This document shows, piece after piece, positions 1 through 64,000 of a DNA stretch of 64,000 nt. This DNA comes from Lichenicola cladoniae (lineage in GTDB: Bacteria > Pseudomonadota > Alphaproteobacteria > Acetobacterales > Acetobacteraceae): the NCBI RefSeq assembly GCF_013201075.1, contig NZ_CP053708.1:4407501-4471500 (forward strand), read 5' to 3'. Under the pieces are notes generated by a model. The model was not told the origin of the DNA and did not search any database. It was given only the letters and a program-made list of their open reading frames with translations. Position 1 is the stretch's first letter; every line of letters begins with the position of its first letter. The position numbers were made by a program, and so were the translations under genes.

Positions 1-60
1 TGGATATCGTTGAGGCGCCGGGGCTTTCGTGATGTGACCGGTGTTCGAGAGGAGGCGGCG

Positions 61-147
61 ATGAGTTATATCGTCGGCGCCTTTTTCTTGAACACAGCCA
101 CCGCCCGCACGAGCTGCGGCTCTCGTCAGTGGGCCGCCCCAACATAA
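61..147 (+). CDS. Possible 28-residue ORF with strong ribosome-binding site
   Basis: An ATG at 61 is preceded by a near-ideal purine-rich Shine-Dalgarno sequence (GAGGAGG, five bases upstream) and opens a 28-codon frame ending in TAA. The start is hydrophobic (MSYIVGAFFL). Its last codons overlap the 3' end of the convergent CBS-domain gene. I recognise no family. It could be a small peptide, a leader, or the 5' remnant of a broken gene. The only positive evidence is the ribosome-binding site. Confidence 0.2.
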   Translation: MSYIVGAFFLNTATARTSCGSRQWAAPT

Positions 148-590
148 GCCATCATGCCGTCGGCCTCGCTCGACTGCTCCTCGAGCCGGGCTTTCACGAC
201 GTCGCCGAGGCTGATCATTCCGACCAGGGTATCGTTCTCGGTGACCGGCAGGTGGCGCACGCGTCGCTGGGTCATGAGGATAGCCGCGTCTTCCAGCGAG
301 GCGGACACGGCAATCGTATAGCGGGCCTCGGTCATGATCTGCGAAACGCTCATGTCCAGCACGTCACCTGCAAAACTGCTCGTCCCCATCGCTCGAATGA
401 CGTCCCGTTCGCTGACGATGCCCAGGATGTCCTGCAGCTGCGTGTTGGAGGGAATGGCCGCGGGGTCTACCACCAGGACGGCACCGATCCGGTGCCTGCC
501 GAGTAATGCGACGACCTCGCTCACGTGAGCCATGGGCTCGATGCGCACGATGGCACGCCCCTTTTTGGCCAGGATGGCTGCAATCGTCAT
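126..590 (-). CDS. CBS-domain pair protein
   Basis: A 154-residue protein made almost entirely of two CBS domains (about residues 10-70 and 80-140). Both end in the usual pattern: GIVSERDVIRAM in the first and GMISLGDVVKARL in the second. Stand-alone CBS pairs bind adenosine nucleotides and act as energy or stress sensors in the cytoplasm; which ligand or partner this one has cannot be read from sequence. I chose the ATG at 590 because AGGAGG lies six bases upstream and the first residues (MTIAAILAKKG) match family starts. A longer reading to 647 has no such site. It is divergent from the MFS gene across about 100 bases that must hold both promoters. Confidence 0.85.
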   Translation of the reverse strand: MTIAAILAKKGRAIVRIEPMAHVSEVVALLGRHRIGAVLVVDPAAIPSNTQLQDILGIVSERDVIRAMGTSSFAGDVLDMSVSQIMTEARYTIAVSASLEDAAILMTQRRVRHLPVTENDTLVGMISLGDVVKARLEEQSSEADGMMAYVGAAH

Positions 591-694
591 GATGTCCTCC
601 TGTCGTTCCCAGAACCTGTCACACCGGGATCTGTGTCCCGCTTGCAATCACAAACATCTTTGCGAGCAGCCACGTCTACTCGCAGTCTCGTGAT

Positions 695-1909
695 GTGACT
701 GAAATCTCTTTCGTGACGGCGGTCGACCAGTCCTCGCGCGACGAGCCGCAGTGGCGACGCAACCTGTATGTCTGCGTGTTCGGCGCCTTCACGACGGTGC
801 TGGCGATGACCCTGCTGCTGCCGTTCCTGCCGCTCTATGTCGAGCAGCTCGGCGTGCACGGCCATGCGGCGATCGTGCAGTGGTCGGGCATCGCATTCGG
901 CGCGACGTTTCTGGCGGCGGGACTGGCGGCACCCGTCTGGGGACGGTTCGCCGATCGCTACGGACGCAAGCTGATCCTGGTCCGTGCCAGCCTCGGCATG
1001 GCGGTCTGCATGTCGCTGCTCGGCACGGTGCAGACGATCTGGCAACTGGTGGCGCTCAGGCTGCTGGCCGGGCTGCTCGGCGGCTATGCGTCCGGTGCCG
1101 TGGTGCTGGTGGCGACACAGACACCGAAGGCCCGCACGACCTGGGCGCTCGGGCTGCTGTCGTCGGGCGTGATGGCGGGTAGCCTGGTCGGTCCGCTGGT
1201 CGGCGGTGCGCTGCCGCCACTGATCGGCGTGCGCGCCACCTTCTTCCTGGCGGGCGGGCTGATCTTCATCGCGTTCCTGGCGACTGCCCTGATGGTGCGC
1301 GAAACCCACCGGCCGGTCCGGACCATGGCCGGGACACAAGGCGCTTGGTCACTGATCGAGAACCAGCGGTCGGTGCTGGTGATGCTGCTGACCGGCGCGC
1401 TGGTCACGCTCGCCACCATGTCGATCGAGCCGATCGTCACGATCTATGTGGCACAACTCATGCCGTCCGGAGCCGCGGTGACGATGATGTCCGGCGCGAT
1501 CATGTCGGCCGGGGCGCTCGGCAGCGTCGTTGCGGCGCCGCGCATGGGCCGGCTTGCAGACCGGATCGGGCAGAGGAAAGTCGTGGTCGGCGGCCTGATC
1601 GCGAGCGGGCTGCTGCTGTTGCCGCAGGCTGCCGTCGGCAACGCCTGGGAGTTGCTGGGCTTGCGGTTCCTGATGGGGATCGCGCTGGCCGGACTGATCC
1701 CGGCGATCACCAGCATGATCCGGCATGCGGTGCCGGCTCGGGTGGCGGGCCAGATCCTGGCCCTGAACACCTCCGCCCAATATGTCGGGTTCGTCGCCGG
1801 TCCGCTGCTCGGAGGCTTCGTGGGCGCACACCTTGGCATGCGGCCGGTATTCCTGGCGACGAGTGCGGTGATGCTGGCAGGCGCCATCCTGGCCTCACGG
1901 CGGTGGTAA
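695..1909 (+). CDS. MFS transporter, drug-efflux type
   Basis: A 404-residue major facilitator with about 12 membrane helices. The cytoplasmic loop between helices 2 and 3 carries the family signature (GRFADRYGRK), and a degenerate copy (GRLADRIGQRK) sits at the equivalent place in the second half, as expected from the 6+6 repeat. Its overall look is that of the MdtG/TetA drug:H+ antiporter branch, but the substrate is not predictable. The start is a GTG at 695; no in-frame ATG lies nearby upstream. It is divergent from the CBS gene and is followed by a 166-base gap before the OPT transporter, so it may be transcribed alone. Confidence 0.85.
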   Translation: MTEISFVTAVDQSSRDEPQWRRNLYVCVFGAFTTVLAMTLLLPFLPLYVEQLGVHGHAAIVQWSGIAFGATFLAAGLAAPVWGRFADRYGRKLILVRASLGMAVCMSLLGTVQTIWQLVALRLLAGLLGGYASGAVVLVATQTPKARTTWALGLLSSGVMAGSLVGPLVGGALPPLIGVRATFFLAGGLIFIAFLATALMVRETHRPVRTMAGTQGAWSLIENQRSVLVMLLTGALVTLATMSIEPIVTIYVAQLMPSGAAVTMMSGAIMSAGALGSVVAAPRMGRLADRIGQRKVVVGGLIASGLLLLPQAAVGNAWELLGLRFLMGIALAGLIPAITSMIRHAVPARVAGQILALNTSAQYVGFVAGPLLGGFVGAHLGMRPVFLATSAVMLAGAILASRRW

Positions 1910-2075
1910 AGCGGCTGCCCGGGGCGTGGCACCTAATCGAAGCTAGCCGCGATCGCCGTTTCCACCCCCCGGACCCTGTCACGATGGTCGTACTCCCGAG
2001 CCGACCCTTGCCTCCGCAGCCCTTTTGCAACAATCCGGTCCCGGTGGGCGATCGCCCTGATGCCGGGAGCCATAG

Positions 2076-4094
2076 ATGCCGATCCGTGAACTGACCATAC
2101 GCGGGCTTGTGCTCGGCGCCCTGCTCACCGTCATCTTTACCGCCTCGAACATCTATCTGGGCCTCAAGATCGGGCTGACCTTCGCCTCCTCGATCCCGGC
2201 CGCGGTCATCTCGATGGCGGTGTTGCGGTTGCTGGATCGCCAGCGGGCCGGCGGAAGCGGCATTCTCGAGAACAACATGGTGCAGACCCAGGCATCCGCC
2301 GCGGGCACGCTGTCCTCGATCATCTTCGTGCTGCCCGGCCTGTTGATGATCGGCTACTGGCAGGGCTTCCCGTTCTGGCCGGTGGTGGCGATCTGCGGTG
2401 CCGGCGGCATGCTGGGCGTGTTGTTCACCATTCCACTCAGGCGCGCACTCGTCACCGGCAGCACCCTCCCCTATCCGGAAGGAACCGCCGCGGCCGAAGT
2501 CCTGCGTGCCGGGTCCGGCGGCGCGGACGGGCTCGGTGGGGAAAGCGGCCTGAAGGCCCTGGTGACCGGAAGCCTGGTGTCGGCCGGGTTCAGCCTGCTG
2601 AGCGGTGGCTTCAGGCTGCTGGGCGACAGCGCCAGCGTGACCTTCGCGGTGGGCAGCTCGATCTTCCGGCTCTCGACCGGCTTCTCGCTGGCGCTGGTGG
2701 GCGCCGGCTACCTGGTCGGCATCGGCGGGGGCCTGGCGATGCTGCTCGGCGCGGTGCTGAGCTGGGGGGTCGCGGTGCCGGTGCTGACCGCGATCACGCC
2801 GCATCCGGCGGGGGTATCGCTGGCGGCGTTCGCCACCGGGATCTGGTCGCACAAGGTCCGGCTGATCGGCGCCGGCACGATCGCGATCGCCGCGGTGTGG
2901 ACGCTGCTGACCCTGGTCGGCCCTGTCACCGCCGGGCTTCGGGCAGCCTTCAAGGCCAGCGCACGCGGTCCGGCCACGGCCGCGACCGAAGACCAGACCG
3001 ACCGGGACCTGTCGCCACGGGTGATCATGCTGCTGGGGTCGGCGCTGCTGCTGTGCCTGTTGGCCACGTTTGCCGCCTTCCTGTGGCATGGCGCCGCCGG
3101 CCTGGGCGCTTCGGCTGGCAGCATCGTCGGCATCGCCATCGTCTGCGTGGTGTTCTGCACGCTGTTCGGCTTCCTGGTGGCGGCGGCCTGCGGCTACATG
3201 GCAGGCATCGTCGGCTCATCCTCCAGCCCGATCTCGGGCATCGCGATCGTGGCGGTGCTGCTGGTGTCGCTGGTGCTGCTCGGTCTGGACATGGCAGGCC
3301 TGTTGCCGGCGGCATTCGACGCCAACGGCCGGATGCTGGCGATCGGCAGCGTGCTGTTCGTGACCGCCGCGGTGCTGGCGGCGGCGACGATCTCCAACGA
3401 CAACCTGCAAGACCTCAAGACCGGGCAGCTGGTCGGCGCCACCCCCTGGCGGCAGCAGGTGGCCTTGCTGGTCGGCTGCGTGGTGGGTGCGATGGTGATC
3501 CCGCCGGTGCTGAACCTGCTCTACAACGCCTACGGTTTCACCGGCGCCCTGCCGCGGCCGGACATGGACCCGGCCCGGGCCCTCGCCGCCCCGCAGGCAC
3601 TACTGCTGTCGACGCTGGCGCGCGGCATCTTCCTGCACCAGCTCGACTGGACGATGGTCCTGATCGGCGTGGCGCTGGGTGCGGTGCTGGTTGTCGTGGA
3701 TGCGATCATGCGCCGCCGGGGCCAGGCCTTGCCGGTGCTCGCGGTCGGCATCGGCCTATACCTGCCGCCGACGGTGTCGGTCACGCTGGTGATCGGCGCG
3801 TTGCTGTCCTGGGCAATCGGCCGTGTGCTGGCGAAGCGCGAGGGTCCGTTGGCAACGGCGCACGCCGATCCCATGTTGGATGCGAAGAGGCGGCGTGGCG
3901 TCATGCTGGCATCCGGCTTCATCGTCGGTGAGAGCCTGATGGGCGTGGCGATAGCCGCCCTCATAGGCGGCACCGGCCGCGAAGACGTGCTGGCCCTGGT
4001 GGGACCAGGGTTTGCCAGCGCCTCGGAATGGCTCGGGGCGGCAGCGTTCGTCGTGGTCTGTGCCGGTTTTGTCCGGATGATCCTGCGCCGCTAG
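2076..4094 (+). CDS. OPT family oligopeptide transporter
   Basis: A 672-residue, strongly hydrophobic protein of the OPT family, inner-membrane carriers for peptides or metal chelates. The N-terminus (TIRGLVLGALLTVIFTASN followed by YLGLKIGLTFASSIPAAV) is the diagnostic first block. Others are the PYPEGTAAAEVL segment near residue 130, a glycine-rich pore region and the SSSPISGIAIVAVL block near residue 385. Length and order fit a full bacterial OPT protein. The ATG at 2076 follows GGGAG at a short but usable distance. The luciferase-like oxidoreductase begins 18 bases after its stop, so the two are probably co-transcribed. The transported peptide or chelate cannot be inferred. Confidence 0.9.
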   Translation: MPIRELTIRGLVLGALLTVIFTASNIYLGLKIGLTFASSIPAAVISMAVLRLLDRQRAGGSGILENNMVQTQASAAGTLSSIIFVLPGLLMIGYWQGFPFWPVVAICGAGGMLGVLFTIPLRRALVTGSTLPYPEGTAAAEVLRAGSGGADGLGGESGLKALVTGSLVSAGFSLLSGGFRLLGDSASVTFAVGSSIFRLSTGFSLALVGAGYLVGIGGGLAMLLGAVLSWGVAVPVLTAITPHPAGVSLAAFATGIWSHKVRLIGAGTIAIAAVWTLLTLVGPVTAGLRAAFKASARGPATAATEDQTDRDLSPRVIMLLGSALLLCLLATFAAFLWHGAAGLGASAGSIVGIAIVCVVFCTLFGFLVAAACGYMAGIVGSSSSPISGIAIVAVLLVSLVLLGLDMAGLLPAAFDANGRMLAIGSVLFVTAAVLAAATISNDNLQDLKTGQLVGATPWRQQVALLVGCVVGAMVIPPVLNLLYNAYGFTGALPRPDMDPARALAAPQALLLSTLARGIFLHQLDWTMVLIGVALGAVLVVVDAIMRRRGQALPVLAVGIGLYLPPTVSVTLVIGALLSWAIGRVLAKREGPLATAHADPMLDAKRRRGVMLASGFIVGESLMGVAIAALIGGTGREDVLALVGPGFASASEWLGAAAFVVVCAGFVRMILRR

Positions 4095-4112
4095 CAAAGG
4101 AAGATTTATCGC

Positions 4113-5138
4113 ATGATTCCGTTTTCCGTCCTCGACCTGTCCCCGATCATCGAGGGGAGCGACGCCTCCGGCGCGTTCCGCAACACCCTCGACCTGGCAC
4201 GGCATGCGGAAGGTCTCGGCTTCACGCGATACTGGCTGGCCGAGCATCACAACATGCCGGGCATAGCCAGCGCCGCGACGTCGGTGGTGATCGGGCATGT
4301 CGCAGCGGGGACTCGCACGATCCGGGTCGGCTCCGGCGGGATCATGCTGCCGAACCATTCGCCGCTGGTGATCGCCGAGCAGTTCGGCACGCTGGCCGCC
4401 CTGCATCCGGGACGGATCGACCTCGGGCTCGGCCGTGCTCCCGGGACCGACCAGCGCACCATGCGCGCGCTGCGTCGCGATCCGATGAGCGCCGACAGCT
4501 TCCCGCGCGACGTGGTCGAGCTGCAATCATATTTCCGGCCGGTACAGCCGGGCCAGGCGATCCAGGCGGTGCCGGGCGGTGGGCTCGACGTGCCGATCTG
4601 GCTGCTGGGATCGAGCCTGTTCAGCGCGCAGCTAGCGGCGATGCTCGGGCTGCCCTTCGCCTTCGCCTCGCATTTCGCACCGGAGCAGATGATGGATGCG
4701 ATCCAGATCTATCGCAGCCGGTTCGAGCCGTCCGAAGCACTCAGGCGGCCGCACGTGATGCTGGGCGTGAACGTGTTCGCCGCCGAGACCGACGACGAGG
4801 CCGCGTTGATCTCCACGTCGGCCAAGCAGCAGTTGCTGGAACTGCGGCAAGGAACGCCGGGCAAGCTGAAGCCGCCGACCCACGATCTGGTCGAGGCGAA
4901 AGGGTCCGCGGCCGAGAGCCAGGTGCAGCGCGCGTTGTCGAGCTCGATCGTCGGTGGACCGGAGAAGATCAGGCAGCGTTTGGCCGCCTTCATCGCGCAG
5001 ACCGGCGCCGACGAGCTGATGATCGCCGGACAGATCTTCGACCACACTGCACGGCTGCGGTCGTTCGGGATCGTGGCGGAAGCCCATGCCGCATTGGGCG
5101 CCATGGAGACGGCGTCGGTGGCGGCGACCGCGGCCTGA
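4113..5138 (+). CDS. LLM-class flavin-dependent oxidoreductase
   Basis: A 341-residue luciferase-like TIM-barrel enzyme of the YhbW-type group, expected to use reduced FMN in the cytoplasm. Recognisable blocks are an N-terminal LDLSPI, the [13 protein letters not shown] segment (about residue 45), [14 protein letters not shown] (about residue 70) and the [11 protein letters not shown] stretch (about residue 105), all typical of the MsnO8-like subgroup. The natural substrate is unknown for most members. It sits 18 bases behind the OPT transporter gene on the same strand and converges with the thiamine-type binding-protein gene, 13 bases away. AAGGAAG precedes the chosen ATG. Confidence 0.88.
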
Positions 5139-5151
5139 CGCCAACCGCACC

Positions 5152-6093
5152 TCACGGCTGGATGGCGAAGCTCCCGACCGGTTCCGTGTGGGCAAGGCTT
5201 CCCTGGGTCACCATGAACTGCTCGAACGCCGCATAGCGGGACTGGTCGAGCAGCGCAGGGTTCTTGGCCAGCCGTGGCAGGCCGGCCAACCAGGCGGCAT
5301 GGTTCAGCGTCGTGTCGAGTTCGGGCCGCTCCTTGATGAAGGCCTGCCACATCTCGTCCGGATGGTTGAGCAGCGTATTGGTGCCTTCCTGGAGTGCGGC
5401 CAGGAAACGCTTGATCCGTGGATCATGCATGTCGTCCTGGCGCGCCAGCAGGATCAACTCGTCATACAGCGGCACGCCGTGCTCTTCGGGAAAGAAGCCG
5501 ACCGGCTTGAGGCCGCGCTGCCGCAGGTCGATCATCTCGTAGTTGCGCATGCCCCCGATGATGGCGTCCACGCGATGCGACATCAGCGCCTGCTCGAGCT
5601 GGAAATTGACCTCGGTGACGGTGACATCCGTCAGCTTGAGACCGACCGTCGCCAGCATCGCCTTCAGCAGCGTCTCGTCGGTGGCGCCAACAGAGGCGCC
5701 GATCCGCTTTCCCTTCAGGTCGGCGAGGCTTTTGACCGGTCCGTCGCCGAGCACGATCAGCGTGTTCAGCGGGGTGTCCTCCAAAGTCCCGACACGCACC
5801 AGCTTGAGCCCGGCCGCATCGAGCAGAGGCAGCTCCGGCTGGTAGCTGACGCAAAGATCGGCCTGGTGCGCCGCCAGCAGGCGCGGCGGCGAGGACGGAT
5901 CGGTCGGCACGATGAACTGCACGTCGAGGTTCTGCCGCGCATACGCACCACTGTATTTTGCGGCAAACAGGGCCTCATGGTTCGCGTTCACGAACCAGTC
6001 TAGGATGATGCTCAAATGGTCGGCGGCGCATGCGGGTGCGCTCCAGACCAGCGCCAGAACCATTGCCAGGACAGAATGTTTCACGTGGAACAT
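5152..6093 (-). CDS. THI5/NMT1-type periplasmic binding protein
   Basis: A 313-residue exported solute-binding protein of the NMT1/THI5 family, the group that includes ThiY, which binds thiamine pyrimidine precursors. A signal peptide ends near ACAAD (about residue 24). The mature part opens with LSIILDWFVNANHEAL, the family's hallmark segment, and contains DLKGKRIGASVGATDETLL near residue 125. It begins eight bases after the TonB receptor stop codon, so the pair is one operon under the TPP riboswitch upstream of the receptor. That context supports uptake of thiamine or its pyrimidine moiety. No ABC permease or ATPase gene follows. The first six codons (MFHVKH) are written by a parS sequence. 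Confidence 0.85.
   Translation of the reverse strand: MFHVKHSVLAMVLALVWSAPACAADHLSIILDWFVNANHEALFAAKYSGAYARQNLDVQFIVPTDPSSPPRLLAAHQADLCVSYQPELPLLDAAGLKLVRVGTLEDTPLNTLIVLGDGPVKSLADLKGKRIGASVGATDETLLKAMLATVGLKLTDVTVTEVNFQLEQALMSHRVDAIIGGMRNYEMIDLRQRGLKPVGFFPEEHGVPLYDELILLARQDDMHDPRIKRFLAALQEGTNTLLNHPDEMWQAFIKERPELDTTLNHAAWLAGLPRLAKNPALLDQSRYAAFEQFMVTQGSLAHTEPVGSFAIQP
6077..6092. other. parS: parS centromere site (ParB/Spo0J binding site)
   Basis: The 16-base sequence TGTTTCACGTGGAACA matches the chromosomal parS consensus TGTTNCACGTGAAACA, read on the opposite strand, at every specified base. It lies exactly at the start of the binding-protein gene, whose codons for Met-Phe-His-Val-Lys-His it supplies. 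parS sites are bound by ParB and normally cluster near the replication origin. I found no second copy in the window: other CACGTG cores have unrelated flanks. The match is seen directly; binding is inferred from the consensus. Confidence 0.8.
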
Positions 6094-6101
6094 CGTTCTT
6101 C

Positions 6102-8429
6102 TCAGAATGCGGATGCGACGGTGAACAGAGCGGCGAACCCCGGCCCCAGATAATAGGTCGCCGGCGATCCGGCGATGACGGTGCCGTACCGTCCGACGAC
6201 GTCACGCGCATTGGTGGTCGGGCTGGCGATACCGGACAGCACGTTGGTGTCGGTGACGTTGATCAGGTTGAGCCGGAACTCCGGATGCTTTGCAGGTCCA
6301 AGCGTCGGCAGCCTGATCCCGAGCGTGATATCGCCCTGGGTGTGGTCGGCGATCTTCTCGTCGTCCATGAAGCTTGCATATTGCGGGCCGACATATTTCA
6401 TCGCGGCGCTGCCGAACACGATGCCGTCGTCGTAGGTGATGCCGAGTGCGCCCTGCCAGGCCGGGCTGCGGACAGCAACATGTCCCCTGGTCGGCAACAG
6501 GTCGCCATCGACGGACAGGTCGTTGTCGATCGTCGCGCGCAGATACTCACCTGACACGTATGGGCTGAGATGGTGCCACGGACGCAGGCCGAGTTCGGCA
6601 TCGACACCACGCGATGTCTGGCCACCGGCATTGATGCTCGATCCGGTCAGTACGCCGTTCAGGTCGATCACCGTGGCGATCTGCCGGTTGGTGAAGTTGT
6701 AGTTGAACGCGGTGATACTGCCGATCAGCCAGTCACCGCTGCGCCGGTAGCCGATCTCCTCGCTGATCGAATACTCGTCGCGCAATCCGGTGGCGGCCCG
6801 GTTCAGCAATGCACCCGAACCCGGATCGAAACTGTCGAACAGCGTCGTTGCCGACGGTGTCCGGAAGTTGGTCGACACGCTGGCGAACAGCTGGTTTCGA
6901 TGGTCGATCTGGAAGCGCATCCCGGCCCGGGGCAGCGGCTCTGCGCTGTTCACACCGGTGCGATAGGTGGCCCCAGGGATTGCGTTCCAGCCCTGCCGGG
7001 CCACCATCACCTCCTTGAAACCAAGTTCGATCGACAGCCGGTGATCCAGGAGCGAGATCGTATCGCCGATGAACAGCGCGTTCACCTGCGCGATGCTGTG
7101 GGTGTTCTGCGCGAGCAGTTGCCGCCCGTCGCCCAGGGTGATCGTGCTGCGCGACGAATTGAGCCAGATGTCCGACGGCGATCCGTCGGTGCCGAGCAGG
7201 CTGAATGGCGCCGGCTCGCGATCGTCGGAATAATCATACCAGGCGCCGGCCATGATCGTGTGGTTGCCCCAGACCCAGGTCAGTTTCGGCACCAGACCGG
7301 CCCGGTCGCTCGCCTGCTGGTAGTTGCCGACGACCGTCACCTGGCCGTTCTGGGCACCACGTGCGGGCAGCGTATCCGGCAGGGCTTCGTTGCCCTGGTA
7401 CAGCCCGGTCGTCGGCAGCGTGGTGCCGCCTGGCGTGTTGCCGTAGCCGTATTGCGCATAGGGCGTGACATCGAAGCTCAGCGATCCGGTCACGCGAACA
7501 TGCGTCGGTGCCGCGATATAGAACAACCGGTACGGCTGCTGATACAGGCGCCAGTAGTTGGTATCGCCCGGCGTATAGGTGCCGTCGTAATTATCCGGTC
7601 CCGAGCGGCCGTAGGTTTTCCAGTCGCCCTGGGTCGGCTGCTTGTATCCACTGGTCACCGCATCGTTCCAGGTGCCGATCAGCGAAACCCGGCTGTCGTC
7701 GCTCCAGTCGCGCACGAACTTGAAGTCGATATGCTGGCGCTTGTCCCGGCCGGAACCGCGCCAGTTGTCGGCGGCCGAATGCGAGTACGAGACGAAGCCG
7801 CGCAGCCCACTGTGCCCGAGTTCGCCGGTGTCGATCCGGACGAACTCCTTGCTTGTGTGATACGAGCCGTACGATCCTTCCACCAATCCGCCCGCCTGTT
7901 TCGCCGGGTCCCGGAAGGCCAGCGACAGCAATCCCCCGGCGGCGTTGATCACCGGCGTATCGAGGTCGCCGGTGCCCTGCGACAGGCTGATCCGGTCGAG
8001 GTTCTCGGTATCGGCGAACTGGCCGGGATAGCCGGTGTAGTAGGCGATGTCGTTGAGCGGCATGCCTTCGAGCAGGTAGCCGATCTCGTCGCTGCCGAGA
8101 CCGCGCAGGCTCAGATCGTTTCCGGCCGAGAGCCCGAGCGGATCGGACGTCGCCACGTTGGCGCCGGGCAGCAGCGACACGAGCTGGAACGCGTTCTCGG
8201 TCGGCGCCTGCCGGCGCAGGAAGTCCGACGATACGGTGCTGGTCGATTTCACCGCTGTTTCAGCCCGGATCAGCCCGCCGCCGGGCTGGCCGCCGACCGG
8301 ACCGTTCGCCGTATCGACCGCGGCATGCCCGGTCACGGTGATGGTTTCCTGCGAGCGGGCCGGTCCGGCAATGGTCCCGGCCAGGAGCGACCCGCCCAGG
8401 GCCAGGACGCGAGTACGGATGTGGTGCAT
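6102..8429 (-). CDS. TonB-dependent outer-membrane receptor, TPP-regulated
   Basis: A roughly 775-residue TonB-dependent receptor: signal peptide (ending near PARSQ), a TonB-box-like ETITVTG, a plug domain (about residues 60-180, with NDLSLRGLGSDEIGYLLEGMPLND) and a 22-strand type barrel closing with a terminal aromatic (VASAF). A TPP riboswitch directly precedes it, so thiamine or a thiamine precursor is the likely ligand; the sequence alone does not prove this. Two ATGs are possible. The first (8435) is only one base from the AGGGAGG ribosome-binding site, the second (8429) is seven bases away, so I chose the second. The binding-protein gene follows eight bases after the stop. Confidence 0.88.
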   Translation of the reverse strand: MHHIRTRVLALGGSLLAGTIAGPARSQETITVTGHAAVDTANGPVGGQPGGGLIRAETAVKSTSTVSSDFLRRQAPTENAFQLVSLLPGANVATSDPLGLSAGNDLSLRGLGSDEIGYLLEGMPLNDIAYYTGYPGQFADTENLDRISLSQGTGDLDTPVINAAGGLLSLAFRDPAKQAGGLVEGSYGSYHTSKEFVRIDTGELGHSGLRGFVSYSHSAADNWRGSGRDKRQHIDFKFVRDWSDDSRVSLIGTWNDAVTSGYKQPTQGDWKTYGRSGPDNYDGTYTPGDTNYWRLYQQPYRLFYIAAPTHVRVTGSLSFDVTPYAQYGYGNTPGGTTLPTTGLYQGNEALPDTLPARGAQNGQVTVVGNYQQASDRAGLVPKLTWVWGNHTIMAGAWYDYSDDREPAPFSLLGTDGSPSDIWLNSSRSTITLGDGRQLLAQNTHSIAQVNALFIGDTISLLDHRLSIELGFKEVMVARQGWNAIPGATYRTGVNSAEPLPRAGMRFQIDHRNQLFASVSTNFRTPSATTLFDSFDPGSGALLNRAATGLRDEYSISEEIGYRRSGDWLIGSITAFNYNFTNRQIATVIDLNGVLTGSSINAGGQTSRGVDAELGLRPWHHLSPYVSGEYLRATIDNDLSVDGDLLPTRGHVAVRSPAWQGALGITYDDGIVFGSAAMKYVGPQYASFMDDEKIADHTQGDITLGIRLPTLGPAKHPEFRLNLINVTDTNVLSGIASPTTNARDVVGRYGTVIAGSPATYYLGPGFAALFTVASAF

Positions 8430-8435
8430 CGACAT

Positions 8436-8512
8436 GCCTCCCTTCGCTGGAATGACCCAGATCAGGTTCGACGGGTTTGATCTCAGCCCACGTTGGTGGG
8501 CACCCCGGTCAT
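8436..8512 (-). promoter_or_regulatory. TPP (THI-element) riboswitch
   Basis: Read on the minus strand, the stretch holds all conserved blocks of the thiamine pyrophosphate aptamer in order: CCGGGGTGCC, a small GC hairpin (CCCAC-CAAC-GTGGG), GCTGAGATCAAACCC, GAACCTGATCTGG and CCAGCGAAGGGA. The last block runs straight into the Shine-Dalgarno of the TonB receptor gene. There is no room for a separate terminator, so control is probably by hiding the ribosome-binding site when TPP is bound. The aptamer starts almost at the stop codon of the preceding oligopeptidase gene on the same strand, so its promoter must lie inside that gene or further upstream. Confidence 0.93.
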
Positions 8513-8519
8513 GCGGCTG

Positions 8520-10745
8520 TCACTCTTCCCTTGCGGGGCTCACGTCAAGTCGCTTCGCGGGCTGGTAGCCGGCCTCGCCGAACTGCCAGAGCAGGAAAGC
8601 GAACTCGTCGGCGGTCTCGTCGTCGCGCTGCTTGCGGGTGGAGCCGATGCCATGCCCGGCATCGAACTCGACCCGGAACAGCACGGGACGGCGGCTCGAC
8701 GTGTCCGCCTGCAGCCGCGCGGTCATCTTCGCCGGGATCCACACCGTCACGCGCGGATCGTCGGCACCGCCGGTCAGCAGTACCGCGGGGTAGGCCGTCC
8801 CCTTGGTCACGTGGTTGTAGGCATCCATTGCCAGCATCGACGGAAACTGCGCCCGGTCCGTGGCCGAGCCGAACTCGGGAATATTGGCCGGGCCACCGGC
8901 GGTGTACTGCTCGCGCAGGGTGTTGGTGGCACCGACCCGGATCAGCGCCGCGCGGAACAGGTCCGGCCGCTGGGTGATGGCGCCGCCGATCAGGATGCCG
9001 CCGGCACTGGTGCCCTCGCCGCCGAGATGCCCCTTGTCGGTGTAGCCCTGGGCGATCAGCGCTTCGCCGGCGGCGATGAAGTCGTGGATCGTGTTCTGCT
9101 TGGTGGCGATCTTGCCGGCGTCGTGCCAGGCCTGCCCACCCTCGCCGCCGCCGCGCACGTGCGCCACCGCATACACCCCGCCACGATCGAGCCAGGGCAG
9201 GAAGGTGGGCGAGAAAGCCGGGTCGTAGGAGATGCCGTACGAGCCGTAACCGACCAGGTAAGTCGGACGCTTGCCGTCGTGGGGCAGGCCCTTCCTGGTG
9301 ATGATCGAGAGCGGGATCTTCGTGCCGTCGGACGCCGTGGCGCTGGTCTCGATTGATTCGTAGCCGGACAGGTCGCGCGGGAAGCCGGGCAGGATGTGCG
9401 TGTCGGACACCGTCCCGGTTGCTGCGTCGTAGCGCAGCCACTGATGCGGCCTGACCCACGATTCCAGGCTGACGATCGCGCCGGGACGCTCGGGGTCGGT
9501 CACCAGGCCACCTGCCCCCTCATCGCCCGGTGCGATCGTGCCGGCGAACGGCAGCTTGATCGTCTGCGGCTGCCTGGCGCCTTCGCCGAGGCGGTGCAGG
9601 CTAAACACGGCGCCGTCTCGGCTTGCGAAATACAGCCCGTCCTTGGCCGCGGAAATCCCGGTCAGCACGCCGTCCGCCTCGGGCACAACGATCTTTGCCC
9701 GGGCGAAATTCGGGTTGGCGAGACTGGTTTCCACGACCTTGAAACGCGAGGCGTCCTTGTGCGTCAGCAGATCGATCCGGTCGCCGCGCACCGCGATCCC
9801 GATCACCCCATCGGACTGCAGCGCGACCTGCTTCCAGCCCGGATGGCCGGCCAGCAGTTCGGCCAGCGGCGCGGTGTAGAGCGTCACCTCCGGCGATACC
9901 CCGTCCGAGATGCTGGCCAGCGCATAGCCCGAGCCCGGGATGACGATGATGGCCGGAAACACTGCCGCCGCCTTGAACGGGAACGGCAGCCGGTCGGAGT
10001 CCAGCACCGAGACATCCTGTGCCGGATCGTCGCCGAGCACATGCCGGTAGACCTGCATGTGCGCATATTGCTGGTCGGCCTTGCCACCCGTCGCCGGGAC
10101 CGGCAGCCGCGCAAAGAAGAAGCTCTTGCCGTCCGGCGCCCAGGACACGCCGGCGAATTGTGCGCGGTCGATCGTGTCGGGACGAAGCGTTTTCGTGGCT
10201 GTATCGATCACGTGCAGCGTGCTGTTCTCGGAGCCGCCGAGCGAGATCCCGTATGCAACCAGGGTGCCGTCCTGCGACGGCTGGAACTGGTCGATCTCGG
10301 CATGCTTGCCGTCGCGCCCCAACGCCGACGGGTCGACCAGCAGCGTCTCGTGCCCCGCCTGGTCGGACACATAGAGGCGGTCGATCTGCGCACCGGCATC
10401 GCGCTTCAGGTAGAAGAGCCGGCCACCGGCCAACTCGACCGTGTGGACCCGCGCCGCCAGCCCGCTGACCTCGCCGATCTCCCTGGCCAGCGCATCCCGT
10501 CCGGGAATGCGGGACAATACGCGGCGTGCATGATCGTCCTGTCCGTGCAGATACGCCATGAAGCGCGGCTTCGGTTCGCTTTCCATCCAGCGATAGGGAT
10601 CGGTGATCATGGTGCCGAAATAATCGTCGGTCACAGGCTTTACCGGCGCCACCGGCGGGTAGTCGGCCGCCATGAGCGGGACCACGATGACAAGCGAAGC
10701 GGCGGCTCCGAACGTGATGATCTGGACCGCACGAACGAGTCGCAT
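8520..10745 (-). CDS. Secreted prolyl oligopeptidase family (S9A) peptidase
   Basis: A 741-residue serine peptidase of family S9A with a signal peptide (cleavage near MAADYPP). The N-terminal part is the seven-bladed propeller that gates the active site; the C-terminal third is the alpha/beta hydrolase. The nucleophile lies in GEGTSAGGILIGG, preceded by the typical YGSYG and ANVRGGGEGG-like segment (AHVRGGGEGG). The catalytic histidine is in DAGHGIGS near the end. Such enzymes cleave short proline-containing peptides, here in the periplasm. I preferred the ATG at 10745 (GGGAG upstream, clean signal peptide) over a start 20 codons earlier. A small hypothetical gene lies just upstream on the same strand. 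Confidence 0.9.
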   Translation of the reverse strand: MRLVRAVQIITFGAAASLVIVVPLMAADYPPVAPVKPVTDDYFGTMITDPYRWMESEPKPRFMAYLHGQDDHARRVLSRIPGRDALAREIGEVSGLAARVHTVELAGGRLFYLKRDAGAQIDRLYVSDQAGHETLLVDPSALGRDGKHAEIDQFQPSQDGTLVAYGISLGGSENSTLHVIDTATKTLRPDTIDRAQFAGVSWAPDGKSFFFARLPVPATGGKADQQYAHMQVYRHVLGDDPAQDVSVLDSDRLPFPFKAAAVFPAIIVIPGSGYALASISDGVSPEVTLYTAPLAELLAGHPGWKQVALQSDGVIGIAVRGDRIDLLTHKDASRFKVVETSLANPNFARAKIVVPEADGVLTGISAAKDGLYFASRDGAVFSLHRLGEGARQPQTIKLPFAGTIAPGDEGAGGLVTDPERPGAIVSLESWVRPHQWLRYDAATGTVSDTHILPGFPRDLSGYESIETSATASDGTKIPLSIITRKGLPHDGKRPTYLVGYGSYGISYDPAFSPTFLPWLDRGGVYAVAHVRGGGEGGQAWHDAGKIATKQNTIHDFIAAGEALIAQGYTDKGHLGGEGTSAGGILIGGAITQRPDLFRAALIRVGATNTLREQYTAGGPANIPEFGSATDRAQFPSMLAMDAYNHVTKGTAYPAVLLTGGADDPRVTVWIPAKMTARLQADTSSRRPVLFRVEFDAGHGIGSTRKQRDDETADEFAFLLWQFGEAGYQPAKRLDVSPAREE

Positions 10746-10845
10746 GCAATGGCTCCCGGGTCTGAAACGACCAGGAACCCTGTCGACCGGCTTATCCGAG
10801 GTCAAGCAGTGCCGAAGCCCACGCAGCAGGCGGCGGCCGATGCAG

Positions 10846-11034
10846 TCAGACGACGTGCTTGCTGATCATCCGGTGGAGCGCGCTGCCATCTTCGGCGGCA
10901 AGTGCCGTTCCGACACACGACATGAGTTCCTCGCAGACCCGCAGAGCTTCACCCGGCGTCATCTCGATCAGCGGCATGTTCAGCCGCATGAATACGGCAC
11001 CCGGTGCTGCTGTCAGTGTAAGGCGCTGCGACAT
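10846..11034 (-). CDS. Small hypothetical protein (62 residues)
   Basis: I do not recognise this gene. It encodes a 62-residue, probably cytoplasmic helical protein (core MPLIEMTPGEALRVCEEL) with no signal peptide or membrane segment. Its reality is supported by a good sigma70-like promoter upstream (TTGACA, 17-base spacer, TGCTAT) that points at it and has no other target nearby. It could also be transcribed together with the oligopeptidase that starts about 100 bases downstream. An upstream TTG would add seven residues; the ATG is preferred although its ribosome-binding site (GGGAG) is rather far away. Confidence 0.5.
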   Translation of the reverse strand: MSQRLTLTAAPGAVFMRLNMPLIEMTPGEALRVCEELMSCVGTALAAEDGSALHRMISKHVV

Positions 11035-11071
11035 GATGGAACTGCACGCTCCCAAGCTTTATCGCGTTACT

Positions 11072-11120
11072 TTAACGTTAATCTGCGCCGGATAGCAAGC
11101 ACTCCGATACGGATTGTCAA
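11072..11120 (-). promoter_or_regulatory. Candidate promoter and palindrome ahead of the small gene
   Basis: On the minus strand a perfect -35 hexamer TTGACA (11115-11120) is separated by 17 bases from TGCTAT (11092-11097). Just downstream lies a perfect 10-base palindrome, TTAACGTTAA (11072-11081), placed where a repressor or other regulator could act on the initial transcript. The -35 element overlaps the last codon of the neighbouring 99-residue gene. Confidence 0.5.
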
Positions 11121-11416
11121 CGGATTTGTCTGAGGCCATCCAGCCTGACCAGGCCCTCCTGGCTGGTGAATGCGAGTGTCTGTCCCTGGCTGTCCTGCTG
11201 CGACACGCCGCTGATGCGATGATCCCCGGTATCGTAGGTATCGAGCGTCCCGTTCAGCTCGATCAGCAGGCGCCGTATGCCGGGAAAGAAGGCGTAGCGC
11301 AGGTCGTTCTGCGATCCGCTCGACGACGGCTCACCCAGGTCGGCCGGCCACCAGGGCTTCGGCCCAGCCATCGGTTTCATTGGCTCCATCGGCTCCATGC
11401 GCTTCATCGGCTCCAT
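11117..11416 (-). CDS. Conserved small protein with Met-Pro-Lys/Glu repeat leader
   Basis: A 99-residue protein. The first 16 residues are a low-complexity run of EPM/KPM/KRM units; the rest is a compact conserved domain (WWPADLGEPSSSGSQNDLRY, YAFFPGIRRLLIE, YDTGDHRISGVSQQ). I recall similar small proteins of unknown function with Met-Lys-Pro leaders in alphaproteobacteria, but I cannot name a family. GGGAG lies seven bases before the ATG. It is divergent from the DoxX gene. No membrane segment or signal peptide is visible. The conserved part looks like a small beta domain. Confidence 0.7.
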   Translation of the reverse strand: MEPMKRMEPMEPMKPMAGPKPWWPADLGEPSSSGSQNDLRYAFFPGIRRLLIELNGTLDTYDTGDHRISGVSQQDSQGQTLAFTSQEGLVRLDGLRQIR

Positions 11417-11585
11417 CCACCGGCTCCCTGATCAGTGCGTGCCGTCGGGAGCGGGGTCGCTTCACGGCAGGCTGGCCGGCCAACGCAAAGGCGATCGGCT
11501 TGTTCCGGGAAACCTGCCAATGTCGGGTGCGCTGAGACGGACGACCGCGCCGCGCGCCGTTGAACCGAAGGGGAACTTCCTGCCC

Positions 11586-12080
11586 ATGACCGGCCTCAGT
11601 TTTATCGTCGTGCTCGTCGTCCGCTACCTGTTGGTGATGCTGTTCTTTCCGTTCAGCGCACTCGACAAGATCTTCAACTTCAAGGGCGCGGTTGCGCAGG
11701 CACAACAGGTCGTTCCGGCTCGCAGTGCCGCCACGCTCATGCTGATGACCGGCCTGCTGGTCGAGATCATCATGCCGATCTGCATCCTGACCGGATATGC
11801 CGACCGCCTCGCCGCCCTCATCATGGCCGGCTACTGCATGATGACCGCCATCCTGTTCAAGCAGTTCTGGGCCACCGGCGACTTCTGGGCAGGCAGCGAC
11901 AGCAAGGGCCGCGGCCTGTTCTGGGACTTCCTGAAAAACTTCTCCCTGGCCGGCGGTTTCCTGCTGATCACCCTTGGCAGCCTGACGCTGTCGAGCTTCC
12001 TGCATGATCCGCTTTCATCGACCCACCCGTATTCGTCGGCCGCCTATGGGCCGGTCGCGGGCGCCTATAGCGCGCCGTAG
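11586..12080 (+). CDS. DoxX family membrane protein
   Basis: A 164-residue inner-membrane protein of the DoxX/SURF4-like group with four predicted helices: residues about 3-23, 48-68, 73-93 and 118-138. The family's conserved features are present: KIFNFKG after helix 1, GLLVEIIMPICILTG in helix 2, and the FKQFWATGDFW segment between helices 3 and 4. DoxX proteins are often linked to oxidative stress or thiosulfate metabolism, but their chemistry is poorly defined. The chosen ATG places helix 1 at the N-terminus; an ATG at 11520 would add 22 polar residues. The VOC gene starts 33 bases downstream on the same strand. Confidence 0.8.
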   Translation: MTGLSFIVVLVVRYLLVMLFFPFSALDKIFNFKGAVAQAQQVVPARSAATLMLMTGLLVEIIMPICILTGYADRLAALIMAGYCMMTAILFKQFWATGDFWAGSDSKGRGLFWDFLKNFSLAGGFLLITLGSLTLSSFLHDPLSSTHPYSSAAYGPVAGAYSAP

Positions 12081-12112
12081 GCATTCGAAGATCCGTCTGG
12101 GCGAGGCATCCA

Positions 12113-12937
12113 ATGACCATGAAAACAGTCGATCGCATCGCGCGATTCAGCCTCACGGTTGCCAATACCGGACAGATGGCGCGCTTTTATGTCGAGGCGC
12201 TCGGCTTCATGCCCGGCAAGACCGTGCGGGCGACCGCAGCCCCATACGGCGTGGACGGGCAGGCAACGATCCGGCGTTTGCGGCTTGGCCAGCAGGAGAT
12301 CGAGCTGGTCGGCTTTGACGAGACCGGCGCGTTCTACCCGGAGGACAGCACCAGTCACGATAGCTGGTTCCAGCACCTGGCGCTGGTGACGACCGACATG
12401 GCGGCCGCCTATGCCCGCCTGTCCGCCAATACCGACTGGCGGGCGATTACCACGCGAGGGGGCACCACGGGCGGTGGACCGGTGACGTTGCCGCATGCAT
12501 CGGGCGGCGTCACCGCGTTCAAGTTCCGGGATCCGGAAGGCCATCCGCTCGAACTGCTCGAGCTTCCGCCAGGCTCCGGCACCTCCGAAGCCGGCATCGA
12601 TCACTCGGCGATCGTCGTCGCGCATGCGGAGCAGGCCATCGCCTTTTATGAAGCGTTGGGCCTCAAGGTCAGCAGCCGATCGGCCAACCAGGGGCCGGAG
12701 CAGGAAGCCCTCGACGCTGCACCGGACGTGCGGGTCGATGTCACCGGGCTGTCACCGCCGCAGGCCAGCCCGCATATCGAACTGCTGTCCTATCGGACGC
12801 CCGCCATACGACCGGGAATGGTCGGGCCGGCCGACATCGCCTGCACCCGTAGCGTGTTGATCCCGTCGGATCCCGGTGGCGCGGGACAGATGCTGATCGA
12901 CCCCGACGGGCACAGGATAATGCTGGTCCTGGACTGA
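12113..12937 (+). CDS. Tandem VOC (glyoxalase/bleomycin resistance-like) protein
   Basis: A 274-residue cytoplasmic protein with two VOC modules. The first (about residues 8-150) starts with ARFSLTVANTGQMARFYVEALGF and ends with FKFRDPEGHPLELLELP. The second (about 160-274) starts DHSAIVVAHAEQAIAFYEALG and ends MLIDPDGHRIMLVLD. These DPEGH/DPDGH ends carry the metal-ligand glutamate position in many relatives. VOC proteins include dioxygenases, isomerases and antibiotic-binding proteins; I cannot say which this is. It lies close behind the DoxX gene, so the two may be co-expressed, and converges with the DUF3574 lipoprotein gene. Confidence 0.85.
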   Translation: MTMKTVDRIARFSLTVANTGQMARFYVEALGFMPGKTVRATAAPYGVDGQATIRRLRLGQQEIELVGFDETGAFYPEDSTSHDSWFQHLALVTTDMAAAYARLSANTDWRAITTRGGTTGGGPVTLPHASGGVTAFKFRDPEGHPLELLELPPGSGTSEAGIDHSAIVVAHAEQAIAFYEALGLKVSSRSANQGPEQEALDAAPDVRVDVTGLSPPQASPHIELLSYRTPAIRPGMVGPADIACTRSVLIPSDPGGAGQMLIDPDGHRIMLVLD

Positions 12938-12954
12938 TCTGCCGGACCGGCCGC

Positions 12955-13386
12955 TCAGAACGAGATATCGGCCGGCTCGGTGACACGAAGCACCGAGAGG
13001 TCGCCGGTGCGCCGCTTCCAGGCAGTTCGGATCGCCTCGATCTTCGCCCGGTTCTGCGTGGTATCCGGATAGTCGATGACCAGCATCTTCGAATGCAGCC
13101 GCTCCGGCGCGGCCTCGTGCGGACCCTGCCACTGGCCATAGACGTCCAGCACGCTCAGACCGTCCGGAAACCGTGACGTCACCTCGCGGTCGAGGAACGA
13201 GCGCCAGCTCGCCTCGCTGACGCCGGCCCCCGGCTGGTCCGCGGGGCCGAGCCCGAAATAGAGCCTGGTATCGACCCAGTTCGCGGTACGCCCGGGATGC
13301 GCCGGGTCAGGCGGCCGGGCAACGCAGCCGCACAGCAGCAAGACGACCATCGTGGAACATATCTTGCTTGGGTATGCGGGAAGCAT
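12955..13386 (-). CDS. DUF3574 family lipoprotein
   Basis: A 143-residue exported protein. The N-terminus is a lipoprotein signal (STMVVLLLCGCVARPP) with the lipidated cysteine near residue 21. The mature part is a DUF3574 domain: WVDTRLYFGLG, SWRSFLDREVTSRFPDGLSV, DVYGQWQ and ERLHSKMLVIDYPD are its conserved blocks. Function is unknown; members are small periplasmic or outer-membrane-attached proteins. The ATG at 13386 has GGAG six bases upstream; a longer reading through 13839 is not credible because it runs antisense to the MOSC gene. The two genes are divergent with only about 30 bases between starts, so their promoters must overlap the coding ends. Confidence 0.85.
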   Translation of the reverse strand: MLPAYPSKICSTMVVLLLCGCVARPPDPAHPGRTANWVDTRLYFGLGPADQPGAGVSEASWRSFLDREVTSRFPDGLSVLDVYGQWQGPHEAAPERLHSKMLVIDYPDTTQNRAKIEAIRTAWKRRTGDLSVLRVTEPADISF

Positions 13387-13418
13387 GGGATCTCCGGGGC
13401 TTGTGCGGCCAGCGTCCC

Positions 13419-14072
13419 ATGGATCTTGCCGGCGGTGTATCCCGGTTGCCCATCCTCCAGCACCCGGAGTGCCGATTGCCCGATTGCCTGACCGGCATCC
13501 TCCCCCAGTCTCCGTCGGTGGCCGACCTGCTGATCGCGGATACCGGCGATTTCGTCGGGCGCCGTGTGGCCAGCCTGATGCTGACCCTCGGCGGATTGCA
13601 GGGCGACCGGCACGAAGGCGAGACCCGGAAGTCCTGCGCCCGCACCCCCTGGCACAGCCGCGGAACGCGAATTGCCAACACACGTCAGCTTTCGCTGGTG
13701 TCGGTCGAGGACTGCCAGGACATTGCCGAGGCACTGGGGGTCGAGACGGTCGATCCGGCGCTGCTGGGGCCGAACCTGGTGCTGACCGGGATCGCAGCGC
13801 TGAGCCTGATGCCGCCGGCGACCAGGCTGCAGTTTCCATCCGGCGCCACGATATTCATTACCGAGCAGAACGTTCCCTGCCGGCATCCGGGCGCACGGAT
13901 CGCGGCGGCCTATGGCAATCCACGCCTCGCAACCGCTTTTGCCCGCGCAGCGACCGGCCGGCGCGGGCTGCTGGCGCTGGTGGAGCGGGAAGGCGCGGTC
14001 CACTCTGGTGATTTCGTCCGCACGATCGATATGCGGATGGCACGACCGCATCTCCCACGTGTGACGGCGTGA
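13419..14072 (+). CDS. MOSC-domain protein
   Basis: A 217-residue protein containing a MOSC domain, the module of molybdenum-cofactor sulfurases and of enzymes such as YiiM. Family marks are GLQGDRHEGETR near residue 60, the NTRQLSLVSVEDC segment, LGPNLVLTGI and the ITEQNVPCRHPG stretch with the conserved cysteine that carries sulfur or binds the cofactor. No partner ferredoxin domain is attached. The start is uncertain: the ATG at 13419 gives the family-like MDLAGGVSRLPIL opening, but its ribosome-binding site is weak and an ATG at 13374 is also open. It converges with the Mrr-like gene, three bases apart. Confidence 0.82.
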   Translation: MDLAGGVSRLPILQHPECRLPDCLTGILPQSPSVADLLIADTGDFVGRRVASLMLTLGGLQGDRHEGETRKSCARTPWHSRGTRIANTRQLSLVSVEDCQDIAEALGVETVDPALLGPNLVLTGIAALSLMPPATRLQFPSGATIFITEQNVPCRHPGARIAAAYGNPRLATAFARAATGRRGLLALVEREGAVHSGDFVRTIDMRMARPHLPRVTA

Positions 14073-14075
14073 GCC

Positions 14076-15317
14076 TCAGCCGATGAACTCGGGCAGCTCC
14101 GTTTCGTGGAGCAGGCGGACGCCACTGGCCGCGGCAAAGCTCCTCGCTGCCTTGGTGTAGCCGGCGTTGGACACCACTGCGGCAAGATTGGCGTCCTGGG
14201 CCCGGCGAACGATCAACGCCTCCTGCACCACCACCGATTCGAGTGGCTGCGTCGAAGGACGACATTGGATCGTCAGTAGGCGCCCGTCGCGCTTGGCAAT
14301 GATATCCGCGGTGAGGCCACCGGCCGGAAAGCTTATCCGTGCCTGCCAGCCCGCCTCGCCGAGCGACTTCACGCAGCGCTGGCGATAATCCTGCGTATCG
14401 ATCGGCGGCAAAACCTGGTCCGGGCTGCCGTCCGGCACGGCGGGCGCCTGGCTATCGAGCCGCTCGCTCAACGACAGCTCCTGCCGACGAAGGCCGACCC
14501 GGCGACGGCTCCGCCGGCGAAGCCCCAGGACGATCAGTCCGGCCAAGACGACCAAAGCAGCAACGAGGCCGATGGCCGGGGCGGTTCTGGTCGAAGCCAG
14601 GTTGGCGGGCGTGGCGACCGGGGGAGGCTGGATCGCGGGGATATCCGGTGGTGCCGTCCCGGTGGGCGCCGGCGTTGCACTCGGCACGGCCGCCGGCGGC
14701 TCCAATCCGGGTGATGCCGGGGTGGATGGGTCGTTTGCGGGCGGTTTCGACATCGAGTCCGGCGCTGCCACGGGCGGTATGCTGTCCGGAACCGGATCGG
14801 GCGCCGGTGGTATCGCCTCCTGGGCAGGCGGCACGGTCGTTACCAGTGCGGGTGCCGGTGCCGCTGCCGCTGCGACCGGATCGGTGGCAGGAGCCGGCTG
14901 GGGATTGGGCGGGCTCAGATCCTGCGACGATACCGCTGGAGCAACTGGAACCGGGAGCGGAACCGGGGCCGGCGCATCCACTGCGATACGCCCCCGCTGC
15001 AGATCGGTCGGGCGGAAGAACAGCGAGGTGATGCCGGGCGCCGACGGCACCGGTCGCAGCAGGAGAAGGCCATTGGTTCGGCCGATCTGCTCCCATTGCT
15101 GGTTCGGACCGACCATCCGGCACTGGCCACGATCGATGACATGCCTCAGCCAGCGGTAATCATGCCGGCGCGGATTGTGCTGGTCGTTCACCGCCCACGT
15201 CGTCCACGTCACGACGCAGCCGAAGCTCGGTGCACGGACCTGGTATCGGTCCGCCGCGAAGGAGGCATCGGACAGCACGAGCGTTAAGCTCGCCGCCGCC
15301 ACAGTTAGCAAACGCAT
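14076..15317 (-). CDS. Membrane-anchored protein with C-terminal Mrr-like nuclease domain
   Basis: A 413-residue protein of unusual build. It has a signal peptide (about 1-22, ending SFAAD), a small N-terminal domain with two cysteines (about 25-110), a Pro/Ala-rich linker of about 120 residues, one membrane helix (about 232-252, GLVAALVVLAGLIVLG) followed by a basic stop-transfer run, and a C-terminal domain (about 300-413). The last domain reads like an Mrr-type PD-(D/E)XK restriction domain: GGLTADIIAKRDGRLLTIQC, then the helix VVVQEALIVRRAQDANLAAVVSN. The position that is usually lysine in the QxK motif is arginine (QCR). Topology predicts that this domain is cytoplasmic. Function unknown; the linker length and domain order are the reasons for interest. 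Confidence 0.75.
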   Translation of the reverse strand: MRLLTVAAASLTLVLSDASFAADRYQVRAPSFGCVVTWTTWAVNDQHNPRRHDYRWLRHVIDRGQCRMVGPNQQWEQIGRTNGLLLLRPVPSAPGITSLFFRPTDLQRGRIAVDAPAPVPLPVPVAPAVSSQDLSPPNPQPAPATDPVAAAAAPAPALVTTVPPAQEAIPPAPDPVPDSIPPVAAPDSMSKPPANDPSTPASPGLEPPAAVPSATPAPTGTAPPDIPAIQPPPVATPANLASTRTAPAIGLVAALVVLAGLIVLGLRRRSRRRVGLRRQELSLSERLDSQAPAVPDGSPDQVLPPIDTQDYRQRCVKSLGEAGWQARISFPAGGLTADIIAKRDGRLLTIQCRPSTQPLESVVVQEALIVRRAQDANLAAVVSNAGYTKAARSFAAASGVRLLHETELPEFIG

Positions 15318-15425
15318 CGTCTTGCCTTCTGAGCTAGTCCACAAAATAAGATCTTATGGCGTTATTGGCTCCATTTGGCTAATTGACCGAAGAGGCATGG
15401 CGAGGATGCGGGCGAATGCAGGCCT

Positions 15426-15863
15426 TCAGCCGATCGGCAGGCCTCGGTTGAGGCGGCGCATTCCAGCGACGATCGCCCAGATGGTCCAGACCAGCCAGGC
15501 AAAACCGAGCGTCCACGGGATGACCAGGAACACCAGGCCGATCCCGAAGGTGATGGCACCCAGCCCGACGATCACCGCGTGCAGAATCCCGATCGCCAGG
15601 AACGCCAACACTCCGTGCCAGAAGATCCGGATCTGCCAGTCGAGATGCGCCCGGACGACCCCGACCGTTGCGCCCCGCCGGACATAGGCCAGCACGACCG
15701 CCGCGATCGCAGTGACACCGGTAAAGAAGCCGAGGATGTAGAGGACGTAGTTGAGGCTCGCGATATCCCGCCCGGCTTCGCGGATGGATCCGAACACTTC
15801 GTCGGTGGTCCGATAATATGCGCCTGATCGATAATTCACGAGGTTGCTCCCGAGACGATGCAT
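15426..15863 (-). CDS. Small membrane protein (DUF4870-like)
   Basis: A 145-residue inner-membrane protein with three hydrophobic segments (about 38-58, 80-100 and 105-130) and a short polar N-terminus. The middle HLDWQIRIFWHGVLAF resembles the DUF4870/Tic20-like group, whose function is unknown. I chose the ATG at 15863 because AGG lies seven bases upstream. It stands alone between the Mrr-like gene and the polysaccharide region, both on the same strand but separated by gaps of about 110 and 210 bases. The 210-base gap upstream shows no further gene. Confidence 0.65.
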   Translation of the reverse strand: MHRLGSNLVNYRSGAYYRTTDEVFGSIREAGRDIASLNYVLYILGFFTGVTAIAAVVLAYVRRGATVGVVRAHLDWQIRIFWHGVLAFLAIGILHAVIVGLGAITFGIGLVFLVIPWTLGFAWLVWTIWAIVAGMRRLNRGLPIG

Positions 15864-16073
15864 CTTGGTCCCTGGTCGGTGTCGCAAGCGGCGTGCCAGG
15901 CCGGACCAGCAGCTGCCTTAAGCGCAGCCACTCAAGCTTTATCCAAAGAATATAAGGATTTCAGCGGGCTAGAACAAGCAGGCGCTGAACCAGCATGCTT
16001 TTCCCTATCGACGCGTTCGCCAGCTAAAATTCCTGGCTGGTCCGGAAGGCCACTTGTTGGCGTTTTCGAACGG

Positions 16074-18113
16074 TCAGTCTCGGCTCAGACGGACTGAATG
16101 AAGATTGACCGCCAATCTTCTCAGATCCGGACCCATGCCGAGTTCATTGGGAGAAACGGCTCTGGGAAGCGACAATTCGACCACCCCGCTCCCGGTTGCC
16201 AGCAGGGAGGCCGGTATGGTGATCTCGTAAGGACGATCGGCACCGCCCAGCACGTTCAGAGCTGTCAGGACATGGCCATCCACCGATACGGTCACGGTCT
16301 GCCCTGATCGTCCGGGCGGGACAAACGCCGTGGCGTCCAGGACCAGATGTGCGTCGCCGATCCAGCCGGCCGGCAGATGCAGAAGGATCTCGGCCCGTGA
16401 CCCATCGCTCCATGTTCCCGCAGCTTCAGGTGCCGACCATCCTTCACCCAGGATCCGGCCTTCGCCCCCGGAACTCGTCGTCTCGAGTTCGGCGCCGACC
16501 GGGTAGGGATCGGCCCGTGCCGCCTGCAGACCGGGGGCCGCCGCAAGCAGCGGGTAGTTCCACACCAGGACGCGCGCATCCCCAAAGCTGAGTGTCTCCT
16601 CAGGGGTGCCGAACTGGCGTGTCACCGCGTGCACGCAAAGCGCCACGTTCCGACATCCGGAGTCATCATGGTCGGACACGACGAGGAAGGCCCTGTGCCG
16701 TCCGACCGGCACCCCCGCCGGCGAAAACCAAATGGGCGATGTCTGGCCTGTCCTGGGTCTGACGATCCCTGTCGCCTGGTCGAAGATGATCGGCCAGATC
16801 GTGATGCCGCCCCGGGTCGTCCAGGTCACAGCCCCTGCCTGCTGCCCGAAATAGCTTGAGAAGCCGTAATCGAGATTGTTCGCCCGGAGAAAGCCGATCA
16901 ACCGACTGACGGTCCGGTCAACCGGCGGAACCGGCCGTGTCCACCAGATCGGCCCACCGCTGGTGACTCCGGACGTTCCCATAAGAATGCAAATGGTCCA
17001 GAGCAACCCGCGTGGCCCCGCTGCAAGCCTCGGCCACGCCCGCCCGGCGGCAGCGCACGACACCATGATGATCAGGACGTAGCTGGCCATGAAATACCGA
17101 CCGGTCTGGATCGACTTATCAAGATGCAGGCCGACGAAGGCAGCGGTCGTACCGATGACCGACACGCCGGCGACGATGAACAGCATGTCGGTTGCGACGC
17201 TTTTCGACAGCTGCCTCAGCATGAGCGCCGACACACCTGCCAGAGTGATCCCAAGCAATGCTGCATCAAGCACGGTCTCGCCCACTGACGGGGACCACAA
17301 ATACGACGTGCCGGCCAGCGGCAGCACATTGAACCACATGACGGCAAGGGTCGCGGTCAATGACAGTGACTTGAGCTGCTTTGGAACCGAGTCCAACTCG
17401 AGCGGGATGTTCGGTAAGAAGTTGAACAAACCGAAAAGCTTGGTTTGCAAAAGGATGCCGACACCGATCAGACAGACAAGCAGCGCCAGACTGCGTGCGA
17501 AGGATGCAGGGCTGACCGCGAGAAGGCCGAAACCGGCTGCGCAAGCGAGCGGCAGCAGGAAGGTCACGCGAAGCCACGGATCGGACAATCCGCACATCAG
17601 AAGCGACACGGTCAGCAGCGCGAGCCACCATGCCCTGCCATGCACGTTCCATCTGATGGCCGCATAGAGTGCAACGAGGCCACCAAGCATGGTCGCATTA
17701 TGGGTGACCGGATAACTGAGAAACCCCATCGCCCCGATCGCGCTGCGATTGCTCAGCAGCAGGAGTGTCGCCGCGACACTTGCGGGAGTGTTCCCCGCAA
17801 CATTCCTGACGATCAGATACGCCATCAGGACGCAGAGAATGAAGAGCGACCATCCAATCAGAATTACCGTGATAGGAGCCGTACCGATCGAGGAAAACAC
17901 CATCCAGAAAAGCGGCAACGGCCAGAGCAGCCAGTTATCGGCCGTATATCGAAATGACGTCAGGAAGCCCGGTCCGTACTGCCGGAGCCCGCTCCAGATC
18001 AGGTACGGCGTCGCGATGTCGGATTCGGCACCCCAGGTCACCAGCGTATAGCGAAGACTGACGAACAGGCTCGCGACAAGAAGCACCAGAGCCGCACCGG
18101 CTCTCATTGCCAT
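16074..18113 (-). CDS. GT-C-like polytopic membrane protein with DUF7024-like C-terminal domain
   Basis: A 679-residue protein with about 10-12 membrane helices in the first 400 residues, then a soluble part. The N-terminal half resembles integral-membrane (GT-C fold) glycosyltransferases that use lipid-linked sugars, but no catalytic motif is certain. The C-terminal about 125 residues look like the beta-sandwich DUF7024 domain often attached to such proteins (GEGWSAPEAAGTWSDGSRAE, then SPNELGMGPDLRRLAVNLHSV). A likely role is transfer or modification of a surface glycan on the periplasmic face. It follows the first glycosyltransferase gene at a 31-base distance on the same strand, so it is the promoter-distal end of that operon. 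Confidence 0.75.
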   Translation of the reverse strand: MAMRAGAALVLLVASLFVSLRYTLVTWGAESDIATPYLIWSGLRQYGPGFLTSFRYTADNWLLWPLPLFWMVFSSIGTAPITVILIGWSLFILCVLMAYLIVRNVAGNTPASVAATLLLLSNRSAIGAMGFLSYPVTHNATMLGGLVALYAAIRWNVHGRAWWLALLTVSLLMCGLSDPWLRVTFLLPLACAAGFGLLAVSPASFARSLALLVCLIGVGILLQTKLFGLFNFLPNIPLELDSVPKQLKSLSLTATLAVMWFNVLPLAGTSYLWSPSVGETVLDAALLGITLAGVSALMLRQLSKSVATDMLFIVAGVSVIGTTAAFVGLHLDKSIQTGRYFMASYVLIIMVSCAAAGRAWPRLAAGPRGLLWTICILMGTSGVTSGGPIWWTRPVPPVDRTVSRLIGFLRANNLDYGFSSYFGQQAGAVTWTTRGGITIWPIIFDQATGIVRPRTGQTSPIWFSPAGVPVGRHRAFLVVSDHDDSGCRNVALCVHAVTRQFGTPEETLSFGDARVLVWNYPLLAAAPGLQAARADPYPVGAELETTSSGGEGRILGEGWSAPEAAGTWSDGSRAEILLHLPAGWIGDAHLVLDATAFVPPGRSGQTVTVSVDGHVLTALNVLGGADRPYEITIPASLLATGSGVVELSLPRAVSPNELGMGPDLRRLAVNLHSVRLSRD

Positions 18114-18144
18114 ATAGTCTCGACCGGAGGCGGGATGACCGGAA

Positions 18145-19479
18145 TCAACTAGCAGCTTTCGTATGTGCGGCCGACGATGGCACCTTGACGAGCTGCTGGA
18201 TCCGTTCAGCCAGGGCAGTGCCTTGGGTGAAAGAGGCTGGGTTGCTCACGCCTTTCGCGATCTTCATGGCGCTCTGTCGCGCCAACCACATGGCCAGATG
18301 ACGGGAGTGAAGCTCAGGCGCCTGCTCGGCGATGTCGAGCAGGCTTTGCGCATAGGATGCTGGATGATGATCTCGCTCCAGCAACGCACGCCCCTGCCTG
18401 CCCGCCTTGCGGAACCGCTGCGGAAACTGCCGGAACTCCCGGAAATACGCCTGCAGCTCGGACACCTCGTTTCCAGGCCGCACGTGGCGAACCACATCCG
18501 ACGACAATTCACTGTACCAGCCGACATCGCTGACGAGGGACGGAAGCGCGTTCTCCCAGATGCGCAACTGGCTGCCGGATGCCTCGCCCATGGTCGGGTT
18601 GCGAAGATTGATCGCCAGATCTGCCTGTTCAAGTCCTTCGTCGAGGGTCGCGTCGGACACGAAACCATGACAGGTGACCTGATCCTCCAGTCCAAGCTCG
18701 CCAATCAGTTTCTCGACCGGCTCCGGATGCTCGAAGGTGCCGTAGATGTCGAGCGTATAGCTCCTGCGTTGCGGCAGGCCAGCAATCGCTTGCAGGATCT
18801 CCGCGATGCAGCGGTTGCCGCCGATGAAGCCGAACACGACAAGCCGGATCGGTGATCCTTCGGAGAATGTCCGGCTGTCCTCGAGCGGAGCGGGACGCAT
18901 CGCCTTCGCTAGGCACAGCGGCACGTAGAATAGCGGCACCGTCCGGTTGTCCAGGAGCGGCTCCATCTCGGTGCGGTTATGAATGATGCCCGCCAGAGCC
19001 GGACGAAGCGCTGCCTGCGTCATCGGCTCGAGATCGGCTATAGTCGAGAAGGGAATCTCGCCGGCCACTAGCCGCCGTGCCGCCTGACCCAGCCCTACCT
19101 TATCCATCTCGGAGATGTAGTAGGCATGATCGACACTCTCTCTTTCCGAATAGGCGCCGAAGAAGTGGGCCAGCCTCACGTCATGCAGGATCATGACCCC
19201 AGGTATCTTACGGGCCACGTTGAAGATGTCACGATGGAAGAGCGCATTGTTGCCGACGTTGAAGAAGTTGACATCGGCCCAATTGAATTCACGGATCGGC
19301 AGATTGTCCGGATCGAATCGACGGATTTCGAAGCCCTTGTCGATCCCATCGCGCCACTCATGCTGCGGCGTCCATGCCCTTACCTCCGCAATGGCTGCAA
19401 GCTCGGGAAGGACCGACGCAGACATATTGGCGATATCCGTCGCCAATCCTGGAAGCGGCGAGAAGAAGTTGATTTTCAT
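18145..19479 (-). CDS. Glycosyltransferase family 4-like protein
   Basis: A 444-residue cytoplasmic GT-B glycosyltransferase. The N-terminal domain starts MKINFFSPLPGLATDIANMS; the C-terminal domain contains IRLVVFGFIGGNRCIAEIL, LDIYGTFEHPEP and the acceptor/donor segment DLAINLRNPTMGEASGSQLRIWENALPSLVSD, which replaces the usual EGFG-type GT4 motif with the GEASG form seen in some polysaccharide enzymes. About 60 extra residues follow the domain. Its ATG overlaps the stop codon of the upstream transferase gene by four bases (ATGA), showing tight coupling. Donor and acceptor are not predictable. Confidence 0.8.
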   Translation of the reverse strand: MKINFFSPLPGLATDIANMSASVLPELAAIAEVRAWTPQHEWRDGIDKGFEIRRFDPDNLPIREFNWADVNFFNVGNNALFHRDIFNVARKIPGVMILHDVRLAHFFGAYSERESVDHAYYISEMDKVGLGQAARRLVAGEIPFSTIADLEPMTQAALRPALAGIIHNRTEMEPLLDNRTVPLFYVPLCLAKAMRPAPLEDSRTFSEGSPIRLVVFGFIGGNRCIAEILQAIAGLPQRRSYTLDIYGTFEHPEPVEKLIGELGLEDQVTCHGFVSDATLDEGLEQADLAINLRNPTMGEASGSQLRIWENALPSLVSDVGWYSELSSDVVRHVRPGNEVSELQAYFREFRQFPQRFRKAGRQGRALLERDHHPASYAQSLLDIAEQAPELHSRHLAMWLARQSAMKIAKGVSNPASFTQGTALAERIQQLVKVPSSAAHTKAAS

Positions 19480-20519
19480 GATAGCAACGTGTCCACGACC
19501 TGGGCCCAGCTCAAATTCATTTTTTCATAGCCAGCCCTGCCCGCGCGACCCAACTGCCGTGCATGGTTCCTGTCGGCCCAGAGTTCATCCATGGCCCGTG
19601 CCAGGCTGGCCGCATCCGGCTCGCAGATCGTTCCGGTCTCCCCATTCACCACGAACTCGAGCGGGCCACCCGAGTCGCTACAGGTGATCACCGGTTTCGA
19701 GGACAACATCGCCTCGAGCGTCACATAGCCATAATCCTCGTCGAGCGTTGGCACGATGATACCGAGGCAGGACCCGAACAATCGCAGCTTGTCGGCAAGC
19801 GATACTTCTCCCAACCAATCGGCTCGGCCCGGGGCAAGCCGCCCAATCGTCCTGCGTACCGTATCCGCGTAGCAGGCTTCGTCAGCGCTACCGATGAACA
19901 CGACGCGTATCGGCGAACGCGTCAGCTTGAGCGCCTGAAGCACGAGATCTTGCCGCTTGAGCGAGTTGATCCTGCCCGGAACCAGGAAGAAGTCTTCGAC
20001 CTCGTTGCAGTCGTAACGATCCGCATAGGGTGGCGGGTGGTAGAGGGCCTTGCTCTCGATGTCGCAATACCGCCGCAACCGGTCGGCGACGTTGCGGGAA
20101 TTTGCGTAGATACGGCGCGCCTTCGGAATCAATGTCCTGTCCGCGTCCATGATCAGCCGCGCCGCATGATGGCCATCCGCATAATGATGCAGATCTCCAT
20201 ATGGCTTCTCCCACAGATCGTACGCGCTGCGGTGCTGATGGAGTATCCAGAGAACCTTGTTCGGATGCGGGATGAGATAGGCCGGAAACTTCAGGCCGAT
20301 GACCCGATCGATGCGCTTGCCGCAACTTTCCTCGACGTCGATCAACTGGCTCGCAAGGATCTGGTCTGCAAACACCGCCGGTGGATACCATTTGAAGGGG
20401 ATCGTGATGATTTCCGCCTCGGCACCGGACGCGCGAATTGCCTCGCAGAGACTGCGCGCGTGCTCTTCCGCTCCGCCTCTGACGAACGGAACCTGGACGC
20501 TCAATATGCCGACCCGCAT
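19476..20519 (-). CDS. Glycosyltransferase family 4 protein (paralogue A)
   Basis: A 347-residue GT4 enzyme. The N-terminus MRVGILSVQVPFVRGGAEEH holds the glycine-rich acceptor loop. The C-terminal donor domain has VPGRINSLKRQDLVLQAL, GIIVPTLDEDYGYVTLEAML (the E-x7-E-type motif with DEDYGYVTLE) and SSKPVITCSDSGGPLEFV. It is a clear paralogue of the next gene upstream: IPFKWYPP, IDRVIGLKFPAYL and PHPNKV are shared word for word. It probably adds a sugar to a surface polysaccharide. It lies nine bases after paralogue B and overlaps the next gene by four bases, in the middle of a five- to six-gene operon. Confidence 0.88.
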   Translation of the reverse strand: MRVGILSVQVPFVRGGAEEHARSLCEAIRASGAEAEIITIPFKWYPPAVFADQILASQLIDVEESCGKRIDRVIGLKFPAYLIPHPNKVLWILHQHRSAYDLWEKPYGDLHHYADGHHAARLIMDADRTLIPKARRIYANSRNVADRLRRYCDIESKALYHPPPYADRYDCNEVEDFFLVPGRINSLKRQDLVLQALKLTRSPIRVVFIGSADEACYADTVRRTIGRLAPGRADWLGEVSLADKLRLFGSCLGIIVPTLDEDYGYVTLEAMLSSKPVITCSDSGGPLEFVVNGETGTICEPDAASLARAMDELWADRNHARQLGRAGRAGYEKMNLSWAQVVDTLLS

Positions 20520-20528
20520 GTTTCTATC

Positions 20529-21578
20529 CTACGCGAGTAATTGGCTTACGACGCCTGACCATGCGAGCCCGAGGGCCCGATAGCTTTCGAGCCCGGCCGA
20601 TCCGAGCCTCGCCGCCAGACCGGAGCGATCACTCCAGAGTTGATCGAACACGTCCGCCATCGCGTCGGGCTGCGGGGCGCAGATGAATCCAGTTTCACCG
20701 TCGATGACGAACTCGAGCGGACCACCCGAGTCGCTGAGGGTGATCACGGGCTTTGCCGAAAGCATGGCTTCCAGTGTGACATAGCCATAGTCCTCGTCGA
20801 ACGCCGGAAAGACGACGGCTTTGCAGTTGGAATAGAGCGAGCGCTTCTGCTCTGGCGACACGAAGCCGAGCCACTGCACGCGGTCCTGCAAACCTGCCTC
20901 TGCACACCGGCGCAGCAGGGCCGCCTCGTAATCGGGCGCGTTTCCGCCACCCATGAAGATCGCGCGGACTGGCTGACGAGTGAAGGCGAGTGCCTCGATA
21001 ACAAGATGCTGCCGCTTAGAGTCGTCGATGCGGCTTGGAACAAGAAGGTAGTCACCGTACTCACCCGGCCGAAGTTCGTCTGCGTCCGGCGGCGGATGAT
21101 AAAGCGGTCGGCTATCGATGTTGTTGAACCGTTTCAGCCGGTCGGACACCACCCGGGAAAGGGTGTAGATCGCGCGATACTCGGGAATGAGTGCATCGTC
21201 GGCGCGCTTGATCGCGCTTTGGACCGAGCGCCCATCACTAGTATTGATCAAGTCACCGATGGGCGTGTCCCAGGTATCGTACGCAGCACGATATTGATGC
21301 AGCAACCACATCACCTTGTTCGGATGTGGCATCAGATAGGCTGGAAACTTCAGGCCGATGACCCGGTCGATCGCGACGCCGCAGGCCTCGTCGATTTTCA
21401 TCAGCCGACATGCGAGCATGTTGTCGAGAATACGCGTCGGAGGATACCATTTAAACGGGATCGCCATGATCTCTGCCTGATGACCGGCCTCAATCAGCGC
21501 AACACGAAGATTATCCGCGAGGAACTCCGCTCCGCCACGGACGAATGGCACCTGGGTCGTTGCAATGATGACCCGCAT
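20529..21578 (-). CDS. Glycosyltransferase family 4 protein (paralogue B)
   Basis: A 349-residue GT4 enzyme (start at the ATG of MRVIIATTQVPFVRGGAEFL, one base after the stop of the upstream methyltransferase gene). It has the same layout as paralogue A: acceptor loop at the N-terminus, VPSRIDDSKRQHLVIEAL, AFDEDYGYVTLEAMLSAKPVI and LSDSGGPLEFVIDGETGF. Divergence is concentrated outside these blocks, as expected after duplication and change of acceptor or linkage. Six extra N-terminal residues in a longer reading would run back over the upstream stop codon and are not needed. Confidence 0.88.
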   Translation of the reverse strand: MRVIIATTQVPFVRGGAEFLADNLRVALIEAGHQAEIMAIPFKWYPPTRILDNMLACRLMKIDEACGVAIDRVIGLKFPAYLMPHPNKVMWLLHQYRAAYDTWDTPIGDLINTSDGRSVQSAIKRADDALIPEYRAIYTLSRVVSDRLKRFNNIDSRPLYHPPPDADELRPGEYGDYLLVPSRIDDSKRQHLVIEALAFTRQPVRAIFMGGGNAPDYEAALLRRCAEAGLQDRVQWLGFVSPEQKRSLYSNCKAVVFPAFDEDYGYVTLEAMLSAKPVITLSDSGGPLEFVIDGETGFICAPQPDAMADVFDQLWSDRSGLAARLGSAGLESYRALGLAWSGVVSQLLA

Positions 21579-21579
21579 G

Positions 21580-23334
21580 TTAGGCCTTGTAGGCAATCAG
21601 GGCATAATCCTGCGGGCCGTGCAGGAGTGCATCGAGCTGCCGCCCGAGCTGCTTGTCCATCGAGGAGAATGTTTGCGGCATCGGGTGCAACGGCACGATT
21701 CTCACGCGATCGAAGCCGCGCGCCTCGGCGATCATCGCAACCATCTCTCCCGGCAGGGGATTGCGATGCGTCGGATCGAGATAGAAAAAACGACTGCCGA
21801 CCTGAAGGTTTGCCGGATTCGGTGTCTCGAACAGGATGACGCCACTAGGCGCCAGCACACGATGGGCCTCGTCGAGCAGGCTGACCATCGTGCGGAACGG
21901 CAGATGCTCGATCAGGTGGAAACCCGTCACCGCACCGATTGAGCCGGCCTCGAGCAAAGCCAGTTCAGCAACTGCGTCTCCCATGATGCAGTCGAGCCCG
22001 AGTGCCTTGCAACTGGCAACCATGGTACGATTGAGGTCGATCCCGCTTGCCTGCAAACCCTCGTCACGAAGCAGCTCCAGCCACTCTCCGCGTCCCGCGC
22101 CGACATCGATGATCGGCCGACCTTCGGCTCCGGCGCCGGCGGTGACCATGACATCGAGATGGACGCGCTGACGTTGCTTGATGAGATCGCGCGATCCGCG
22201 AAAGCGTGCCTCGAACTCTACGTACAGGGAGTCGAGCAGGTGGTCCTGCTCGTCTTCGACGATCGCATGTTGTCCAGCATCGAACGGTTCGGCACGCCGG
22301 CGAACCGTCTCCAGCAAGAGGCTCAGACGCCGGCTCTGGTCTCGCATGTCGTCATGCGCCTCCGCGGCTAGGCGCTCGGCGTTGCGTATGCGATCATCCT
22401 GAAGCTGCAGCGCCTCTGCCGCGCGTGCCACCAGGCCCGCCCCGGTCTCGGACCACCCTTCATGTTCGGCAACCGTAGAGAACGCCTGGGCGATGGTGGT
22501 GATTGCATCGCGCAGCATCCGGGCCTCGTCGAACGCCACCCCAAGGGTTCCAAGGCGCCGATCGGCCTCATCCTGCCGGTCCGCAAGCAACAAGAGAGGA
22601 TCAGCCCAGGCCTCTGCTGCCAGCTCCGACCGGAGCGCTTCGATCTGTTCGGTCTGTGCGCTCTCGAAAGCTTCAACCCGCCGGGTGACTACAACGAGTT
22701 GACCACGCGAGACCGAGTCCGTGACACGCTTCTGAACCGAGCGCAGACGGTCCTGGATCTCACCGAGCTGGTTGTCGTAGCCGCGCCTGAGACCTTCGAG
22801 GTCCTGCCTCAGTTCTTGGCTCTGCCGCTGAAGGACCACAATGAAATCGTGCAGCATCTGCACGTCGGATTTCAGCCGGCTTACCCCAAGCAGCGAGACC
22901 ATAATCCTTGCAGGGCGGCCGATGAAGGGGAGGGCATAGAGGCGGGCAAGACGGTTGCGGGGCCACAACCCGATCATCATGCTACCGAACTGTTCACCTT
23001 CCGACGTTCCTCGGAGCGATCGAACCAGATCGGACTTGTCGGCGCCGTTTGCGAGCAGACCGAGATGGTGGCGAAGGCCCGCTTCATCCGGTGTCCGGCC
23101 GAGCACCTGGTCATACAAGGCGATGACGAACTCGGGACCATGCAGCTTGAGCAGGTTCGGCACATCGACAATGCCGCCTGCAACCTTGGTGGCGACCGGC
23201 TTATCCAGGCTGGAGGATGAAGTCTCGTGTATCGATCGTTTCCCCGATTGCTCGATCTGGTCGATGAACTCGGACCGGATCTCGTCGACCGTTGGTGGGG
23301 AATGCTTTGGCTGGGACGGCAGGGACACGTTCAT
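21580..23334 (-). CDS. Multidomain methyltransferase: DUF4214, coiled coil, SAM methyltransferase
   Basis: A 584-residue protein. Residues about 62-115 match a DUF4214 domain (YDQVLGRTPDEAGLRHHLGLL). Residues about 160-340 are rich in heptads and predicted coiled coil. The C-terminal part is a class I SAM methyltransferase: motif I IIDVGAGRGEWLELL near 405, GIDLNRTM, an acidic GDAVAEL and GFHLIEHLPF, then LFETPNPANLQ. It resembles, in domain idea, methyltransferases that cap or measure O-antigen or capsule chains (WbdD type), where a coiled coil acts as ruler, but no kinase domain is present here. It is coupled by a four-base overlap to the upstream methyltransferase gene. Confidence 0.82.
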   Translation of the reverse strand: MNVSLPSQPKHSPPTVDEIRSEFIDQIEQSGKRSIHETSSSSLDKPVATKVAGGIVDVPNLLKLHGPEFVIALYDQVLGRTPDEAGLRHHLGLLANGADKSDLVRSLRGTSEGEQFGSMMIGLWPRNRLARLYALPFIGRPARIMVSLLGVSRLKSDVQMLHDFIVVLQRQSQELRQDLEGLRRGYDNQLGEIQDRLRSVQKRVTDSVSRGQLVVVTRRVEAFESAQTEQIEALRSELAAEAWADPLLLLADRQDEADRRLGTLGVAFDEARMLRDAITTIAQAFSTVAEHEGWSETGAGLVARAAEALQLQDDRIRNAERLAAEAHDDMRDQSRRLSLLLETVRRRAEPFDAGQHAIVEDEQDHLLDSLYVEFEARFRGSRDLIKQRQRVHLDVMVTAGAGAEGRPIIDVGAGRGEWLELLRDEGLQASGIDLNRTMVASCKALGLDCIMGDAVAELALLEAGSIGAVTGFHLIEHLPFRTMVSLLDEAHRVLAPSGVILFETPNPANLQVGSRFFYLDPTHRNPLPGEMVAMIAEARGFDRVRIVPLHPMPQTFSSMDKQLGRQLDALLHGPQDYALIAYKA

Positions 23335-24689
23335 GCTGCTGAGCGCGGCTTGAGACGCGCCTTCAACGAATCTTTGTCCACGATCGCCTCCAGCGTTTCG
23401 AGCTCGGCTCGCCCGAAGATGTGGACGTATTCCTCAGGTGTGAAACTCTGTTCGTTCGCACCGCGATTGAGTTCCCTCAGGTATTCAGGAAGGACTGCGC
23501 CAGGCCAGATATGCCCGACCGGTTCGCACATAATGGCAAAAAATCCGCCCGGCTTGAGACGCACGCGCAGGCCTGCCAGCACGGTCGCCGGGTCCGGAAA
23601 GTGATGAAGCGACGCGAACACCACGATGACGTCGAAGAACTCGACCGGAAATGGAAGGTTTGCGGCGTCCGCACAGACGATCGTCATCTTTCGCCGCGCC
23701 TGTTGCTGACGCAGGCTGCAAATCTGCAAGCCGAGTAGATCCACGTCTATATTATAGAGGTCGCCTTCCAGCTGCTCGATCATCGGGATCGCGTTGCCGC
23801 CGATCTCCAGTATCCTCGGGCAGGGCGGAGCGAACGCCTTTACCCAACTGCGCAGCAGATCCAGCCCGCGATCATGGTCGGCATCATAACCCTGCACGCC
23901 ATCGTCTCGGATCCACCAGCCCGCAGGAGTTGGTGGCGCCATCCGCGTGCTGACCTGCACGGACACGGTCAGCAGATCATCGTCAAGCCAGCGCACGTCC
24001 TCTTCGACCATGAGCAGGGTCAGCGTATAGGATCCGGGAGAATCCGGCACCCGAAGGCGGACGGGCAAGGTCAGCGAGCGGCCTGGCGGCAGATCGATCG
24101 GCAATGGCGTTCGGCAATCCTCGAGCTCCACCAGGGTACCAGCCGCATCATGCCAGCGCACTGCCAAGGTGTACGGGTTCGTGCCTGCATGGCGCATCGG
24201 CGCCGTACCAGCATTTTCGAACCTTACGTTGGCAAGCCGTGTTTCCCCGGCCGTCATTCGACGCGGTATGTAATTCATCAGCCAGTTCGGCCGGGCTGCG
24301 CCCAGGTCCAGCGGATCGGCTGCGGGTGGCTGCGTTTCGAGCGCATTGCAGTCCCCAAGATCCCAGCCGGTATTGCGGACACGATCGAGAAATTGTGCCG
24401 CCTCGGTCTCGATCAGCATTCCACCGTAGCACGCAGTCTGTACAAAGAGTCGACGCACCCGTTCGACGGCGATCGCATCCGCCGGGAGCGAGAATGCTGC
24501 CAGTATTTGCTTAGCGACCGCCGGCGTCGGTTTCTTACCGGGTAAAGCGGTGACATTCTCGAACATGATCGGGACGCCACCCATAATCGGGTAAGTGACG
24601 CCGCACTCTTGACAATCGAAGGCGTTAATACCGGCAATCAGAAATACCGCACGGCAATGAACACAACATAGTGAGTTGACCGATGCCAT
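23331..24689 (-). CDS. Multidomain methyltransferase with N-terminal zinc ribbon
   Basis: A 452-residue protein. The first about 45 residues are a Trm112-like zinc ribbon (C9-x2-C12 and C26-x2-C29, then YPIMGGVPIMF). Residues about 125-240 form an Ig-like beta sandwich (NVRFENAGTAPM, LPIDLPPGRSLTLPVRLRVP) similar to carbohydrate-binding modules of Wzt-type and related polysaccharide proteins. The C-terminal class I methyltransferase has RILEIGGNAIPM near residue 292, DAANLPFPVEFFDVIVVFAS and HHFPDPATVLAGL. Methylation of a glycan end during polysaccharide assembly is a reasonable inference. It is the promoter-proximal gene of the minus-strand operon running down to 16 kb. Confidence 0.82.
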   Translation of the reverse strand: MASVNSLCCVHCRAVFLIAGINAFDCQECGVTYPIMGGVPIMFENVTALPGKKPTPAVAKQILAAFSLPADAIAVERVRRLFVQTACYGGMLIETEAAQFLDRVRNTGWDLGDCNALETQPPAADPLDLGAARPNWLMNYIPRRMTAGETRLANVRFENAGTAPMRHAGTNPYTLAVRWHDAAGTLVELEDCRTPLPIDLPPGRSLTLPVRLRVPDSPGSYTLTLLMVEEDVRWLDDDLLTVSVQVSTRMAPPTPAGWWIRDDGVQGYDADHDRGLDLLRSWVKAFAPPCPRILEIGGNAIPMIEQLEGDLYNIDVDLLGLQICSLRQQQARRKMTIVCADAANLPFPVEFFDVIVVFASLHHFPDPATVLAGLRVRLKPGGFFAIMCEPVGHIWPGAVLPEYLRELNRGANEQSFTPEEYVHIFGRAELETLEAIVDKDSLKARLKPRSAA

Positions 24690-25211
24690 AACGAGCCAAC
24701 TGTCCCGATCTGCGCTTGGCCCTTAGCAGGCCCACCCTTTCGACCGAATAGCGGTTCGTCAAACAGCCTGCAATGGCTGGCGTGCATGCTTGAAAGCTCT
24801 GTCAATCGTAGACTCGGCCATGCAGGTCTTGCGCCAGACCGAGTTGTATCCTCGATCCTTTGTCACAACACGCGTCGAGAAATTCAGGAGACACCACCTG
24901 TTTGTGATCTATGACACGGCAACGTGAACGAGCAGAAACAAAAGTATACCCCGTTATATCATCAACTCCGGTCTAATTTTTCCTCTGTTATTAGATAATC
25001 CCTGCAAACAACGCTCAACCATCAGTTCGGGCTCTTCCGGATTTACAAAGTAAGTCAATTGTATAACGTGGAGCTATTGTCGAATTGAAGTCGATTGTTT
25101 GTAGCTTGGCGTCGGTAAAGCTCTATGTCGTGCTGCCGGATCAATCAAAGGTGTAGCAGGTATGCGGACCGTATCGGGCACATGTAAAGCAACGATGCCG
25201 AAACTAGATCG
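24690..25211. other. Divergent intergenic region, visibly AT-richer than its surroundings
   Basis: This 522-base stretch separates the divergent methyltransferase and WcbI-like genes. I see no credible coding frame, RNA gene or long hairpin. The middle (about 24930-25080) is clearly AT-richer than the flanking genes and contains TTATATCATC, TTATTAGATAAT and TTGTATAACG, which are candidate -10 or regulator-binding elements. It most likely holds the promoters of both polysaccharide units. No exact promoter can be assigned with confidence. Confidence 0.5.
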
Positions 25212-26255
25212 ATGACATCCCCTGCCGACGTCCGCTGGGCATACAAGTACTATCTCGGCCGCGACCCTGAGGATGCCGGCGTCATCGACTTCTATGTCGA
25301 GGCGACAAAAGGCCTAATCGATACCCTACGCGGCGCGCTGTTCGACTCGGAAGAGGCGCAGGAGAACGCCGGGTGCTTCTCTCCACAGGGAGAATTCTGT
25401 ATCTGGCGACCGGGCAGGAAAAAAATCCTGATCATCGGGAACTGCATTGGCCCCAACCTCGGCCGCACTCTCGCCGCGATGGCCGACGCTTCGATCTATG
25501 CCATCGATATCCTGAGGACGGCGGCAACACCGCTCGCGATATCGCCTTTCATCGATGACGCCGACTACGTTCTGGCGCCTAATCTTGGCGAGGAATTTGG
25601 GCTGCTCGCGGGGAAGGCGCTCCGGGACCGACTAGGCGACCGGCTCGCCTTCTACACCCTTACCTTCTTCGCAGGTGTCCATCCCGACGTCACCTATCTG
25701 GGCGTGAGAGGGAAACGATTTCATTCACCCCTGGGAGACTACCACTCGAGAATTGTGGTCCGCTCGTTCGTTCGTGACCAGTCTTCTAGCGATTGCCGTC
25801 GGCTTTTCCTGGATAACAGTCTCTCCGAAGGTGACCATCGACGCACCTATGCGGAATCGGTCGAGGAGTATCTAAGGCGGGAAGGCGATTCCGACATCCG
25901 TATATCCGACTGGCTATTCAAGGAGATACGCCAGCAACCATTGCTCTACACGGTCAACCATCCGACCACCGCTGTTCTCACCGAAATCGCACGGAATGCG
26001 TGCCTGTGGTTCGGCCTTGGGTGGGTATTGCCGGTTCCAGTCCTGACATCCAACGACCTGTCCAGGGACATCATCTGGCCGGTCCACAGGGTCGTCGCGA
26101 TGCAGGTCGGGCTGGAATACAGCACACAGGATGTGTTCTGGGTGAATCGCTACGTCATGGACCTCGATGAATTCATCTGGCGGTCATACCGGCTCTACGC
26201 GAACCAGGATCGGCAAGAATTCGCTGCTGCCGCAGCGACACGCGGGCTGGCCTGA
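25212..26255 (+). CDS. WcbI-like polysaccharide biosynthesis protein with DUF4214-like N-terminus
   Basis: A 347-residue cytoplasmic protein. The N-terminal about 50 residues (DVRWAYKYYLGRDPEDAGVI) look like a degenerate DUF4214 domain. From about residue 70 it matches the WcbI group (KKILIIGNCIGPNLGRTLAA, then DYVLAPNLG), named after a capsule gene of Burkholderia whose protein binds CoA-like ligands and may acetylate capsule sugars. The family's biochemical role is not settled. It is transcribed away from the methyltransferase/glycosyltransferase operon and shares its N-terminal domain type with the 584-residue methyltransferase there, tying the two units together. Confidence 0.7.
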   Translation: MTSPADVRWAYKYYLGRDPEDAGVIDFYVEATKGLIDTLRGALFDSEEAQENAGCFSPQGEFCIWRPGRKKILIIGNCIGPNLGRTLAAMADASIYAIDILRTAATPLAISPFIDDADYVLAPNLGEEFGLLAGKALRDRLGDRLAFYTLTFFAGVHPDVTYLGVRGKRFHSPLGDYHSRIVVRSFVRDQSSSDCRRLFLDNSLSEGDHRRTYAESVEEYLRREGDSDIRISDWLFKEIRQQPLLYTVNHPTTAVLTEIARNACLWFGLGWVLPVPVLTSNDLSRDIIWPVHRVVAMQVGLEYSTQDVFWVNRYVMDLDEFIWRSYRLYANQDRQEFAAAAATRGLA

Positions 26256-26287
26256 CAACGACGGCATAGCTGCTTCCCGGGATGCCT

Positions 26288-27937
26288 CTACCGTTCCACC
26301 TTGAACAGCTTCAGGTCCAGATGCTTGCCGGTCGAGTAGTTGATGCCACCGATCAGGGCCAGTTGCCGGACCGCGATGTCATGGGTCGCCAGCCTGGCGC
26401 GGAATGCGGCCTCGTCACGGGTGCCGATCAAAGCAAGACCACACGAGCGATCGCTCTCGAGAAAATCCGCAGCGCCGGCAGCGTTCACCAGCCTGGTCTG
26501 CTGGCCCACCAGGAACACCAGGCTCGGCTCGCTGAACGAGGCGGAAGCCAGTACGCTGGTCGGGCATGGCCTCACCAGATCGACCGTCTCCGCAATCCTG
26601 GGGCTCAGCCAGATGCTGGTGAGATGCGGCAGCACGACCCAGAACAGGCCGAAATAGACGACCACTGCCCCACCCGCGACCGACATGACCGCATCCTGCA
26701 GGCGCCCGCGGACCACCAGCCAGCCGGACAGCAGCACCAGCGGCAAGGAGAGCACCGGGATCAGCGCGGCTGCCGGTAGCCACTGATGCTGCAGCCGCCA
26801 GAGCAGCACCGGTCCGGCGATCGTCAGCGCGGTTCCGAGCGCCAGCCAGAGCAGCCCATACACGGCCAGTGCTATGCGACCCCAGAGCGCCGCAGGTGGA
26901 CGCCAGCCACCGGCCTGTGTCACGGAAGCGGCGGCGAGCAGCGCGATCGCCGGGTAGGTCGGCAGGACGTAGTGCGGCAGCTTGGTGGCGATCAGCTCGA
27001 ACACCAGCCAGTGCGGCACGATCCAGCAGAGCAGGAACCGCACCTGCGGCGTATGGCGGCGCATCCACACGAACGGGATCGCCATGGCTGCGAACAGCGA
27101 GCCCGGCCAGAAGGCGATTGCGAAAATCACCAGATGATAGCCGGGTGGCAGGCCATGCGATTGCTGGCCGGAGGCGACCTTGCCGAGGAAGTTGGTGCCG
27201 ACCGCGCTTTTGAAGAACAGGCCGTGGCTGACCAGGGCGATGGCGATGCACCAGGGCAGCACGATCGCCAGCGTCAACGGCACGCCCCAGGCCGGGCGCA
27301 GCCGGTGCCACCAGTCGATGCGGCGTTCGACCAGGGCCAGGGCGGCCGGCGTCGCAAGTGCCGGGATCAGCATCACCGGTCCCTTGAGCATCAGGCCGAT
27401 CCCGAGTGCCGCCCAATAGAGGACGGCGATGCCGGGCGGGGTCGATCGCGTTTCGTCGCGGTCGGACCAGGCGCGGAGCAGGGCCGTCTGCAGCGCCAGG
27501 ATCGCCGCGAGTAGGCAGCTATCGATCGTGGCCATGCGGCCCTCGGCGGTCATCAGCACCGAGACCCCCAGCAGCAAGGCGCCGGTCAGTCCGGTACGGA
27601 TCCCGAACAGTGCCGTTCCCAGGCGCGCCGTGAGCAACACCGAGATGATCACCGCGATCAGGGTCGGGATGCGGTAGGCCCAGACCTCGCGTTGTTCGAG
27701 CGTTCCGGTCGCGGCGACCGCCGCCGCCTCCAGCCAGTAGATCCCGGCCGGCTGCAGGTAGCGTGGCTGGTCCTGGAACCGGACATCGACGAAGTCGTGC
27801 GAGCGCAGCATCTGCGCCGTCGCTTCGAGATAGCGCGGCTCGTCGCGGTCGAGCGGCGGCAGGCTGGCCCGCCCCGGCAGGAACAGTGCGAGCACGAAGA
27901 CTGCGACCAGCGCATAATGACGAGCCGTCAGGTTCAT
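26288..27937 (-). CDS. ArnT/PMT-family membrane glycosyltransferase
   Basis: A 549-residue GT-C glycosyltransferase with about 11-12 membrane helices. The first periplasmic loop carries the catalytic acidic segment (LPPLDRDEPRYLEATAQML), and MLKGPVMLIPA and ATKLPHYVLPTYPAIALL are further PMT/ArnT-type marks. A soluble tail of about 110 residues ends the protein. Such enzymes move a sugar from an undecaprenyl-phosphate carrier to lipid A or another envelope acceptor. The GT2 gene directly upstream on the same strand (polyprenyl-phosphate sugar synthase type) probably makes its donor. The ATG at 27937 gives a compact N-terminus leading into helix 1; nine extra codons upstream are not needed. 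Confidence 0.87.
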   Translation of the reverse strand: MNLTARHYALVAVFVLALFLPGRASLPPLDRDEPRYLEATAQMLRSHDFVDVRFQDQPRYLQPAGIYWLEAAAVAATGTLEQREVWAYRIPTLIAVIISVLLTARLGTALFGIRTGLTGALLLGVSVLMTAEGRMATIDSCLLAAILALQTALLRAWSDRDETRSTPPGIAVLYWAALGIGLMLKGPVMLIPALATPAALALVERRIDWWHRLRPAWGVPLTLAIVLPWCIAIALVSHGLFFKSAVGTNFLGKVASGQQSHGLPPGYHLVIFAIAFWPGSLFAAMAIPFVWMRRHTPQVRFLLCWIVPHWLVFELIATKLPHYVLPTYPAIALLAAASVTQAGGWRPPAALWGRIALAVYGLLWLALGTALTIAGPVLLWRLQHQWLPAAALIPVLSLPLVLLSGWLVVRGRLQDAVMSVAGGAVVVYFGLFWVVLPHLTSIWLSPRIAETVDLVRPCPTSVLASASFSEPSLVFLVGQQTRLVNAAGAADFLESDRSCGLALIGTRDEAAFRARLATHDIAVRQLALIGGINYSTGKHLDLKLFKVER

Positions 27938-27960
27938 GGATCGCCTGTCAAAACAGGTTT

Positions 27961-28007
27961 CCAAAGGACGACCGTCCTTTGGCGGGGTGCAGGGGCAGCG
28001 CCCCTGC
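27961..28007. repeat. Double-hairpin intergenic repeat, copy 1
   Basis: Two perfect stem-loops in tandem lie between the GT2 stop and the ArnT-like start. One has a 9-base stem (CCAAAGGAC, loop GACC, 27961-27982). The other has an 8-base stem (GCAGGGGC, loop AGC, 27989-28007), joined by GGGGT-type sequence. A related double hairpin lies at 35854-35893. It may work as a transcription attenuator or terminator, or as an RNA-processing or stability element between the two genes. Confidence 0.7.
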
Positions 28008-28010
28008 GGC

Positions 28011-28829
28011 TCAGGACTCGGTAACCCGCTGCGGAACCTGCGTTCGCGATTGCAGCCACATGACGCCCATCATGTCGCGCACCCCGACCATCGCGCGGTT
28101 GAGGTTGGTGTATTTCGAGCTGCCATGCAGCCGGGCCCGGTGATGGACTGGCTTGCAGATCAACGCGCTGCCGTAATGCTGGAACAGCGCCGGCAGGAAC
28201 CGGTGCACACCCTCGAACTGTGGAAGCTGCAGGAAGTCGTCGCGCCGGAACAACTTCATCGGCGCCCCGGTATCGGGGCAGCCATCGTTCAGCAGGCGGC
28301 GGCGCAGGCCATTGGCGAAGCGGGTAGCGAAGCGACGGGACAGGTTGTCGTTGCGCTTGAGCCTGACGCCGACGACCAGCGGACCGGGCTTCACCGGTCC
28401 TGTCTCGAGGGCCAGCGCCAGCATCGAGACGATCTCGCGTGGATCATCCTGCCCGTCACCATCGATGGTGGCGATCCAGATGCCGTGCGCCGCCTCGATG
28501 CCGGTGCGAAGCGCGGCCGACTTGCCGCAACGCCGGTCATGGCTGACCACCCGGAGTTGGGGCAGCACGTCACGGGCGGCGATCAGCTCGGCCACGGTCG
28601 CATCGGTGCTGCCGTCATCGACGAACACCACCTCGTAGGGCTCGAGCCCGGCCAGCGACGTCGCGATCTCGATACAGACCGGACGGATGTTTTCCGCCTC
28701 GTTCAGCACCGCCGCGACGATGGTCACGAGTGGGGTATCGGTTGAAGACAACGAAGGAACTGCTGCCGGGGCGCCCGGATCAGGCGGCAATGCGGGTGGC
28801 GAACGAAGCCGGCAGTGCGGCGATCGCAC
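28011..28829 (-). CDS. GT2 glycosyltransferase, polyprenyl-phosphate sugar synthase type
   Basis: A family-2 glycosyltransferase of up to 272 residues, similar to dolichol-/undecaprenyl-phosphate mannose synthases and ArnC without the C-terminal membrane helices. Motifs are TIVAAVLNEAENI, VVFVDDGSTDATV (nucleotide-binding DD), IATIDGDGQDDP (metal-binding DxD) and TGAPMKLFRRDDF. It likely makes the lipid-linked sugar used by the ArnT-type enzyme encoded next. The start is uncertain: the GTG at 28829 lies inside the end of atpF with no ribosome-binding site, and a TTG at 28751 downstream of the atpF stop is equally possible. No promoter is visible, so it may ride on atp-operon transcription. 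Confidence 0.85.
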   Translation of the reverse strand: MRSPHCRLRSPPALPPDPGAPAAVPSLSSTDTPLVTIVAAVLNEAENIRPVCIEIATSLAGLEPYEVVFVDDGSTDATVAELIAARDVLPQLRVVSHDRRCGKSAALRTGIEAAHGIWIATIDGDGQDDPREIVSMLALALETGPVKPGPLVVGVRLKRNDNLSRRFATRFANGLRRRLLNDGCPDTGAPMKLFRRDDFLQLPQFEGVHRFLPALFQHYGSALICKPVHHRARLHGSSKYTNLNRAMVGVRDMMGVMWLQSRTQVPQRVTES

Positions 28830-29292
28830 GGTCGATCAGCGCGGCATCCGCTTCGGGGGTGAGCGCCTCCGCCACGACGGCACGGGCTGCCTCGGTGGCG
28901 ATGTCGGCGGCAACCGCACGCACTTCGTTGACGGCCGCTCGCTCCGCCGCATGGATACGGTCCTGCGCCATACGCTCGCGCCGGGTCGCGGTGGCCTCGG
29001 CATCGCGCTGGGCCGTCTCGGCGATCCGCAGGGACTCGGCGCGGGCGTTCTCGATCAGCGCCTTCGCATCGGCGAGGGCGGCTTCACGCTCCTGCCTCGC
29101 CTCGACCAGCATGGCCTCGGCTTCGCGCCGGAGGCGGGCAGCCTCGTCGAGTTCGAGCCGCACCTGGACTGCGCGGGCATCAAGCATTCCAGCGAGTGGC
29201 GCCCAGATCCTGCGGCCGAAGATGATGAAGAACAGGAAGAACGCGACTGTGTACCAGAAGCGCGGCTCGTGCAGGAGGGTCTGGACGTCCAT
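28780..29292 (-). CDS. atpF: ATP synthase F0 subunit b
   Basis: A 170-residue b subunit of the F-type ATP synthase stator. One membrane helix (about 12-28, FWYTVAFFLFFIIFGRRIW) is followed by a long charged alpha-helical arm that reaches F1. It lies 24 bases behind the b' gene, the usual order of the alphaproteobacterial F0 operon. Its end overlaps the longest possible reading of the following GT2 gene by 50 bases. Confidence 0.93.
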   Translation of the reverse strand: MDVQTLLHEPRFWYTVAFFLFFIIFGRRIWAPLAGMLDARAVQVRLELDEAARLRREAEAMLVEARQEREAALADAKALIENARAESLRIAETAQRDAEATATRRERMAQDRIHAAERAAVNEVRAVAADIATEAARAVVAEALTPEADAALIDRAIAALPASFATRIAA

Positions 29293-29316
29293 TGCGTTCT
29301 ACCTCAAATGCCCGGA

Positions 29317-29937
29317 TCAGGCCGGACGGGCGGCAAGAGCCGTATCCACCTTGGCCTGGACCAGGGCGTGATCGGCGGTGCCGCCGGTCAGGCGCTCGAC
29401 CAGAAGCTGCGCGGTGTCGCTGGCGATCACCCGGAGCGAGCCGAGTGCCGTCTGGCGTGCCGCGGACACGGCCAGTTCGGCCCGCGCGATCTCCGCCTCG
29501 AGCCGCTGGTTCATGTCGCGGGTCCGGATGGCGGCCTGCTCGCGCGCATCGGCAACCACCTTGTCGACGATAGCGGTCGCCTCGACGGATGCCTGGCGAC
29601 GCGCGAGCCGAAGCTCCGCGATGGCCGTGTCGGCTTCCCGGCGTGCGGCCTTGGCGGCATCGAGATCACCCTCGATCCGGCCGCGACGTTCAGCCAGGAC
29701 CGATGCGACCCTCGGCAACGCCGACCGGCTCAGCAGCAGGTAAAGCACCAGGAAGATGATCGCGCCCCAGAACACCTGCCCGAGCGTGAGCGGGTTGTTG
29801 AACTGGAGCTGCGGCATGCCGGCGGCCGCTGCGGGACGGATCACGGCGATCATGCCAAGCCCGGACAGCACGCCCGGCAGCAGCAGGCTGCGGCCGATGG
29901 TCGCCTTCACGGCGTGTCCGGTCATGGATGCTCGCAC
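29317..29937 (-). CDS. ATP synthase F0 subunit b'
   Basis: A 206-residue b' (AtpF2/AtpG-type) subunit, the second stator helix of photosynthetic and alphaproteobacterial ATP synthases. An N-terminal extension of about 45 residues with a hydrophobic stretch precedes the true anchor (PLTLGQVFWGAIIFLVLYLL, about 49-68), then a charged helical arm. I kept the GTG at 29937 as start because GGAGG lies eight bases upstream; the ATG four codons later lacks such a site. Confidence 0.92.
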   Translation of the reverse strand: MRASMTGHAVKATIGRSLLLPGVLSGLGMIAVIRPAAAAGMPQLQFNNPLTLGQVFWGAIIFLVLYLLLSRSALPRVASVLAERRGRIEGDLDAAKAARREADTAIAELRLARRQASVEATAIVDKVVADAREQAAIRTRDMNQRLEAEIARAELAVSAARQTALGSLRVIASDTAQLLVERLTGGTADHALVQAKVDTALAARPA

Positions 29938-29954
29938 CGAACCCGCCTCCGGTC

Positions 29955-30179
29955 TCAGACGAACAGGATGATGAAAGCGATGACCAGCGCATAGAGCGCG
30001 ACGGCTTCCGTGAGCGCGAAGCCCAGGATGCCAAGGCCGAACACATGCGGGCGGGCGGCCGGGTTGCGGCCGATGGCGCTCACCAGGGCAGCGAAGATGT
30101 TGCCGATGCCGACGCCGACGCCGGCAAGAGCAATCACGGCGAGACCAGCGCCAATGTAACGTGCGGCAGCGAGATCCAT
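29955..30179 (-). CDS. atpE: ATP synthase F0 subunit c
   Basis: A 74-residue c-ring subunit: two membrane helices joined by the polar loop R38-N39-P40. The proton-carrying carboxylate is E58 in helix 2 (GFALTEAVALYALV), the glutamate type usual in alphaproteobacteria. The glycine-rich helix 1 (GAGLAVIALAGVGVGIGN) packs the ring. It is separated from atpB by 76 bases. Confidence 0.96.
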   Translation of the reverse strand: MDLAAARYIGAGLAVIALAGVGVGIGNIFAALVSAIGRNPAARPHVFGLGILGFALTEAVALYALVIAFIILFV

Positions 30180-30255
30180 GGGAGAGGTCCTTGTCTACGG
30201 AGAAACGGGTTAAGAAAGAAAATCGAGATCGTGCACAGGTCGAGGCGGAACGCCC

Positions 30256-31005
30256 CTAGTGCGCGACGGCCTCGCGCAGGTAGATGCAGGTCAGGATCGC
30301 GAACACGTAGGCCTGCAGGCCGCCGACCAGCAGTTCGAGCGCCATCAGGGCCACGTTGATCGCAAGCGGGGCGATGCCGAGCACCGGGCCGATGTAATGG
30401 ATCCCACCGAGCATGATGGTGAAGGCCGCGAACATCTCGAACATAACGTGCCCGGCCATCATGTTGGCGAACAGTCGGACGGACAGGCTGATCGGGCGGG
30501 ACAGGTATGACAGGATCTCGATCGGCACCAGCAACGGTGCCAGTGCGACCGGCGCACCTTCCGGCATGAAGTGGCCGAAGAACTTGAACCCCTGTTCCCG
30601 CAGCGCCACCAGCAAGCCGACCACGAACACCAGGATCGACAGGGCGGCGGTCACCGCGATGTGGCTGGTGAAGGTGAACGAGCCGGGGACCAGGCCGATA
30701 TAGTTGCCGACCAGGATGAAGGCGAACAGCGTGAAGATGAACGGAAAGAAGCGCCTGCCTTCATGGCCGATCTGGTCGGTCGCCATGGTGTAGATGAAAT
30801 CGTACATGATCTCGGCCGCAGCCTGCAGACGTCCGGGCACCAGCGCGCGCGGCCGCATGCCGACATAGAGCAGGGCCAGGATCAGCGCGGCGGCGATCAC
30901 CATGACAAGGCTGGACTGACTGAAACGTAGCGAGGCGCCGAGCGAACCCAGTACCGGATGCAGCTCGAACTGACCGAGCGCGTCGATGGAATGTCCGCCG
31001 GCCAA
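30256..31005 (-). CDS. atpB: ATP synthase F0 subunit a
   Basis: A 249-residue a subunit forming the proton half-channels next to the c ring. The essential arginine sits in SLSVRLFANMMAGHVMFEMF (about residue 170), and GLVPGSFTFTSHIAVTAALS and the C-terminal LVGGLQAYVFAILTCIYL are conserved. The N-terminal FELHPVLGSLGASLRFSQSS is typical of the alphaproteobacterial form. Confidence 0.95.
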   Translation of the reverse strand: MAGGHSIDALGQFELHPVLGSLGASLRFSQSSLVMVIAAALILALLYVGMRPRALVPGRLQAAAEIMYDFIYTMATDQIGHEGRRFFPFIFTLFAFILVGNYIGLVPGSFTFTSHIAVTAALSILVFVVGLLVALREQGFKFFGHFMPEGAPVALAPLLVPIEILSYLSRPISLSVRLFANMMAGHVMFEMFAAFTIMLGGIHYIGPVLGIAPLAINVALMALELLVGGLQAYVFAILTCIYLREAVAH

Positions 31006-31059
31006 GACTTGTTCTCCCCGTTTCCCGACGACCCTTATCCGGGTCGTTTGTGGTTCTGC

Positions 31060-31380
31060 CTAGCTCTTCCGGCCGGGCAGTGGCGGCGGCGCAACAAGGC
31101 GCCACACATTGATGATTCCGGCCACGCCACCCAGGAGCACGAACAGGATCAGGAACAACGGCTTGGTTCGCAGGAAATGATCCAGTCCCCAGCCAATCGC
31201 GAGGCCGACCAGAAGTGCCGAAACGAGTTCGACGCCGACCCGGAAGAACACCGCCATGGCGGAGGCATCGGGCAGGTTCTGGTCCAGCTTGGGAGGCGCC
31301 GGGTCCAGGCCTTGCCTGTTGCGTGCCTCCTGCAACCGCTGGTCGAAGGACTTCCCGGAGTTGGCCGTATCCTCATCCAT
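31060..31380 (-). CDS. atpI: ATP synthase-associated protein I
   Basis: A 106-residue AtpI-type protein with two membrane helices (about 46-66 and 72-92, GLAIGWGLDHFLRTKPLFLI between them) and a polar N-terminus. AtpI helps assemble the c ring or supplies Mg2+, and it is normally the first gene of the F0 operon, as here. An excellent AGGAGG sits eight bases before the ATG at 31380, ruling out the longer reading to 31413. Confidence 0.88.
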   Translation of the reverse strand: MDEDTANSGKSFDQRLQEARNRQGLDPAPPKLDQNLPDASAMAVFFRVGVELVSALLVGLAIGWGLDHFLRTKPLFLILFVLLGGVAGIINVWRLVAPPPLPGRKS

Positions 31381-31409
31381 CGATCGCACCTCCTGACGGG
31401 CGCAGGGGG

Positions 31410-31438
31410 TCACTACCGGTGGTGCAATGACCTGTCAA
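31410..31438 (-). promoter_or_regulatory. Candidate promoter of the F0 (atpI) operon
   Basis: On the minus strand a perfect TTGACA (31433-31438) is followed after exactly 17 bases by TAGTGA (31410-31415), a weak -10. Transcription would begin about 20 bases before the atpI ribosome-binding site. The -35 element and spacing are good; the -10 match is poor. Confidence 0.45.
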
Positions 31439-31473
31439 GGAAGCAGTCTACCTCAGAAACGCCTATTTCCTGA

Positions 31474-32961
31474 TCAATAAGATGCGGTCTTTCCGGTACT
31501 GGAAGCCCCGGGCGCCGGCACCGAAGCCGGAGTGGCGGCGACAGATTTCAGGGACACATCCTTGAACAGCGCCTCGCCGATGAAGCTGCTGGGTTTCGTG
31601 CCGGTGCCGGGCGGACAGGCGAACAGGCCGCTGCCGACGTGGGTCGCGTACTGGTTCACCAGGTCGAGCTTCGACATCTTGTCGTAGATCTGCACGAAGC
31701 CGGTCCGGGGATCTCGCTGGTAGCACACGAAGAAAAGCCCGGCATCGTATTGCAGCCCCTGACGCCACGGTGGCCAGCGCTCGGCCACGAAGCTCAGCCC
31801 GTCATTATAGGAATAGCCGCGCCGCAGGATCTCGGCGCCGCCATTCGCCGCGGCCGATGCCAGCCGGACGTGCGCGTTCTCGGCGATGATCGGGTTGCCG
31901 TCCTTGTCGACGGCGTCCAGATCGATGGGATCGAACTCGCCCTTGCCGGTAAGCGGCGCGCCCGACTGCTTGCGCCGGCCGAACACCTCTTCCTGGAACG
32001 ACAGGTCGGTGCGGTCCCAATGTTCGAGGAAGATACGGATACGGCGCGCGACCATGTAGCTGCCGCCGCGCATCCACTCCGGGCCCTCGCTCCCTACCCA
32101 GACCACCTTGTCGGCGGATCCCGGCCTGAAGCTCTTGCCGCCGGCCACCGCATGCACCTGGTCCGGCCGCGCCGAGACAGGGTTCTGCGTGCCGTCCTTG
32201 AAGCCCATCAGGTTGCGCGGCGTATCCTCGGCGGCAAACTGGGCGTTGTAGCCGTTCTGGATCCAGCGAAGCTGGGCGGTGCCGTCGGCGATGCGCGCCA
32301 ACTGGCGCACGGCATGGAACGCCACTTGCGGATCGTCGGCACAGGCCTGGACAGACAGGTCGCCGCCGGTGTTGCCGGGCGCCAGCTGGTCGCCGTTGAA
32401 GTGCGGCAGGTCGATCAGCTCGGCCGGGCGCCTGGCACGCAGGCCATAGCGGTCGTGCCCATCCTTCTCGAACAGTCCGGGCCCGAAGCCGAAGGTAAGG
32501 GTCAGGCGCGCCGGCCCCAGCCCGACCGCATCGCCGCTATCCGCCGGCGGCCTGTCGGGATTGCCATCGACCGACGCAACGGTCTGGCCGCGGCTAAGGC
32601 GGCGCGCAGCCTCGGTCCAGAGCTTGAGCAGCCTGACCACCGAAGGACCGTCCTCGGTCACCAGGTCGAAGACCACGAAGCAGGTATGGTTCTGCAACGG
32701 CGTCAGGATGCCGCCCTGGTGCGGGCCGTCGAACGTCTCGACGATGCCGCGCGACGGGCCTCGGCTATCGGGGGTGATGCCCTTCGCCAGCTCGGCCGGA
32801 CGCGGCAGCGACGCGGATGTGGCGCGCGCTCCGGAGAACGGACAGACCGCACCGGCGACTGCCAGGCTTCCGGCACCCCTCAGGAAGGCGCGCCGCGATG
32901 CTGCCGTCTCCGTGCTGTCGCCTTCGGCCTGGATCCTGCCGGTCTTGTCTTCCAACGCCAT
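31474..32961 (-). CDS. Tat-exported DyP-type heme peroxidase
   Basis: A 495-residue dye-decolourising peroxidase. The N-terminus carries a twin-arginine signal (SRRAFLRGAGSLAVAGAV), so the enzyme folds with heme in the cytoplasm and is exported. The DyP hallmarks are GFKDGTQNP (the GxxDG distal motif) and ENAHVRLA with the proximal heme histidine, plus GGSYMVARRIRIFLEHWDR. EfeB-type enzymes of this family act in periplasmic iron or heme handling, but no efeU/efeO lies here. The gene follows the secreted beta-propeller gene by 26 bases and is probably co-transcribed. The start at 32961 has AGAGGAA upstream; ten more codons are possible. Confidence 0.9.
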   Translation of the reverse strand: MALEDKTGRIQAEGDSTETAASRRAFLRGAGSLAVAGAVCPFSGARATSASLPRPAELAKGITPDSRGPSRGIVETFDGPHQGGILTPLQNHTCFVVFDLVTEDGPSVVRLLKLWTEAARRLSRGQTVASVDGNPDRPPADSGDAVGLGPARLTLTFGFGPGLFEKDGHDRYGLRARRPAELIDLPHFNGDQLAPGNTGGDLSVQACADDPQVAFHAVRQLARIADGTAQLRWIQNGYNAQFAAEDTPRNLMGFKDGTQNPVSARPDQVHAVAGGKSFRPGSADKVVWVGSEGPEWMRGGSYMVARRIRIFLEHWDRTDLSFQEEVFGRRKQSGAPLTGKGEFDPIDLDAVDKDGNPIIAENAHVRLASAAANGGAEILRRGYSYNDGLSFVAERWPPWRQGLQYDAGLFFVCYQRDPRTGFVQIYDKMSKLDLVNQYATHVGSGLFACPPGTGTKPSSFIGEALFKDVSLKSVAATPASVPAPGASSTGKTASY

Positions 32962-32987
32962 CCGTTCCTCTAAGCCCGCCGTAGGCG

Positions 32988-34163
32988 TCAATGCGCCAGG
33001 ACGAGCGTGTTCATGTCGTCCTCTACATAATAGAAGCCGTCGCCTTTTGGAGTGACCGCCAGCCCGAACAGGTCGCCGCTACCGGGAGGCTGCTGTGCCT
33101 TGTCGACATCGACCCACTGGGCACCGACCTGCCTGCGCCCGACCGGATCGATCTCGACCACCTGCCCGTTGAGCCCGTTGGCTACCAGCAGGTTGCCGTT
33201 GGGCACGTTGACAAGCGCCAGCGGCCGCTTGAGCAGCCCATCCCTGGTGATCTCGGTGCCGGTTCCGGCACTGTCGGTCCGGGTCAGCGCATCGGGAATG
33301 CTGACGATCCGGTTGCCGATCGCGTCCGACACGTAGATCGAGCCCTTGGCACCGAGGGCGATCCCGGTCGGCCCGATGATGAACACGCTCTTGTCCGCCG
33401 CCTCGCCGAACCCGTCCGCCACCACCGTCATTGCGGTGACATGCGGCTTGCCGCCGTCGGGGATCTGCAGCTCGACCCGCACCACTGTCGCCTTGCTCAC
33501 GATCGGGGCCGCGCCGGCCGGCGGCGCGCCGACACCGAAGCCGGCATTGCTGACGAACAGGGTGGCACTGGTGCCCTTGTCGATGACCGCCATGTTGCCC
33601 CATGGCCCGTTGATCTTCGGGCTGGTCCAGACGTCGGCGAGCTTTCCATCGGCATCGAACAGGAGCAGGCAACCGTCGCCCTTGGTGGCGGTGGTACCGT
33701 CGGTGCTCGGCAGGCTGCCGATGATCACCCAGCCGCTTTTCAGCACGGCAAGGGCAGTGGTCAGGCCGACCCCACCCGGGCACTTGTCGAGCTTCTGAGG
33801 TACCGAGGCGAACAACGAGATCGCCTGCGTGGCGGGATCGACCTGCACGATGGTGGTGCCGAGACCCTGCAGGTTGCCGGCATTGTTGAAATTCCCGACC
33901 AGCACCTGGTCCTTGACCAGGCGCCCCTTGCTGACCGGCGAGACGAACACCGCATAGGGGTTCTGGTCACCGTTCGCCGGTACGGTCGAGGCGACGGTCG
34001 TGTGATGCTTGAAGCGGGACAGGAACGACGGCGCCTCTGCCGCCATGCCGGGCGTCGTTGAAGCAAGCACGGCCATGCCGATGACGCAGAAGGCAGCTGG
34101 GAACCTGCCGGTCCGCAGTGATGCGGGCAGCCTTGCCGGCACCAGCCGTCGGGAATAGGTCAT
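32988..34163 (-). CDS. Secreted beta-propeller (NHL-like) protein
   Basis: A 391-residue exported protein with a long signal peptide (cleavage near GMAAEAP). The mature part has repeated blade-like segments typical of NHL/SMP-30-type propellers: VLVGNFNNAGNLQGLGTTIV, NMAVIDKGTSATLFVSNAGF, GIALGAKGSIYVSDAIGNRI, ALVNVPNGNLLVANGLNGQV and LFGLAVTPKGDGFYYVEDD. No catalytic motif stands out. It probably binds or scaffolds a partner in the periplasm. It is immediately upstream of the DyP peroxidase on the same strand, suggesting a two-gene unit, and divergent from the OprB porin. Confidence 0.78.
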   Translation of the reverse strand: MTYSRRLVPARLPASLRTGRFPAAFCVIGMAVLASTTPGMAAEAPSFLSRFKHHTTVASTVPANGDQNPYAVFVSPVSKGRLVKDQVLVGNFNNAGNLQGLGTTIVQVDPATQAISLFASVPQKLDKCPGGVGLTTALAVLKSGWVIIGSLPSTDGTTATKGDGCLLLFDADGKLADVWTSPKINGPWGNMAVIDKGTSATLFVSNAGFGVGAPPAGAAPIVSKATVVRVELQIPDGGKPHVTAMTVVADGFGEAADKSVFIIGPTGIALGAKGSIYVSDAIGNRIVSIPDALTRTDSAGTGTEITRDGLLKRPLALVNVPNGNLLVANGLNGQVVEIDPVGRRQVGAQWVDVDKAQQPPGSGDLFGLAVTPKGDGFYYVEDDMNTLVLAH

Positions 34164-34368
34164 CGAAAGCCTCCGTCGGACCGTCTACAAGGCGCGGTCC
34201 GATAATGCAAATCATTTGCAACACGGGGATCTAGAGGTGTAGCTACGGCTGGTCAACTGCTTGCGCTCGGCAACGCCGGCAGCCCGGCTCAAGAAAACCG
34301 GTGACATGGACGATGTCGGGGGTAACGATGGTTCAGGACCCGGCCTGCACTGGCTCGAAACTCTGGTC

Positions 34369-35835
34369 ATGACAGCACGCAGAAACCGGTCCGGCATCGG
34401 CCCTGCCCGAGCTGGCCTTGCCAGCTGCATGCTGCTGGCCGGCGCCGTGTCGACTGCCGATGCGCAGGATACGAGATCCTTGCCCGGAACGCCCGACCAG
34501 CCCGCGAACGATACGGCTGCAACGCCGGCGCCCCCCGGTGCATCGGCGGTCCAGGGTGACCTGATGACCCGGAGTGCATTGCTCGGCGACCCATGGGGCA
34601 TCCGCTCGTCCCTGGCCGCGCGCGGAGTCAGCATCGGCCTCACCGAAACCAGCGAAGTCCTCGGCAACGCGACCGGCGGTTTGCGGACCGGTGCAATCTA
34701 CGAAGGCCTGGCGGCCGCCACGCTCGGGATCGATACCGGAAAGCTGCTTGGACTGACCGGCGGCACCATCAGCGTCAGTTCCTACCAGCTCCACGGACGC
34801 GGCCTCAGCGCCAATAATCTGGACAACCTCAGCACCGTCAGCTCGATCGAGGCCGGCCGGTCGTTTCGGCTGTTCGAGGCCTGGTATGAGCAGTCGCTGT
34901 TCGGCGGTAACGCGACCGTCCGGATCGGCCAGCAGGCGGTCGACCAGGAATTCCTGATCAGCCAGTATGGCACCCTGTTCATCAACTCGCAGTTCGGCTG
35001 GCCGACGCTTCCGGGCATCGATCTGCCTTCCGGCGCCAATGCCTATCCGCTCGGGACGCCGGGCATACGGCTCAAGCTGCAACCGACCGAAGCACTGACT
35101 GCCCTTGTCGCGGCTTATAACGGCAGGCCGGGCGGCGAGGGCAGCGGCGACCCGCAGAAACGAGATGCAGACGGCACCAGTTTCGAGCTCGATGATGGCG
35201 TGTTCGTCGTCGGCGAACTGCAACTGGCGATCAACCAGGGCAAGGACCGGCACGGGCTGCCGGGAACCTACAAGATCGGTGCCTACTACAACTCCAACGC
35301 GTTCGCCGACCAGGAGACGGACAACCACGGACGGTCGCTGGCGGACCCGGACAGCAACGGCAACGCGCTGCTGCATCGCCGGGACTGGGGCATCTACGCG
35401 GTCATGGATCAGCTGCTTTGGCAGCACGGCAGCGGCGCCGATAAGGGCATCGGATTGTTCGGCCGGATCGTCGGCACGCGCGGCGACCGCAACCTCGTCT
35501 CGCTGTATGCGGAGGGCGGCCTGAGCTGGAAGGGCATGCTGCCCAGCCGCCCGGACGACTCCCTGGGCATGGCGGTCGGCTATACGAAAATCAGCGGCCG
35601 GGCACGCCAACTGGACCGCGACACCGCGTTTTTTTCCGGTAGCGCCTATCCGGTGCGGGATGCCGAGACGGTCATTGAGTTGACCTACCAGGCACCGGTC
35701 ACCCCCTGGCTATCGCTGCAGCCCGACGCGCAATACGTCATCCATCCAGGCGGTGGCCTGCCCGATCCAGATGATGCCGGCCGCCGGATCGGCGACGAGG
35801 CGGTGGTCGGGCTGCGTGCGACGATTGCGTTCTAG
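34369..35835 (+). CDS. OprB-family carbohydrate porin
   Basis: An outer-membrane porin of about 488 residues in the OprB (carbohydrate-selective) family. After a signal peptide ending at VSTADAQD, the mature chain begins with the family-like LLGDPWGIRSSLAARGVSIGLT, contains ATLGIDTGKLLGLTGGTI, WYEQSLFGGNATVRIGQQAVDQEFL and closes with a strand ending in phenylalanine (VGLRATIAF), as outer-membrane barrels do. It would admit sugars or polyols. Starts at 34261 or 34306 are also open; I chose the ATG at 34369 because it directly opens a proper signal peptide. It converges with gcvP across a double hairpin. Confidence 0.87.
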   Translation: MTARRNRSGIGPARAGLASCMLLAGAVSTADAQDTRSLPGTPDQPANDTAATPAPPGASAVQGDLMTRSALLGDPWGIRSSLAARGVSIGLTETSEVLGNATGGLRTGAIYEGLAAATLGIDTGKLLGLTGGTISVSSYQLHGRGLSANNLDNLSTVSSIEAGRSFRLFEAWYEQSLFGGNATVRIGQQAVDQEFLISQYGTLFINSQFGWPTLPGIDLPSGANAYPLGTPGIRLKLQPTEALTALVAAYNGRPGGEGSGDPQKRDADGTSFELDDGVFVVGELQLAINQGKDRHGLPGTYKIGAYYNSNAFADQETDNHGRSLADPDSNGNALLHRRDWGIYAVMDQLLWQHGSGADKGIGLFGRIVGTRGDRNLVSLYAEGGLSWKGMLPSRPDDSLGMAVGYTKISGRARQLDRDTAFFSGSAYPVRDAETVIELTYQAPVTPWLSLQPDAQYVIHPGGGLPDPDDAGRRIGDEAVVGLRATIAF

Positions 35836-35853
35836 GATCTAATCACATCGATT

Positions 35854-35893
35854 CTCAAGGCGAGCCTTGAGCGGGTTCAGGGCAGAGCCCTGA
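35854..35893. terminator. Double-hairpin, probable bidirectional terminator (repeat copy 2)
   Basis: Two perfect 7-base stem-loops in tandem: CTCAAGG/CCTTGAG (loop CGAG, 35854-35871) and TCAGGGC/GCCCTGA (loop AGA, 35877-35893). They fill the short gap between the convergent oprB-type and gcvP genes, the classical place for a shared terminator, although no strong T-run follows. The layout parallels the repeat at 27961-28007. Confidence 0.6.
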
Positions 35894-35896
35894 CCT

Positions 35897-38812
<2,916 letters not shown>

Positions 38813-38823
38813 CGCAGACTCAC

Positions 38824-40023
38824 TCAACGCTTGTAGGTTGGAGAGACGAAAGGCATCGGGCAGACCGTCACCGGGACATGGCGGCCGCGCAACTCCGCCA
38901 CCAGGGCGGTTCCGGGCTGGGCCAGTGCTGCCAGCACGTAGCCCATCGCAACCGGCGCCTGCAGGCTTGGTCCGAACGCGCCGGAGCTGACATTGCCGAC
39001 CGGCTCGTCGAGATCGGCCGGCGAGAACAGCTTCGCGCCCGAGCGCAGGGGGGCGCGCCCATCCGGCCGCAGCCCGATCCGGCGCAATTTCGTGCCGTCG
39101 ACGAGCTGGCGCAGGATCAGGTCGGCACCGGGGAAACCGCCAGCCCGGGCACCGCCAAACCGCCGGGATTTCTGGATCGCCCAGTCCAGGGCCGCCTCGA
39201 TCGGCGTCGTGGTAGGATCGAGATCGTTGCCGTACAGGCAAAGGCCCGCCTCGAGCCGCAGGCTGTCGCGAGCGCCCAGGCCGATCGGCAACACGCCCGG
39301 TTGCGACAGCAGCGAACGCACGATCAGGTCCGCCCCATCGGCCGGCATGCCGATCTCGTAGCCATCTTCGCCGGTGTAGCCGGACCGGGAGACGGTGCAG
39401 GCATGGCCCTCGATCATGAGCAGGCGCACGTCCATGAAACGCATGCCGGCCGCATCCGGTGCCAGCGCCGACAAGGCAGCCTCGGCACCCGGGCCCTGCA
39501 GCGCCACCAGCGCGCGGTCGAACCCGGTTTCCACAGAACAGGCGTCGCCGAGGTGATGCCGGAGGTGGGCCAGGTCGGCCAGCTTGCAGCTCGCGTTCAC
39601 GACCAGGAACAGGTGGTCGCCCATGTTGGCGACCATCAGGTCGTCCATGATCCCGCCTGCCTGGTTGGTGAACAGGGCGTAGCGCTGGCGTCCGGCTGCC
39701 AGGGACGCGATATCGGCCGGAACCAGCCGTTCGAGGGCCAGTGCCGCATCGCGCAGCACGCCGGACCGCGCACGCAGGATGATCTGGCCCATGTGCGAAA
39801 CGTCGAACAATCCGCACGAGGCGCGCGTATGCAGGTGCTCGGTCATGATGCCGGTGCTGTACTGCAGCGGCATGCTGTAACCGGCGAACGGCACCATCCG
39901 GGCACCGAGCTCGACATGCAGCGCATTGAGCGGCGTCTGCTGGATCGTCTCGACGGAAGCTTCGTCCGCGACGATGACCTGCTGGATATCCTCTTGCACG
40001 TCCGGCGGCACGGTTCCCGGCAT
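38824..40023 (-). CDS. gcvT: Aminomethyltransferase, T-protein of glycine cleavage
   Basis: A 399-residue T-protein that transfers the methylene group to tetrahydrofolate and releases ammonia. Blocks seen are [48 protein letters not shown] and [13 protein letters not shown], followed by the C-terminal [21 protein letters not shown]. The N-terminal extension of about 30 residues before the first conserved block is slightly long for the family; the ATG at 40023 lies two bases after the glyA stop, fitting translational coupling, and earlier in-frame starts would overlap glyA further. Confidence 0.94.
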
Positions 40024-40025
40024 GA

Positions 40026-41297
40026 TCAGGCTGCTCGATAGAGCGGGAAGCGGGCGCAAAGTGCCTCGACATCATGGCGCGCCGTGGTCTCGGCGTTTCC
40101 ATTATCGTCGGGGTTGGCGACCAGACCGTCCAGCACATCGGCGATCAGCGTCGCCACCTGCAGGAACTCGGCCTCGCGGAAGCCGCGCGTGGTGGCAGCC
40201 GGGGATCCCAGCCGGATGCCGCTGGTCTGCGCCGGCGGGAGCGGGTCGTAGGGGATGCCGTTCTTGTTGCAGGTGAGCCCGGCCCGCTCCAGCGTCGCCT
40301 CGGCGGCCTTGCCGGTCAGGCCGGTGCGGCGCAGGTCGAGCAGGACCAGATGCGTGTCGGTGCCGCCGGTGACCAGATCGTGGCCCCGCGCCATGAGGCC
40401 CTCGCCGAGCGCCTTCGCGTTTGCCACCACCTGCGCCGCGTAATCCTTGAAGTCCGGACGCAGGGCCTCGCCGAACGCGACCGCCTTGGCGGCGATCACA
40501 TGCATCAGTGGACCGCCCTGCATGCCGGGAAATACCGCCGAGTTGAATTTCTTGGCCAGCGCCTCGTCGTTGGTGAGGATCATGCCGCCGCGGGGACCGC
40601 GCAGGGTCTTGTGCGTGGTCGTGGTGGCGACGTGGGCGTGTGGAAACGGGCTCGGATGCACCCCCCCGGCGACCAGGCCGGCGAAATGCGCCATGTCCAC
40701 CATCAGCAGCGCGCCAACCTCGTCGGCGATGGCGCGGAAGCGGGCGAAATCGATCTGACGCGGGATCGCCGAGCCGCCGGCGATGATCAGCTTCGGGCGA
40801 TGCTCGCGCGCCAGCCGGTCCACTTCCTCGTAATCGAGCAGGCCGTCCTGGCGGCGGACGCCATACTGGATCGCCTGGAACCACTTGCCCGACAGGGTCG
40901 GCTTGGCGCCATGCGTCAGGTGGCCGCCGGCATCCAGAGACATGCCGAGAATGACATCGCCCGGCTTCAGCAGCGCGAGCAGGACGGCGGCATTGGCCTG
41001 CGCGCCCGAATGCGGCTGGACGTTGGCAAAGCCGCAGCCGAACAGCCGGGTCGCCCGGTCGATCGCAGCACTCTCCACGACATCCATCTGCGCACAGCCG
41101 CCATAGTAGCGGCGACCCGGATACCCCTCGGCATATTTGTTGGTCAGCACCGACCCCTGGGCCGCCAGCACCGCCGGCGAGACGATGTTCTCGCTGGCGA
41201 TCAACTCGATTCCCTCGTCCTGGCGGCGCATTTCGGCGACCAGCGCATCGGCGATCAACGGGTCATCCGAGAGGACACGGCTGAAGAATTCGGACAT
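40026..41297 (-). CDS. glyA: Serine hydroxymethyltransferase
   Basis: A 423-residue SHMT that interconverts serine and glycine with tetrahydrofolate. Conserved features: [43 protein letters not shown] and the PLP lysine in [15 protein letters not shown]. The ATG at 41297 opens the standard [13 protein letters not shown] start; a TTG six codons earlier is disfavoured because it overlaps the GAGAGGA ribosome-binding site. It is first in a glyA-gcvT-gcvP operon headed by a tandem glycine riboswitch, so the cell couples SHMT and glycine cleavage to free glycine. Confidence 0.96.
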
Positions 41298-41462
41298 CGG
41301 GTCTGGTCCTCTCAATGAACGGAAATGGACAGCGTCGGACCGACAACGCCCGGAACCCGGCTGCGGTCGAACAGACGGAGGCGACCAGGCAGGGCGTGCG
41401 AGGTTCCGGATGGGTAGATGTCTGTGTGAACGATAGTCATGGCGCCCCCATAAGCCGGAATC

Positions 41463-41640
41463 CCCGACCCGTTGCGCCCCTTCTGTCTCTTGTGCCTGAG
41501 ATCGTTATCCCGTCGGCGGACGCCATCCTCGCAAATGCGGGGCGCCTCTTTCCAGAAGTTCTAGCTGAGCGGTCCATTTGCCTGAGAGTTTCCGGGGCGG
41601 TTGCTCCTTCGGCGCCGGCTCTCACCGGTCTCTCCCACGT
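41463..41640 (-). promoter_or_regulatory. Tandem glycine riboswitch
   Basis: On the minus strand two glycine aptamers follow each other. The first (about 41640-41545) contains GGAGAGACCG, GAAGGAGCAACCGCCCCGGA, AACTCTCAGGCAAA and GGACCGC, the gcvT-motif core. The second (about 41540-41463) contains GACGGGATAACGATCTCAGG, GCACAAGAGACAGA and GGGGCG. About 165 bases separate its end from the glyA start, enough for an expression platform. Glycine riboswitches of this kind usually activate glycine-degrading genes when glycine is high. Confidence 0.93.
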
Positions 41641-41648
41641 CAGCGGTT

Positions 41649-41679
41649 TCTAAATCGCAGTGGTCATGCGGAGTGTCAA
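41649..41679 (-). promoter_or_regulatory. Candidate promoter of the glyA-gcvT-gcvP operon
   Basis: A perfect -35 TTGACA (41674-41679, minus strand) is followed by an AT-rich GATTTAGA at -10 distance (17-19 base spacer). The predicted transcription start, about 41640, coincides with the first base of the glycine riboswitch, which supports the call. Confidence 0.55.
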
Positions 41680-41770
41680 CGACAAAGACCACACAATGAG
41701 AGATGGGGACGCTGCAACCTCTTGAAAAGGCTGCACTGGATCGAAAGCCTCGAATCCTCTACGTCGCAGG

Positions 41771-42706
41771 ATGGGCTTCCTGAAAAACCTCGGCCGCGCC
41801 GTTGACCTGACCCGTCTTGCCGACAGGTTGCAGGCGATGGTTCTGCGCGGTGCGATCGCGATGCTGAGGCGTCTCGGACCGGTACGGGCGTCCAACCTCG
41901 GCGGCCGACTGGCCCGCTCCGTCGGACCGCATCTGTCGGTGTCGAAGGTTGCTCACCGGAACCTGGCTCAGGTCTTTCCCGAACTCGCCGCGGTGGATCG
42001 CAAGCGCATCATCCGCGGCGTCTGGGACAACCTGGGCCGCACTACCGCCGAGCTGCCGCACCTCGCCTCGTTCCACCGCACGGCGAGCGGTCCAGGCTGG
42101 GAAATCGCCGGCGAGCGACATGTCGAGGCCCTGATACGGGACGGGACCCAGGCATTGTTTTTTTCCGGCCATTTCGGGAACTGGGAGATGGTGCTTCCGA
42201 TTGCCGGTGCCCTCGGCCTGACCGTGTCCGGGTTCTACCGCGCCGCCTCGAACACGACCGTCGACGCGATCATCCAGTCGATGCGGCAGCAGGCGCTGGG
42301 TTCGGGCATCTCGATGTTCGCCAAGGGTGCTTCCGGTGCCCGCGCCGCATTGTCGCATCTGCAGCGTGGCGGATCGCTCGGCCTGCTGGTCGACCAGAAG
42401 ATGAACGACGGCATCGCTGTCCCATTTTTCGGGCGTGACGCAATGACCGCCCCTGCCCTTGCCCAGTTCGCGCTGCGGTTCAACGCGCCGATCATCCCCG
42501 TGCATGTGGTCCGGATCGGCCCGGCGCGGTTCAGGATGATCTGCGACGAGCCGATGGCCGTGACCTTGACTGGCGACCGCGTCGCCGACATCCACGCGAT
42601 CGCCCGGGCGATGAATGTCCGGCTGGAGGACTGGATCAGGGCGGACCCGTCATCGTGGCTATGGCTGCATCGCCGCTGGCCGAAGACGGAGTCCGCTTCG
42701 GCCTGA
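41771..42706 (+). CDS. LpxL/HtrB-family lipid A-type acyltransferase
   Basis: A 311-residue acyltransferase of the lysophospholipid/lipid A late acyltransferase family. The catalytic H-x4-E motif is in FFSGHFGNWEMVLPIAG (about residue 134), followed by GFYRAASN, a LGLLVDQKMNDGIAVPFFG block and a C-terminal WIRADPSSWLWLHRRWP, typical of HtrB-like proteins. It adds a secondary fatty acid to lipid A precursors at the inner membrane. Its last 71 bases overlap the 3' end of the convergent MFS gene; both frames look genuine to their stops. Confidence 0.88.
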   Translation: MGFLKNLGRAVDLTRLADRLQAMVLRGAIAMLRRLGPVRASNLGGRLARSVGPHLSVSKVAHRNLAQVFPELAAVDRKRIIRGVWDNLGRTTAELPHLASFHRTASGPGWEIAGERHVEALIRDGTQALFFSGHFGNWEMVLPIAGALGLTVSGFYRAASNTTVDAIIQSMRQQALGSGISMFAKGASGARAALSHLQRGGSLGLLVDQKMNDGIAVPFFGRDAMTAPALAQFALRFNAPIIPVHVVRIGPARFRMICDEPMAVTLTGDRVADIHAIARAMNVRLEDWIRADPSSWLWLHRRWPKTESASA

Positions 42707-43889
42707 TTTCGGTCGCCAGCACCGCCAACGCCACCAGCCCGAGTCCTGCTCCGGTCAGCGAGGTGAGGTGCCAGCCGCCATAGGCGTAGGTGGTGGTGGC
42801 GAGCATCGAACCGGCTGCGCCGCATAGGAACACCAGCGTCATATAGACGGCGTTCAGCCGGCCGCGCAGCTCCGGCGCCAGGCTGTAGACCGCGCGCTGG
42901 CTGACGATCTGGTTCCATTGGATGCTCGAATCCAGGACGATCGCAGCCAGCACGAGGCAGGCCAGCGACCCCGACGCAGACGCCCAGCCGGCACCGAGAA
43001 AGCTCAGCATCATCACGACGAGTGCCAGGGCGGTGGAGGTTCGGGTCCAGCCCCGGTCGGCGACCCGGCCGGCGAAAGGAGCCGCCAGAGCACCACCGGC
43101 GCCGGCCAGCGCGAACAACGCGATGCCACGCTGGCCGAGGCCGAACTGGCTGCCGAGCAGCAGCGGCACCGCGGTCCAGAACATGCTGAAACTGGCGAAC
43201 ATCACGCCCTGGTAGGTGGCACGACGACGCAGCACGGGCTCGTGCTTCAGCAGCTGCCCCATCGACATCAGGATCTGGCCGTAATGCAGGCCCGGGCTTG
43301 GCTGGCGCTTCGGCAACAGCCGGCCGAGCAGCACTGCCAACAACACCATCACCACGGCGGCGATCAGGAAGATCGCCCGCCAGCCGAAATGATAGGCGAC
43401 GATGCTGGCGACCGGCCGGGCCAGCATGATCCCGGCGATCAAACCGCCCATGATGTTGCCGATCACCCGGCCACGGATCGGGGCGGGGGCGAGATGGGCG
43501 GCGAACGGAACCAGGATCTGCGGGCCGATCGAGCACAGCCCGACCAGGAACCCGGCGATCAGGAAGGTCGTCACGGAGTCCGACATCACGAGCCCGATCA
43601 GCCCGATCGCCGCGCCGAGCAGCGTGACCTGGATCAGCCGGCGGTTCTCGATCAGGTCTGCCAACGGTACGAGGAGCAGCAGCCCGGCGGCGAAGCCGAG
43701 CTGGATCAGCGTCACGACGAGCCCGGCCGCGGCCCCGGTCAAGTGCAGGGACCTGCTGATCGGCTCGATCAGCGGCTGTACGTAATAGATGTTGCCGACC
43801 ACCGCGCCACAGGCGAGGGCGAAGACGGCCGTCAGTCCCCGACCGATGACAGCGGTCTCCCCGGGGATGTCTTGCGTGGTGTCAGGCAT
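42636..43889 (-). CDS. MFS transporter, sugar/drug exporter type
   Basis: A 417-residue major facilitator with 12 predicted helices. The N-terminal domain opens with GNIYYVQPLIEPISRSLHL, the YVQPLL-type segment of the YgaY/NepI/AraJ-like group, and contains VPLADLIENRRLI between helices 2 and 3. The substrate is unknown. I chose the ATG at 43889 (MPDTTQDIPGE) because helix 1 follows after about 20 residues; 31 additional codons upstream look non-coding. Its end overlaps the acyltransferase gene on the opposite strand. Confidence 0.83.
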   Translation of the reverse strand: MPDTTQDIPGETAVIGRGLTAVFALACGAVVGNIYYVQPLIEPISRSLHLTGAAAGLVVTLIQLGFAAGLLLLVPLADLIENRRLIQVTLLGAAIGLIGLVMSDSVTTFLIAGFLVGLCSIGPQILVPFAAHLAPAPIRGRVIGNIMGGLIAGIMLARPVASIVAYHFGWRAIFLIAAVVMVLLAVLLGRLLPKRQPSPGLHYGQILMSMGQLLKHEPVLRRRATYQGVMFASFSMFWTAVPLLLGSQFGLGQRGIALFALAGAGGALAAPFAGRVADRGWTRTSTALALVVMMLSFLGAGWASASGSLACLVLAAIVLDSSIQWNQIVSQRAVYSLAPELRGRLNAVYMTLVFLCGAAGSMLATTTYAYGGWHLTSLTGAGLGLVALAVLATEIRPKRTPSSASGDAAIATMTGPP

Positions 43890-44018
43890 GGGAGGCTTGT
43901 CGGCTGGATGATCGACTGCACACAAGCTGTTATGACAGGCAGCAGGCCTGCTCGTGCGAGCCTGCCAAGCTTCGAGGGGCACGCCGGATCGGGATGATCG
44001 ACGATGCCCTGACCGACC

Positions 44019-44035
44019 TTCAAGTCAGCCTTGAA
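44019..44035. terminator. Possible weak terminator hairpin downstream of cfa
   Basis: A 6-base stem (TTCAAG/CTTGAA) with a 5-base loop lies in the 182-base gap between the cfa stop codon and the start of the MFS gene. There is no T-run, so termination is only a possibility. Confidence 0.25.
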
Positions 44036-44071
44036 CCGAGCCGGTCCATGAACTGTTCGTGAGCAGCCCGT

Positions 44072-45289
44072 TCAGGCCGGATGCATGTAGCTCCGGGTCA
44101 GTGGAACGGCGGCATGCTGGTGACAGAGCTGGATCTGGAAGTTCAGCTCTGTCTCCCGGCGGAAGGCCAGCTCTGATCCCACCAGATAGAATTCGAACAT
44201 ACGGCAGAACCGCTCGTCGTAGAGCGCCCGGATCCGCTCCCGATTGAGCGCGAACCGCTGCCGCCAGTGGGCGATCGTGCGGGCATAATGCAGCCGCAGC
44301 ACCTCGATATCCGTGGCGATCAGCCCGGACTTCTCAACCCCCGGCATGATCTCGCTGAGGGATGGCGAGTAGCCGCCGGGAAAGATGTATTTCGCCAGCC
44401 AGGCGTTGGTCTCGGCGGGCGGGCCGCTCTGGCCGATGGTGTGCACCAGGGCGACGCCGTCCTGCCTGAGGCCGCGCGCAACGGTATCGAAGAAGCTGCC
44501 GTAATGGTTGATGCCGACATGCTCGAACATGCCGACCGAAACGATCCGGTCATAGACGGCAGTGACGCTGCGATAGTCGCGTAGCTCGAACCGCACCCGG
44601 TCGGCCACCCCCTCGGCGGCGGCACGTGCCTGGGCGGCCACCAGCTGTTCCTGTGAAAGCGTGATGCCGGTCACGCGTGCACCGTGGTCACGGGCCAGGC
44701 TGAGCGCCAACCCACCCCAGCCGCAGCCGATATCGAGTACCTCGAGGTCCGGCCGATTGAGCAGCAGCTTGGTGGCGATGTGGCGCTTCTTGGCAGCCTG
44801 CGCCTGTTCGAGCGTTTCATCCCCGGTCTCGAAATACGCACAGGAATATTGCAGGTCGGTATCGAGCAGCAGAGTGTAGAGGCGTGCGTCCAGATCGTAA
44901 TGGTGGGCGACGTTGCGTTGTGCCTGCCGCGCCGGATTGAACTGCCGCACCCAGCGGCCGGCATAGCGCACATGCCGGCGGGCGCGCAGTATCGGATGAT
45001 TTCCCCCGTGCGCGACGTTCAGCACGAGCAGGTCGAGCAGCTCGTAGAGGGTGCAGCCGATTGGCTCAAGTCTGCCATCCATGTAGGCCTCGCCGACAGC
45101 AAGTGCCGGATCCAGAAGCAGGCCTCGCACGGCGCGGCCGTCATGCAGGGCCAGCCCGGCCATTGGCATGTCGCCGGATCCGTAACGACGAATAGCGCCA
45201 CCGGGCCAGGTCACGTCGAGCGTGCCTTCGCGGATCAGGTGCCTGAACACCATGTCGAGCGCGCGGCGAAGATCGATCGCGGGGCGCAC
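44072..45289 (-). CDS. cfa: Cyclopropane-fatty-acyl-phospholipid synthase family protein
   Basis: A 405-residue SAM-dependent enzyme that adds a methylene bridge to unsaturated acyl chains of membrane phospholipids. Features are the N-terminal substrate domain, NVAHHYDLDARLYTLLLD, LQYSCAYFETGDETLEQAQ, motif I VLDIGCGWGGLALSLA, GITLSQEQL, then SVGMFEHVGINHYGSFF and IFPGGYSPSLSE. The start is taken as the GTG at 45289; an ATG 12 codons later is the alternative. It stands alone, 224 bases from the SDR gene; that gap shows no gene. Confidence 0.93.
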   Translation of the reverse strand: MRPAIDLRRALDMVFRHLIREGTLDVTWPGGAIRRYGSGDMPMAGLALHDGRAVRGLLLDPALAVGEAYMDGRLEPIGCTLYELLDLLVLNVAHGGNHPILRARRHVRYAGRWVRQFNPARQAQRNVAHHYDLDARLYTLLLDTDLQYSCAYFETGDETLEQAQAAKKRHIATKLLLNRPDLEVLDIGCGWGGLALSLARDHGARVTGITLSQEQLVAAQARAAAEGVADRVRFELRDYRSVTAVYDRIVSVGMFEHVGINHYGSFFDTVARGLRQDGVALVHTIGQSGPPAETNAWLAKYIFPGGYSPSLSEIMPGVEKSGLIATDIEVLRLHYARTIAHWRQRFALNRERIRALYDERFCRMFEFYLVGSELAFRRETELNFQIQLCHQHAAVPLTRSYMHPA

Positions 45290-45513
45290 GTGCTACCCCC
45301 CGGACCGGCGCGCACACAAGCCGGTATCGGCCTGCTTCGAGACGGGGCGGGCTTTTGTCACGTGTGGCTCTCGATGCAGGCAGACCAAGGCTGGTCTAGC
45401 CGATCGAGCAGGCCGGCGACCAGCCTAGGGAACAAGCCTCATCCGGAAAGCCGTGCATCCATCGTTCCGGGGAACCCGCCGGGCAGGACGCTACGGGAAG
45501 GCCGTCGGCGTCT

Positions 45514-46362
45514 CTAGGCTGCCGGGAAATCCGCGCCGAGTGTCACGTCCTTCCAGGTATCGAATTCTTTGCGTAACGAATCCAGTTTGGCGTAAGCGAG
45601 ATCGAGCGCCGGCTTTCCCAGCAACAGATGCAAAGGCGGATTATCGGAGCAGACCGCGGTAATCACCGCCTCGGACCCGCGAACCGGGTCGCCGGCCTGT
45701 GTGCCGCTACGCTCGCGGGTCTGCTCGCGACGCTTGCCGGCGGTTTCCGCATAATCGTCGATCACCGTCGGAGATTCGATGATCGAGCGGCCGGCCCAGT
45801 CGGTCCGGAACGGGCCGGGCTCGACCACCGTGACCTTGATGCCGAGCGGGGCACCCTCGATCGACAGCGACTCCGACAGGCCTTCGACGGCATATTTGGT
45901 GGCGTGATAGTAACCGGTCGCGGCGAAGCTCACGAGGCCGCCGATCGATGAGAAGTTGACGATGTGGCCGCTCCCCTGCGCGCGCATATGCGGCAGTACC
46001 GCCTTGGTCAGCTCGATCAGCCCGAACACGTTGGTTTCGAACTGGGCGCGGATACCCTCATCCTCGCCTTCCTCGATCGCCGCCAGGTAGCCATAGCCGG
46101 CATTGTTCACCAGCACGTCGATGCGGCCGAACTTTGCCCTGGCCGCGGCGACGGCCTCGGCAACGCTCTGCTTGTCGGTGACGTCGAGCTTCAGCGCCAG
46201 GGCACGATCGTCATGGCCTGCAACCAGGTCCTGGAGTTGTTCCGGCTTGCGCGCCGTGGCAACCACCCGCCACCCCCGCTCGAGGATCAGGCGTGCGATC
46301 TCACGGCCGAAGCCGGTCGAGCAGCCGGTGATGAACCAGACGGGTGTCGCGAGATCGGTCAT
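45514..46362 (-). CDS. Short-chain dehydrogenase/reductase
   Basis: A 282-residue classical SDR. The cofactor loop is FITGCSTGFGREIAR (TGxxxGxG), the NNAG motif is in VLVNNAGYGYLAAIEEGE, the catalytic serine is in IVNFSSIGG and the catalytic pair in YYHATKYAVEGLS. The arginine after the first strand (ATARKPEQL) hints at NADP preference. The substrate is unknown. The ATG at 46362 has CAGGA six bases upstream. It is divergent from gspH across about 180 bases. Confidence 0.88.
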   Translation of the reverse strand: MTDLATPVWFITGCSTGFGREIARLILERGWRVVATARKPEQLQDLVAGHDDRALALKLDVTDKQSVAEAVAAARAKFGRIDVLVNNAGYGYLAAIEEGEDEGIRAQFETNVFGLIELTKAVLPHMRAQGSGHIVNFSSIGGLVSFAATGYYHATKYAVEGLSESLSIEGAPLGIKVTVVEPGPFRTDWAGRSIIESPTVIDDYAETAGKRREQTRERSGTQAGDPVRGSEAVITAVCSDNPPLHLLLGKPALDLAYAKLDSLRKEFDTWKDVTLGADFPAA

Positions 46363-46539
46363 GATTATCCTGGAACCGGTGGGGTAGGTCGCAGACACAC
46401 ATGGCCTGCATGCCGTGCGGCGCAAGCACGGGCGAGCCAGGCCCGCCCGAAACCACCTTGGCGGATGATGCCGGCATGGTTGGCTCCGGACACGAAAACC
46501 GGCAAGGATCGATCCCGGATTGTCCGGCAGAGGAGAAGC

Positions 46540-46998
46540 GTGGCCGTTCAGCCCCCTGACGAGGCCCCCGGCCGTGCCGCGTCACCCGACGGCAGACACC
46601 CGGACTCCGGCTTCACGCTGATCGAGATGATCGTGGTGCTGGTGGTGCTGGCGCTGGTCGGCAGCATCGTGCTGGCACGCGGCCCGATGCACTCGGCAAC
46701 GCTGGACCTGCGTGCCAGTGCCCGCGCCATGGCATCCGACATGCGGCGGACCCGGGCCGGGGCGATCGCCACGGACCACGACGTCGTGTTCACGGCAGAT
46801 CCGGTCCAGCGGGATTACGGCATACGCAAGGGCGCCCGGCATGGTCTTGCGGCGGCTATCGCCATTGTCGGTATCCCCGCACCGATCGTGTTCCACGCCG
46901 ACGGCAGCAGCTCGGGCGGCGTCGTCACGCTCGGCGAGATGGAGCGTCGCCTCTCCGTTCATGTCGACTGGCTGACCGGGAGGGTCGACGTCCGGTAG
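46540..46998 (+). CDS. gspH: Type II secretion minor pseudopilin H
   Basis: A 152-residue type IV pilin-like protein. The prepilin peptidase site and N-methylated helix are clear: DSG, then FTLIEMIVVLVVLALVGSIV at about residue 25. The globular part has LRASARAMASDMRRTRAGAI and a GspH-like C-terminal beta region. GspH is a minor component of the secretion pseudopilus. The start is a GTG at 46540 with AGGAG five to six bases upstream; a long open frame further upstream is antisense to the SDR gene and false. It is isolated from gspI by about 6.3 kb holding the Galf genes and a peptidase. Confidence 0.85.
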   Translation: MAVQPPDEAPGRAASPDGRHPDSGFTLIEMIVVLVVLALVGSIVLARGPMHSATLDLRASARAMASDMRRTRAGAIATDHDVVFTADPVQRDYGIRKGARHGLAAAIAIVGIPAPIVFHADGSSSGGVVTLGEMERRLSVHVDWLTGRVDVR

Positions 46999-47001
46999 GG
47001 C

Positions 47002-48930
47002 TCAGGTGGCGGACGCTGTGGGTGCCGGGACCGGGCGGGCCGCGACGCTGGCTTTTCCGCATCCCAGATAATGCTCCCAGAAGCCCGGCGAGGTCAGCTC
47101 GGGCGCGGCGGCCTTCCAGGATGCGGCCACCTGATCGCCGTGCCGGAACAGTCGCAGCAGCACCGGCAGGGTCTGCCGGCTCAGGCTCCAGAACCGGCCC
47201 CGGTCACGCTGGTAGGCGGACATCTCCGGCTCCCACCCGTTGTCCAGCACGACGTGCTCGGCGTGACGCAGCCCGATCCACGAGAAGTCACTGGTCGCCA
47301 CCAGCCTGGGTTTCGAGTTTGCCGTGGGCACCAGGGCATGTCGCAGCAGGACCACGATGAACCAGAACAGGAACACGCCGCGTGCCCGCGGGATCCGGGC
47401 CACCATGGCAGGATCCATGACCTCCTTCCGGCCGACCGCCCCCGGGCCGTAAAGGTGCCTGAGTGCGGTGATGCCGGCATGCAGCGGACGTGGATCCTGC
47501 CTCAGGATCGCCGGGCCGGCCAGGAAGTCGGCGACGCCGCGCATGATGAGGGCTGCGCCATAGTAGCGGAAGGTAAGCATGTGCAGCAGCCAGCTGCGCC
47601 CGGCACGGCGCAGGGCGGCGGCGCGGCCGAACCGGTCGTGCAGCGCCGCCAGCACCAGCAGGTTGCGTGTCTCGTAATAGAGCTGCCAGTTGCCGAGCTT
47701 CAGGTAGAACGGCTCGTGCCAGACCGCCGCACCTGGCAGAACCGTTGTAAATATCCCCTGTCGATAGAGGCGCATGCCGTATTCGGCATCGTCGCCGCGG
47801 ATGAAGCATGGCATCGGCAGCCCGACCCGCCTGACGATGTCGAGCGATAGCGCGAAGCACCACCAGCCGTTGAAGTGCACCGATTGCGGCTGTGCGAGCA
47901 GGTTCAGCGCATCGGCCGATTGCAGATCGGTGTCGTGCTGCACGGCCCGTGGGAACCAGCTGAAGCTGTCGATCACCGCGCCGCCCTCGTACAGGCGGGT
48001 CGGCTGGACGCTGTCGAGCATTTGCCCCCCTACCGCGACGTTCTCCCGCGCCAGCGACAGGAATGCGATCAGCCGGAGCAGCGTGTCCGGCTCCAGGCGG
48101 ATATCGTCGTCTAGAAAGGCGCAGTGGGTCAGCATCGGATCGGCCAGCGTAGCCAGCAGGCCACGGGTAAATCCGCCGGCACCGCCGAAATTGCCCTGCT
48201 CGATGATGGTCAGACGAGACCCCAGTCGTTCGGCCCATGGTGCGATGAGTTCATGCGCGATCAGACCAGGCCGGCCCTGATTGACGATGAAGACCCGGTC
48301 CAGGCGCGCCATGACCGCCGGGTCCGTCACCATAACCTCCAGCACCGCGGCCATGAAACTTTCGCGGTTGAACGTGCAGAAGACGATCCCGAGTGCTACC
48401 GGAGCGGGCGGCGTTTCACCAAGCCAGGCCGCCTCGATGAACTGCGCGCCAGACCCGGTAGCGGTCGCGGTGACTTCGAAATACACCAATCCATATTCGC
48501 GAAAGTTGCTGCTCTGATCAGGGATGTCGAACCTGACCGTCTGTTCCCCGGCATCACCGGCAACGTGCGTTTCGCCGAGCAGCATGTGCACGCCCATGAC
48601 CCGGCGCAGCAAGCGAACGACGCAGGACCCATGCACCGTCACCGAAAGTGCCAGGCTGTGCAGCGTGGTATTCAACCGCCAGTGCGATTCGAAGAACGAG
48701 CCGAAATAGGTATCGAACAACAGCGTCGTACCTGGTAGTAACGCTATCGTTCCGTCCGGCTGTAGATGTGCGCCGTATGAGCCGAGACCTTCCGGCTCCA
48801 GACGCGCCGCACGCCAATAGAGCGGACGGAGTTCCGGTGCCCGGTCGGTCAACACGCGCTGCAATGTCTGCTCGCCACGGGCAGATCGATCGGTGCGAGC
48901 CGGATCAGCCAAATGAGCGAGTTGATCCAT
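47002..48930 (-). CDS. GlfT2-like galactofuranosyltransferase (GT2, multidomain)
   Basis: A 642-residue protein with an N-terminal beta-sandwich region (about 1-190), a GT2 catalytic domain (about 200-400) and a C-terminal helical region. In the catalytic part GIVFCTFNRESFMAAVL, IEQGNFGGAGGFTRGL, the metal-binding CAFLDDDIRLEPDTLL (DDD) and GWWCFALSLDIVRR-x-GLPMPCFIRGDDAEYGMR match the layout of mycobacterial GlfT2, which polymerises galactofuranose from UDP-Galf. The UDP-galactopyranose mutase gene lies divergently next door, supporting a Galf donor. ATG 48930 has GGAG five bases upstream; a TTG eight codons earlier is the alternative. Confidence 0.85.
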   Translation of the reverse strand: MDQLAHLADPARTDRSARGEQTLQRVLTDRAPELRPLYWRAARLEPEGLGSYGAHLQPDGTIALLPGTTLLFDTYFGSFFESHWRLNTTLHSLALSVTVHGSCVVRLLRRVMGVHMLLGETHVAGDAGEQTVRFDIPDQSSNFREYGLVYFEVTATATGSGAQFIEAAWLGETPPAPVALGIVFCTFNRESFMAAVLEVMVTDPAVMARLDRVFIVNQGRPGLIAHELIAPWAERLGSRLTIIEQGNFGGAGGFTRGLLATLADPMLTHCAFLDDDIRLEPDTLLRLIAFLSLARENVAVGGQMLDSVQPTRLYEGGAVIDSFSWFPRAVQHDTDLQSADALNLLAQPQSVHFNGWWCFALSLDIVRRVGLPMPCFIRGDDAEYGMRLYRQGIFTTVLPGAAVWHEPFYLKLGNWQLYYETRNLLVLAALHDRFGRAAALRRAGRSWLLHMLTFRYYGAALIMRGVADFLAGPAILRQDPRPLHAGITALRHLYGPGAVGRKEVMDPAMVARIPRARGVFLFWFIVVLLRHALVPTANSKPRLVATSDFSWIGLRHAEHVVLDNGWEPEMSAYQRDRGRFWSLSRQTLPVLLRLFRHGDQVAASWKAAAPELTSPGFWEHYLGCGKASVAARPVPAPTASAT

Positions 48931-49080
48931 CGGAACTCCACACAGGTCGTTCAAAACCGGAACATCGATAGTATTGAGCCACTAAACAACCGAACACATG
49001 AGCGCCAGTATCAATTTTCAGTCAGGCATGCGGCTTTCTGGTCAAACCAGCGTTAAGTTGATGGCCGGACACTAAAATCT

Positions 49081-49106
49081 GTCGCCACGCAACCCAATGT
49101 GGCGAC
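49081..49106. promoter_or_regulatory. Hairpin in the glf/glycosyltransferase divergent promoter region
   Basis: A perfect 8-base inverted repeat (GTCGCCAC/GTGGCGAC) with a 10-base spacer lies 47 bases before the glf start, in a 222-base AT-richer intergenic region. TAAAAT just upstream (49073-49078) could be a -10 element of glf. The repeat could be an operator or an mRNA leader hairpin. Confidence 0.35.
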
Positions 49107-49152
49107 TTGAGAAGAAGATGCTCAATAACATCATAATTCAGAAAGGGTGGTA

Positions 49153-50367
49153 ATGGACGGAATATCGACGCGGGCGAACATGTCTGCGTGTGACTATGAC
49201 TGGCTTATCGTCGGTGCGGGCTTTGCAGGCTCGATTCTGGCCGAACGCCTTGCCGCGCATGGCCAGCGCGTGATGATCATCGATAAGCGTCCCCACATAG
49301 CGGGCAATGCGTATGACCGCGTCGATGAAGCCGGACTGCTGGTACATGAGTACGGGCCTCACATCTTTCACACCAATTCGACGATGGTGTTCGATTACCT
49401 GTCGCGCTTTACCGAATGGCGCTTCTACGAGCATCGCGTGCAGGGCCGTGTCGATGCGAAACTGGTTCCGATCCCGATCAATCTCGACACCGTCAATACT
49501 TTGTATGATCTGAAGCTGACATCCGACGAACTTCCGGGATGGCTGGCGGAGCGTGCGGAACCGGTTGCCGATATCAAGACCGCCGAGGATGTCGTGGTCT
49601 CCCAGGTCGGCCGCGATCTGTACGAGAAGATCTTCCGTTGCTACAGCAGAAAGCAATGGGGTCTCGATCCGTCGGAGCTCGATGCGAGCGTGACCGCACG
49701 GATTCCGGTCAGGCTGGATAATGAAGATCGCTATTTCACGGATCGTCATCAGTTCATGCCGCTGCACGGCTATACGAAAATGTTCGAGCGCATGCTCGAT
49801 CACCCGAACATCACCATCTGCACGGGCACTTCCTATGAAGACGTGGTGGCCAAGGTTCCAGGCGCCCGCCTGATCTGGACTGGTCCGGTTGACGAGTTTT
49901 TTGGCTTTTCCGAAGGCAAGCTTCCATATCGGTCGCTGCGCTTCGTTCATGAAACCCGCGATGTCGAATTCATCCAGCCGGTCGGGACCGTGAACTACCC
50001 GCAGGACGAGGACTACACGCGGATCACCGAGTACAAGCACCTGACCGGTCAAACGCACGACCGCACCAGCATCATGTACGAGTATCCAGCCGCGGAAGGC
50101 GAACCCTATTACCCGGTGCCGCAGGCGGAGAGCCAGGCGACCTACAAGCGCTACCAGAAGCTGGCCGATGCGACGCAGGACGTATGGTTCGTCGGTCGGC
50201 TCGCGACCTATCGCTACTACAACATGGACCAGATCGTGGCCCAGGCATTGGCCACATTCACCCGCATCGAAGCCACCCTGCCGGTGATGCCGGGCATGAG
50301 CCCGGCCGAAGCGACCGGGTCGGTGTCGAACAGCGTTGTGAGCGATCAGACCCTGGTCGAGGCCTGA
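49153..50367 (+). CDS. glf: UDP-galactopyranose mutase
   Basis: A 404-residue flavoenzyme that converts UDP-galactopyranose to UDP-galactofuranose in the cytoplasm. The FAD-binding start is DWLIVGAGFAGSILAERLA, followed by IDKRPHIAGNAYD, EYGPHIFHTNS and the C-terminal GRLATYRYYNMDQIVAQAL, all diagnostic of Glf. Residues RIPVRLDNEDRYFTDRHQFM belong to the substrate-binding region. The ATG at 49153 follows an AAAGGG stretch; an in-frame GTG two codons earlier and an ATG at 49180 are alternatives. Its product is the presumed donor for the adjacent GlfT2-like transferase. Confidence 0.96.
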   Translation: MDGISTRANMSACDYDWLIVGAGFAGSILAERLAAHGQRVMIIDKRPHIAGNAYDRVDEAGLLVHEYGPHIFHTNSTMVFDYLSRFTEWRFYEHRVQGRVDAKLVPIPINLDTVNTLYDLKLTSDELPGWLAERAEPVADIKTAEDVVVSQVGRDLYEKIFRCYSRKQWGLDPSELDASVTARIPVRLDNEDRYFTDRHQFMPLHGYTKMFERMLDHPNITICTGTSYEDVVAKVPGARLIWTGPVDEFFGFSEGKLPYRSLRFVHETRDVEFIQPVGTVNYPQDEDYTRITEYKHLTGQTHDRTSIMYEYPAAEGEPYYPVPQAESQATYKRYQKLADATQDVWFVGRLATYRYYNMDQIVAQALATFTRIEATLPVMPGMSPAEATGSVSNSVVSDQTLVEA

Positions 50368-50394
50368 TCCTTCGTAACTCTATGGTGCAGGGGC

Positions 50395-53133
50395 TCAGCC
50401 GCCAGTCGGCGGACCCTGCACCACTTCGACCAGGTCCTTCGGACGCAACCAGGCCTTGAAGGCTGCCTGGACCTGGGCGGCTGTCGTATTGAAGTAGTGC
50501 CTGGCCGCCACATCCGGCTGGTCCAGCGGCAGGCCCAGATCGACCAGGTGCAGATCCTCGTAGGCGATCGCGTCGAAGCTGGCGCGGCCCATCGGCAACT
50601 GTCGCAACAATGACGCCTTGGCCCGGGTCAGTTCGCCGTCCGTCACCGGCTGCTGCTGCACAGCCTCGAGATCGTGGATCACCAGGTCTCGCGCCTTGCC
50701 GATGTTCTGGGCGTCGGCACCATAGGAGACCGTGTATTCGCTCCGTGTGCGTGACCAGCCCAGCGAACTGCTGACACTGTACACATAGCCGCTCTTGACC
50801 CGGAGATCCCGATACAGCCGCGACGAGAAGCCGCTACCGAGGATCTCGTTGCCCAGCGAGAGGGTGAAATGGTCCGGATCGGTGACCTTCAGCCCGAGTG
50901 CTTCCTTGAGCACGATATTGGATTGCAGGCTGCTGCGGTCGGGCACGTAGGACCTGGACGCGACATTCAGCGGGATCGCCGGCATGTCGATCGCCGGCGT
51001 CGGACCGACTGCCTTCCAGCCTCCGAACGCCTGTTCGATCGCCGATCGTGCATGCTCCGGGGTGATGTCGCCGACAATGACGATGGTGGTGAGATCGGGC
51101 CGGTAGGCGGCGGCATAGAACGCCTTTGCGTCCGCCTCGGTCAGGGCCATCACGGTCTGGGGCGTCGCTTCACGGAGCGCCGGGTCGCCGGCGGGTACCA
51201 CGGCCCGGGTGGTGGCGCGCTGGAACAGATAGTTCGGCGATCCGAGCAGGCCGGCCAGCCCAGCCGCAGTCTGGAGCTGCACCACCTTGAAGGCGTCGGC
51301 CGGGAACACCGGATGCAGTTCGTTGTCCGCGAGCAGGGCCAGGCCAGCGTCGAACTGGCGGGACAGGACCTTGAGCGAGAAGCTGCTGCCGGCATCCTCG
51401 TCGGCGGCGATGTCGTCCAGCGCCTTCTGGAACGCGAGCCGGTCCTTGCTCTCCGACCCATAGTCGAACATCCGCTCGACCAGGCTGGAAACGCCCTCCT
51501 GTCCCTTCGGCTCCTGCATGTCGGCCACCTGGCGGATCCGGCCATACAGCGAGACGGTGTTGGTGACGTGCTGCTGCTGCACGATGAGGCGCAGCCCGTT
51601 CGGCAGGATGCTGACGACCGGCACCGGCGATGGCTCGGGCAGATGTAGCGTGGCCAGTGCGGTGCTCGCCCAGTCCGGCAGCGGCACAGGCTTGTCCGGT
51701 GCGGATGCGAAGGATTCCGCGCCACCGAACCCCTTGCCGGCAATCGGCTTGCCGGAATCCTGCGGCGTCAGCATCGCGGTTACGACGTGCGCCGGATCGA
51801 ACACCGTCGCCGCGATGCGGTTCACGTCGGCGACCGTCACCGCCTTGTAGGCGGCGGCCACCGCGTCCGGCGAGCTCAGGCCCTGGAAGGCCAGGGCGTT
51901 GGACCAGCTCTGCGCCAGCCCGCTGATACTGTCGTTACGGTTGCTGAGCTGGGCCAGCTCGCGACGGCGCGCCGCCTCGACCAGCTCGGGCGGCACGCCG
52001 TTATGGGCAATGTCGGCGATGATCCCGCGGATCCGGCCGAGCAGCTTTTCGCCGTCGCCACCCTTGGGGAACGCGCCCAGCGCCACGCCGAAGCCGACAT
52101 CGGGCTTCGGCCGATACAGGAACTGCGCCGCCAGCGCCTCGCCGGACGGCACCAGCGCATACAGAGCGCCGCGCTCGCTCGACAGCACGTCGCCGAGGAT
52201 GTCGGCCGCCGCGAAATCGGGCGATTTCGAACCGGGCATCCGGTAGGCCAGCGTCGCCAGCCCGATCGGGTAGTCGGTCGGCAGCGACAGGGTCTGCGGC
52301 TTGACCGCACCGAGGCTGAAATCCTTGCGGACCGGCAGGACTTTCGCCGGGATGTCGCCGAACGCGGCCTTCACGTTGGCCAGCGCCTTGTCCGGATCGA
52401 CGTCGCCGGCGATCACCAGGATGGCGTTGTTGGGGGCATACCAGCGCGACCAGAAATCCCGCAGCAGCTTGGCATCGGTCTTGTCGAACGAGGGGCGGGT
52501 GCCGAGCGCGTCGTGCTCGTACGGCGTGCCGGCGAACATCGTCGCCTGCAGTTGCGACAGGTAGTTGTAGGCCGGGCTCGACAGGTCGCGGGACACCTCC
52601 TGCTCGATCGCGCCGCGCTCCTTGTCCCAGTCCGCCTGTTTCAGGCTGAGCCGGTTCATGCGCAACGCCTCGATCCGCAGCACCACGGCAAGATCGTCCG
52701 CCGGGGCGGTGTAGTAATACTGGGTGACGGTCTCGGTGGTGTCGGCATTGTACTCGCCGCCGAGCTTGGCGCCGAGCTCCGAAAGCTGGTCCTTGTCGAG
52801 GCCGTCGCTGCCACGGAACATCATGTGCTCGGTGGCATGCGCGGTGCCCGGAAAGCCCGCGGGCGCATCGTTCGAGCCGGCCAGGTAGTTGATCTCGGTG
52901 GTCACCACGGGCGCCAGCCGGTCCTGCACGATCACCACCCGCAGGCCGTTCGAGAGCGTGGCCCTTACGGCTGAATCGGGTGCGGTCGCGTGTGGTGTGG
53001 GAGCCGCCGCCGGCAGCATCGGCTTGGGGTCCGGGGCTCCCGGCAACACCGGGCCCGCGGCCAGCGCCGGACCGCCGATCGCAGCCAGCATGAGTCCGGT
53101 GATCAACGGCCTGGTCGTCATCCGGTCACGCAT
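50395..53133 (-). CDS. M16-family zinc peptidase (insulinase-like), periplasmic
   Basis: A 912-residue peptidase with signal peptide (cleavage near ALAAGPV) and two tandem M16 halves. The first half is active-looking: the zinc motif H-x-x-E-H is in TAHATEHMMFRGS, with the third ligand region ETVTQYYYTAPADDL. The second half (from about residue 475) is the usual catalytically silent partner and contains DLTTIVIVGDITPEHARSAI. Such proteins degrade peptides in the periplasm or process exported substrates. The ATG at 53133 has GGAG six bases upstream. It lies antisense within the secretion locus, divergent from gspI. Confidence 0.9.
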   Translation of the reverse strand: MRDRMTTRPLITGLMLAAIGGPALAAGPVLPGAPDPKPMLPAAAPTPHATAPDSAVRATLSNGLRVVIVQDRLAPVVTTEINYLAGSNDAPAGFPGTAHATEHMMFRGSDGLDKDQLSELGAKLGGEYNADTTETVTQYYYTAPADDLAVVLRIEALRMNRLSLKQADWDKERGAIEQEVSRDLSSPAYNYLSQLQATMFAGTPYEHDALGTRPSFDKTDAKLLRDFWSRWYAPNNAILVIAGDVDPDKALANVKAAFGDIPAKVLPVRKDFSLGAVKPQTLSLPTDYPIGLATLAYRMPGSKSPDFAAADILGDVLSSERGALYALVPSGEALAAQFLYRPKPDVGFGVALGAFPKGGDGEKLLGRIRGIIADIAHNGVPPELVEAARRRELAQLSNRNDSISGLAQSWSNALAFQGLSSPDAVAAAYKAVTVADVNRIAATVFDPAHVVTAMLTPQDSGKPIAGKGFGGAESFASAPDKPVPLPDWASTALATLHLPEPSPVPVVSILPNGLRLIVQQQHVTNTVSLYGRIRQVADMQEPKGQEGVSSLVERMFDYGSESKDRLAFQKALDDIAADEDAGSSFSLKVLSRQFDAGLALLADNELHPVFPADAFKVVQLQTAAGLAGLLGSPNYLFQRATTRAVVPAGDPALREATPQTVMALTEADAKAFYAAAYRPDLTTIVIVGDITPEHARSAIEQAFGGWKAVGPTPAIDMPAIPLNVASRSYVPDRSSLQSNIVLKEALGLKVTDPDHFTLSLGNEILGSGFSSRLYRDLRVKSGYVYSVSSSLGWSRTRSEYTVSYGADAQNIGKARDLVIHDLEAVQQQPVTDGELTRAKASLLRQLPMGRASFDAIAYEDLHLVDLGLPLDQPDVAARHYFNTTAAQVQAAFKAWLRPKDLVEVVQGPPTGG

Positions 53134-53258
53134 CTGGATCTCCGTCTCTGTCTGGTCCGTCCGGTCCAGGCGGGATCCGGGAGTATCGATCCACAAGATT
53201 AGGGGCCCGGGGCCTTGTCGCAAAGCCGCCAGCCTATGAAGGATATGTCACCTGGACG

Positions 53259-53786
53259 ATGATGGCGCCGATGCTGATCCCCGAAACCCGATCGCAGCCC
53301 GGCTGCACCGAGCCACGCGCAGGCGGTTCCGGCGATTCCGGCTTCACGCTGCTGGAGGTGCTGGTCGCGTTCGTGATCGCGGCGCTGGCACTCGGCGTCC
53401 TGTTCGAAGGCGCCGTCGAGGGTATCCGCTCGACACGCATCGCCGATCGCACCCAGGAGGCGATGTCGCGCGCCCAGTCGCACCTCGCCACCATCGGGCA
53501 TGGCGTGGCCCTGGGGCCATCGACCCAGGAAGGCGAGGACGGAAGCGGCTTCCATTGGAGCCTTCGCATCGTGCTGCTGCAATCCGCTACCATCGGTTCG
53601 AGCGACGGGTCGAATGGCGGGTTCGGCAATGGCGGGGGCGATTCCGGCGGCAAGCAGCCGCGGGCGGCCCTGTATGCTGTCCAGGTCACGGAATCCTGGC
53701 CCGACGAGGCGGCGGCGGGCGATCATACCCGGTCCGTCACGCTCCGCACCGAGCGGCTCGGCCAGCTTCAGGGTGCCGGTCCGTGA
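53259..53786 (+). CDS. gspI: Type II secretion minor pseudopilin I
   Basis: A 175-residue prepilin-like protein. The cleavage site and helix are GDSG, then FTLLEVLVAFVIAALALGVL near residue 28. The C-terminal half contains a Gly/Ser/Asp-rich insert (about 115-135), which is longer than in many GspI proteins. GspI nucleates the pseudopilus tip with GspJ and GspK. The start lies at tandem ATG codons (53259 and 53262). It overlaps gspJ by four bases (GTGA). Confidence 0.85.
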   Translation: MMAPMLIPETRSQPGCTEPRAGGSGDSGFTLLEVLVAFVIAALALGVLFEGAVEGIRSTRIADRTQEAMSRAQSHLATIGHGVALGPSTQEGEDGSGFHWSLRIVLLQSATIGSSDGSNGGFGNGGGDSGGKQPRAALYAVQVTESWPDEAAAGDHTRSVTLRTERLGQLQGAGP

Positions 53787-54400
53787 GGGTGCGCGCCCGG
53801 GCGGCCGGAGATGCCGGCTTCACCCTGCTCGAGATCATCGTGGCCCTGGTGGTGCTCGGCATCCTGCTGTCGACGCTGACACGCGGCGTGCAGTTCGGGC
53901 TCGCCGCGTTCGATCGACAGGACCGGATGATCCAGACCGGTGGCCGGCTGGAAGCCGTCGACCGGACATTGCGCCGCCTGATCGAGCAGCTCGACCCGGG
54001 CACGTCGACCGACGGCGACACCGTTGCCGGCGGGCAGCACGTGCTGGTGTTCCGGAGCCCGCTGCGCCTCGCCGGCTCAAGCAAGCCCGGCGATCCCCAG
54101 ACCGACGGTCTGCTGAATTTGCGGTTGTCGGTGGATTCCGGTCACCGCCTGATCCTGACCTGGTCACCGTACCGCCATGTGATCCCGACCGGTCCCGCCC
54201 CCAAACCGCACGATGACGTGCTGATGACCGGAGTGGACCGGATCGACATCAGCTACTTCGCGGAGGGCGGCTGGCATACGCGGTGGCGGCAACCGGCACC
54301 GCCGGCGCTGATCCGCATCCGCATCGTGTTCCCGGACGGCGACCCCCGCCACTGGCCAGATATCGTCGCCGCTCCTGTGCGTGAGCAACCAGGCAATTGA
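53783..54400 (+). CDS. gspJ: Type II secretion minor pseudopilin J
   Basis: A 205-residue pseudopilin. The N-terminal leader is MRVRARAAGDAG, followed by FTLLEIIVALVVLGILLSTL, with the conserved glutamate at +5. The body (GLAAFDRQDRMIQTGGRLEAV, then a beta-rich part ending IRIRIVFPDGDPRHWPD) fits GspJ. The start is the GTG at 53783 that overlaps the gspI stop codon, a coupled arrangement; a GTG two codons later is also possible. A 564-base gap then separates it from gspL. Confidence 0.85.
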   Translation: MRVRARAAGDAGFTLLEIIVALVVLGILLSTLTRGVQFGLAAFDRQDRMIQTGGRLEAVDRTLRRLIEQLDPGTSTDGDTVAGGQHVLVFRSPLRLAGSSKPGDPQTDGLLNLRLSVDSGHRLILTWSPYRHVIPTGPAPKPHDDVLMTGVDRIDISYFAEGGWHTRWRQPAPPALIRIRIVFPDGDPRHWPDIVAAPVREQPGN

Positions 54401-54964
54401 GCCGATGACCCGTCGTGTCTCGCGCAGCGATCCTTGCTGACTCGTGGTCGCAACGCCTGCCAAAATTATTCCCACGGTGTAGATCCGGCCAGTTCATGAA
54501 CGGGCCATCCTTGGACATCGACACGAGTCTCGACCAAATTCGTTGACGAACAAATGAACTCCTACGGACCTCTCGACAGTTCGGCATGTACGTCTGCATG
54601 CAACATCGACGGTGCATTCAACAACATGCTCTGGAAGAAGTCCGAGAATCGCCCGTGTGTTGACTGATCGTTCATCTAATATTTGTTACGATATAGGATC
54701 GAACCCATATCGGTGAACTGGAATTGTTGTTAATCTTGGATGAACACTCTGTGGATGACCGGGTCGCCATGCCTTGTCCGGACTTCATGCCTGCCGGGCA
54801 TGAAGTCGTCCGGTGGCGGCAGGGGTTGGCCGGTGTCGGCTTGAACGCACTCGGCCGGCAGATCGGTCGCCGAAGTCGTTGAACCGGCAAATGGCATATT
54901 TGGCCCCGCCGGGGCCGCGTAAGCGGATTTCAACCGGGACGAGCTTGATCTATCGTTGGTCCCG
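54401..54964. other. Non-coding gap between gspJ and gspL with an 11-base hairpin
   Basis: I see no supportable gene in this 564-base gap. Its first 400 bases are AT-richer than the surrounding genes. A perfect 11-base stem (GACTTCATGCC/GGCATGAAGTC, 5-base loop) lies at 54781-54807, and a 6-base GC stem (GGCCCC/GGGGCC) near 54902-54916. A TTGAAC (about 54880) and TATTTG (about 54897) could form a promoter for the gspL-K operon. The hairpin may end the gspIJ transcript or control the following operon. Confidence 0.45.
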
Positions 54965-56086
54965 ATGATTGCGGATGTTCTGACCTGGTGGTCGCGCCAG
55001 ATGCTCGAGCTGGTACCGGCGCGCTTTGCGCGTCCGGACCCGTCCGCCGTGGGCGCATTGCTGGTCGAGCCCTATCCGCGCGGCGACGGCATCCGTCTGG
55101 TCCGTCGCCAGGCCGGCGAGGAGACGGTGCTGGGCGATGTACCGCTGCGCCGTAACGGCTTCGGCGATACGCAGGACACCGGCGTCGCGACCGATCCAGA
55201 CGGGACGCTGGATGCGGATGACGATGCCGGCCTGCGGACAGCCCTGTCCGCCGCCGGGGCCAATGGAGCCGGCGGCATGGTGCTGCTACGGCTGCCGGCG
55301 GGAACCGCGCTGCAGCGCGACGTGACGTTGCCGCTTGCCGCAGAGGCCGGGCTCGATCGGGTGCTGGCCTACGAAATGGACCGGCTGACCCCGTTCGCCG
55401 CCGACGACATCTTCTTTTCCTGGGCCGTGCTGCGACGCGACCGCGAGGCGGGCCGGATGCAGCTGCGTCTTTCGCTCGTGCCCAAGGCGCCGCTGCTGCC
55501 GCTGCTCGAAACGTTGCGCAGTGCGGGGGCCGGCCCGCGGGCGATCGAGATCCGCGGGGCCTCGCCCGGGTCGGCCCGGCCGCTACGCATTCCGCTCGCC
55601 CATGAGCGGCCGGCCTCGGCACGACAGGAGCGCCGCCTGCTGCTGATGGCCGGCGGATGCTGCGCGATGCTCGCACTGCTGGCGATCGTGCTGCCGTTCA
55701 TCCTGCAGTCGGTGGCCGCACATAAGCTGGATCGACAGGTCGCCGGGCTGCAGCCCCGGGTCGACGCGGTGCAAGCGCTGCGTCGCCGGATCGCCGGCAG
55801 CACCGCCGGCGGCGATCTGGTCAGTACCGAACGCCGTCGCCTGGGCGATGCGCTGGGTGTGATGGCCGCGGTGACGCGGGTATTGCCCGATGACAGCTAT
55901 CTCTCTGACTTCACCCTGCGCCAGGGCGTGCTGACGATCAGCGGCCAGTCGCCGGGCGCCGCCAAGCTGATACCGGCGATCAGCAGCGATTCCGCATTCT
56001 CCGCCCCGGCCTTCGCCGCTCCGGTCACCCGGATCGAAGGCCAGAACACCGACCTGTTCTCGATCCGCGCCGGTGTCACCCGCTGA
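54965..56086 (+). CDS. gspL: Type II secretion inner-membrane protein L (GspL/PilN-like)
   Basis: A 373-residue bitopic protein: a cytoplasmic domain (about 1-220) of actin-like GspL type (GLDRVLAYEMDRLTPFAADD and SLVPKAPLLPLLETL), one membrane helix (about 227-250, LLLMAGGCCAMLALLAIVLP) and a periplasmic PilN-like ferredoxin-fold part (GVMAAVTRVLPDDSYLSDFT, then GQSPGAAKLIPAI). GspL recruits the GspE ATPase and pairs with GspM. The ATG at 54965 has only a weak ribosome-binding site; a TTG three codons earlier is possible. The gspM ATG overlaps its stop by one base. Confidence 0.85.
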   Translation: MIADVLTWWSRQMLELVPARFARPDPSAVGALLVEPYPRGDGIRLVRRQAGEETVLGDVPLRRNGFGDTQDTGVATDPDGTLDADDDAGLRTALSAAGANGAGGMVLLRLPAGTALQRDVTLPLAAEAGLDRVLAYEMDRLTPFAADDIFFSWAVLRRDREAGRMQLRLSLVPKAPLLPLLETLRSAGAGPRAIEIRGASPGSARPLRIPLAHERPASARQERRLLLMAGGCCAMLALLAIVLPFILQSVAAHKLDRQVAGLQPRVDAVQALRRRIAGSTAGGDLVSTERRRLGDALGVMAAVTRVLPDDSYLSDFTLRQGVLTISGQSPGAAKLIPAISSDSAFSAPAFAAPVTRIEGQNTDLFSIRAGVTR

Positions 56087-56727
56087 TGGCCACTTCCCAG
56101 CGCTCCCTCGGCACACGTGCCGGTTCCCTGCCCGAAGGCCGTGCGGGACGGGCCCTGGCGCTCGGCATCGCCGCCATCATCCTCCTGCTGCTGTGGGAGG
56201 CGGTCGGCAGTCCGTTGATCGACTGGTACCAGGACCGCGCCCAGGCCATCGCCGGCCGCCGTGCCCTGGTGGCCCACATGCAGACCCTGGCAGCCGACCT
56301 GCCCGCCCTGCGCCAGGCTGCCGCGTCCAGCGCCGCACGCACCGGCCCGGTGGCGCTGATCGAGGGGAGCAGCGATGCGGTCGCGGCGGCGGCCTTGCAG
56401 GAGAAGGTGCAGCAGATGGCCGCTTCACTCGGCGCCACCCTCTCCAGCACCGAAAGCCTGCCGGCGAGCCAGGCGGGCGCCTACCGGCGGGTCGGTGTGC
56501 GGATCTCGGTCAGCGCCACGTTCGAGGTGATGGTGCGGCTGATCGCGGCGATCGAGCAGGCGTCACCGTCGATGCTGATCGACGACCTGCAGTTGCACGG
56601 TTCGCGGATCCTGTTGCAGGCCTCGACACCGCTGGAAGGCGCCCTGACCGTCATGGCATTCCGCTCCGGCAAGCCGGATGCGCCCACTGCTGCAGGTGCC
56701 GGCGCGCCGGACGACCAGTCGCCATGA
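56086..56727 (+). CDS. gspM: Type II secretion inner-membrane protein M
   Basis: A 213-residue bitopic protein with one N-terminal helix (about 24-42, ALALGIAAIILLLLWEAVG), a coiled stretch and a periplasmic ferredoxin-like fold (YRRVGVRISVSATFEVMVRL, SMLIDDLQLHG). This is the GspM pattern; it forms the inner-membrane platform with GspL. Start and stop overlap the neighbouring genes (TGATG with gspL, ATGA with the next gene), indicating tight translational coupling. Confidence 0.82.
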   Translation: MATSQRSLGTRAGSLPEGRAGRALALGIAAIILLLLWEAVGSPLIDWYQDRAQAIAGRRALVAHMQTLAADLPALRQAAASSAARTGPVALIEGSSDAVAAAALQEKVQQMAASLGATLSSTESLPASQAGAYRRVGVRISVSATFEVMVRLIAAIEQASPSMLIDDLQLHGSRILLQASTPLEGALTVMAFRSGKPDAPTAAGAGAPDDQSP

Positions 56728-57419
56728 GCGCCCCGGTCCCCCGCCAGGTACGACCGCGGCCGCTGTTATGGCTGGCCTCCGGATGCGCATGCGTGCTTGT
56801 GGGGTTGCTGGCTCTTGAATATCACTCCGGCGTCGCTCGGGAGATCAGCCTGGCCCACCCATCAGACCATGTCGCGACCGCAGCCCGGGCGGCCGGCCCG
56901 GATGCGACTGCCGGTTCCTCGCCAACCCCGCTCGTCGTGCAGGACTGGACCAAGACCGTGCTCGCTCGTCCGTTGTTCAGCCCGTCCCGCCGTCCGGCCG
57001 CGACCGTAGCCGCAGGCCCGCAGCAGCCGCGTCTTGCAGGGATCGTCATGGGCCCGTCCGGACGCCGCGCGATCTTTGCAGGCGAGGGAGACGCCCGCGG
57101 TATCGTCGCCGAGGTCGGGCAACAGGCAGGTGCGTGGCAGATCCGGGCGATCAACGAGACCACCGTGCAGGTGATCGGTCCCGAGGGGCTTCGTACGCTC
57201 ACCCCATCGCGTGACTCCACGGCCCCCGCCGATAACGATGGTTCGGCCGCTGGAACGCCGACACTTCCGACGCATCCGTCGATCCTGGATCTTCTGCGCA
57301 ACCGGTCGCTCCAGATCGGACCGGCGAACGCGTCGATGCCGCATTTGCCAACATCATTGCAGCTGCCACGGACTCCACCCAACCGGGGTCCTATCGGCGA
57401 CCAGGAATCACCGCCTTGA
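56724..57419 (+). CDS. Type II secretion GspC/GspN-like protein
   Basis: A 231-residue protein with an N-terminal membrane helix (about 14-32, LWLASGCACVLVGLLALEY), then a periplasmic linker and a homology-region-like domain: VLARPLFSPSRRP, RLAGIVMGPSGRRAIFAGEG and WQIRAINETTVQVIGPEGL. In the assembly such a protein links the inner platform to the secretin. The C-terminal PDZ of classical GspC is missing, which is why short forms are also named GspN. The tail is Pro/Thr/Ser-rich. Confidence 0.75.
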   Translation: MSAPVPRQVRPRPLLWLASGCACVLVGLLALEYHSGVAREISLAHPSDHVATAARAAGPDATAGSSPTPLVVQDWTKTVLARPLFSPSRRPAATVAAGPQQPRLAGIVMGPSGRRAIFAGEGDARGIVAEVGQQAGAWQIRAINETTVQVIGPEGLRTLTPSRDSTAPADNDGSAAGTPTLPTHPSILDLLRNRSLQIGPANASMPHLPTSLQLPRTPPNRGPIGDQESPP

Positions 57420-59830
57420 TCGCTTCGTCAGATAGCCCGATGCCACGTCTGTCCCCGATGCGATCCATGCCCGTCTCCAGGCTCACGGCACTTCTCGCCA
57501 CGGCGGGCCTGATCCTGTCCGGCTGCAATCGGGTCGAGCAGCCGGTGATCAGGCCGTTGCGGCCGCTGCAGTCCAGCATCAATGCCGCCCAGCCACGGAC
57601 CGACGGCGATATCGGCGCGATCGATCGGGTGCAGGCGCCCCAGATCAGCTACGGCCGCAACCACCAACCGACCGTCAGTCGCGGCACCGGGCCGACCGGT
57701 GCGGGGTCGATCACGCTCAACTTCAGCGATACCGACATCCGCGACGTAGCCGCGCAGATCCTCGGCGGCCTGCTGCATGCAAATTACACGATCGATCCGG
57801 CGGTCAAGGGAACGGTGACGCTGCACACCTCCACGCCGCTCGACATCAGCCAGCTCGTGCCGACGCTGCAGGTGCTGCTGTCGCAGGTCGGCGGGACGCT
57901 CTACCAGTCCGGCGGCATCTATCGGATCGTCGCCACCACCGGCGGCGGACAGCCTGCCGGTGGTCCGCCGGGCGGCGGCGGCGGTAGCGGCTCGCAGGCG
58001 TTGGCCGAAGGCGCCGCCCTTGCCGGCAGTGCGATGGTGCCGCTGCGCTTCGCGGGTGCCGAGGATCTCGCCAAGGCGTTGCAGCCGTTCGTTCAGGCCG
58101 GCTCCCGCATCACGCCGGTCGCAGGGTCCAATGCGCTGCTGATCAGCGGGGACCCGACCGTCCGCAACACTCTGGTGAACCTGATCCAGGCCTTCGACAT
58201 CGATGCGCTGGCCGGCCAGTCCTACGCGTTGCTGCCGGTCGATTCCGGGGATGCGAAGGATATTGCCACCTCGCTGCAGGAAGCGCTGCGCGGACGCGGT
58301 GGTTCGCTTTCGCAGGTGGTCCGGGTCATCCCGATGACCCGTGTCGACGCGGTCCTGGTGGTGGCCAACGACGCGAACTACGTCAACGACGCGCGGCGGC
58401 TGTTCATGCTCATCGAGCGGACCCGGCGCACCACGGTCCGGTCCTGGCACGTCTATTACCTGCAGAACAGCCACGCCAACGACGCGGCCTACGTGCTGCA
58501 GCAGGCCTTCACGCCGAACGACGTGACGGCGCAGCCGACGCCGACGCTGCAACCGAACATTCCCGGCTCGAACGGCCAGAGTGGCGGATCCAGCTCGGGC
58601 GGCCTGGGCTCGAGCGGCGGATCGAGCGGCGGGCTCGGATCCAGTGGTGGCCTCGGTTCCAGCGGCAGCCTCGGTTCCAGCTCGGGCGGCTCCGGATCGG
58701 GCGGTGGGCTCGGATCGGGACTTGGATCGAGCAGCGGCAGCCCGTCCGGAAACACGGGAAGCTCCGGACCGACCGGCGGTGGCCAGACCGCCGGCGCCAA
58801 TCCGCTGCTGGGAGGCCTCGACAGTTCCGGCGGCGGCGGTGCCGAGGCACGGACGATGAAGATCATCTCCAACCCGCAGAACAACGCGATCCTGGTCTAT
58901 GCCACCGACCAGGAGAACGACACGGTCAACCACATGCTGCGCAAGGTCGACATCCTGCCGCTGCAGGTACGGATCGACGCCGTCATCGCCGAAGTCCAGC
59001 TCAACGACTCGCTGCAATACGGCACCCAGTTCTTCTTCAAGTCGGGCGGCATCAACGGCGTGCTGAACACCGGAGCCGCGTCCGGCACGAGCATTACCGG
59101 CGCCCTGACCGCGGGAGCCTTGAGCAGCACCCTGCCCGGCTTCATCATCGGCGGCACCGGCAATGGCGGGGCGCCCTTCGCGATCAACGCGCTGCAGGCC
59201 GTCACCACCGTGCATGTGCTGTCCTCGCCGGAACTGCTCGTGCTCGACAACCAGCCGGCCCGGCTGCAGGTCGGGCAGCTCGTACCGATCCAGACCGGCT
59301 CGAATTCGAGCACCATCGGCACCTCGGTGTTCAACCAGTTCACCTACCAGCCGACCGGCGTGATCATGCAGGTCACGCCCCGGGTCAATAATGGCGGCCT
59401 GGTGACGCTCGATATCTCGCAGGAGGTGAGCTCTGTCGCGGTGAACGGCACCGCTACGACCAATCCGACCTTCAACGACCAGTCGGTGGTGTCGCGTGTC
59501 GTCATCCAGGACGGCCAGACGGTCGGTTTGGCCGGGCTGATCACCGACCAGAGCAGCCGCGGCAACAGCGGCATTCCCTGGCTCAAGGACATTCCGATCC
59601 TCGGCCTGCTCGGCGGGAGCCAGAACAATGTGCGGGCGCGCACCGAGCTGCTCATCCTGATCACTCCGCACGTCATGCACGACCAGCGCGATGCCCAGGC
59701 GCTGACCGAGGATCTGCGCGACACGCTGATCAACGCCGCCGCGGTGCCTGACGAGCTGACGCCGATGCGCCAGACCGGCAGCGCCGATCCGCAGCAGCGG
59801 GTGCGGCGACGCACCGGCCTCGACAACTGA
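57416..59830 (+). CDS. gspD: Type II secretion secretin D
   Basis: An 804-residue secretin lipoprotein. The signal ends with a lipobox (LILSGC, Cys37 from this start). N0 starts with ITLNFSDTDIRDVAAQILGG; N1, N2 and N3 follow, then the secretin domain with VRIDAVIAEVQLNDSLQYG, VHVLSSPELLVLDNQPARLQ, VGQLVPI and the C-terminal VGLAGLITDQSS-x-GNSGIPWLKDIPILG. N3 is interrupted by an extremely Gly/Ser-rich insert of about 100 residues (about 385-480). The start used is the TTG at 57416, which overlaps the upstream stop and has AGGAA upstream; ATGs at 57440 and 57458 are equally compatible with a signal peptide. Confidence 0.92.
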   Translation: MIASSDSPMPRLSPMRSMPVSRLTALLATAGLILSGCNRVEQPVIRPLRPLQSSINAAQPRTDGDIGAIDRVQAPQISYGRNHQPTVSRGTGPTGAGSITLNFSDTDIRDVAAQILGGLLHANYTIDPAVKGTVTLHTSTPLDISQLVPTLQVLLSQVGGTLYQSGGIYRIVATTGGGQPAGGPPGGGGGSGSQALAEGAALAGSAMVPLRFAGAEDLAKALQPFVQAGSRITPVAGSNALLISGDPTVRNTLVNLIQAFDIDALAGQSYALLPVDSGDAKDIATSLQEALRGRGGSLSQVVRVIPMTRVDAVLVVANDANYVNDARRLFMLIERTRRTTVRSWHVYYLQNSHANDAAYVLQQAFTPNDVTAQPTPTLQPNIPGSNGQSGGSSSGGLGSSGGSSGGLGSSGGLGSSGSLGSSSGGSGSGGGLGSGLGSSSGSPSGNTGSSGPTGGGQTAGANPLLGGLDSSGGGGAEARTMKIISNPQNNAILVYATDQENDTVNHMLRKVDILPLQVRIDAVIAEVQLNDSLQYGTQFFFKSGGINGVLNTGAASGTSITGALTAGALSSTLPGFIIGGTGNGGAPFAINALQAVTTVHVLSSPELLVLDNQPARLQVGQLVPIQTGSNSSTIGTSVFNQFTYQPTGVIMQVTPRVNNGGLVTLDISQEVSSVAVNGTATTNPTFNDQSVVSRVVIQDGQTVGLAGLITDQSSRGNSGIPWLKDIPILGLLGGSQNNVRARTELLILITPHVMHDQRDAQALTEDLRDTLINAAAVPDELTPMRQTGSADPQQRVRRRTGLDN

Positions 59831-60690
59831 TCGGCAACCGGCACCGCCTCGTCGCCCGGGACCTCCGCGATCCCGGGTTCGCGTTGCTGATCGTGCTGTG
59901 GACGCTGGTGCTGATTTCGCTGCTGGTCTCGACCATCGCGGCATCCGGCAGTGGCCGGACCAGGCAGGCGGCCGACCTCAAGCGCAACGCCCAGCTTCGT
60001 GCCGAAGCGGATGGCGGTGTCGAGGAAGCGGTATTCCATCTGCTCGACGGCTCGAAGGCGCACTGGCCGGCGGACGGCGCCGTTCACGTGATCAAGCGCG
60101 GCGACACCGTGCTGACGATGCGCATCGACACCGAAGCCGGCAAGGTGAACCCGAACCGGGCTTCGCAGGACCTGCTGGCGGGACTGTTCCAGGCGCTGGG
60201 CCTCGATAGCCGCACGGCACTGGCCACCGCCACGCGGATGATCGTCTGGCGGTTCGCCGGCGCCCAGGGCGCGGCCGAGCATGGCGATGGCCGGGACTAC
60301 CTGCCGCCCGGCGCGCCGTTCGAGTCCATCCCCGAAGTCGGGCTGGTGGCGGGCATCACGCCCAGCCTGCTGGCCCGGCTCGCGCCGCATCTTTCACTCT
60401 ATCGCGATAACGACCCGGAACCGGCATCCGCCGATCCGGTTGTGCAACAGGCGATGGCGATCGCGGCCGGCACCGGCGACACCGCGCGCCAGAACGCGAT
60501 CGCCGGCTCGAACCAGCAGGGCAACAACCGCGACGAAAGCGTCGTGTCGGTCATATCCGAAGCGAAGGACGCGACCGGACGGCGCTTCGTGCGACGGGCG
60601 ATCGTGCTGGTCGGCTCCGACCCGCAGACGCGCGGAAAGCCCGACCAGCGTCCATTCCAGATCATGACCTGGGACGCCCCCGCCGCCTGA
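59827..60690 (+). CDS. gspK: Type II secretion minor pseudopilin K
   Basis: A GspK-type pseudopilin of about 287 residues, which caps the pseudopilus tip. The prepilin site and helix are RDPG, then FALLIVLWTLVLISLLVSTI; further conserved features are LRAEADGGVEEAVF and the KVNPNRASQDLLAGLFQALG helix-hairpin-helix-like part. The first ordinary start codon in frame (TTG, 59884) lies inside the hydrophobic helix and would remove the cleavage site. No ATG, GTG or TTG precedes it in frame after gspD. A CTG overlapping the gspD stop (CTGA at 59827) would give an 18-residue basic leader, so I use it provisionally. Confidence 0.7.
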   Translation: MIGNRHRLVARDLRDPGFALLIVLWTLVLISLLVSTIAASGSGRTRQAADLKRNAQLRAEADGGVEEAVFHLLDGSKAHWPADGAVHVIKRGDTVLTMRIDTEAGKVNPNRASQDLLAGLFQALGLDSRTALATATRMIVWRFAGAQGAAEHGDGRDYLPPGAPFESIPEVGLVAGITPSLLARLAPHLSLYRDNDPEPASADPVVQQAMAIAAGTGDTARQNAIAGSNQQGNNRDESVVSVISEAKDATGRRFVRRAIVLVGSDPQTRGKPDQRPFQIMTWDAPAA

Positions 60691-60738
60691 ACCCGACAGC
60701 ACCGGGCGTGCCTGGACGCTGACGATCGTTTGCGCTAA

Positions 60739-61767
<1,029 letters not shown>

Positions 61768-61780
61768 GAGGGGAAGCGCC

Positions 61781-62704
61781 ATGAGTGGGCGACGGATTCT
61801 GGTTACCGGACTGTCCGGGTTCGTGGGACGACACCTTCCGTACGCCATCGACGAGTTGCTGCCCGACGCACAACTCTTGCCGCTTCCGTGCGACATCACC
61901 GACGCGGCTGCGGTGCGAAACGCGGTCGTCGATCTGCGCCCTGATGCATGCCTGCACCTTGCGGCGATCGCGGCGATCCCGATCGCCCGCGCCGAGCCGG
62001 ACCGCGCCTGGTCGGTGAACCTGCACGGCACCCTGAACCTGGCACGGGTATTCCGGGACGAACGGCCGGATGCGCCGTTCCTGTTCGTCTCCAGTGCGGA
62101 CGCGTACGGCGCCTCGTTCCAGCTTGGCCGCGCGCTCGACGAGGACCTGCCGCTCTCGCCGATGAACACCTACGGCGCCACCAAGGCCGCCGCCGACCTG
62201 GCGCTGGGCGCCATGGCGGCCGAGGGTTTCCGCGCCATTCGGCTGCGTCCGTTCAATCATACCGGTCCAGGCCAGGCGCCGGATTTCGCCATTCCCGCCT
62301 TCGCACGGCAGATCGCGCTGATCTGTGCCGGGCGGCAGGAACCGGTGCTGCGTACCGGCAACCTCGCCGCGTTCCGGGACTTCCTGGATGTGCGTGATGT
62401 CTGCCGTGCCTACGCGCTTTGCCTGAAGCACGGCGACAGAATGGAACCCGGGATCATCCTGAACATCGCATCCGGTACAGCGCGCCGGATCGGCGATGTG
62501 CTGCAAGGGTTGCTGGCGATCTCCGGTGTCGCGGTCACTGTCGAAGCCGAAGCGGCCCGTGCCCGCCAGACCGACATCCCGCTCGCCGTCGGTAACTCCA
62601 GCCGCCTGCGCGACCTGCTTGGATGGACCCAGGAAATCGCCTGGGAGCAGACGTTGCGCGATGTTCTCGACGACTGGACAATCAGGGTTGCCGAACAGAG
62701 CTGA
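61781..62704 (+). CDS. rmd: GDP-6-deoxy-D-mannose reductase-like epimerase/reductase
   Basis: A 307-residue NAD(P)-dependent epimerase-family enzyme. Features: RILVTGLSGFVGRHL, a LHLAAIAAIPIA segment, FVSSADAYG, NTYGATKAAADL (Y-x3-K) and RPFNHTGPGQAPDFAIPAFARQI, the last being typical of RmlD/Rmd-like GDP-sugar reductases. Together with gmd it most likely yields GDP-D-rhamnose for a surface polysaccharide; a talose-forming variant cannot be excluded. A strong GAGGGGAAG precedes the ATG at 61781. Confidence 0.82.
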   Translation: MSGRRILVTGLSGFVGRHLPYAIDELLPDAQLLPLPCDITDAAAVRNAVVDLRPDACLHLAAIAAIPIARAEPDRAWSVNLHGTLNLARVFRDERPDAPFLFVSSADAYGASFQLGRALDEDLPLSPMNTYGATKAAADLALGAMAAEGFRAIRLRPFNHTGPGQAPDFAIPAFARQIALICAGRQEPVLRTGNLAAFRDFLDVRDVCRAYALCLKHGDRMEPGIILNIASGTARRIGDVLQGLLAISGVAVTVEAEAARARQTDIPLAVGNSSRLRDLLGWTQEIAWEQTLRDVLDDWTIRVAEQS

Positions 62705-62784
62705 AGGCTTGATGCCGAGATCGTCATTCGCAGACGCTATGAATCGTTTCCCGGAACCATGACGAACCACTGGCGCTGATAGAG

Positions 62785-62804
62785 TAATATGGACGAACAT
62801 AGTA
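62785..62804. promoter_or_regulatory. Operator-like inverted repeat upstream of tetR
   Basis: TAATATGGACGAACATAGTA, an imperfect palindrome ending five bases before the tetR start codon, agrees at 14 of 20 aligned positions with the better palindrome between tetR and the SDR gene. It is a likely autoregulatory site for the TetR-type protein. Confidence 0.5.
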
Positions 62805-62808
62805 ACTT

Positions 62809-63402
62809 ATGAGCAAGCCCTCTAACCGCCAGAAAATCCTTACCGAAGGCATGCGCGTGGTACACGAGCATGGTTTCGGCGGCTCCAGCGTACGCGACAT
62901 CGTCCAGGCGGCCGGTGTTCCACAAGGCTCGTTCACGAACCATTTCGTATCGAAAGAAGCATTCGGCCTGGAGATCATCGATCTCTATTTTGCAGCAGCT
63001 CAGGCTGCGCTCGACGAGAGCCTGGGCCGCGAAGAGATATCGCCGCTGCAGCGCCTGCGCACCTATTTCCAATTGAACCGCGACAACCACAGTCGGAATG
63101 ATAGATGGAACGGCTGTCTGCTTGGTAATTTTAGCGCCGAAACGAGTGAGCGCAGCCCGGCGATCCGGGTCCGCATCGGCGAAATCTTCGCAGAGTTCGA
63201 AGGTGCTTTCGCAGCCTGCCTGCGTGCTGCAGTCACGGCAGGCGAGGTTCCGCCCGACCTCGACTGCGACCAGGTGGCCGGCTTCATCGTCGGCTCGCTA
63301 CAGGGCGCCATGCTGCTGGCAAAAGCGCAGCACAGTACATCCCCGTTCGACCGGTTCGAGGAAATCCTGTTCAGCCGGGTGCTTCGTCTTCCAGGACGTT
63401 GA
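62809..63402 (+). CDS. TetR/AcrR-family transcriptional regulator
   Basis: A 197-residue repressor-type protein. The N-terminal helix-turn-helix is RQKILTEGMRVVHEHGFGGS, then VRDIVQAAGVPQGSFTNHFVSKEAF (about residues 5-55), a classical TetR DNA-binding domain. The C-terminal ligand domain resembles the TetR_C_6/AcuR-like group (GCLLGNFSAETSE). Two related palindromes flank the gene, one at its own start and one before the SDR gene, suggesting that it controls itself and the SDR. The ligand is unknown. There is no evident Shine-Dalgarno before the ATG. Confidence 0.88.
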   Translation: MSKPSNRQKILTEGMRVVHEHGFGGSSVRDIVQAAGVPQGSFTNHFVSKEAFGLEIIDLYFAAAQAALDESLGREEISPLQRLRTYFQLNRDNHSRNDRWNGCLLGNFSAETSERSPAIRVRIGEIFAEFEGAFAACLRAAVTAGEVPPDLDCDQVAGFIVGSLQGAMLLAKAQHSTSPFDRFEEILFSRVLRLPGR

Positions 63403-63407
63403 CACTT

Positions 63408-63427
63408 CAATACGGACGTCCATATTG
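63408..63427. promoter_or_regulatory. Operator-like palindrome between tetR and SDR genes
   Basis: CAATACGGACGTCCATATTG is an almost perfect 20-base palindrome (nine of ten base pairs), five bases after the tetR stop and about 50 bases before the SDR start. Its half-site AATAyGGAC recurs in the tetR promoter region. It is a probable TetR-family operator. Confidence 0.6.
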
Positions 63428-63478
63428 GTTAAGGCGATACGGCGTGACTGCCGAAGCAATTCCTGAAGGATGTTCGCG

Positions 63479-64000
63479 ATGACCAAACAGACCGTTCTGA
63501 TCACCGGCGCACTGGCCGGGATCGGCCGCGCCACCGCGCTCGCCTTCGCACGTGACGGTGCACGTCTGGTGGTGTCCGGCCGCCGCGAAGAGGCCGGGCA
63601 CGCACTGGCGTCTGAACTTCGCGACCTCGGTGTCGAGGCAGAGTTCATCCGCGCCGACGTCCGTCACGAGGACGATGTGCGCAAGCTGGTCGACCAGACC
63701 GTTGCCCGCTTCGGTCGTCTCGACGTGGCGGTAAACAATGCCGGCACCGAAGGCGTGCCTGGTCCGGTGGTTGATCAGACCGCGGAAAGCTACCACGCAA
63801 CGTTCGACACCAATGTCCTGGGCGTGCTGCTCAGCATGAAGCACCAGTTGCGCATCATGCAGCCGCAGGGCAGCGGCAATATCGTCAACCTGTCCTCGGT
63901 CACCGGCAAGGCCGGCTTCGCGAACGCCTCGGTCTATACCGCAAGCAAGCACGCGGTCGAAGGCCTGACCAGGTCGGCGGCACTCGAGGCAGCCGCGTTC
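63479..64000 (+). CDS. Short-chain dehydrogenase/reductase (cut by window end)
   Basis: The first 174 codons of an SDR; the rest lies outside the window. The cofactor loop VLITGALAGIGRATALAFA, the NNAG motif (VAVNNAGTEGVPG), the catalytic serine in VNLSSVTGKAG and the Y-x3-K pair in YTASKHAVEGL are all present. ALVVSGRREE after the second strand suggests NADP use. AAGGA lies nine bases before the ATG. The position behind the TetR gene and its palindrome indicates ligand-induced expression, possibly for an aldehyde, quinone or similar compound. Confidence 0.88.
   Translation, partial: MTKQTVLITGALAGIGRATALAFARDGARLVVSGRREEAGHALASELRDLGVEAEFIRADVRHEDDVRKLVDQTVARFGRLDVAVNNAGTEGVPGPVVDQTAESYHATFDTNVLGVLLSMKHQLRIMQPQGSGNIVNLSSVTGKAGFANASVYTASKHAVEGLTRSAALEAAAF

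Follow-up and report, generated by a model that had tools for sequence, protein, structure and literature searches.

The closest described relatives of the protein studied here are the type IV nucleases of the Mrr type. Mrr has a DNA-binding domain beside its nuclease domain, and the E. coli protein responds to high pressure. Our protein is encoded in the window, by which we mean the whole stretch of 64,000 nucleotides of Lichenicola cladoniae DNA that was analysed. It shares its C-terminal domain with Mrr (Mrr_cat, PF04471), both by profile and by fold, but it differs from the type IV enzymes in having an exported domain and a membrane helix, and in having lost the catalytic glutamate and the QxK motif. 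The DNA-binding partner domain was absent as well: only Mrr_cat passed its Pfam cut-off, and the rest of the protein consists of an exported two-cysteine (2C) domain, a linker and the helix. Membrane-anchored PD-(D/E)XK proteins have been described before. COG4741, with its N-terminal membrane helix and predicted cytosolic nuclease domain, and RmuC combine a nuclease fold with an N-terminal membrane helix, as does the window protein; in the excerpted source text, however, no exported sensor-like domain was described for them, and the active-site motif of COG4741 was said to be well conserved (PMC1189080).

Other systems use such folds as modules. Mrr_cat is reported to be an exchangeable effector domain of STAND-type anti-phage proteins (PMC9122126). 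NA-iREase1 (NACHT-associated inactive restriction endonuclease, PF22722) would, as the name says, be a module that retains a restriction-endonuclease fold in inactive form, and in this it resembles the window protein, which differs in giving no match to it at E 1 and in having no NACHT domain. ZorD of the Zorya system is a large helicase-nuclease, whereas the window protein has no helicase. ZorD was its sole PADLOC match (E 0.001, 14.9 bits, Mrr-like tail only) and was rejected: the match was limited to positions 962-1058 of the 1071-position model, no Pfam helicase was detected, and none of eight scanned neighbours matched PADLOC. Phage inhibition by Shango has been described in Pseudomonas and, through a citation in the same paper, in E. 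coli (PMC10250203). Three SngA-type Shango proteins of Acetobacteraceae share with the window protein a 2C domain and a membrane helix in front, but in the cytoplasm they carry TerB where the window protein carries Mrr. TerB_N was not matched by the window protein, and SngB had no match in its genome. No description of a fusion of exported domain, membrane helix and Mrr, or of the 2C domain in Acetobacteraceae, was found in the openly licensed literature searched. How signals pass from the envelope to a cytoplasmic nuclease in bacteria is largely an open question, and the 2C family places a small exported domain on one side of a single helix and a live or dead nuclease on the other. The features of the window gene are as follows.

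14076..15317 (-): gene for a 413-aa single-pass membrane protein, stop included (ORF reading and homologues)
15325..15328 (-): AAGG, possible ribosome-binding site, seven-base spacer to the ATG (by eye)
15252..15317 (-): signal peptide, about residues 1-22, with cleavage near SFA/AD (read by eye; AlphaFold2 models a helix at 2-18)
14988..15254 (-): exported 2C domain, residues 22-110, possibly SH3b-like (alignment, pLDDT about 90, NlpC2 match)
15216..15218 (-): codon of Cys34, invariant in 23/23 aligned 2C domains (alignment)
15120..15122 (-): codon of Cys66, invariant in 23/23 aligned 2C domains (alignment)
14577..14984 (-): Pro/Ala-rich linker, residues 112-247, predicted disordered (composition and AlphaFold2)
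14517..14576 (-): transmembrane helix, about residues 248-267, then RRRSRRR (hydropathy and AlphaFold2)
14085..14399 (-): Mrr-type PD-(D/E)XK domain, residues 307-411 (Pfam and predicted structure)
14382..14384 (-): R312 replacing the helix-1 glutamate (alignment)
14304..14306 (-): D338, catalytic aspartate retained (alignment)
14259..14261 (-): R353 replacing the QxK lysine, in Q351-C352-R353 (alignment)

The open reading frame spans 14076-15344 (-), with 422 codons from a TTG; the ATG at 15317 gives the 413 residues used for numbering here. The TTG at 15344 is an alternative start which would add nine residues and leave the picture unchanged. A chance frame was ruled out by the matches of the protein in other genomes. 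In positional GC (0.72/0.57/0.77) the gene resembled three other genes of the window and differed from its antisense frame. The N terminus, MRLLTVAAASLTLVL..SFA/AD, reads by eye as a signal peptide. Hydropathy gave an N-terminal peak and one internal membrane helix, and the RRRSRRR behind this helix would place the C-terminal domain in the cytoplasm according to the positive-inside rule. The linker contains 42 P and 31 A in its 136 residues. In the AlphaFold2 model, calculated with a nine-protein alignment, most ten-residue blocks of the two end domains had a pLDDT of about 90, while the linker remained below 50 almost throughout. Weak matches to CcmD, DUF4381 and nitrate reductase lay on the membrane helix, below the cut-offs, and were discarded. 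By these predictions the protein would span the envelope, with a signal peptide, one transmembrane helix and a cytoplasmic C terminus. The original prediction had joined signal peptide, membrane anchor and Mrr-like domain in one protein, and sequence, Pfam and AlphaFold2 agree with it; its placement of the exported domain outside and the nuclease-like domain inside is supported by sequence, hydropathy and structure prediction, and the plan recurs across Acetobacteraceae.

Pfam recognised Mrr_cat at residues 316-420 of the 422-aa frame (307-411 of 413) with E 4.8e-10 and 40 bits, the cut-off being 21. The model of the C-terminal domain matched AF1548 (1y88) with Z 14.5 over 105 residues and an rmsd of 2.3; EndoMS, MspJI and archaeal Hjc were further matches among the matches listed. 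By profile and modelled structure the domain is of the predicted PD-(D/E)XK fold, in agreement with the Mrr identity proposed at the outset. Its catalytic letters are R312 for E, D338, Q351 and R353 for K, only the aspartate (and the glutamine) being retained; the aspartate was invariant in an alignment of 18 Mrr domains. The arginine at the QxK lysine had been noticed before and is indeed R353, but that reading was incomplete, as the helix-1 glutamate is gone too. With both residues absent, the alteration or loss of nuclease activity that had been suspected appears more probable than was claimed.

To place these losses in the family, 91 distinct Mrr domains were collected at E under 1e-6 and their catalytic letters read. 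E, D, Q and K were all present in 64 of them, one read EDQR, one EDRK, and 25 were degenerate. Other letters stood at both the E and the K position in 24 of the degenerate domains, and the remaining one (L048) had V for K, with the E position unaligned; D was retained in ten of the 25. The same frame carried 2C in 23 of the 25, and the other two (L017, L018) were frames cut at contig ends. Mrr domains with 2C comprised 27 intact and 23 degenerate ones. Among the 41 without a 2C match, three belonged to cut frames (L006, L017, L018), and none of the 38 uncut ones was degenerate at both positions. The EDQR domain (L007, G036:C24:66732-67052), with its single K-to-R exchange, belongs to a 176-aa frame, compared with about 310 aa in close relatives, and is possibly broken.

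A tree was calculated with the catalytic columns omitted from 74 of the 91 rows, after dropping a duplicate tail (L139), the EDQR domain and 15 others over 93% identity. The degenerate domains fell into two sets, requiring two changes of state, on a tree that has long branches, that of the window protein included, and a bootstrap that had not settled; a single degenerate clade was not rejected (p-AU 0.193). The first set has nine rows (the window protein, the sister copies of its genus, G129 and G114) and keeps the aspartate, and the second (genera g100 and g113) has lost it in 15 of the 16 sequences read. The original prediction had named two observations that would speak against it, a non-nuclease fold and homologues lacking the acidic residues: a non-nuclease fold was not seen and the window protein keeps its aspartate, but the relatives of the second set have mostly lost theirs.

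The 2C profile matched in 40 of the 397 Acetobacteraceae genomes, at 56 places, and at 43 of these the same frame ends in Mrr. Of the 13 places without Mrr, four are cut at contig ends (G004 has two of them, G003 and G363 one each), three have a TerB_N or SngA match (L064 and L065, TerB_N E 8e-45 and 1.6e-38; L067, SngA 93.4 bits), and L040 (the frame of L015, G014) consists of 2C and a membrane helix only. There are also shorter frames (L068, L069, L070, L075) with 2C near the C terminus and no nuclease, some having a lipoprotein-like start by eye. L082 was not accepted as a 2C carrier, its match being marginal and probably due to chance. Relatives occur in three species of Gluconobacter, in Gluconacetobacter azotocaptans, Asaia astilbis and Tanticharoenia sakaeratensis, and further in an uncultured Rhodospirillales genome and Acetobacteraceae bacterium KSS8; in a whole-protein search of named genomes none of 27 pattern matches was confirmed. 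Elsewhere in the family, the membrane helix of intact Mrr proteins comes with another exported stretch or with no such stretch, and a few of these proteins have no membrane helix by the hydropathy measure. Some intact members of the family match NA-iREase1 (PF22722). In L137, L139, L140, L147 and similar ones, an intact, membrane-held Mrr follows a different, larger exported stretch with a shared SL.G pattern (by eye). In a class-wide draw of 289 genomes, the window's own included, 2C was found in one genome outside the family and the Mrr model matched in 27; outside the family an N-terminal membrane helix was present in L155-L158 and L161, among others. Membrane-held Mrr is thus not peculiar to Acetobacteraceae, whereas the exported 2C domain nearly is, and the plan of 2C, transmembrane helix and Mrr is a family trait of Acetobacteraceae.

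Are the degenerate domains maintained? Median dN/dS values, calculated after Nei-Gojobori with a script of our own, were 0.145 for the dead domains of g100 (66 pairs) versus 0.135 for the live ones (45 pairs), and 0.109 for the dead domains of g113 (6 pairs). By these ratios the dead Mrr domains of g100 are under purifying selection like the live ones, and those of g113 are strongly constrained as well. For the genus of the window the medians were 0.69 for five sister dead domains (10 pairs) and 0.34 for three live ones (3 pairs), with dS unreliable or compressed at this GC3; the value of 0.69 speaks for weak constraint or rapid change.

A degenerate copy was found in 24 of the 397 genomes, letter-read in 23 and, in G363, deduced from the half with 2C together with an Mrr match of 68.6 bits that lies on a different contig. 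In 23 of these 24 genomes, that of the window (G000) included, an intact copy was also present: in four of the five genomes of the window's genus (not G001), in 13/13 of g100, in 4/4 of g113, and in G114 and G129, which amounts to five genera and not to 24 independent cases and is confounded by descent. A match of at least 100 bits outside the known degenerate copies occurred in 77 of the 397 genomes, 54 of them among the other 373, these matches being only partly letter-read and one (G036) being the EDQR frame. G001, a MAG listed as 100% complete, has a degenerate copy and no intact one. The intact copy had no 2C match in five of the 24 genomes (G002, G114, G116, G129, G266), and that of G003 is cut. 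In the window genome live and dead copies are not adjacent. The intact paralogue, found around G000:C1:2501208-2502284, reads as an LprI-like stretch (by eye), PG_binding_1 (E 3.7e-6) ahead of 2C, then 2C, a transmembrane helix and Mrr with E-D-QxK, the Mrr domain being at G000:C1:2501208-2501531.

Our leading, though tentative, reading is that the window protein may be a single-pass inner-membrane pseudonuclease which works with its intact paralogue, as a non-catalytic partner or a brake. The 2C domain would read an envelope cue, peptidoglycan or another periplasmic one. The Mrr fold in the cytoplasm would no longer cut, its surface being kept for DNA binding or pairing. Mixed dimers with the intact paralogue of the same genome, or competition with it for DNA, would be the way in which the two work together, and the dead copy would thereby set when the live nuclease acts. 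We infer that 2C reads the state of the envelope, that the dead domain acts either on the live domain or together with it, and that DNA cutting is controlled in this way, including the direction of the control. In favor of a paralogue partner we count the anatomy and predicted fold, the constraint on dead copies, their coexistence with an intact copy, the recurrence of the 2C plan, on which all degenerate domains in uncut frames are found, the peptidoglycan-binding domain before 2C in the intact paralogue, and the 2C domain and helix at the head of SngA in Shango loci. Against it we count G001, which has no intact copy, the lack of adjacency, the intact copies without 2C, the fast-evolving sister dead domains in the window's genus, the missing orthologue for the Mrr domain of the window copy, the confounding of coexistence by descent and the loss of the stretch between membrane and Mrr, which could have been a pairing surface. 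Dead copies conserved in genomes that have live ones too provide a clean case for pseudoenzymes regulating DNA-cutting enzymes.

On the exported side, Cys34 and Cys66 were invariant in all aligned 2C domains, and AlphaFold2 modelled two strands, three helices and five strands. Among the 23 members no convincing Pfam family was found (best E 0.022, for Cupin_6 in two members and Ceramidase_alk in one), nor any Pfam SH3 match at E 1. Procerain B, the lone PDB sequence match (E 0.26), was taken as chance. The model of residues 22-110 matched residues 15-81 of NlpC2 from Trichomonas (6biq) with Z 7.4 over 63 residues and an rmsd of 2.1; this match had rank 50, the last among the matches listed, and of these it was the one that covered 2C. 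With a second model, that of the intact Tanticharoenia relative L130, none among the matches listed covered 2C; a structure search can miss single domains. Residues 15-81 of NlpC2 are an SH3-type domain, and an SH3b-like 2C domain may be taken as a lead only. An envelope-facing sensor, as had been suggested, is plausible, with peptidoglycan or another periplasmic cue as putative input, in view of the one SH3-type structural match and of the peptidoglycan-binding domain on one paralogue; the sensing itself we infer.

A membrane tether without a nuclease partner is, in our estimation, rather unlikely. Here the dead Mrr domain would bind DNA, either of the nucleoid or on its way in, and thereby connect it with an exported domain bound to the wall. 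The retention of the fold and of Cys352 with the catalytic E and K gone would fit such a role, as would the short link between membrane and Mrr. In the window's genus the degenerate copies have 34-38 residues in this stretch, compared with 28 in G114 and 66 and 91 in G129. In the second degenerate set it has 102-112 residues, and in 2C-bearing intact proteins with a called helix 102-124, largely helical in the L130 model. The window group has lost most of a partly helical stretch of about 110 residues which the intact proteins with 2C retain. The sister copy that stands alone in its genome (G001) and the type II secretion genes directly upstream of the relative of the window gene in G004 also speak for a tether. 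However, the near-constant intact copy would be left unexplained, and the DNA binding is putative.

Quite unlikely, to our mind, is a broader proposal in which 2C would be a general periplasmic receptor of Acetobacteraceae on several intracellular nucleic-acid effectors (Mrr, Shango), with the dead Mrr domains as dedicated brakes or decoys of the live ones in a transmembrane nuclease/pseudonuclease pair. A cell-wall event or the entry of phage DNA would then free an enzyme that cuts the chromosome or the phage, in analogy to the control of kinases by pseudokinases.

Shango, an anti-phage system already established, also carries the 2C domain. The three TerB-type 2C proteins scored 240, 225 and 93 bits against the PADLOC SngA model; they are Shango-type SngA proteins to whose front an exported 2C domain and a membrane helix have been added (L181, G100:C239; L182, G396:C94; L183, G240:C39). 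The neighbouring SngB reached 545.7 bits in L181 and 546.1 bits in L182, and SngC of L181 811.3 bits; L181 is a complete Shango locus (SngA-SngB-SngC) whose SngA is fronted by 2C and a membrane helix. SngB was found at over 500 bits at 18 places in the 397-genome family draw. The 2C-bearing SngA adjoins SngB in G100 and G396, and in G240 the 2C half at the end of contig C39 is likely linked to the C-terminal SngA piece and SngB at the end of C42. Upstream of SngB, where the DNA was examined for the other 15 places and C42 of G240, an SngA-like frame was present in 14 of 16 (none in L204 and L208 at 1e-10). Of the 14 frames, L213-L216 have a membrane helix but no 2C, and the remaining ten, the G240 piece among them, lack both. 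The front end thus differs between Shango loci, and with its helix at the head of SngA the 2C domain behaves as a movable input for nucleic-acid-directed effectors. The 2C-fronted SngA suggests an envelope input into Shango.

That the window gene is a relic, which lost catalysis and is now decaying, we regard as improbable. The high dN/dS among the sister dead domains of its genus would agree with decay, and of the four other genomes of the genus just one, G004, yielded a close relative of the window copy. This relative ends at a contig edge and leaves the Mrr domain of the window copy without an orthologue here. In the 2C part of the pair dN was 0.297 and dS 0.794, which argues against decay. 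The frame, which is intact and normal in coding composition and includes signal peptide and membrane helix, a confident predicted fold and the strong constraint on dead copies in two other genera argue against it as well.

A stand-alone defence effector, which would sense infection or DNA entry outside and act on phage DNA with its inner domain, appears very unlikely. The original prediction had considered a defence role, which has indirect support: 2C is also found on the SngA of Shango loci, a candidate defence helicase is next to one sister copy, and Mrr_cat is reported to serve as an exchangeable effector in STAND-type anti-phage proteins (PMC9122126). The sister copy L003 has pheT on one side and, on the other, a Schlafen group 3 helicase and then lepA. 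The helicase (L090:6161-8215 (-)) matched the PADLOC candidate PDC-S41 with 718.8 bits, and its first ATG is located downstream of the dead Mrr copy that is linked to pheT, at a distance of about 60 bases. With halves on two contigs in G003 and G004 counted as one gene, the sister copy adjoins pheT in four of the five genomes of the genus (G000, G001, G003, G004) and the helicase in four of five (G000, G001, G002, G004). With gene order so largely fixed, these genes would be old and passed on by vertical descent, which sets them apart from defence genes that are mobile. The window gene itself is surrounded by genes for MOSC, DUF3574, glyoxalase and DoxX proteins and two frames without Pfam match, and none of the eight neighbours scanned matched PADLOC at E 0.001. 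The defence part of the prediction is weakened by this and by the stable gene order, and the missing catalytic residues count against an effector. A function of the window copy could not be derived from its neighbours, which are nonspecific; the relative in G004 has different ones.

Hardly credible, finally, is a nuclease that is still live because its active site has been rearranged, with R353 or some other residue in the role of the lysine: D338 is retained, and migration of catalytic residues is tolerated among PD-(D/E)XK enzymes, but the glutamate is an arginine as well, and in the nine-row window group both positions vary (R or K for E, one unaligned; R, Q, H, L or V for K), unlike a conserved new site.

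Two minor observations concern gene arrangement. In G230 (contig C80) two near-identical Mrr tails lie about 2.6 kb apart, one in a full protein (L139) and one in a 140-aa frame, which resembles a tail duplication. The window also contains type II secretion genes at 53259-60687 (+) (N_methyl, T2SSJ, PilN, secretin, T2SSK). Their counterparts in G004 are those directly upstream of the relative of the window gene, and in the window genome the two are about 38 kb apart, probably through an insertion or a rearrangement.
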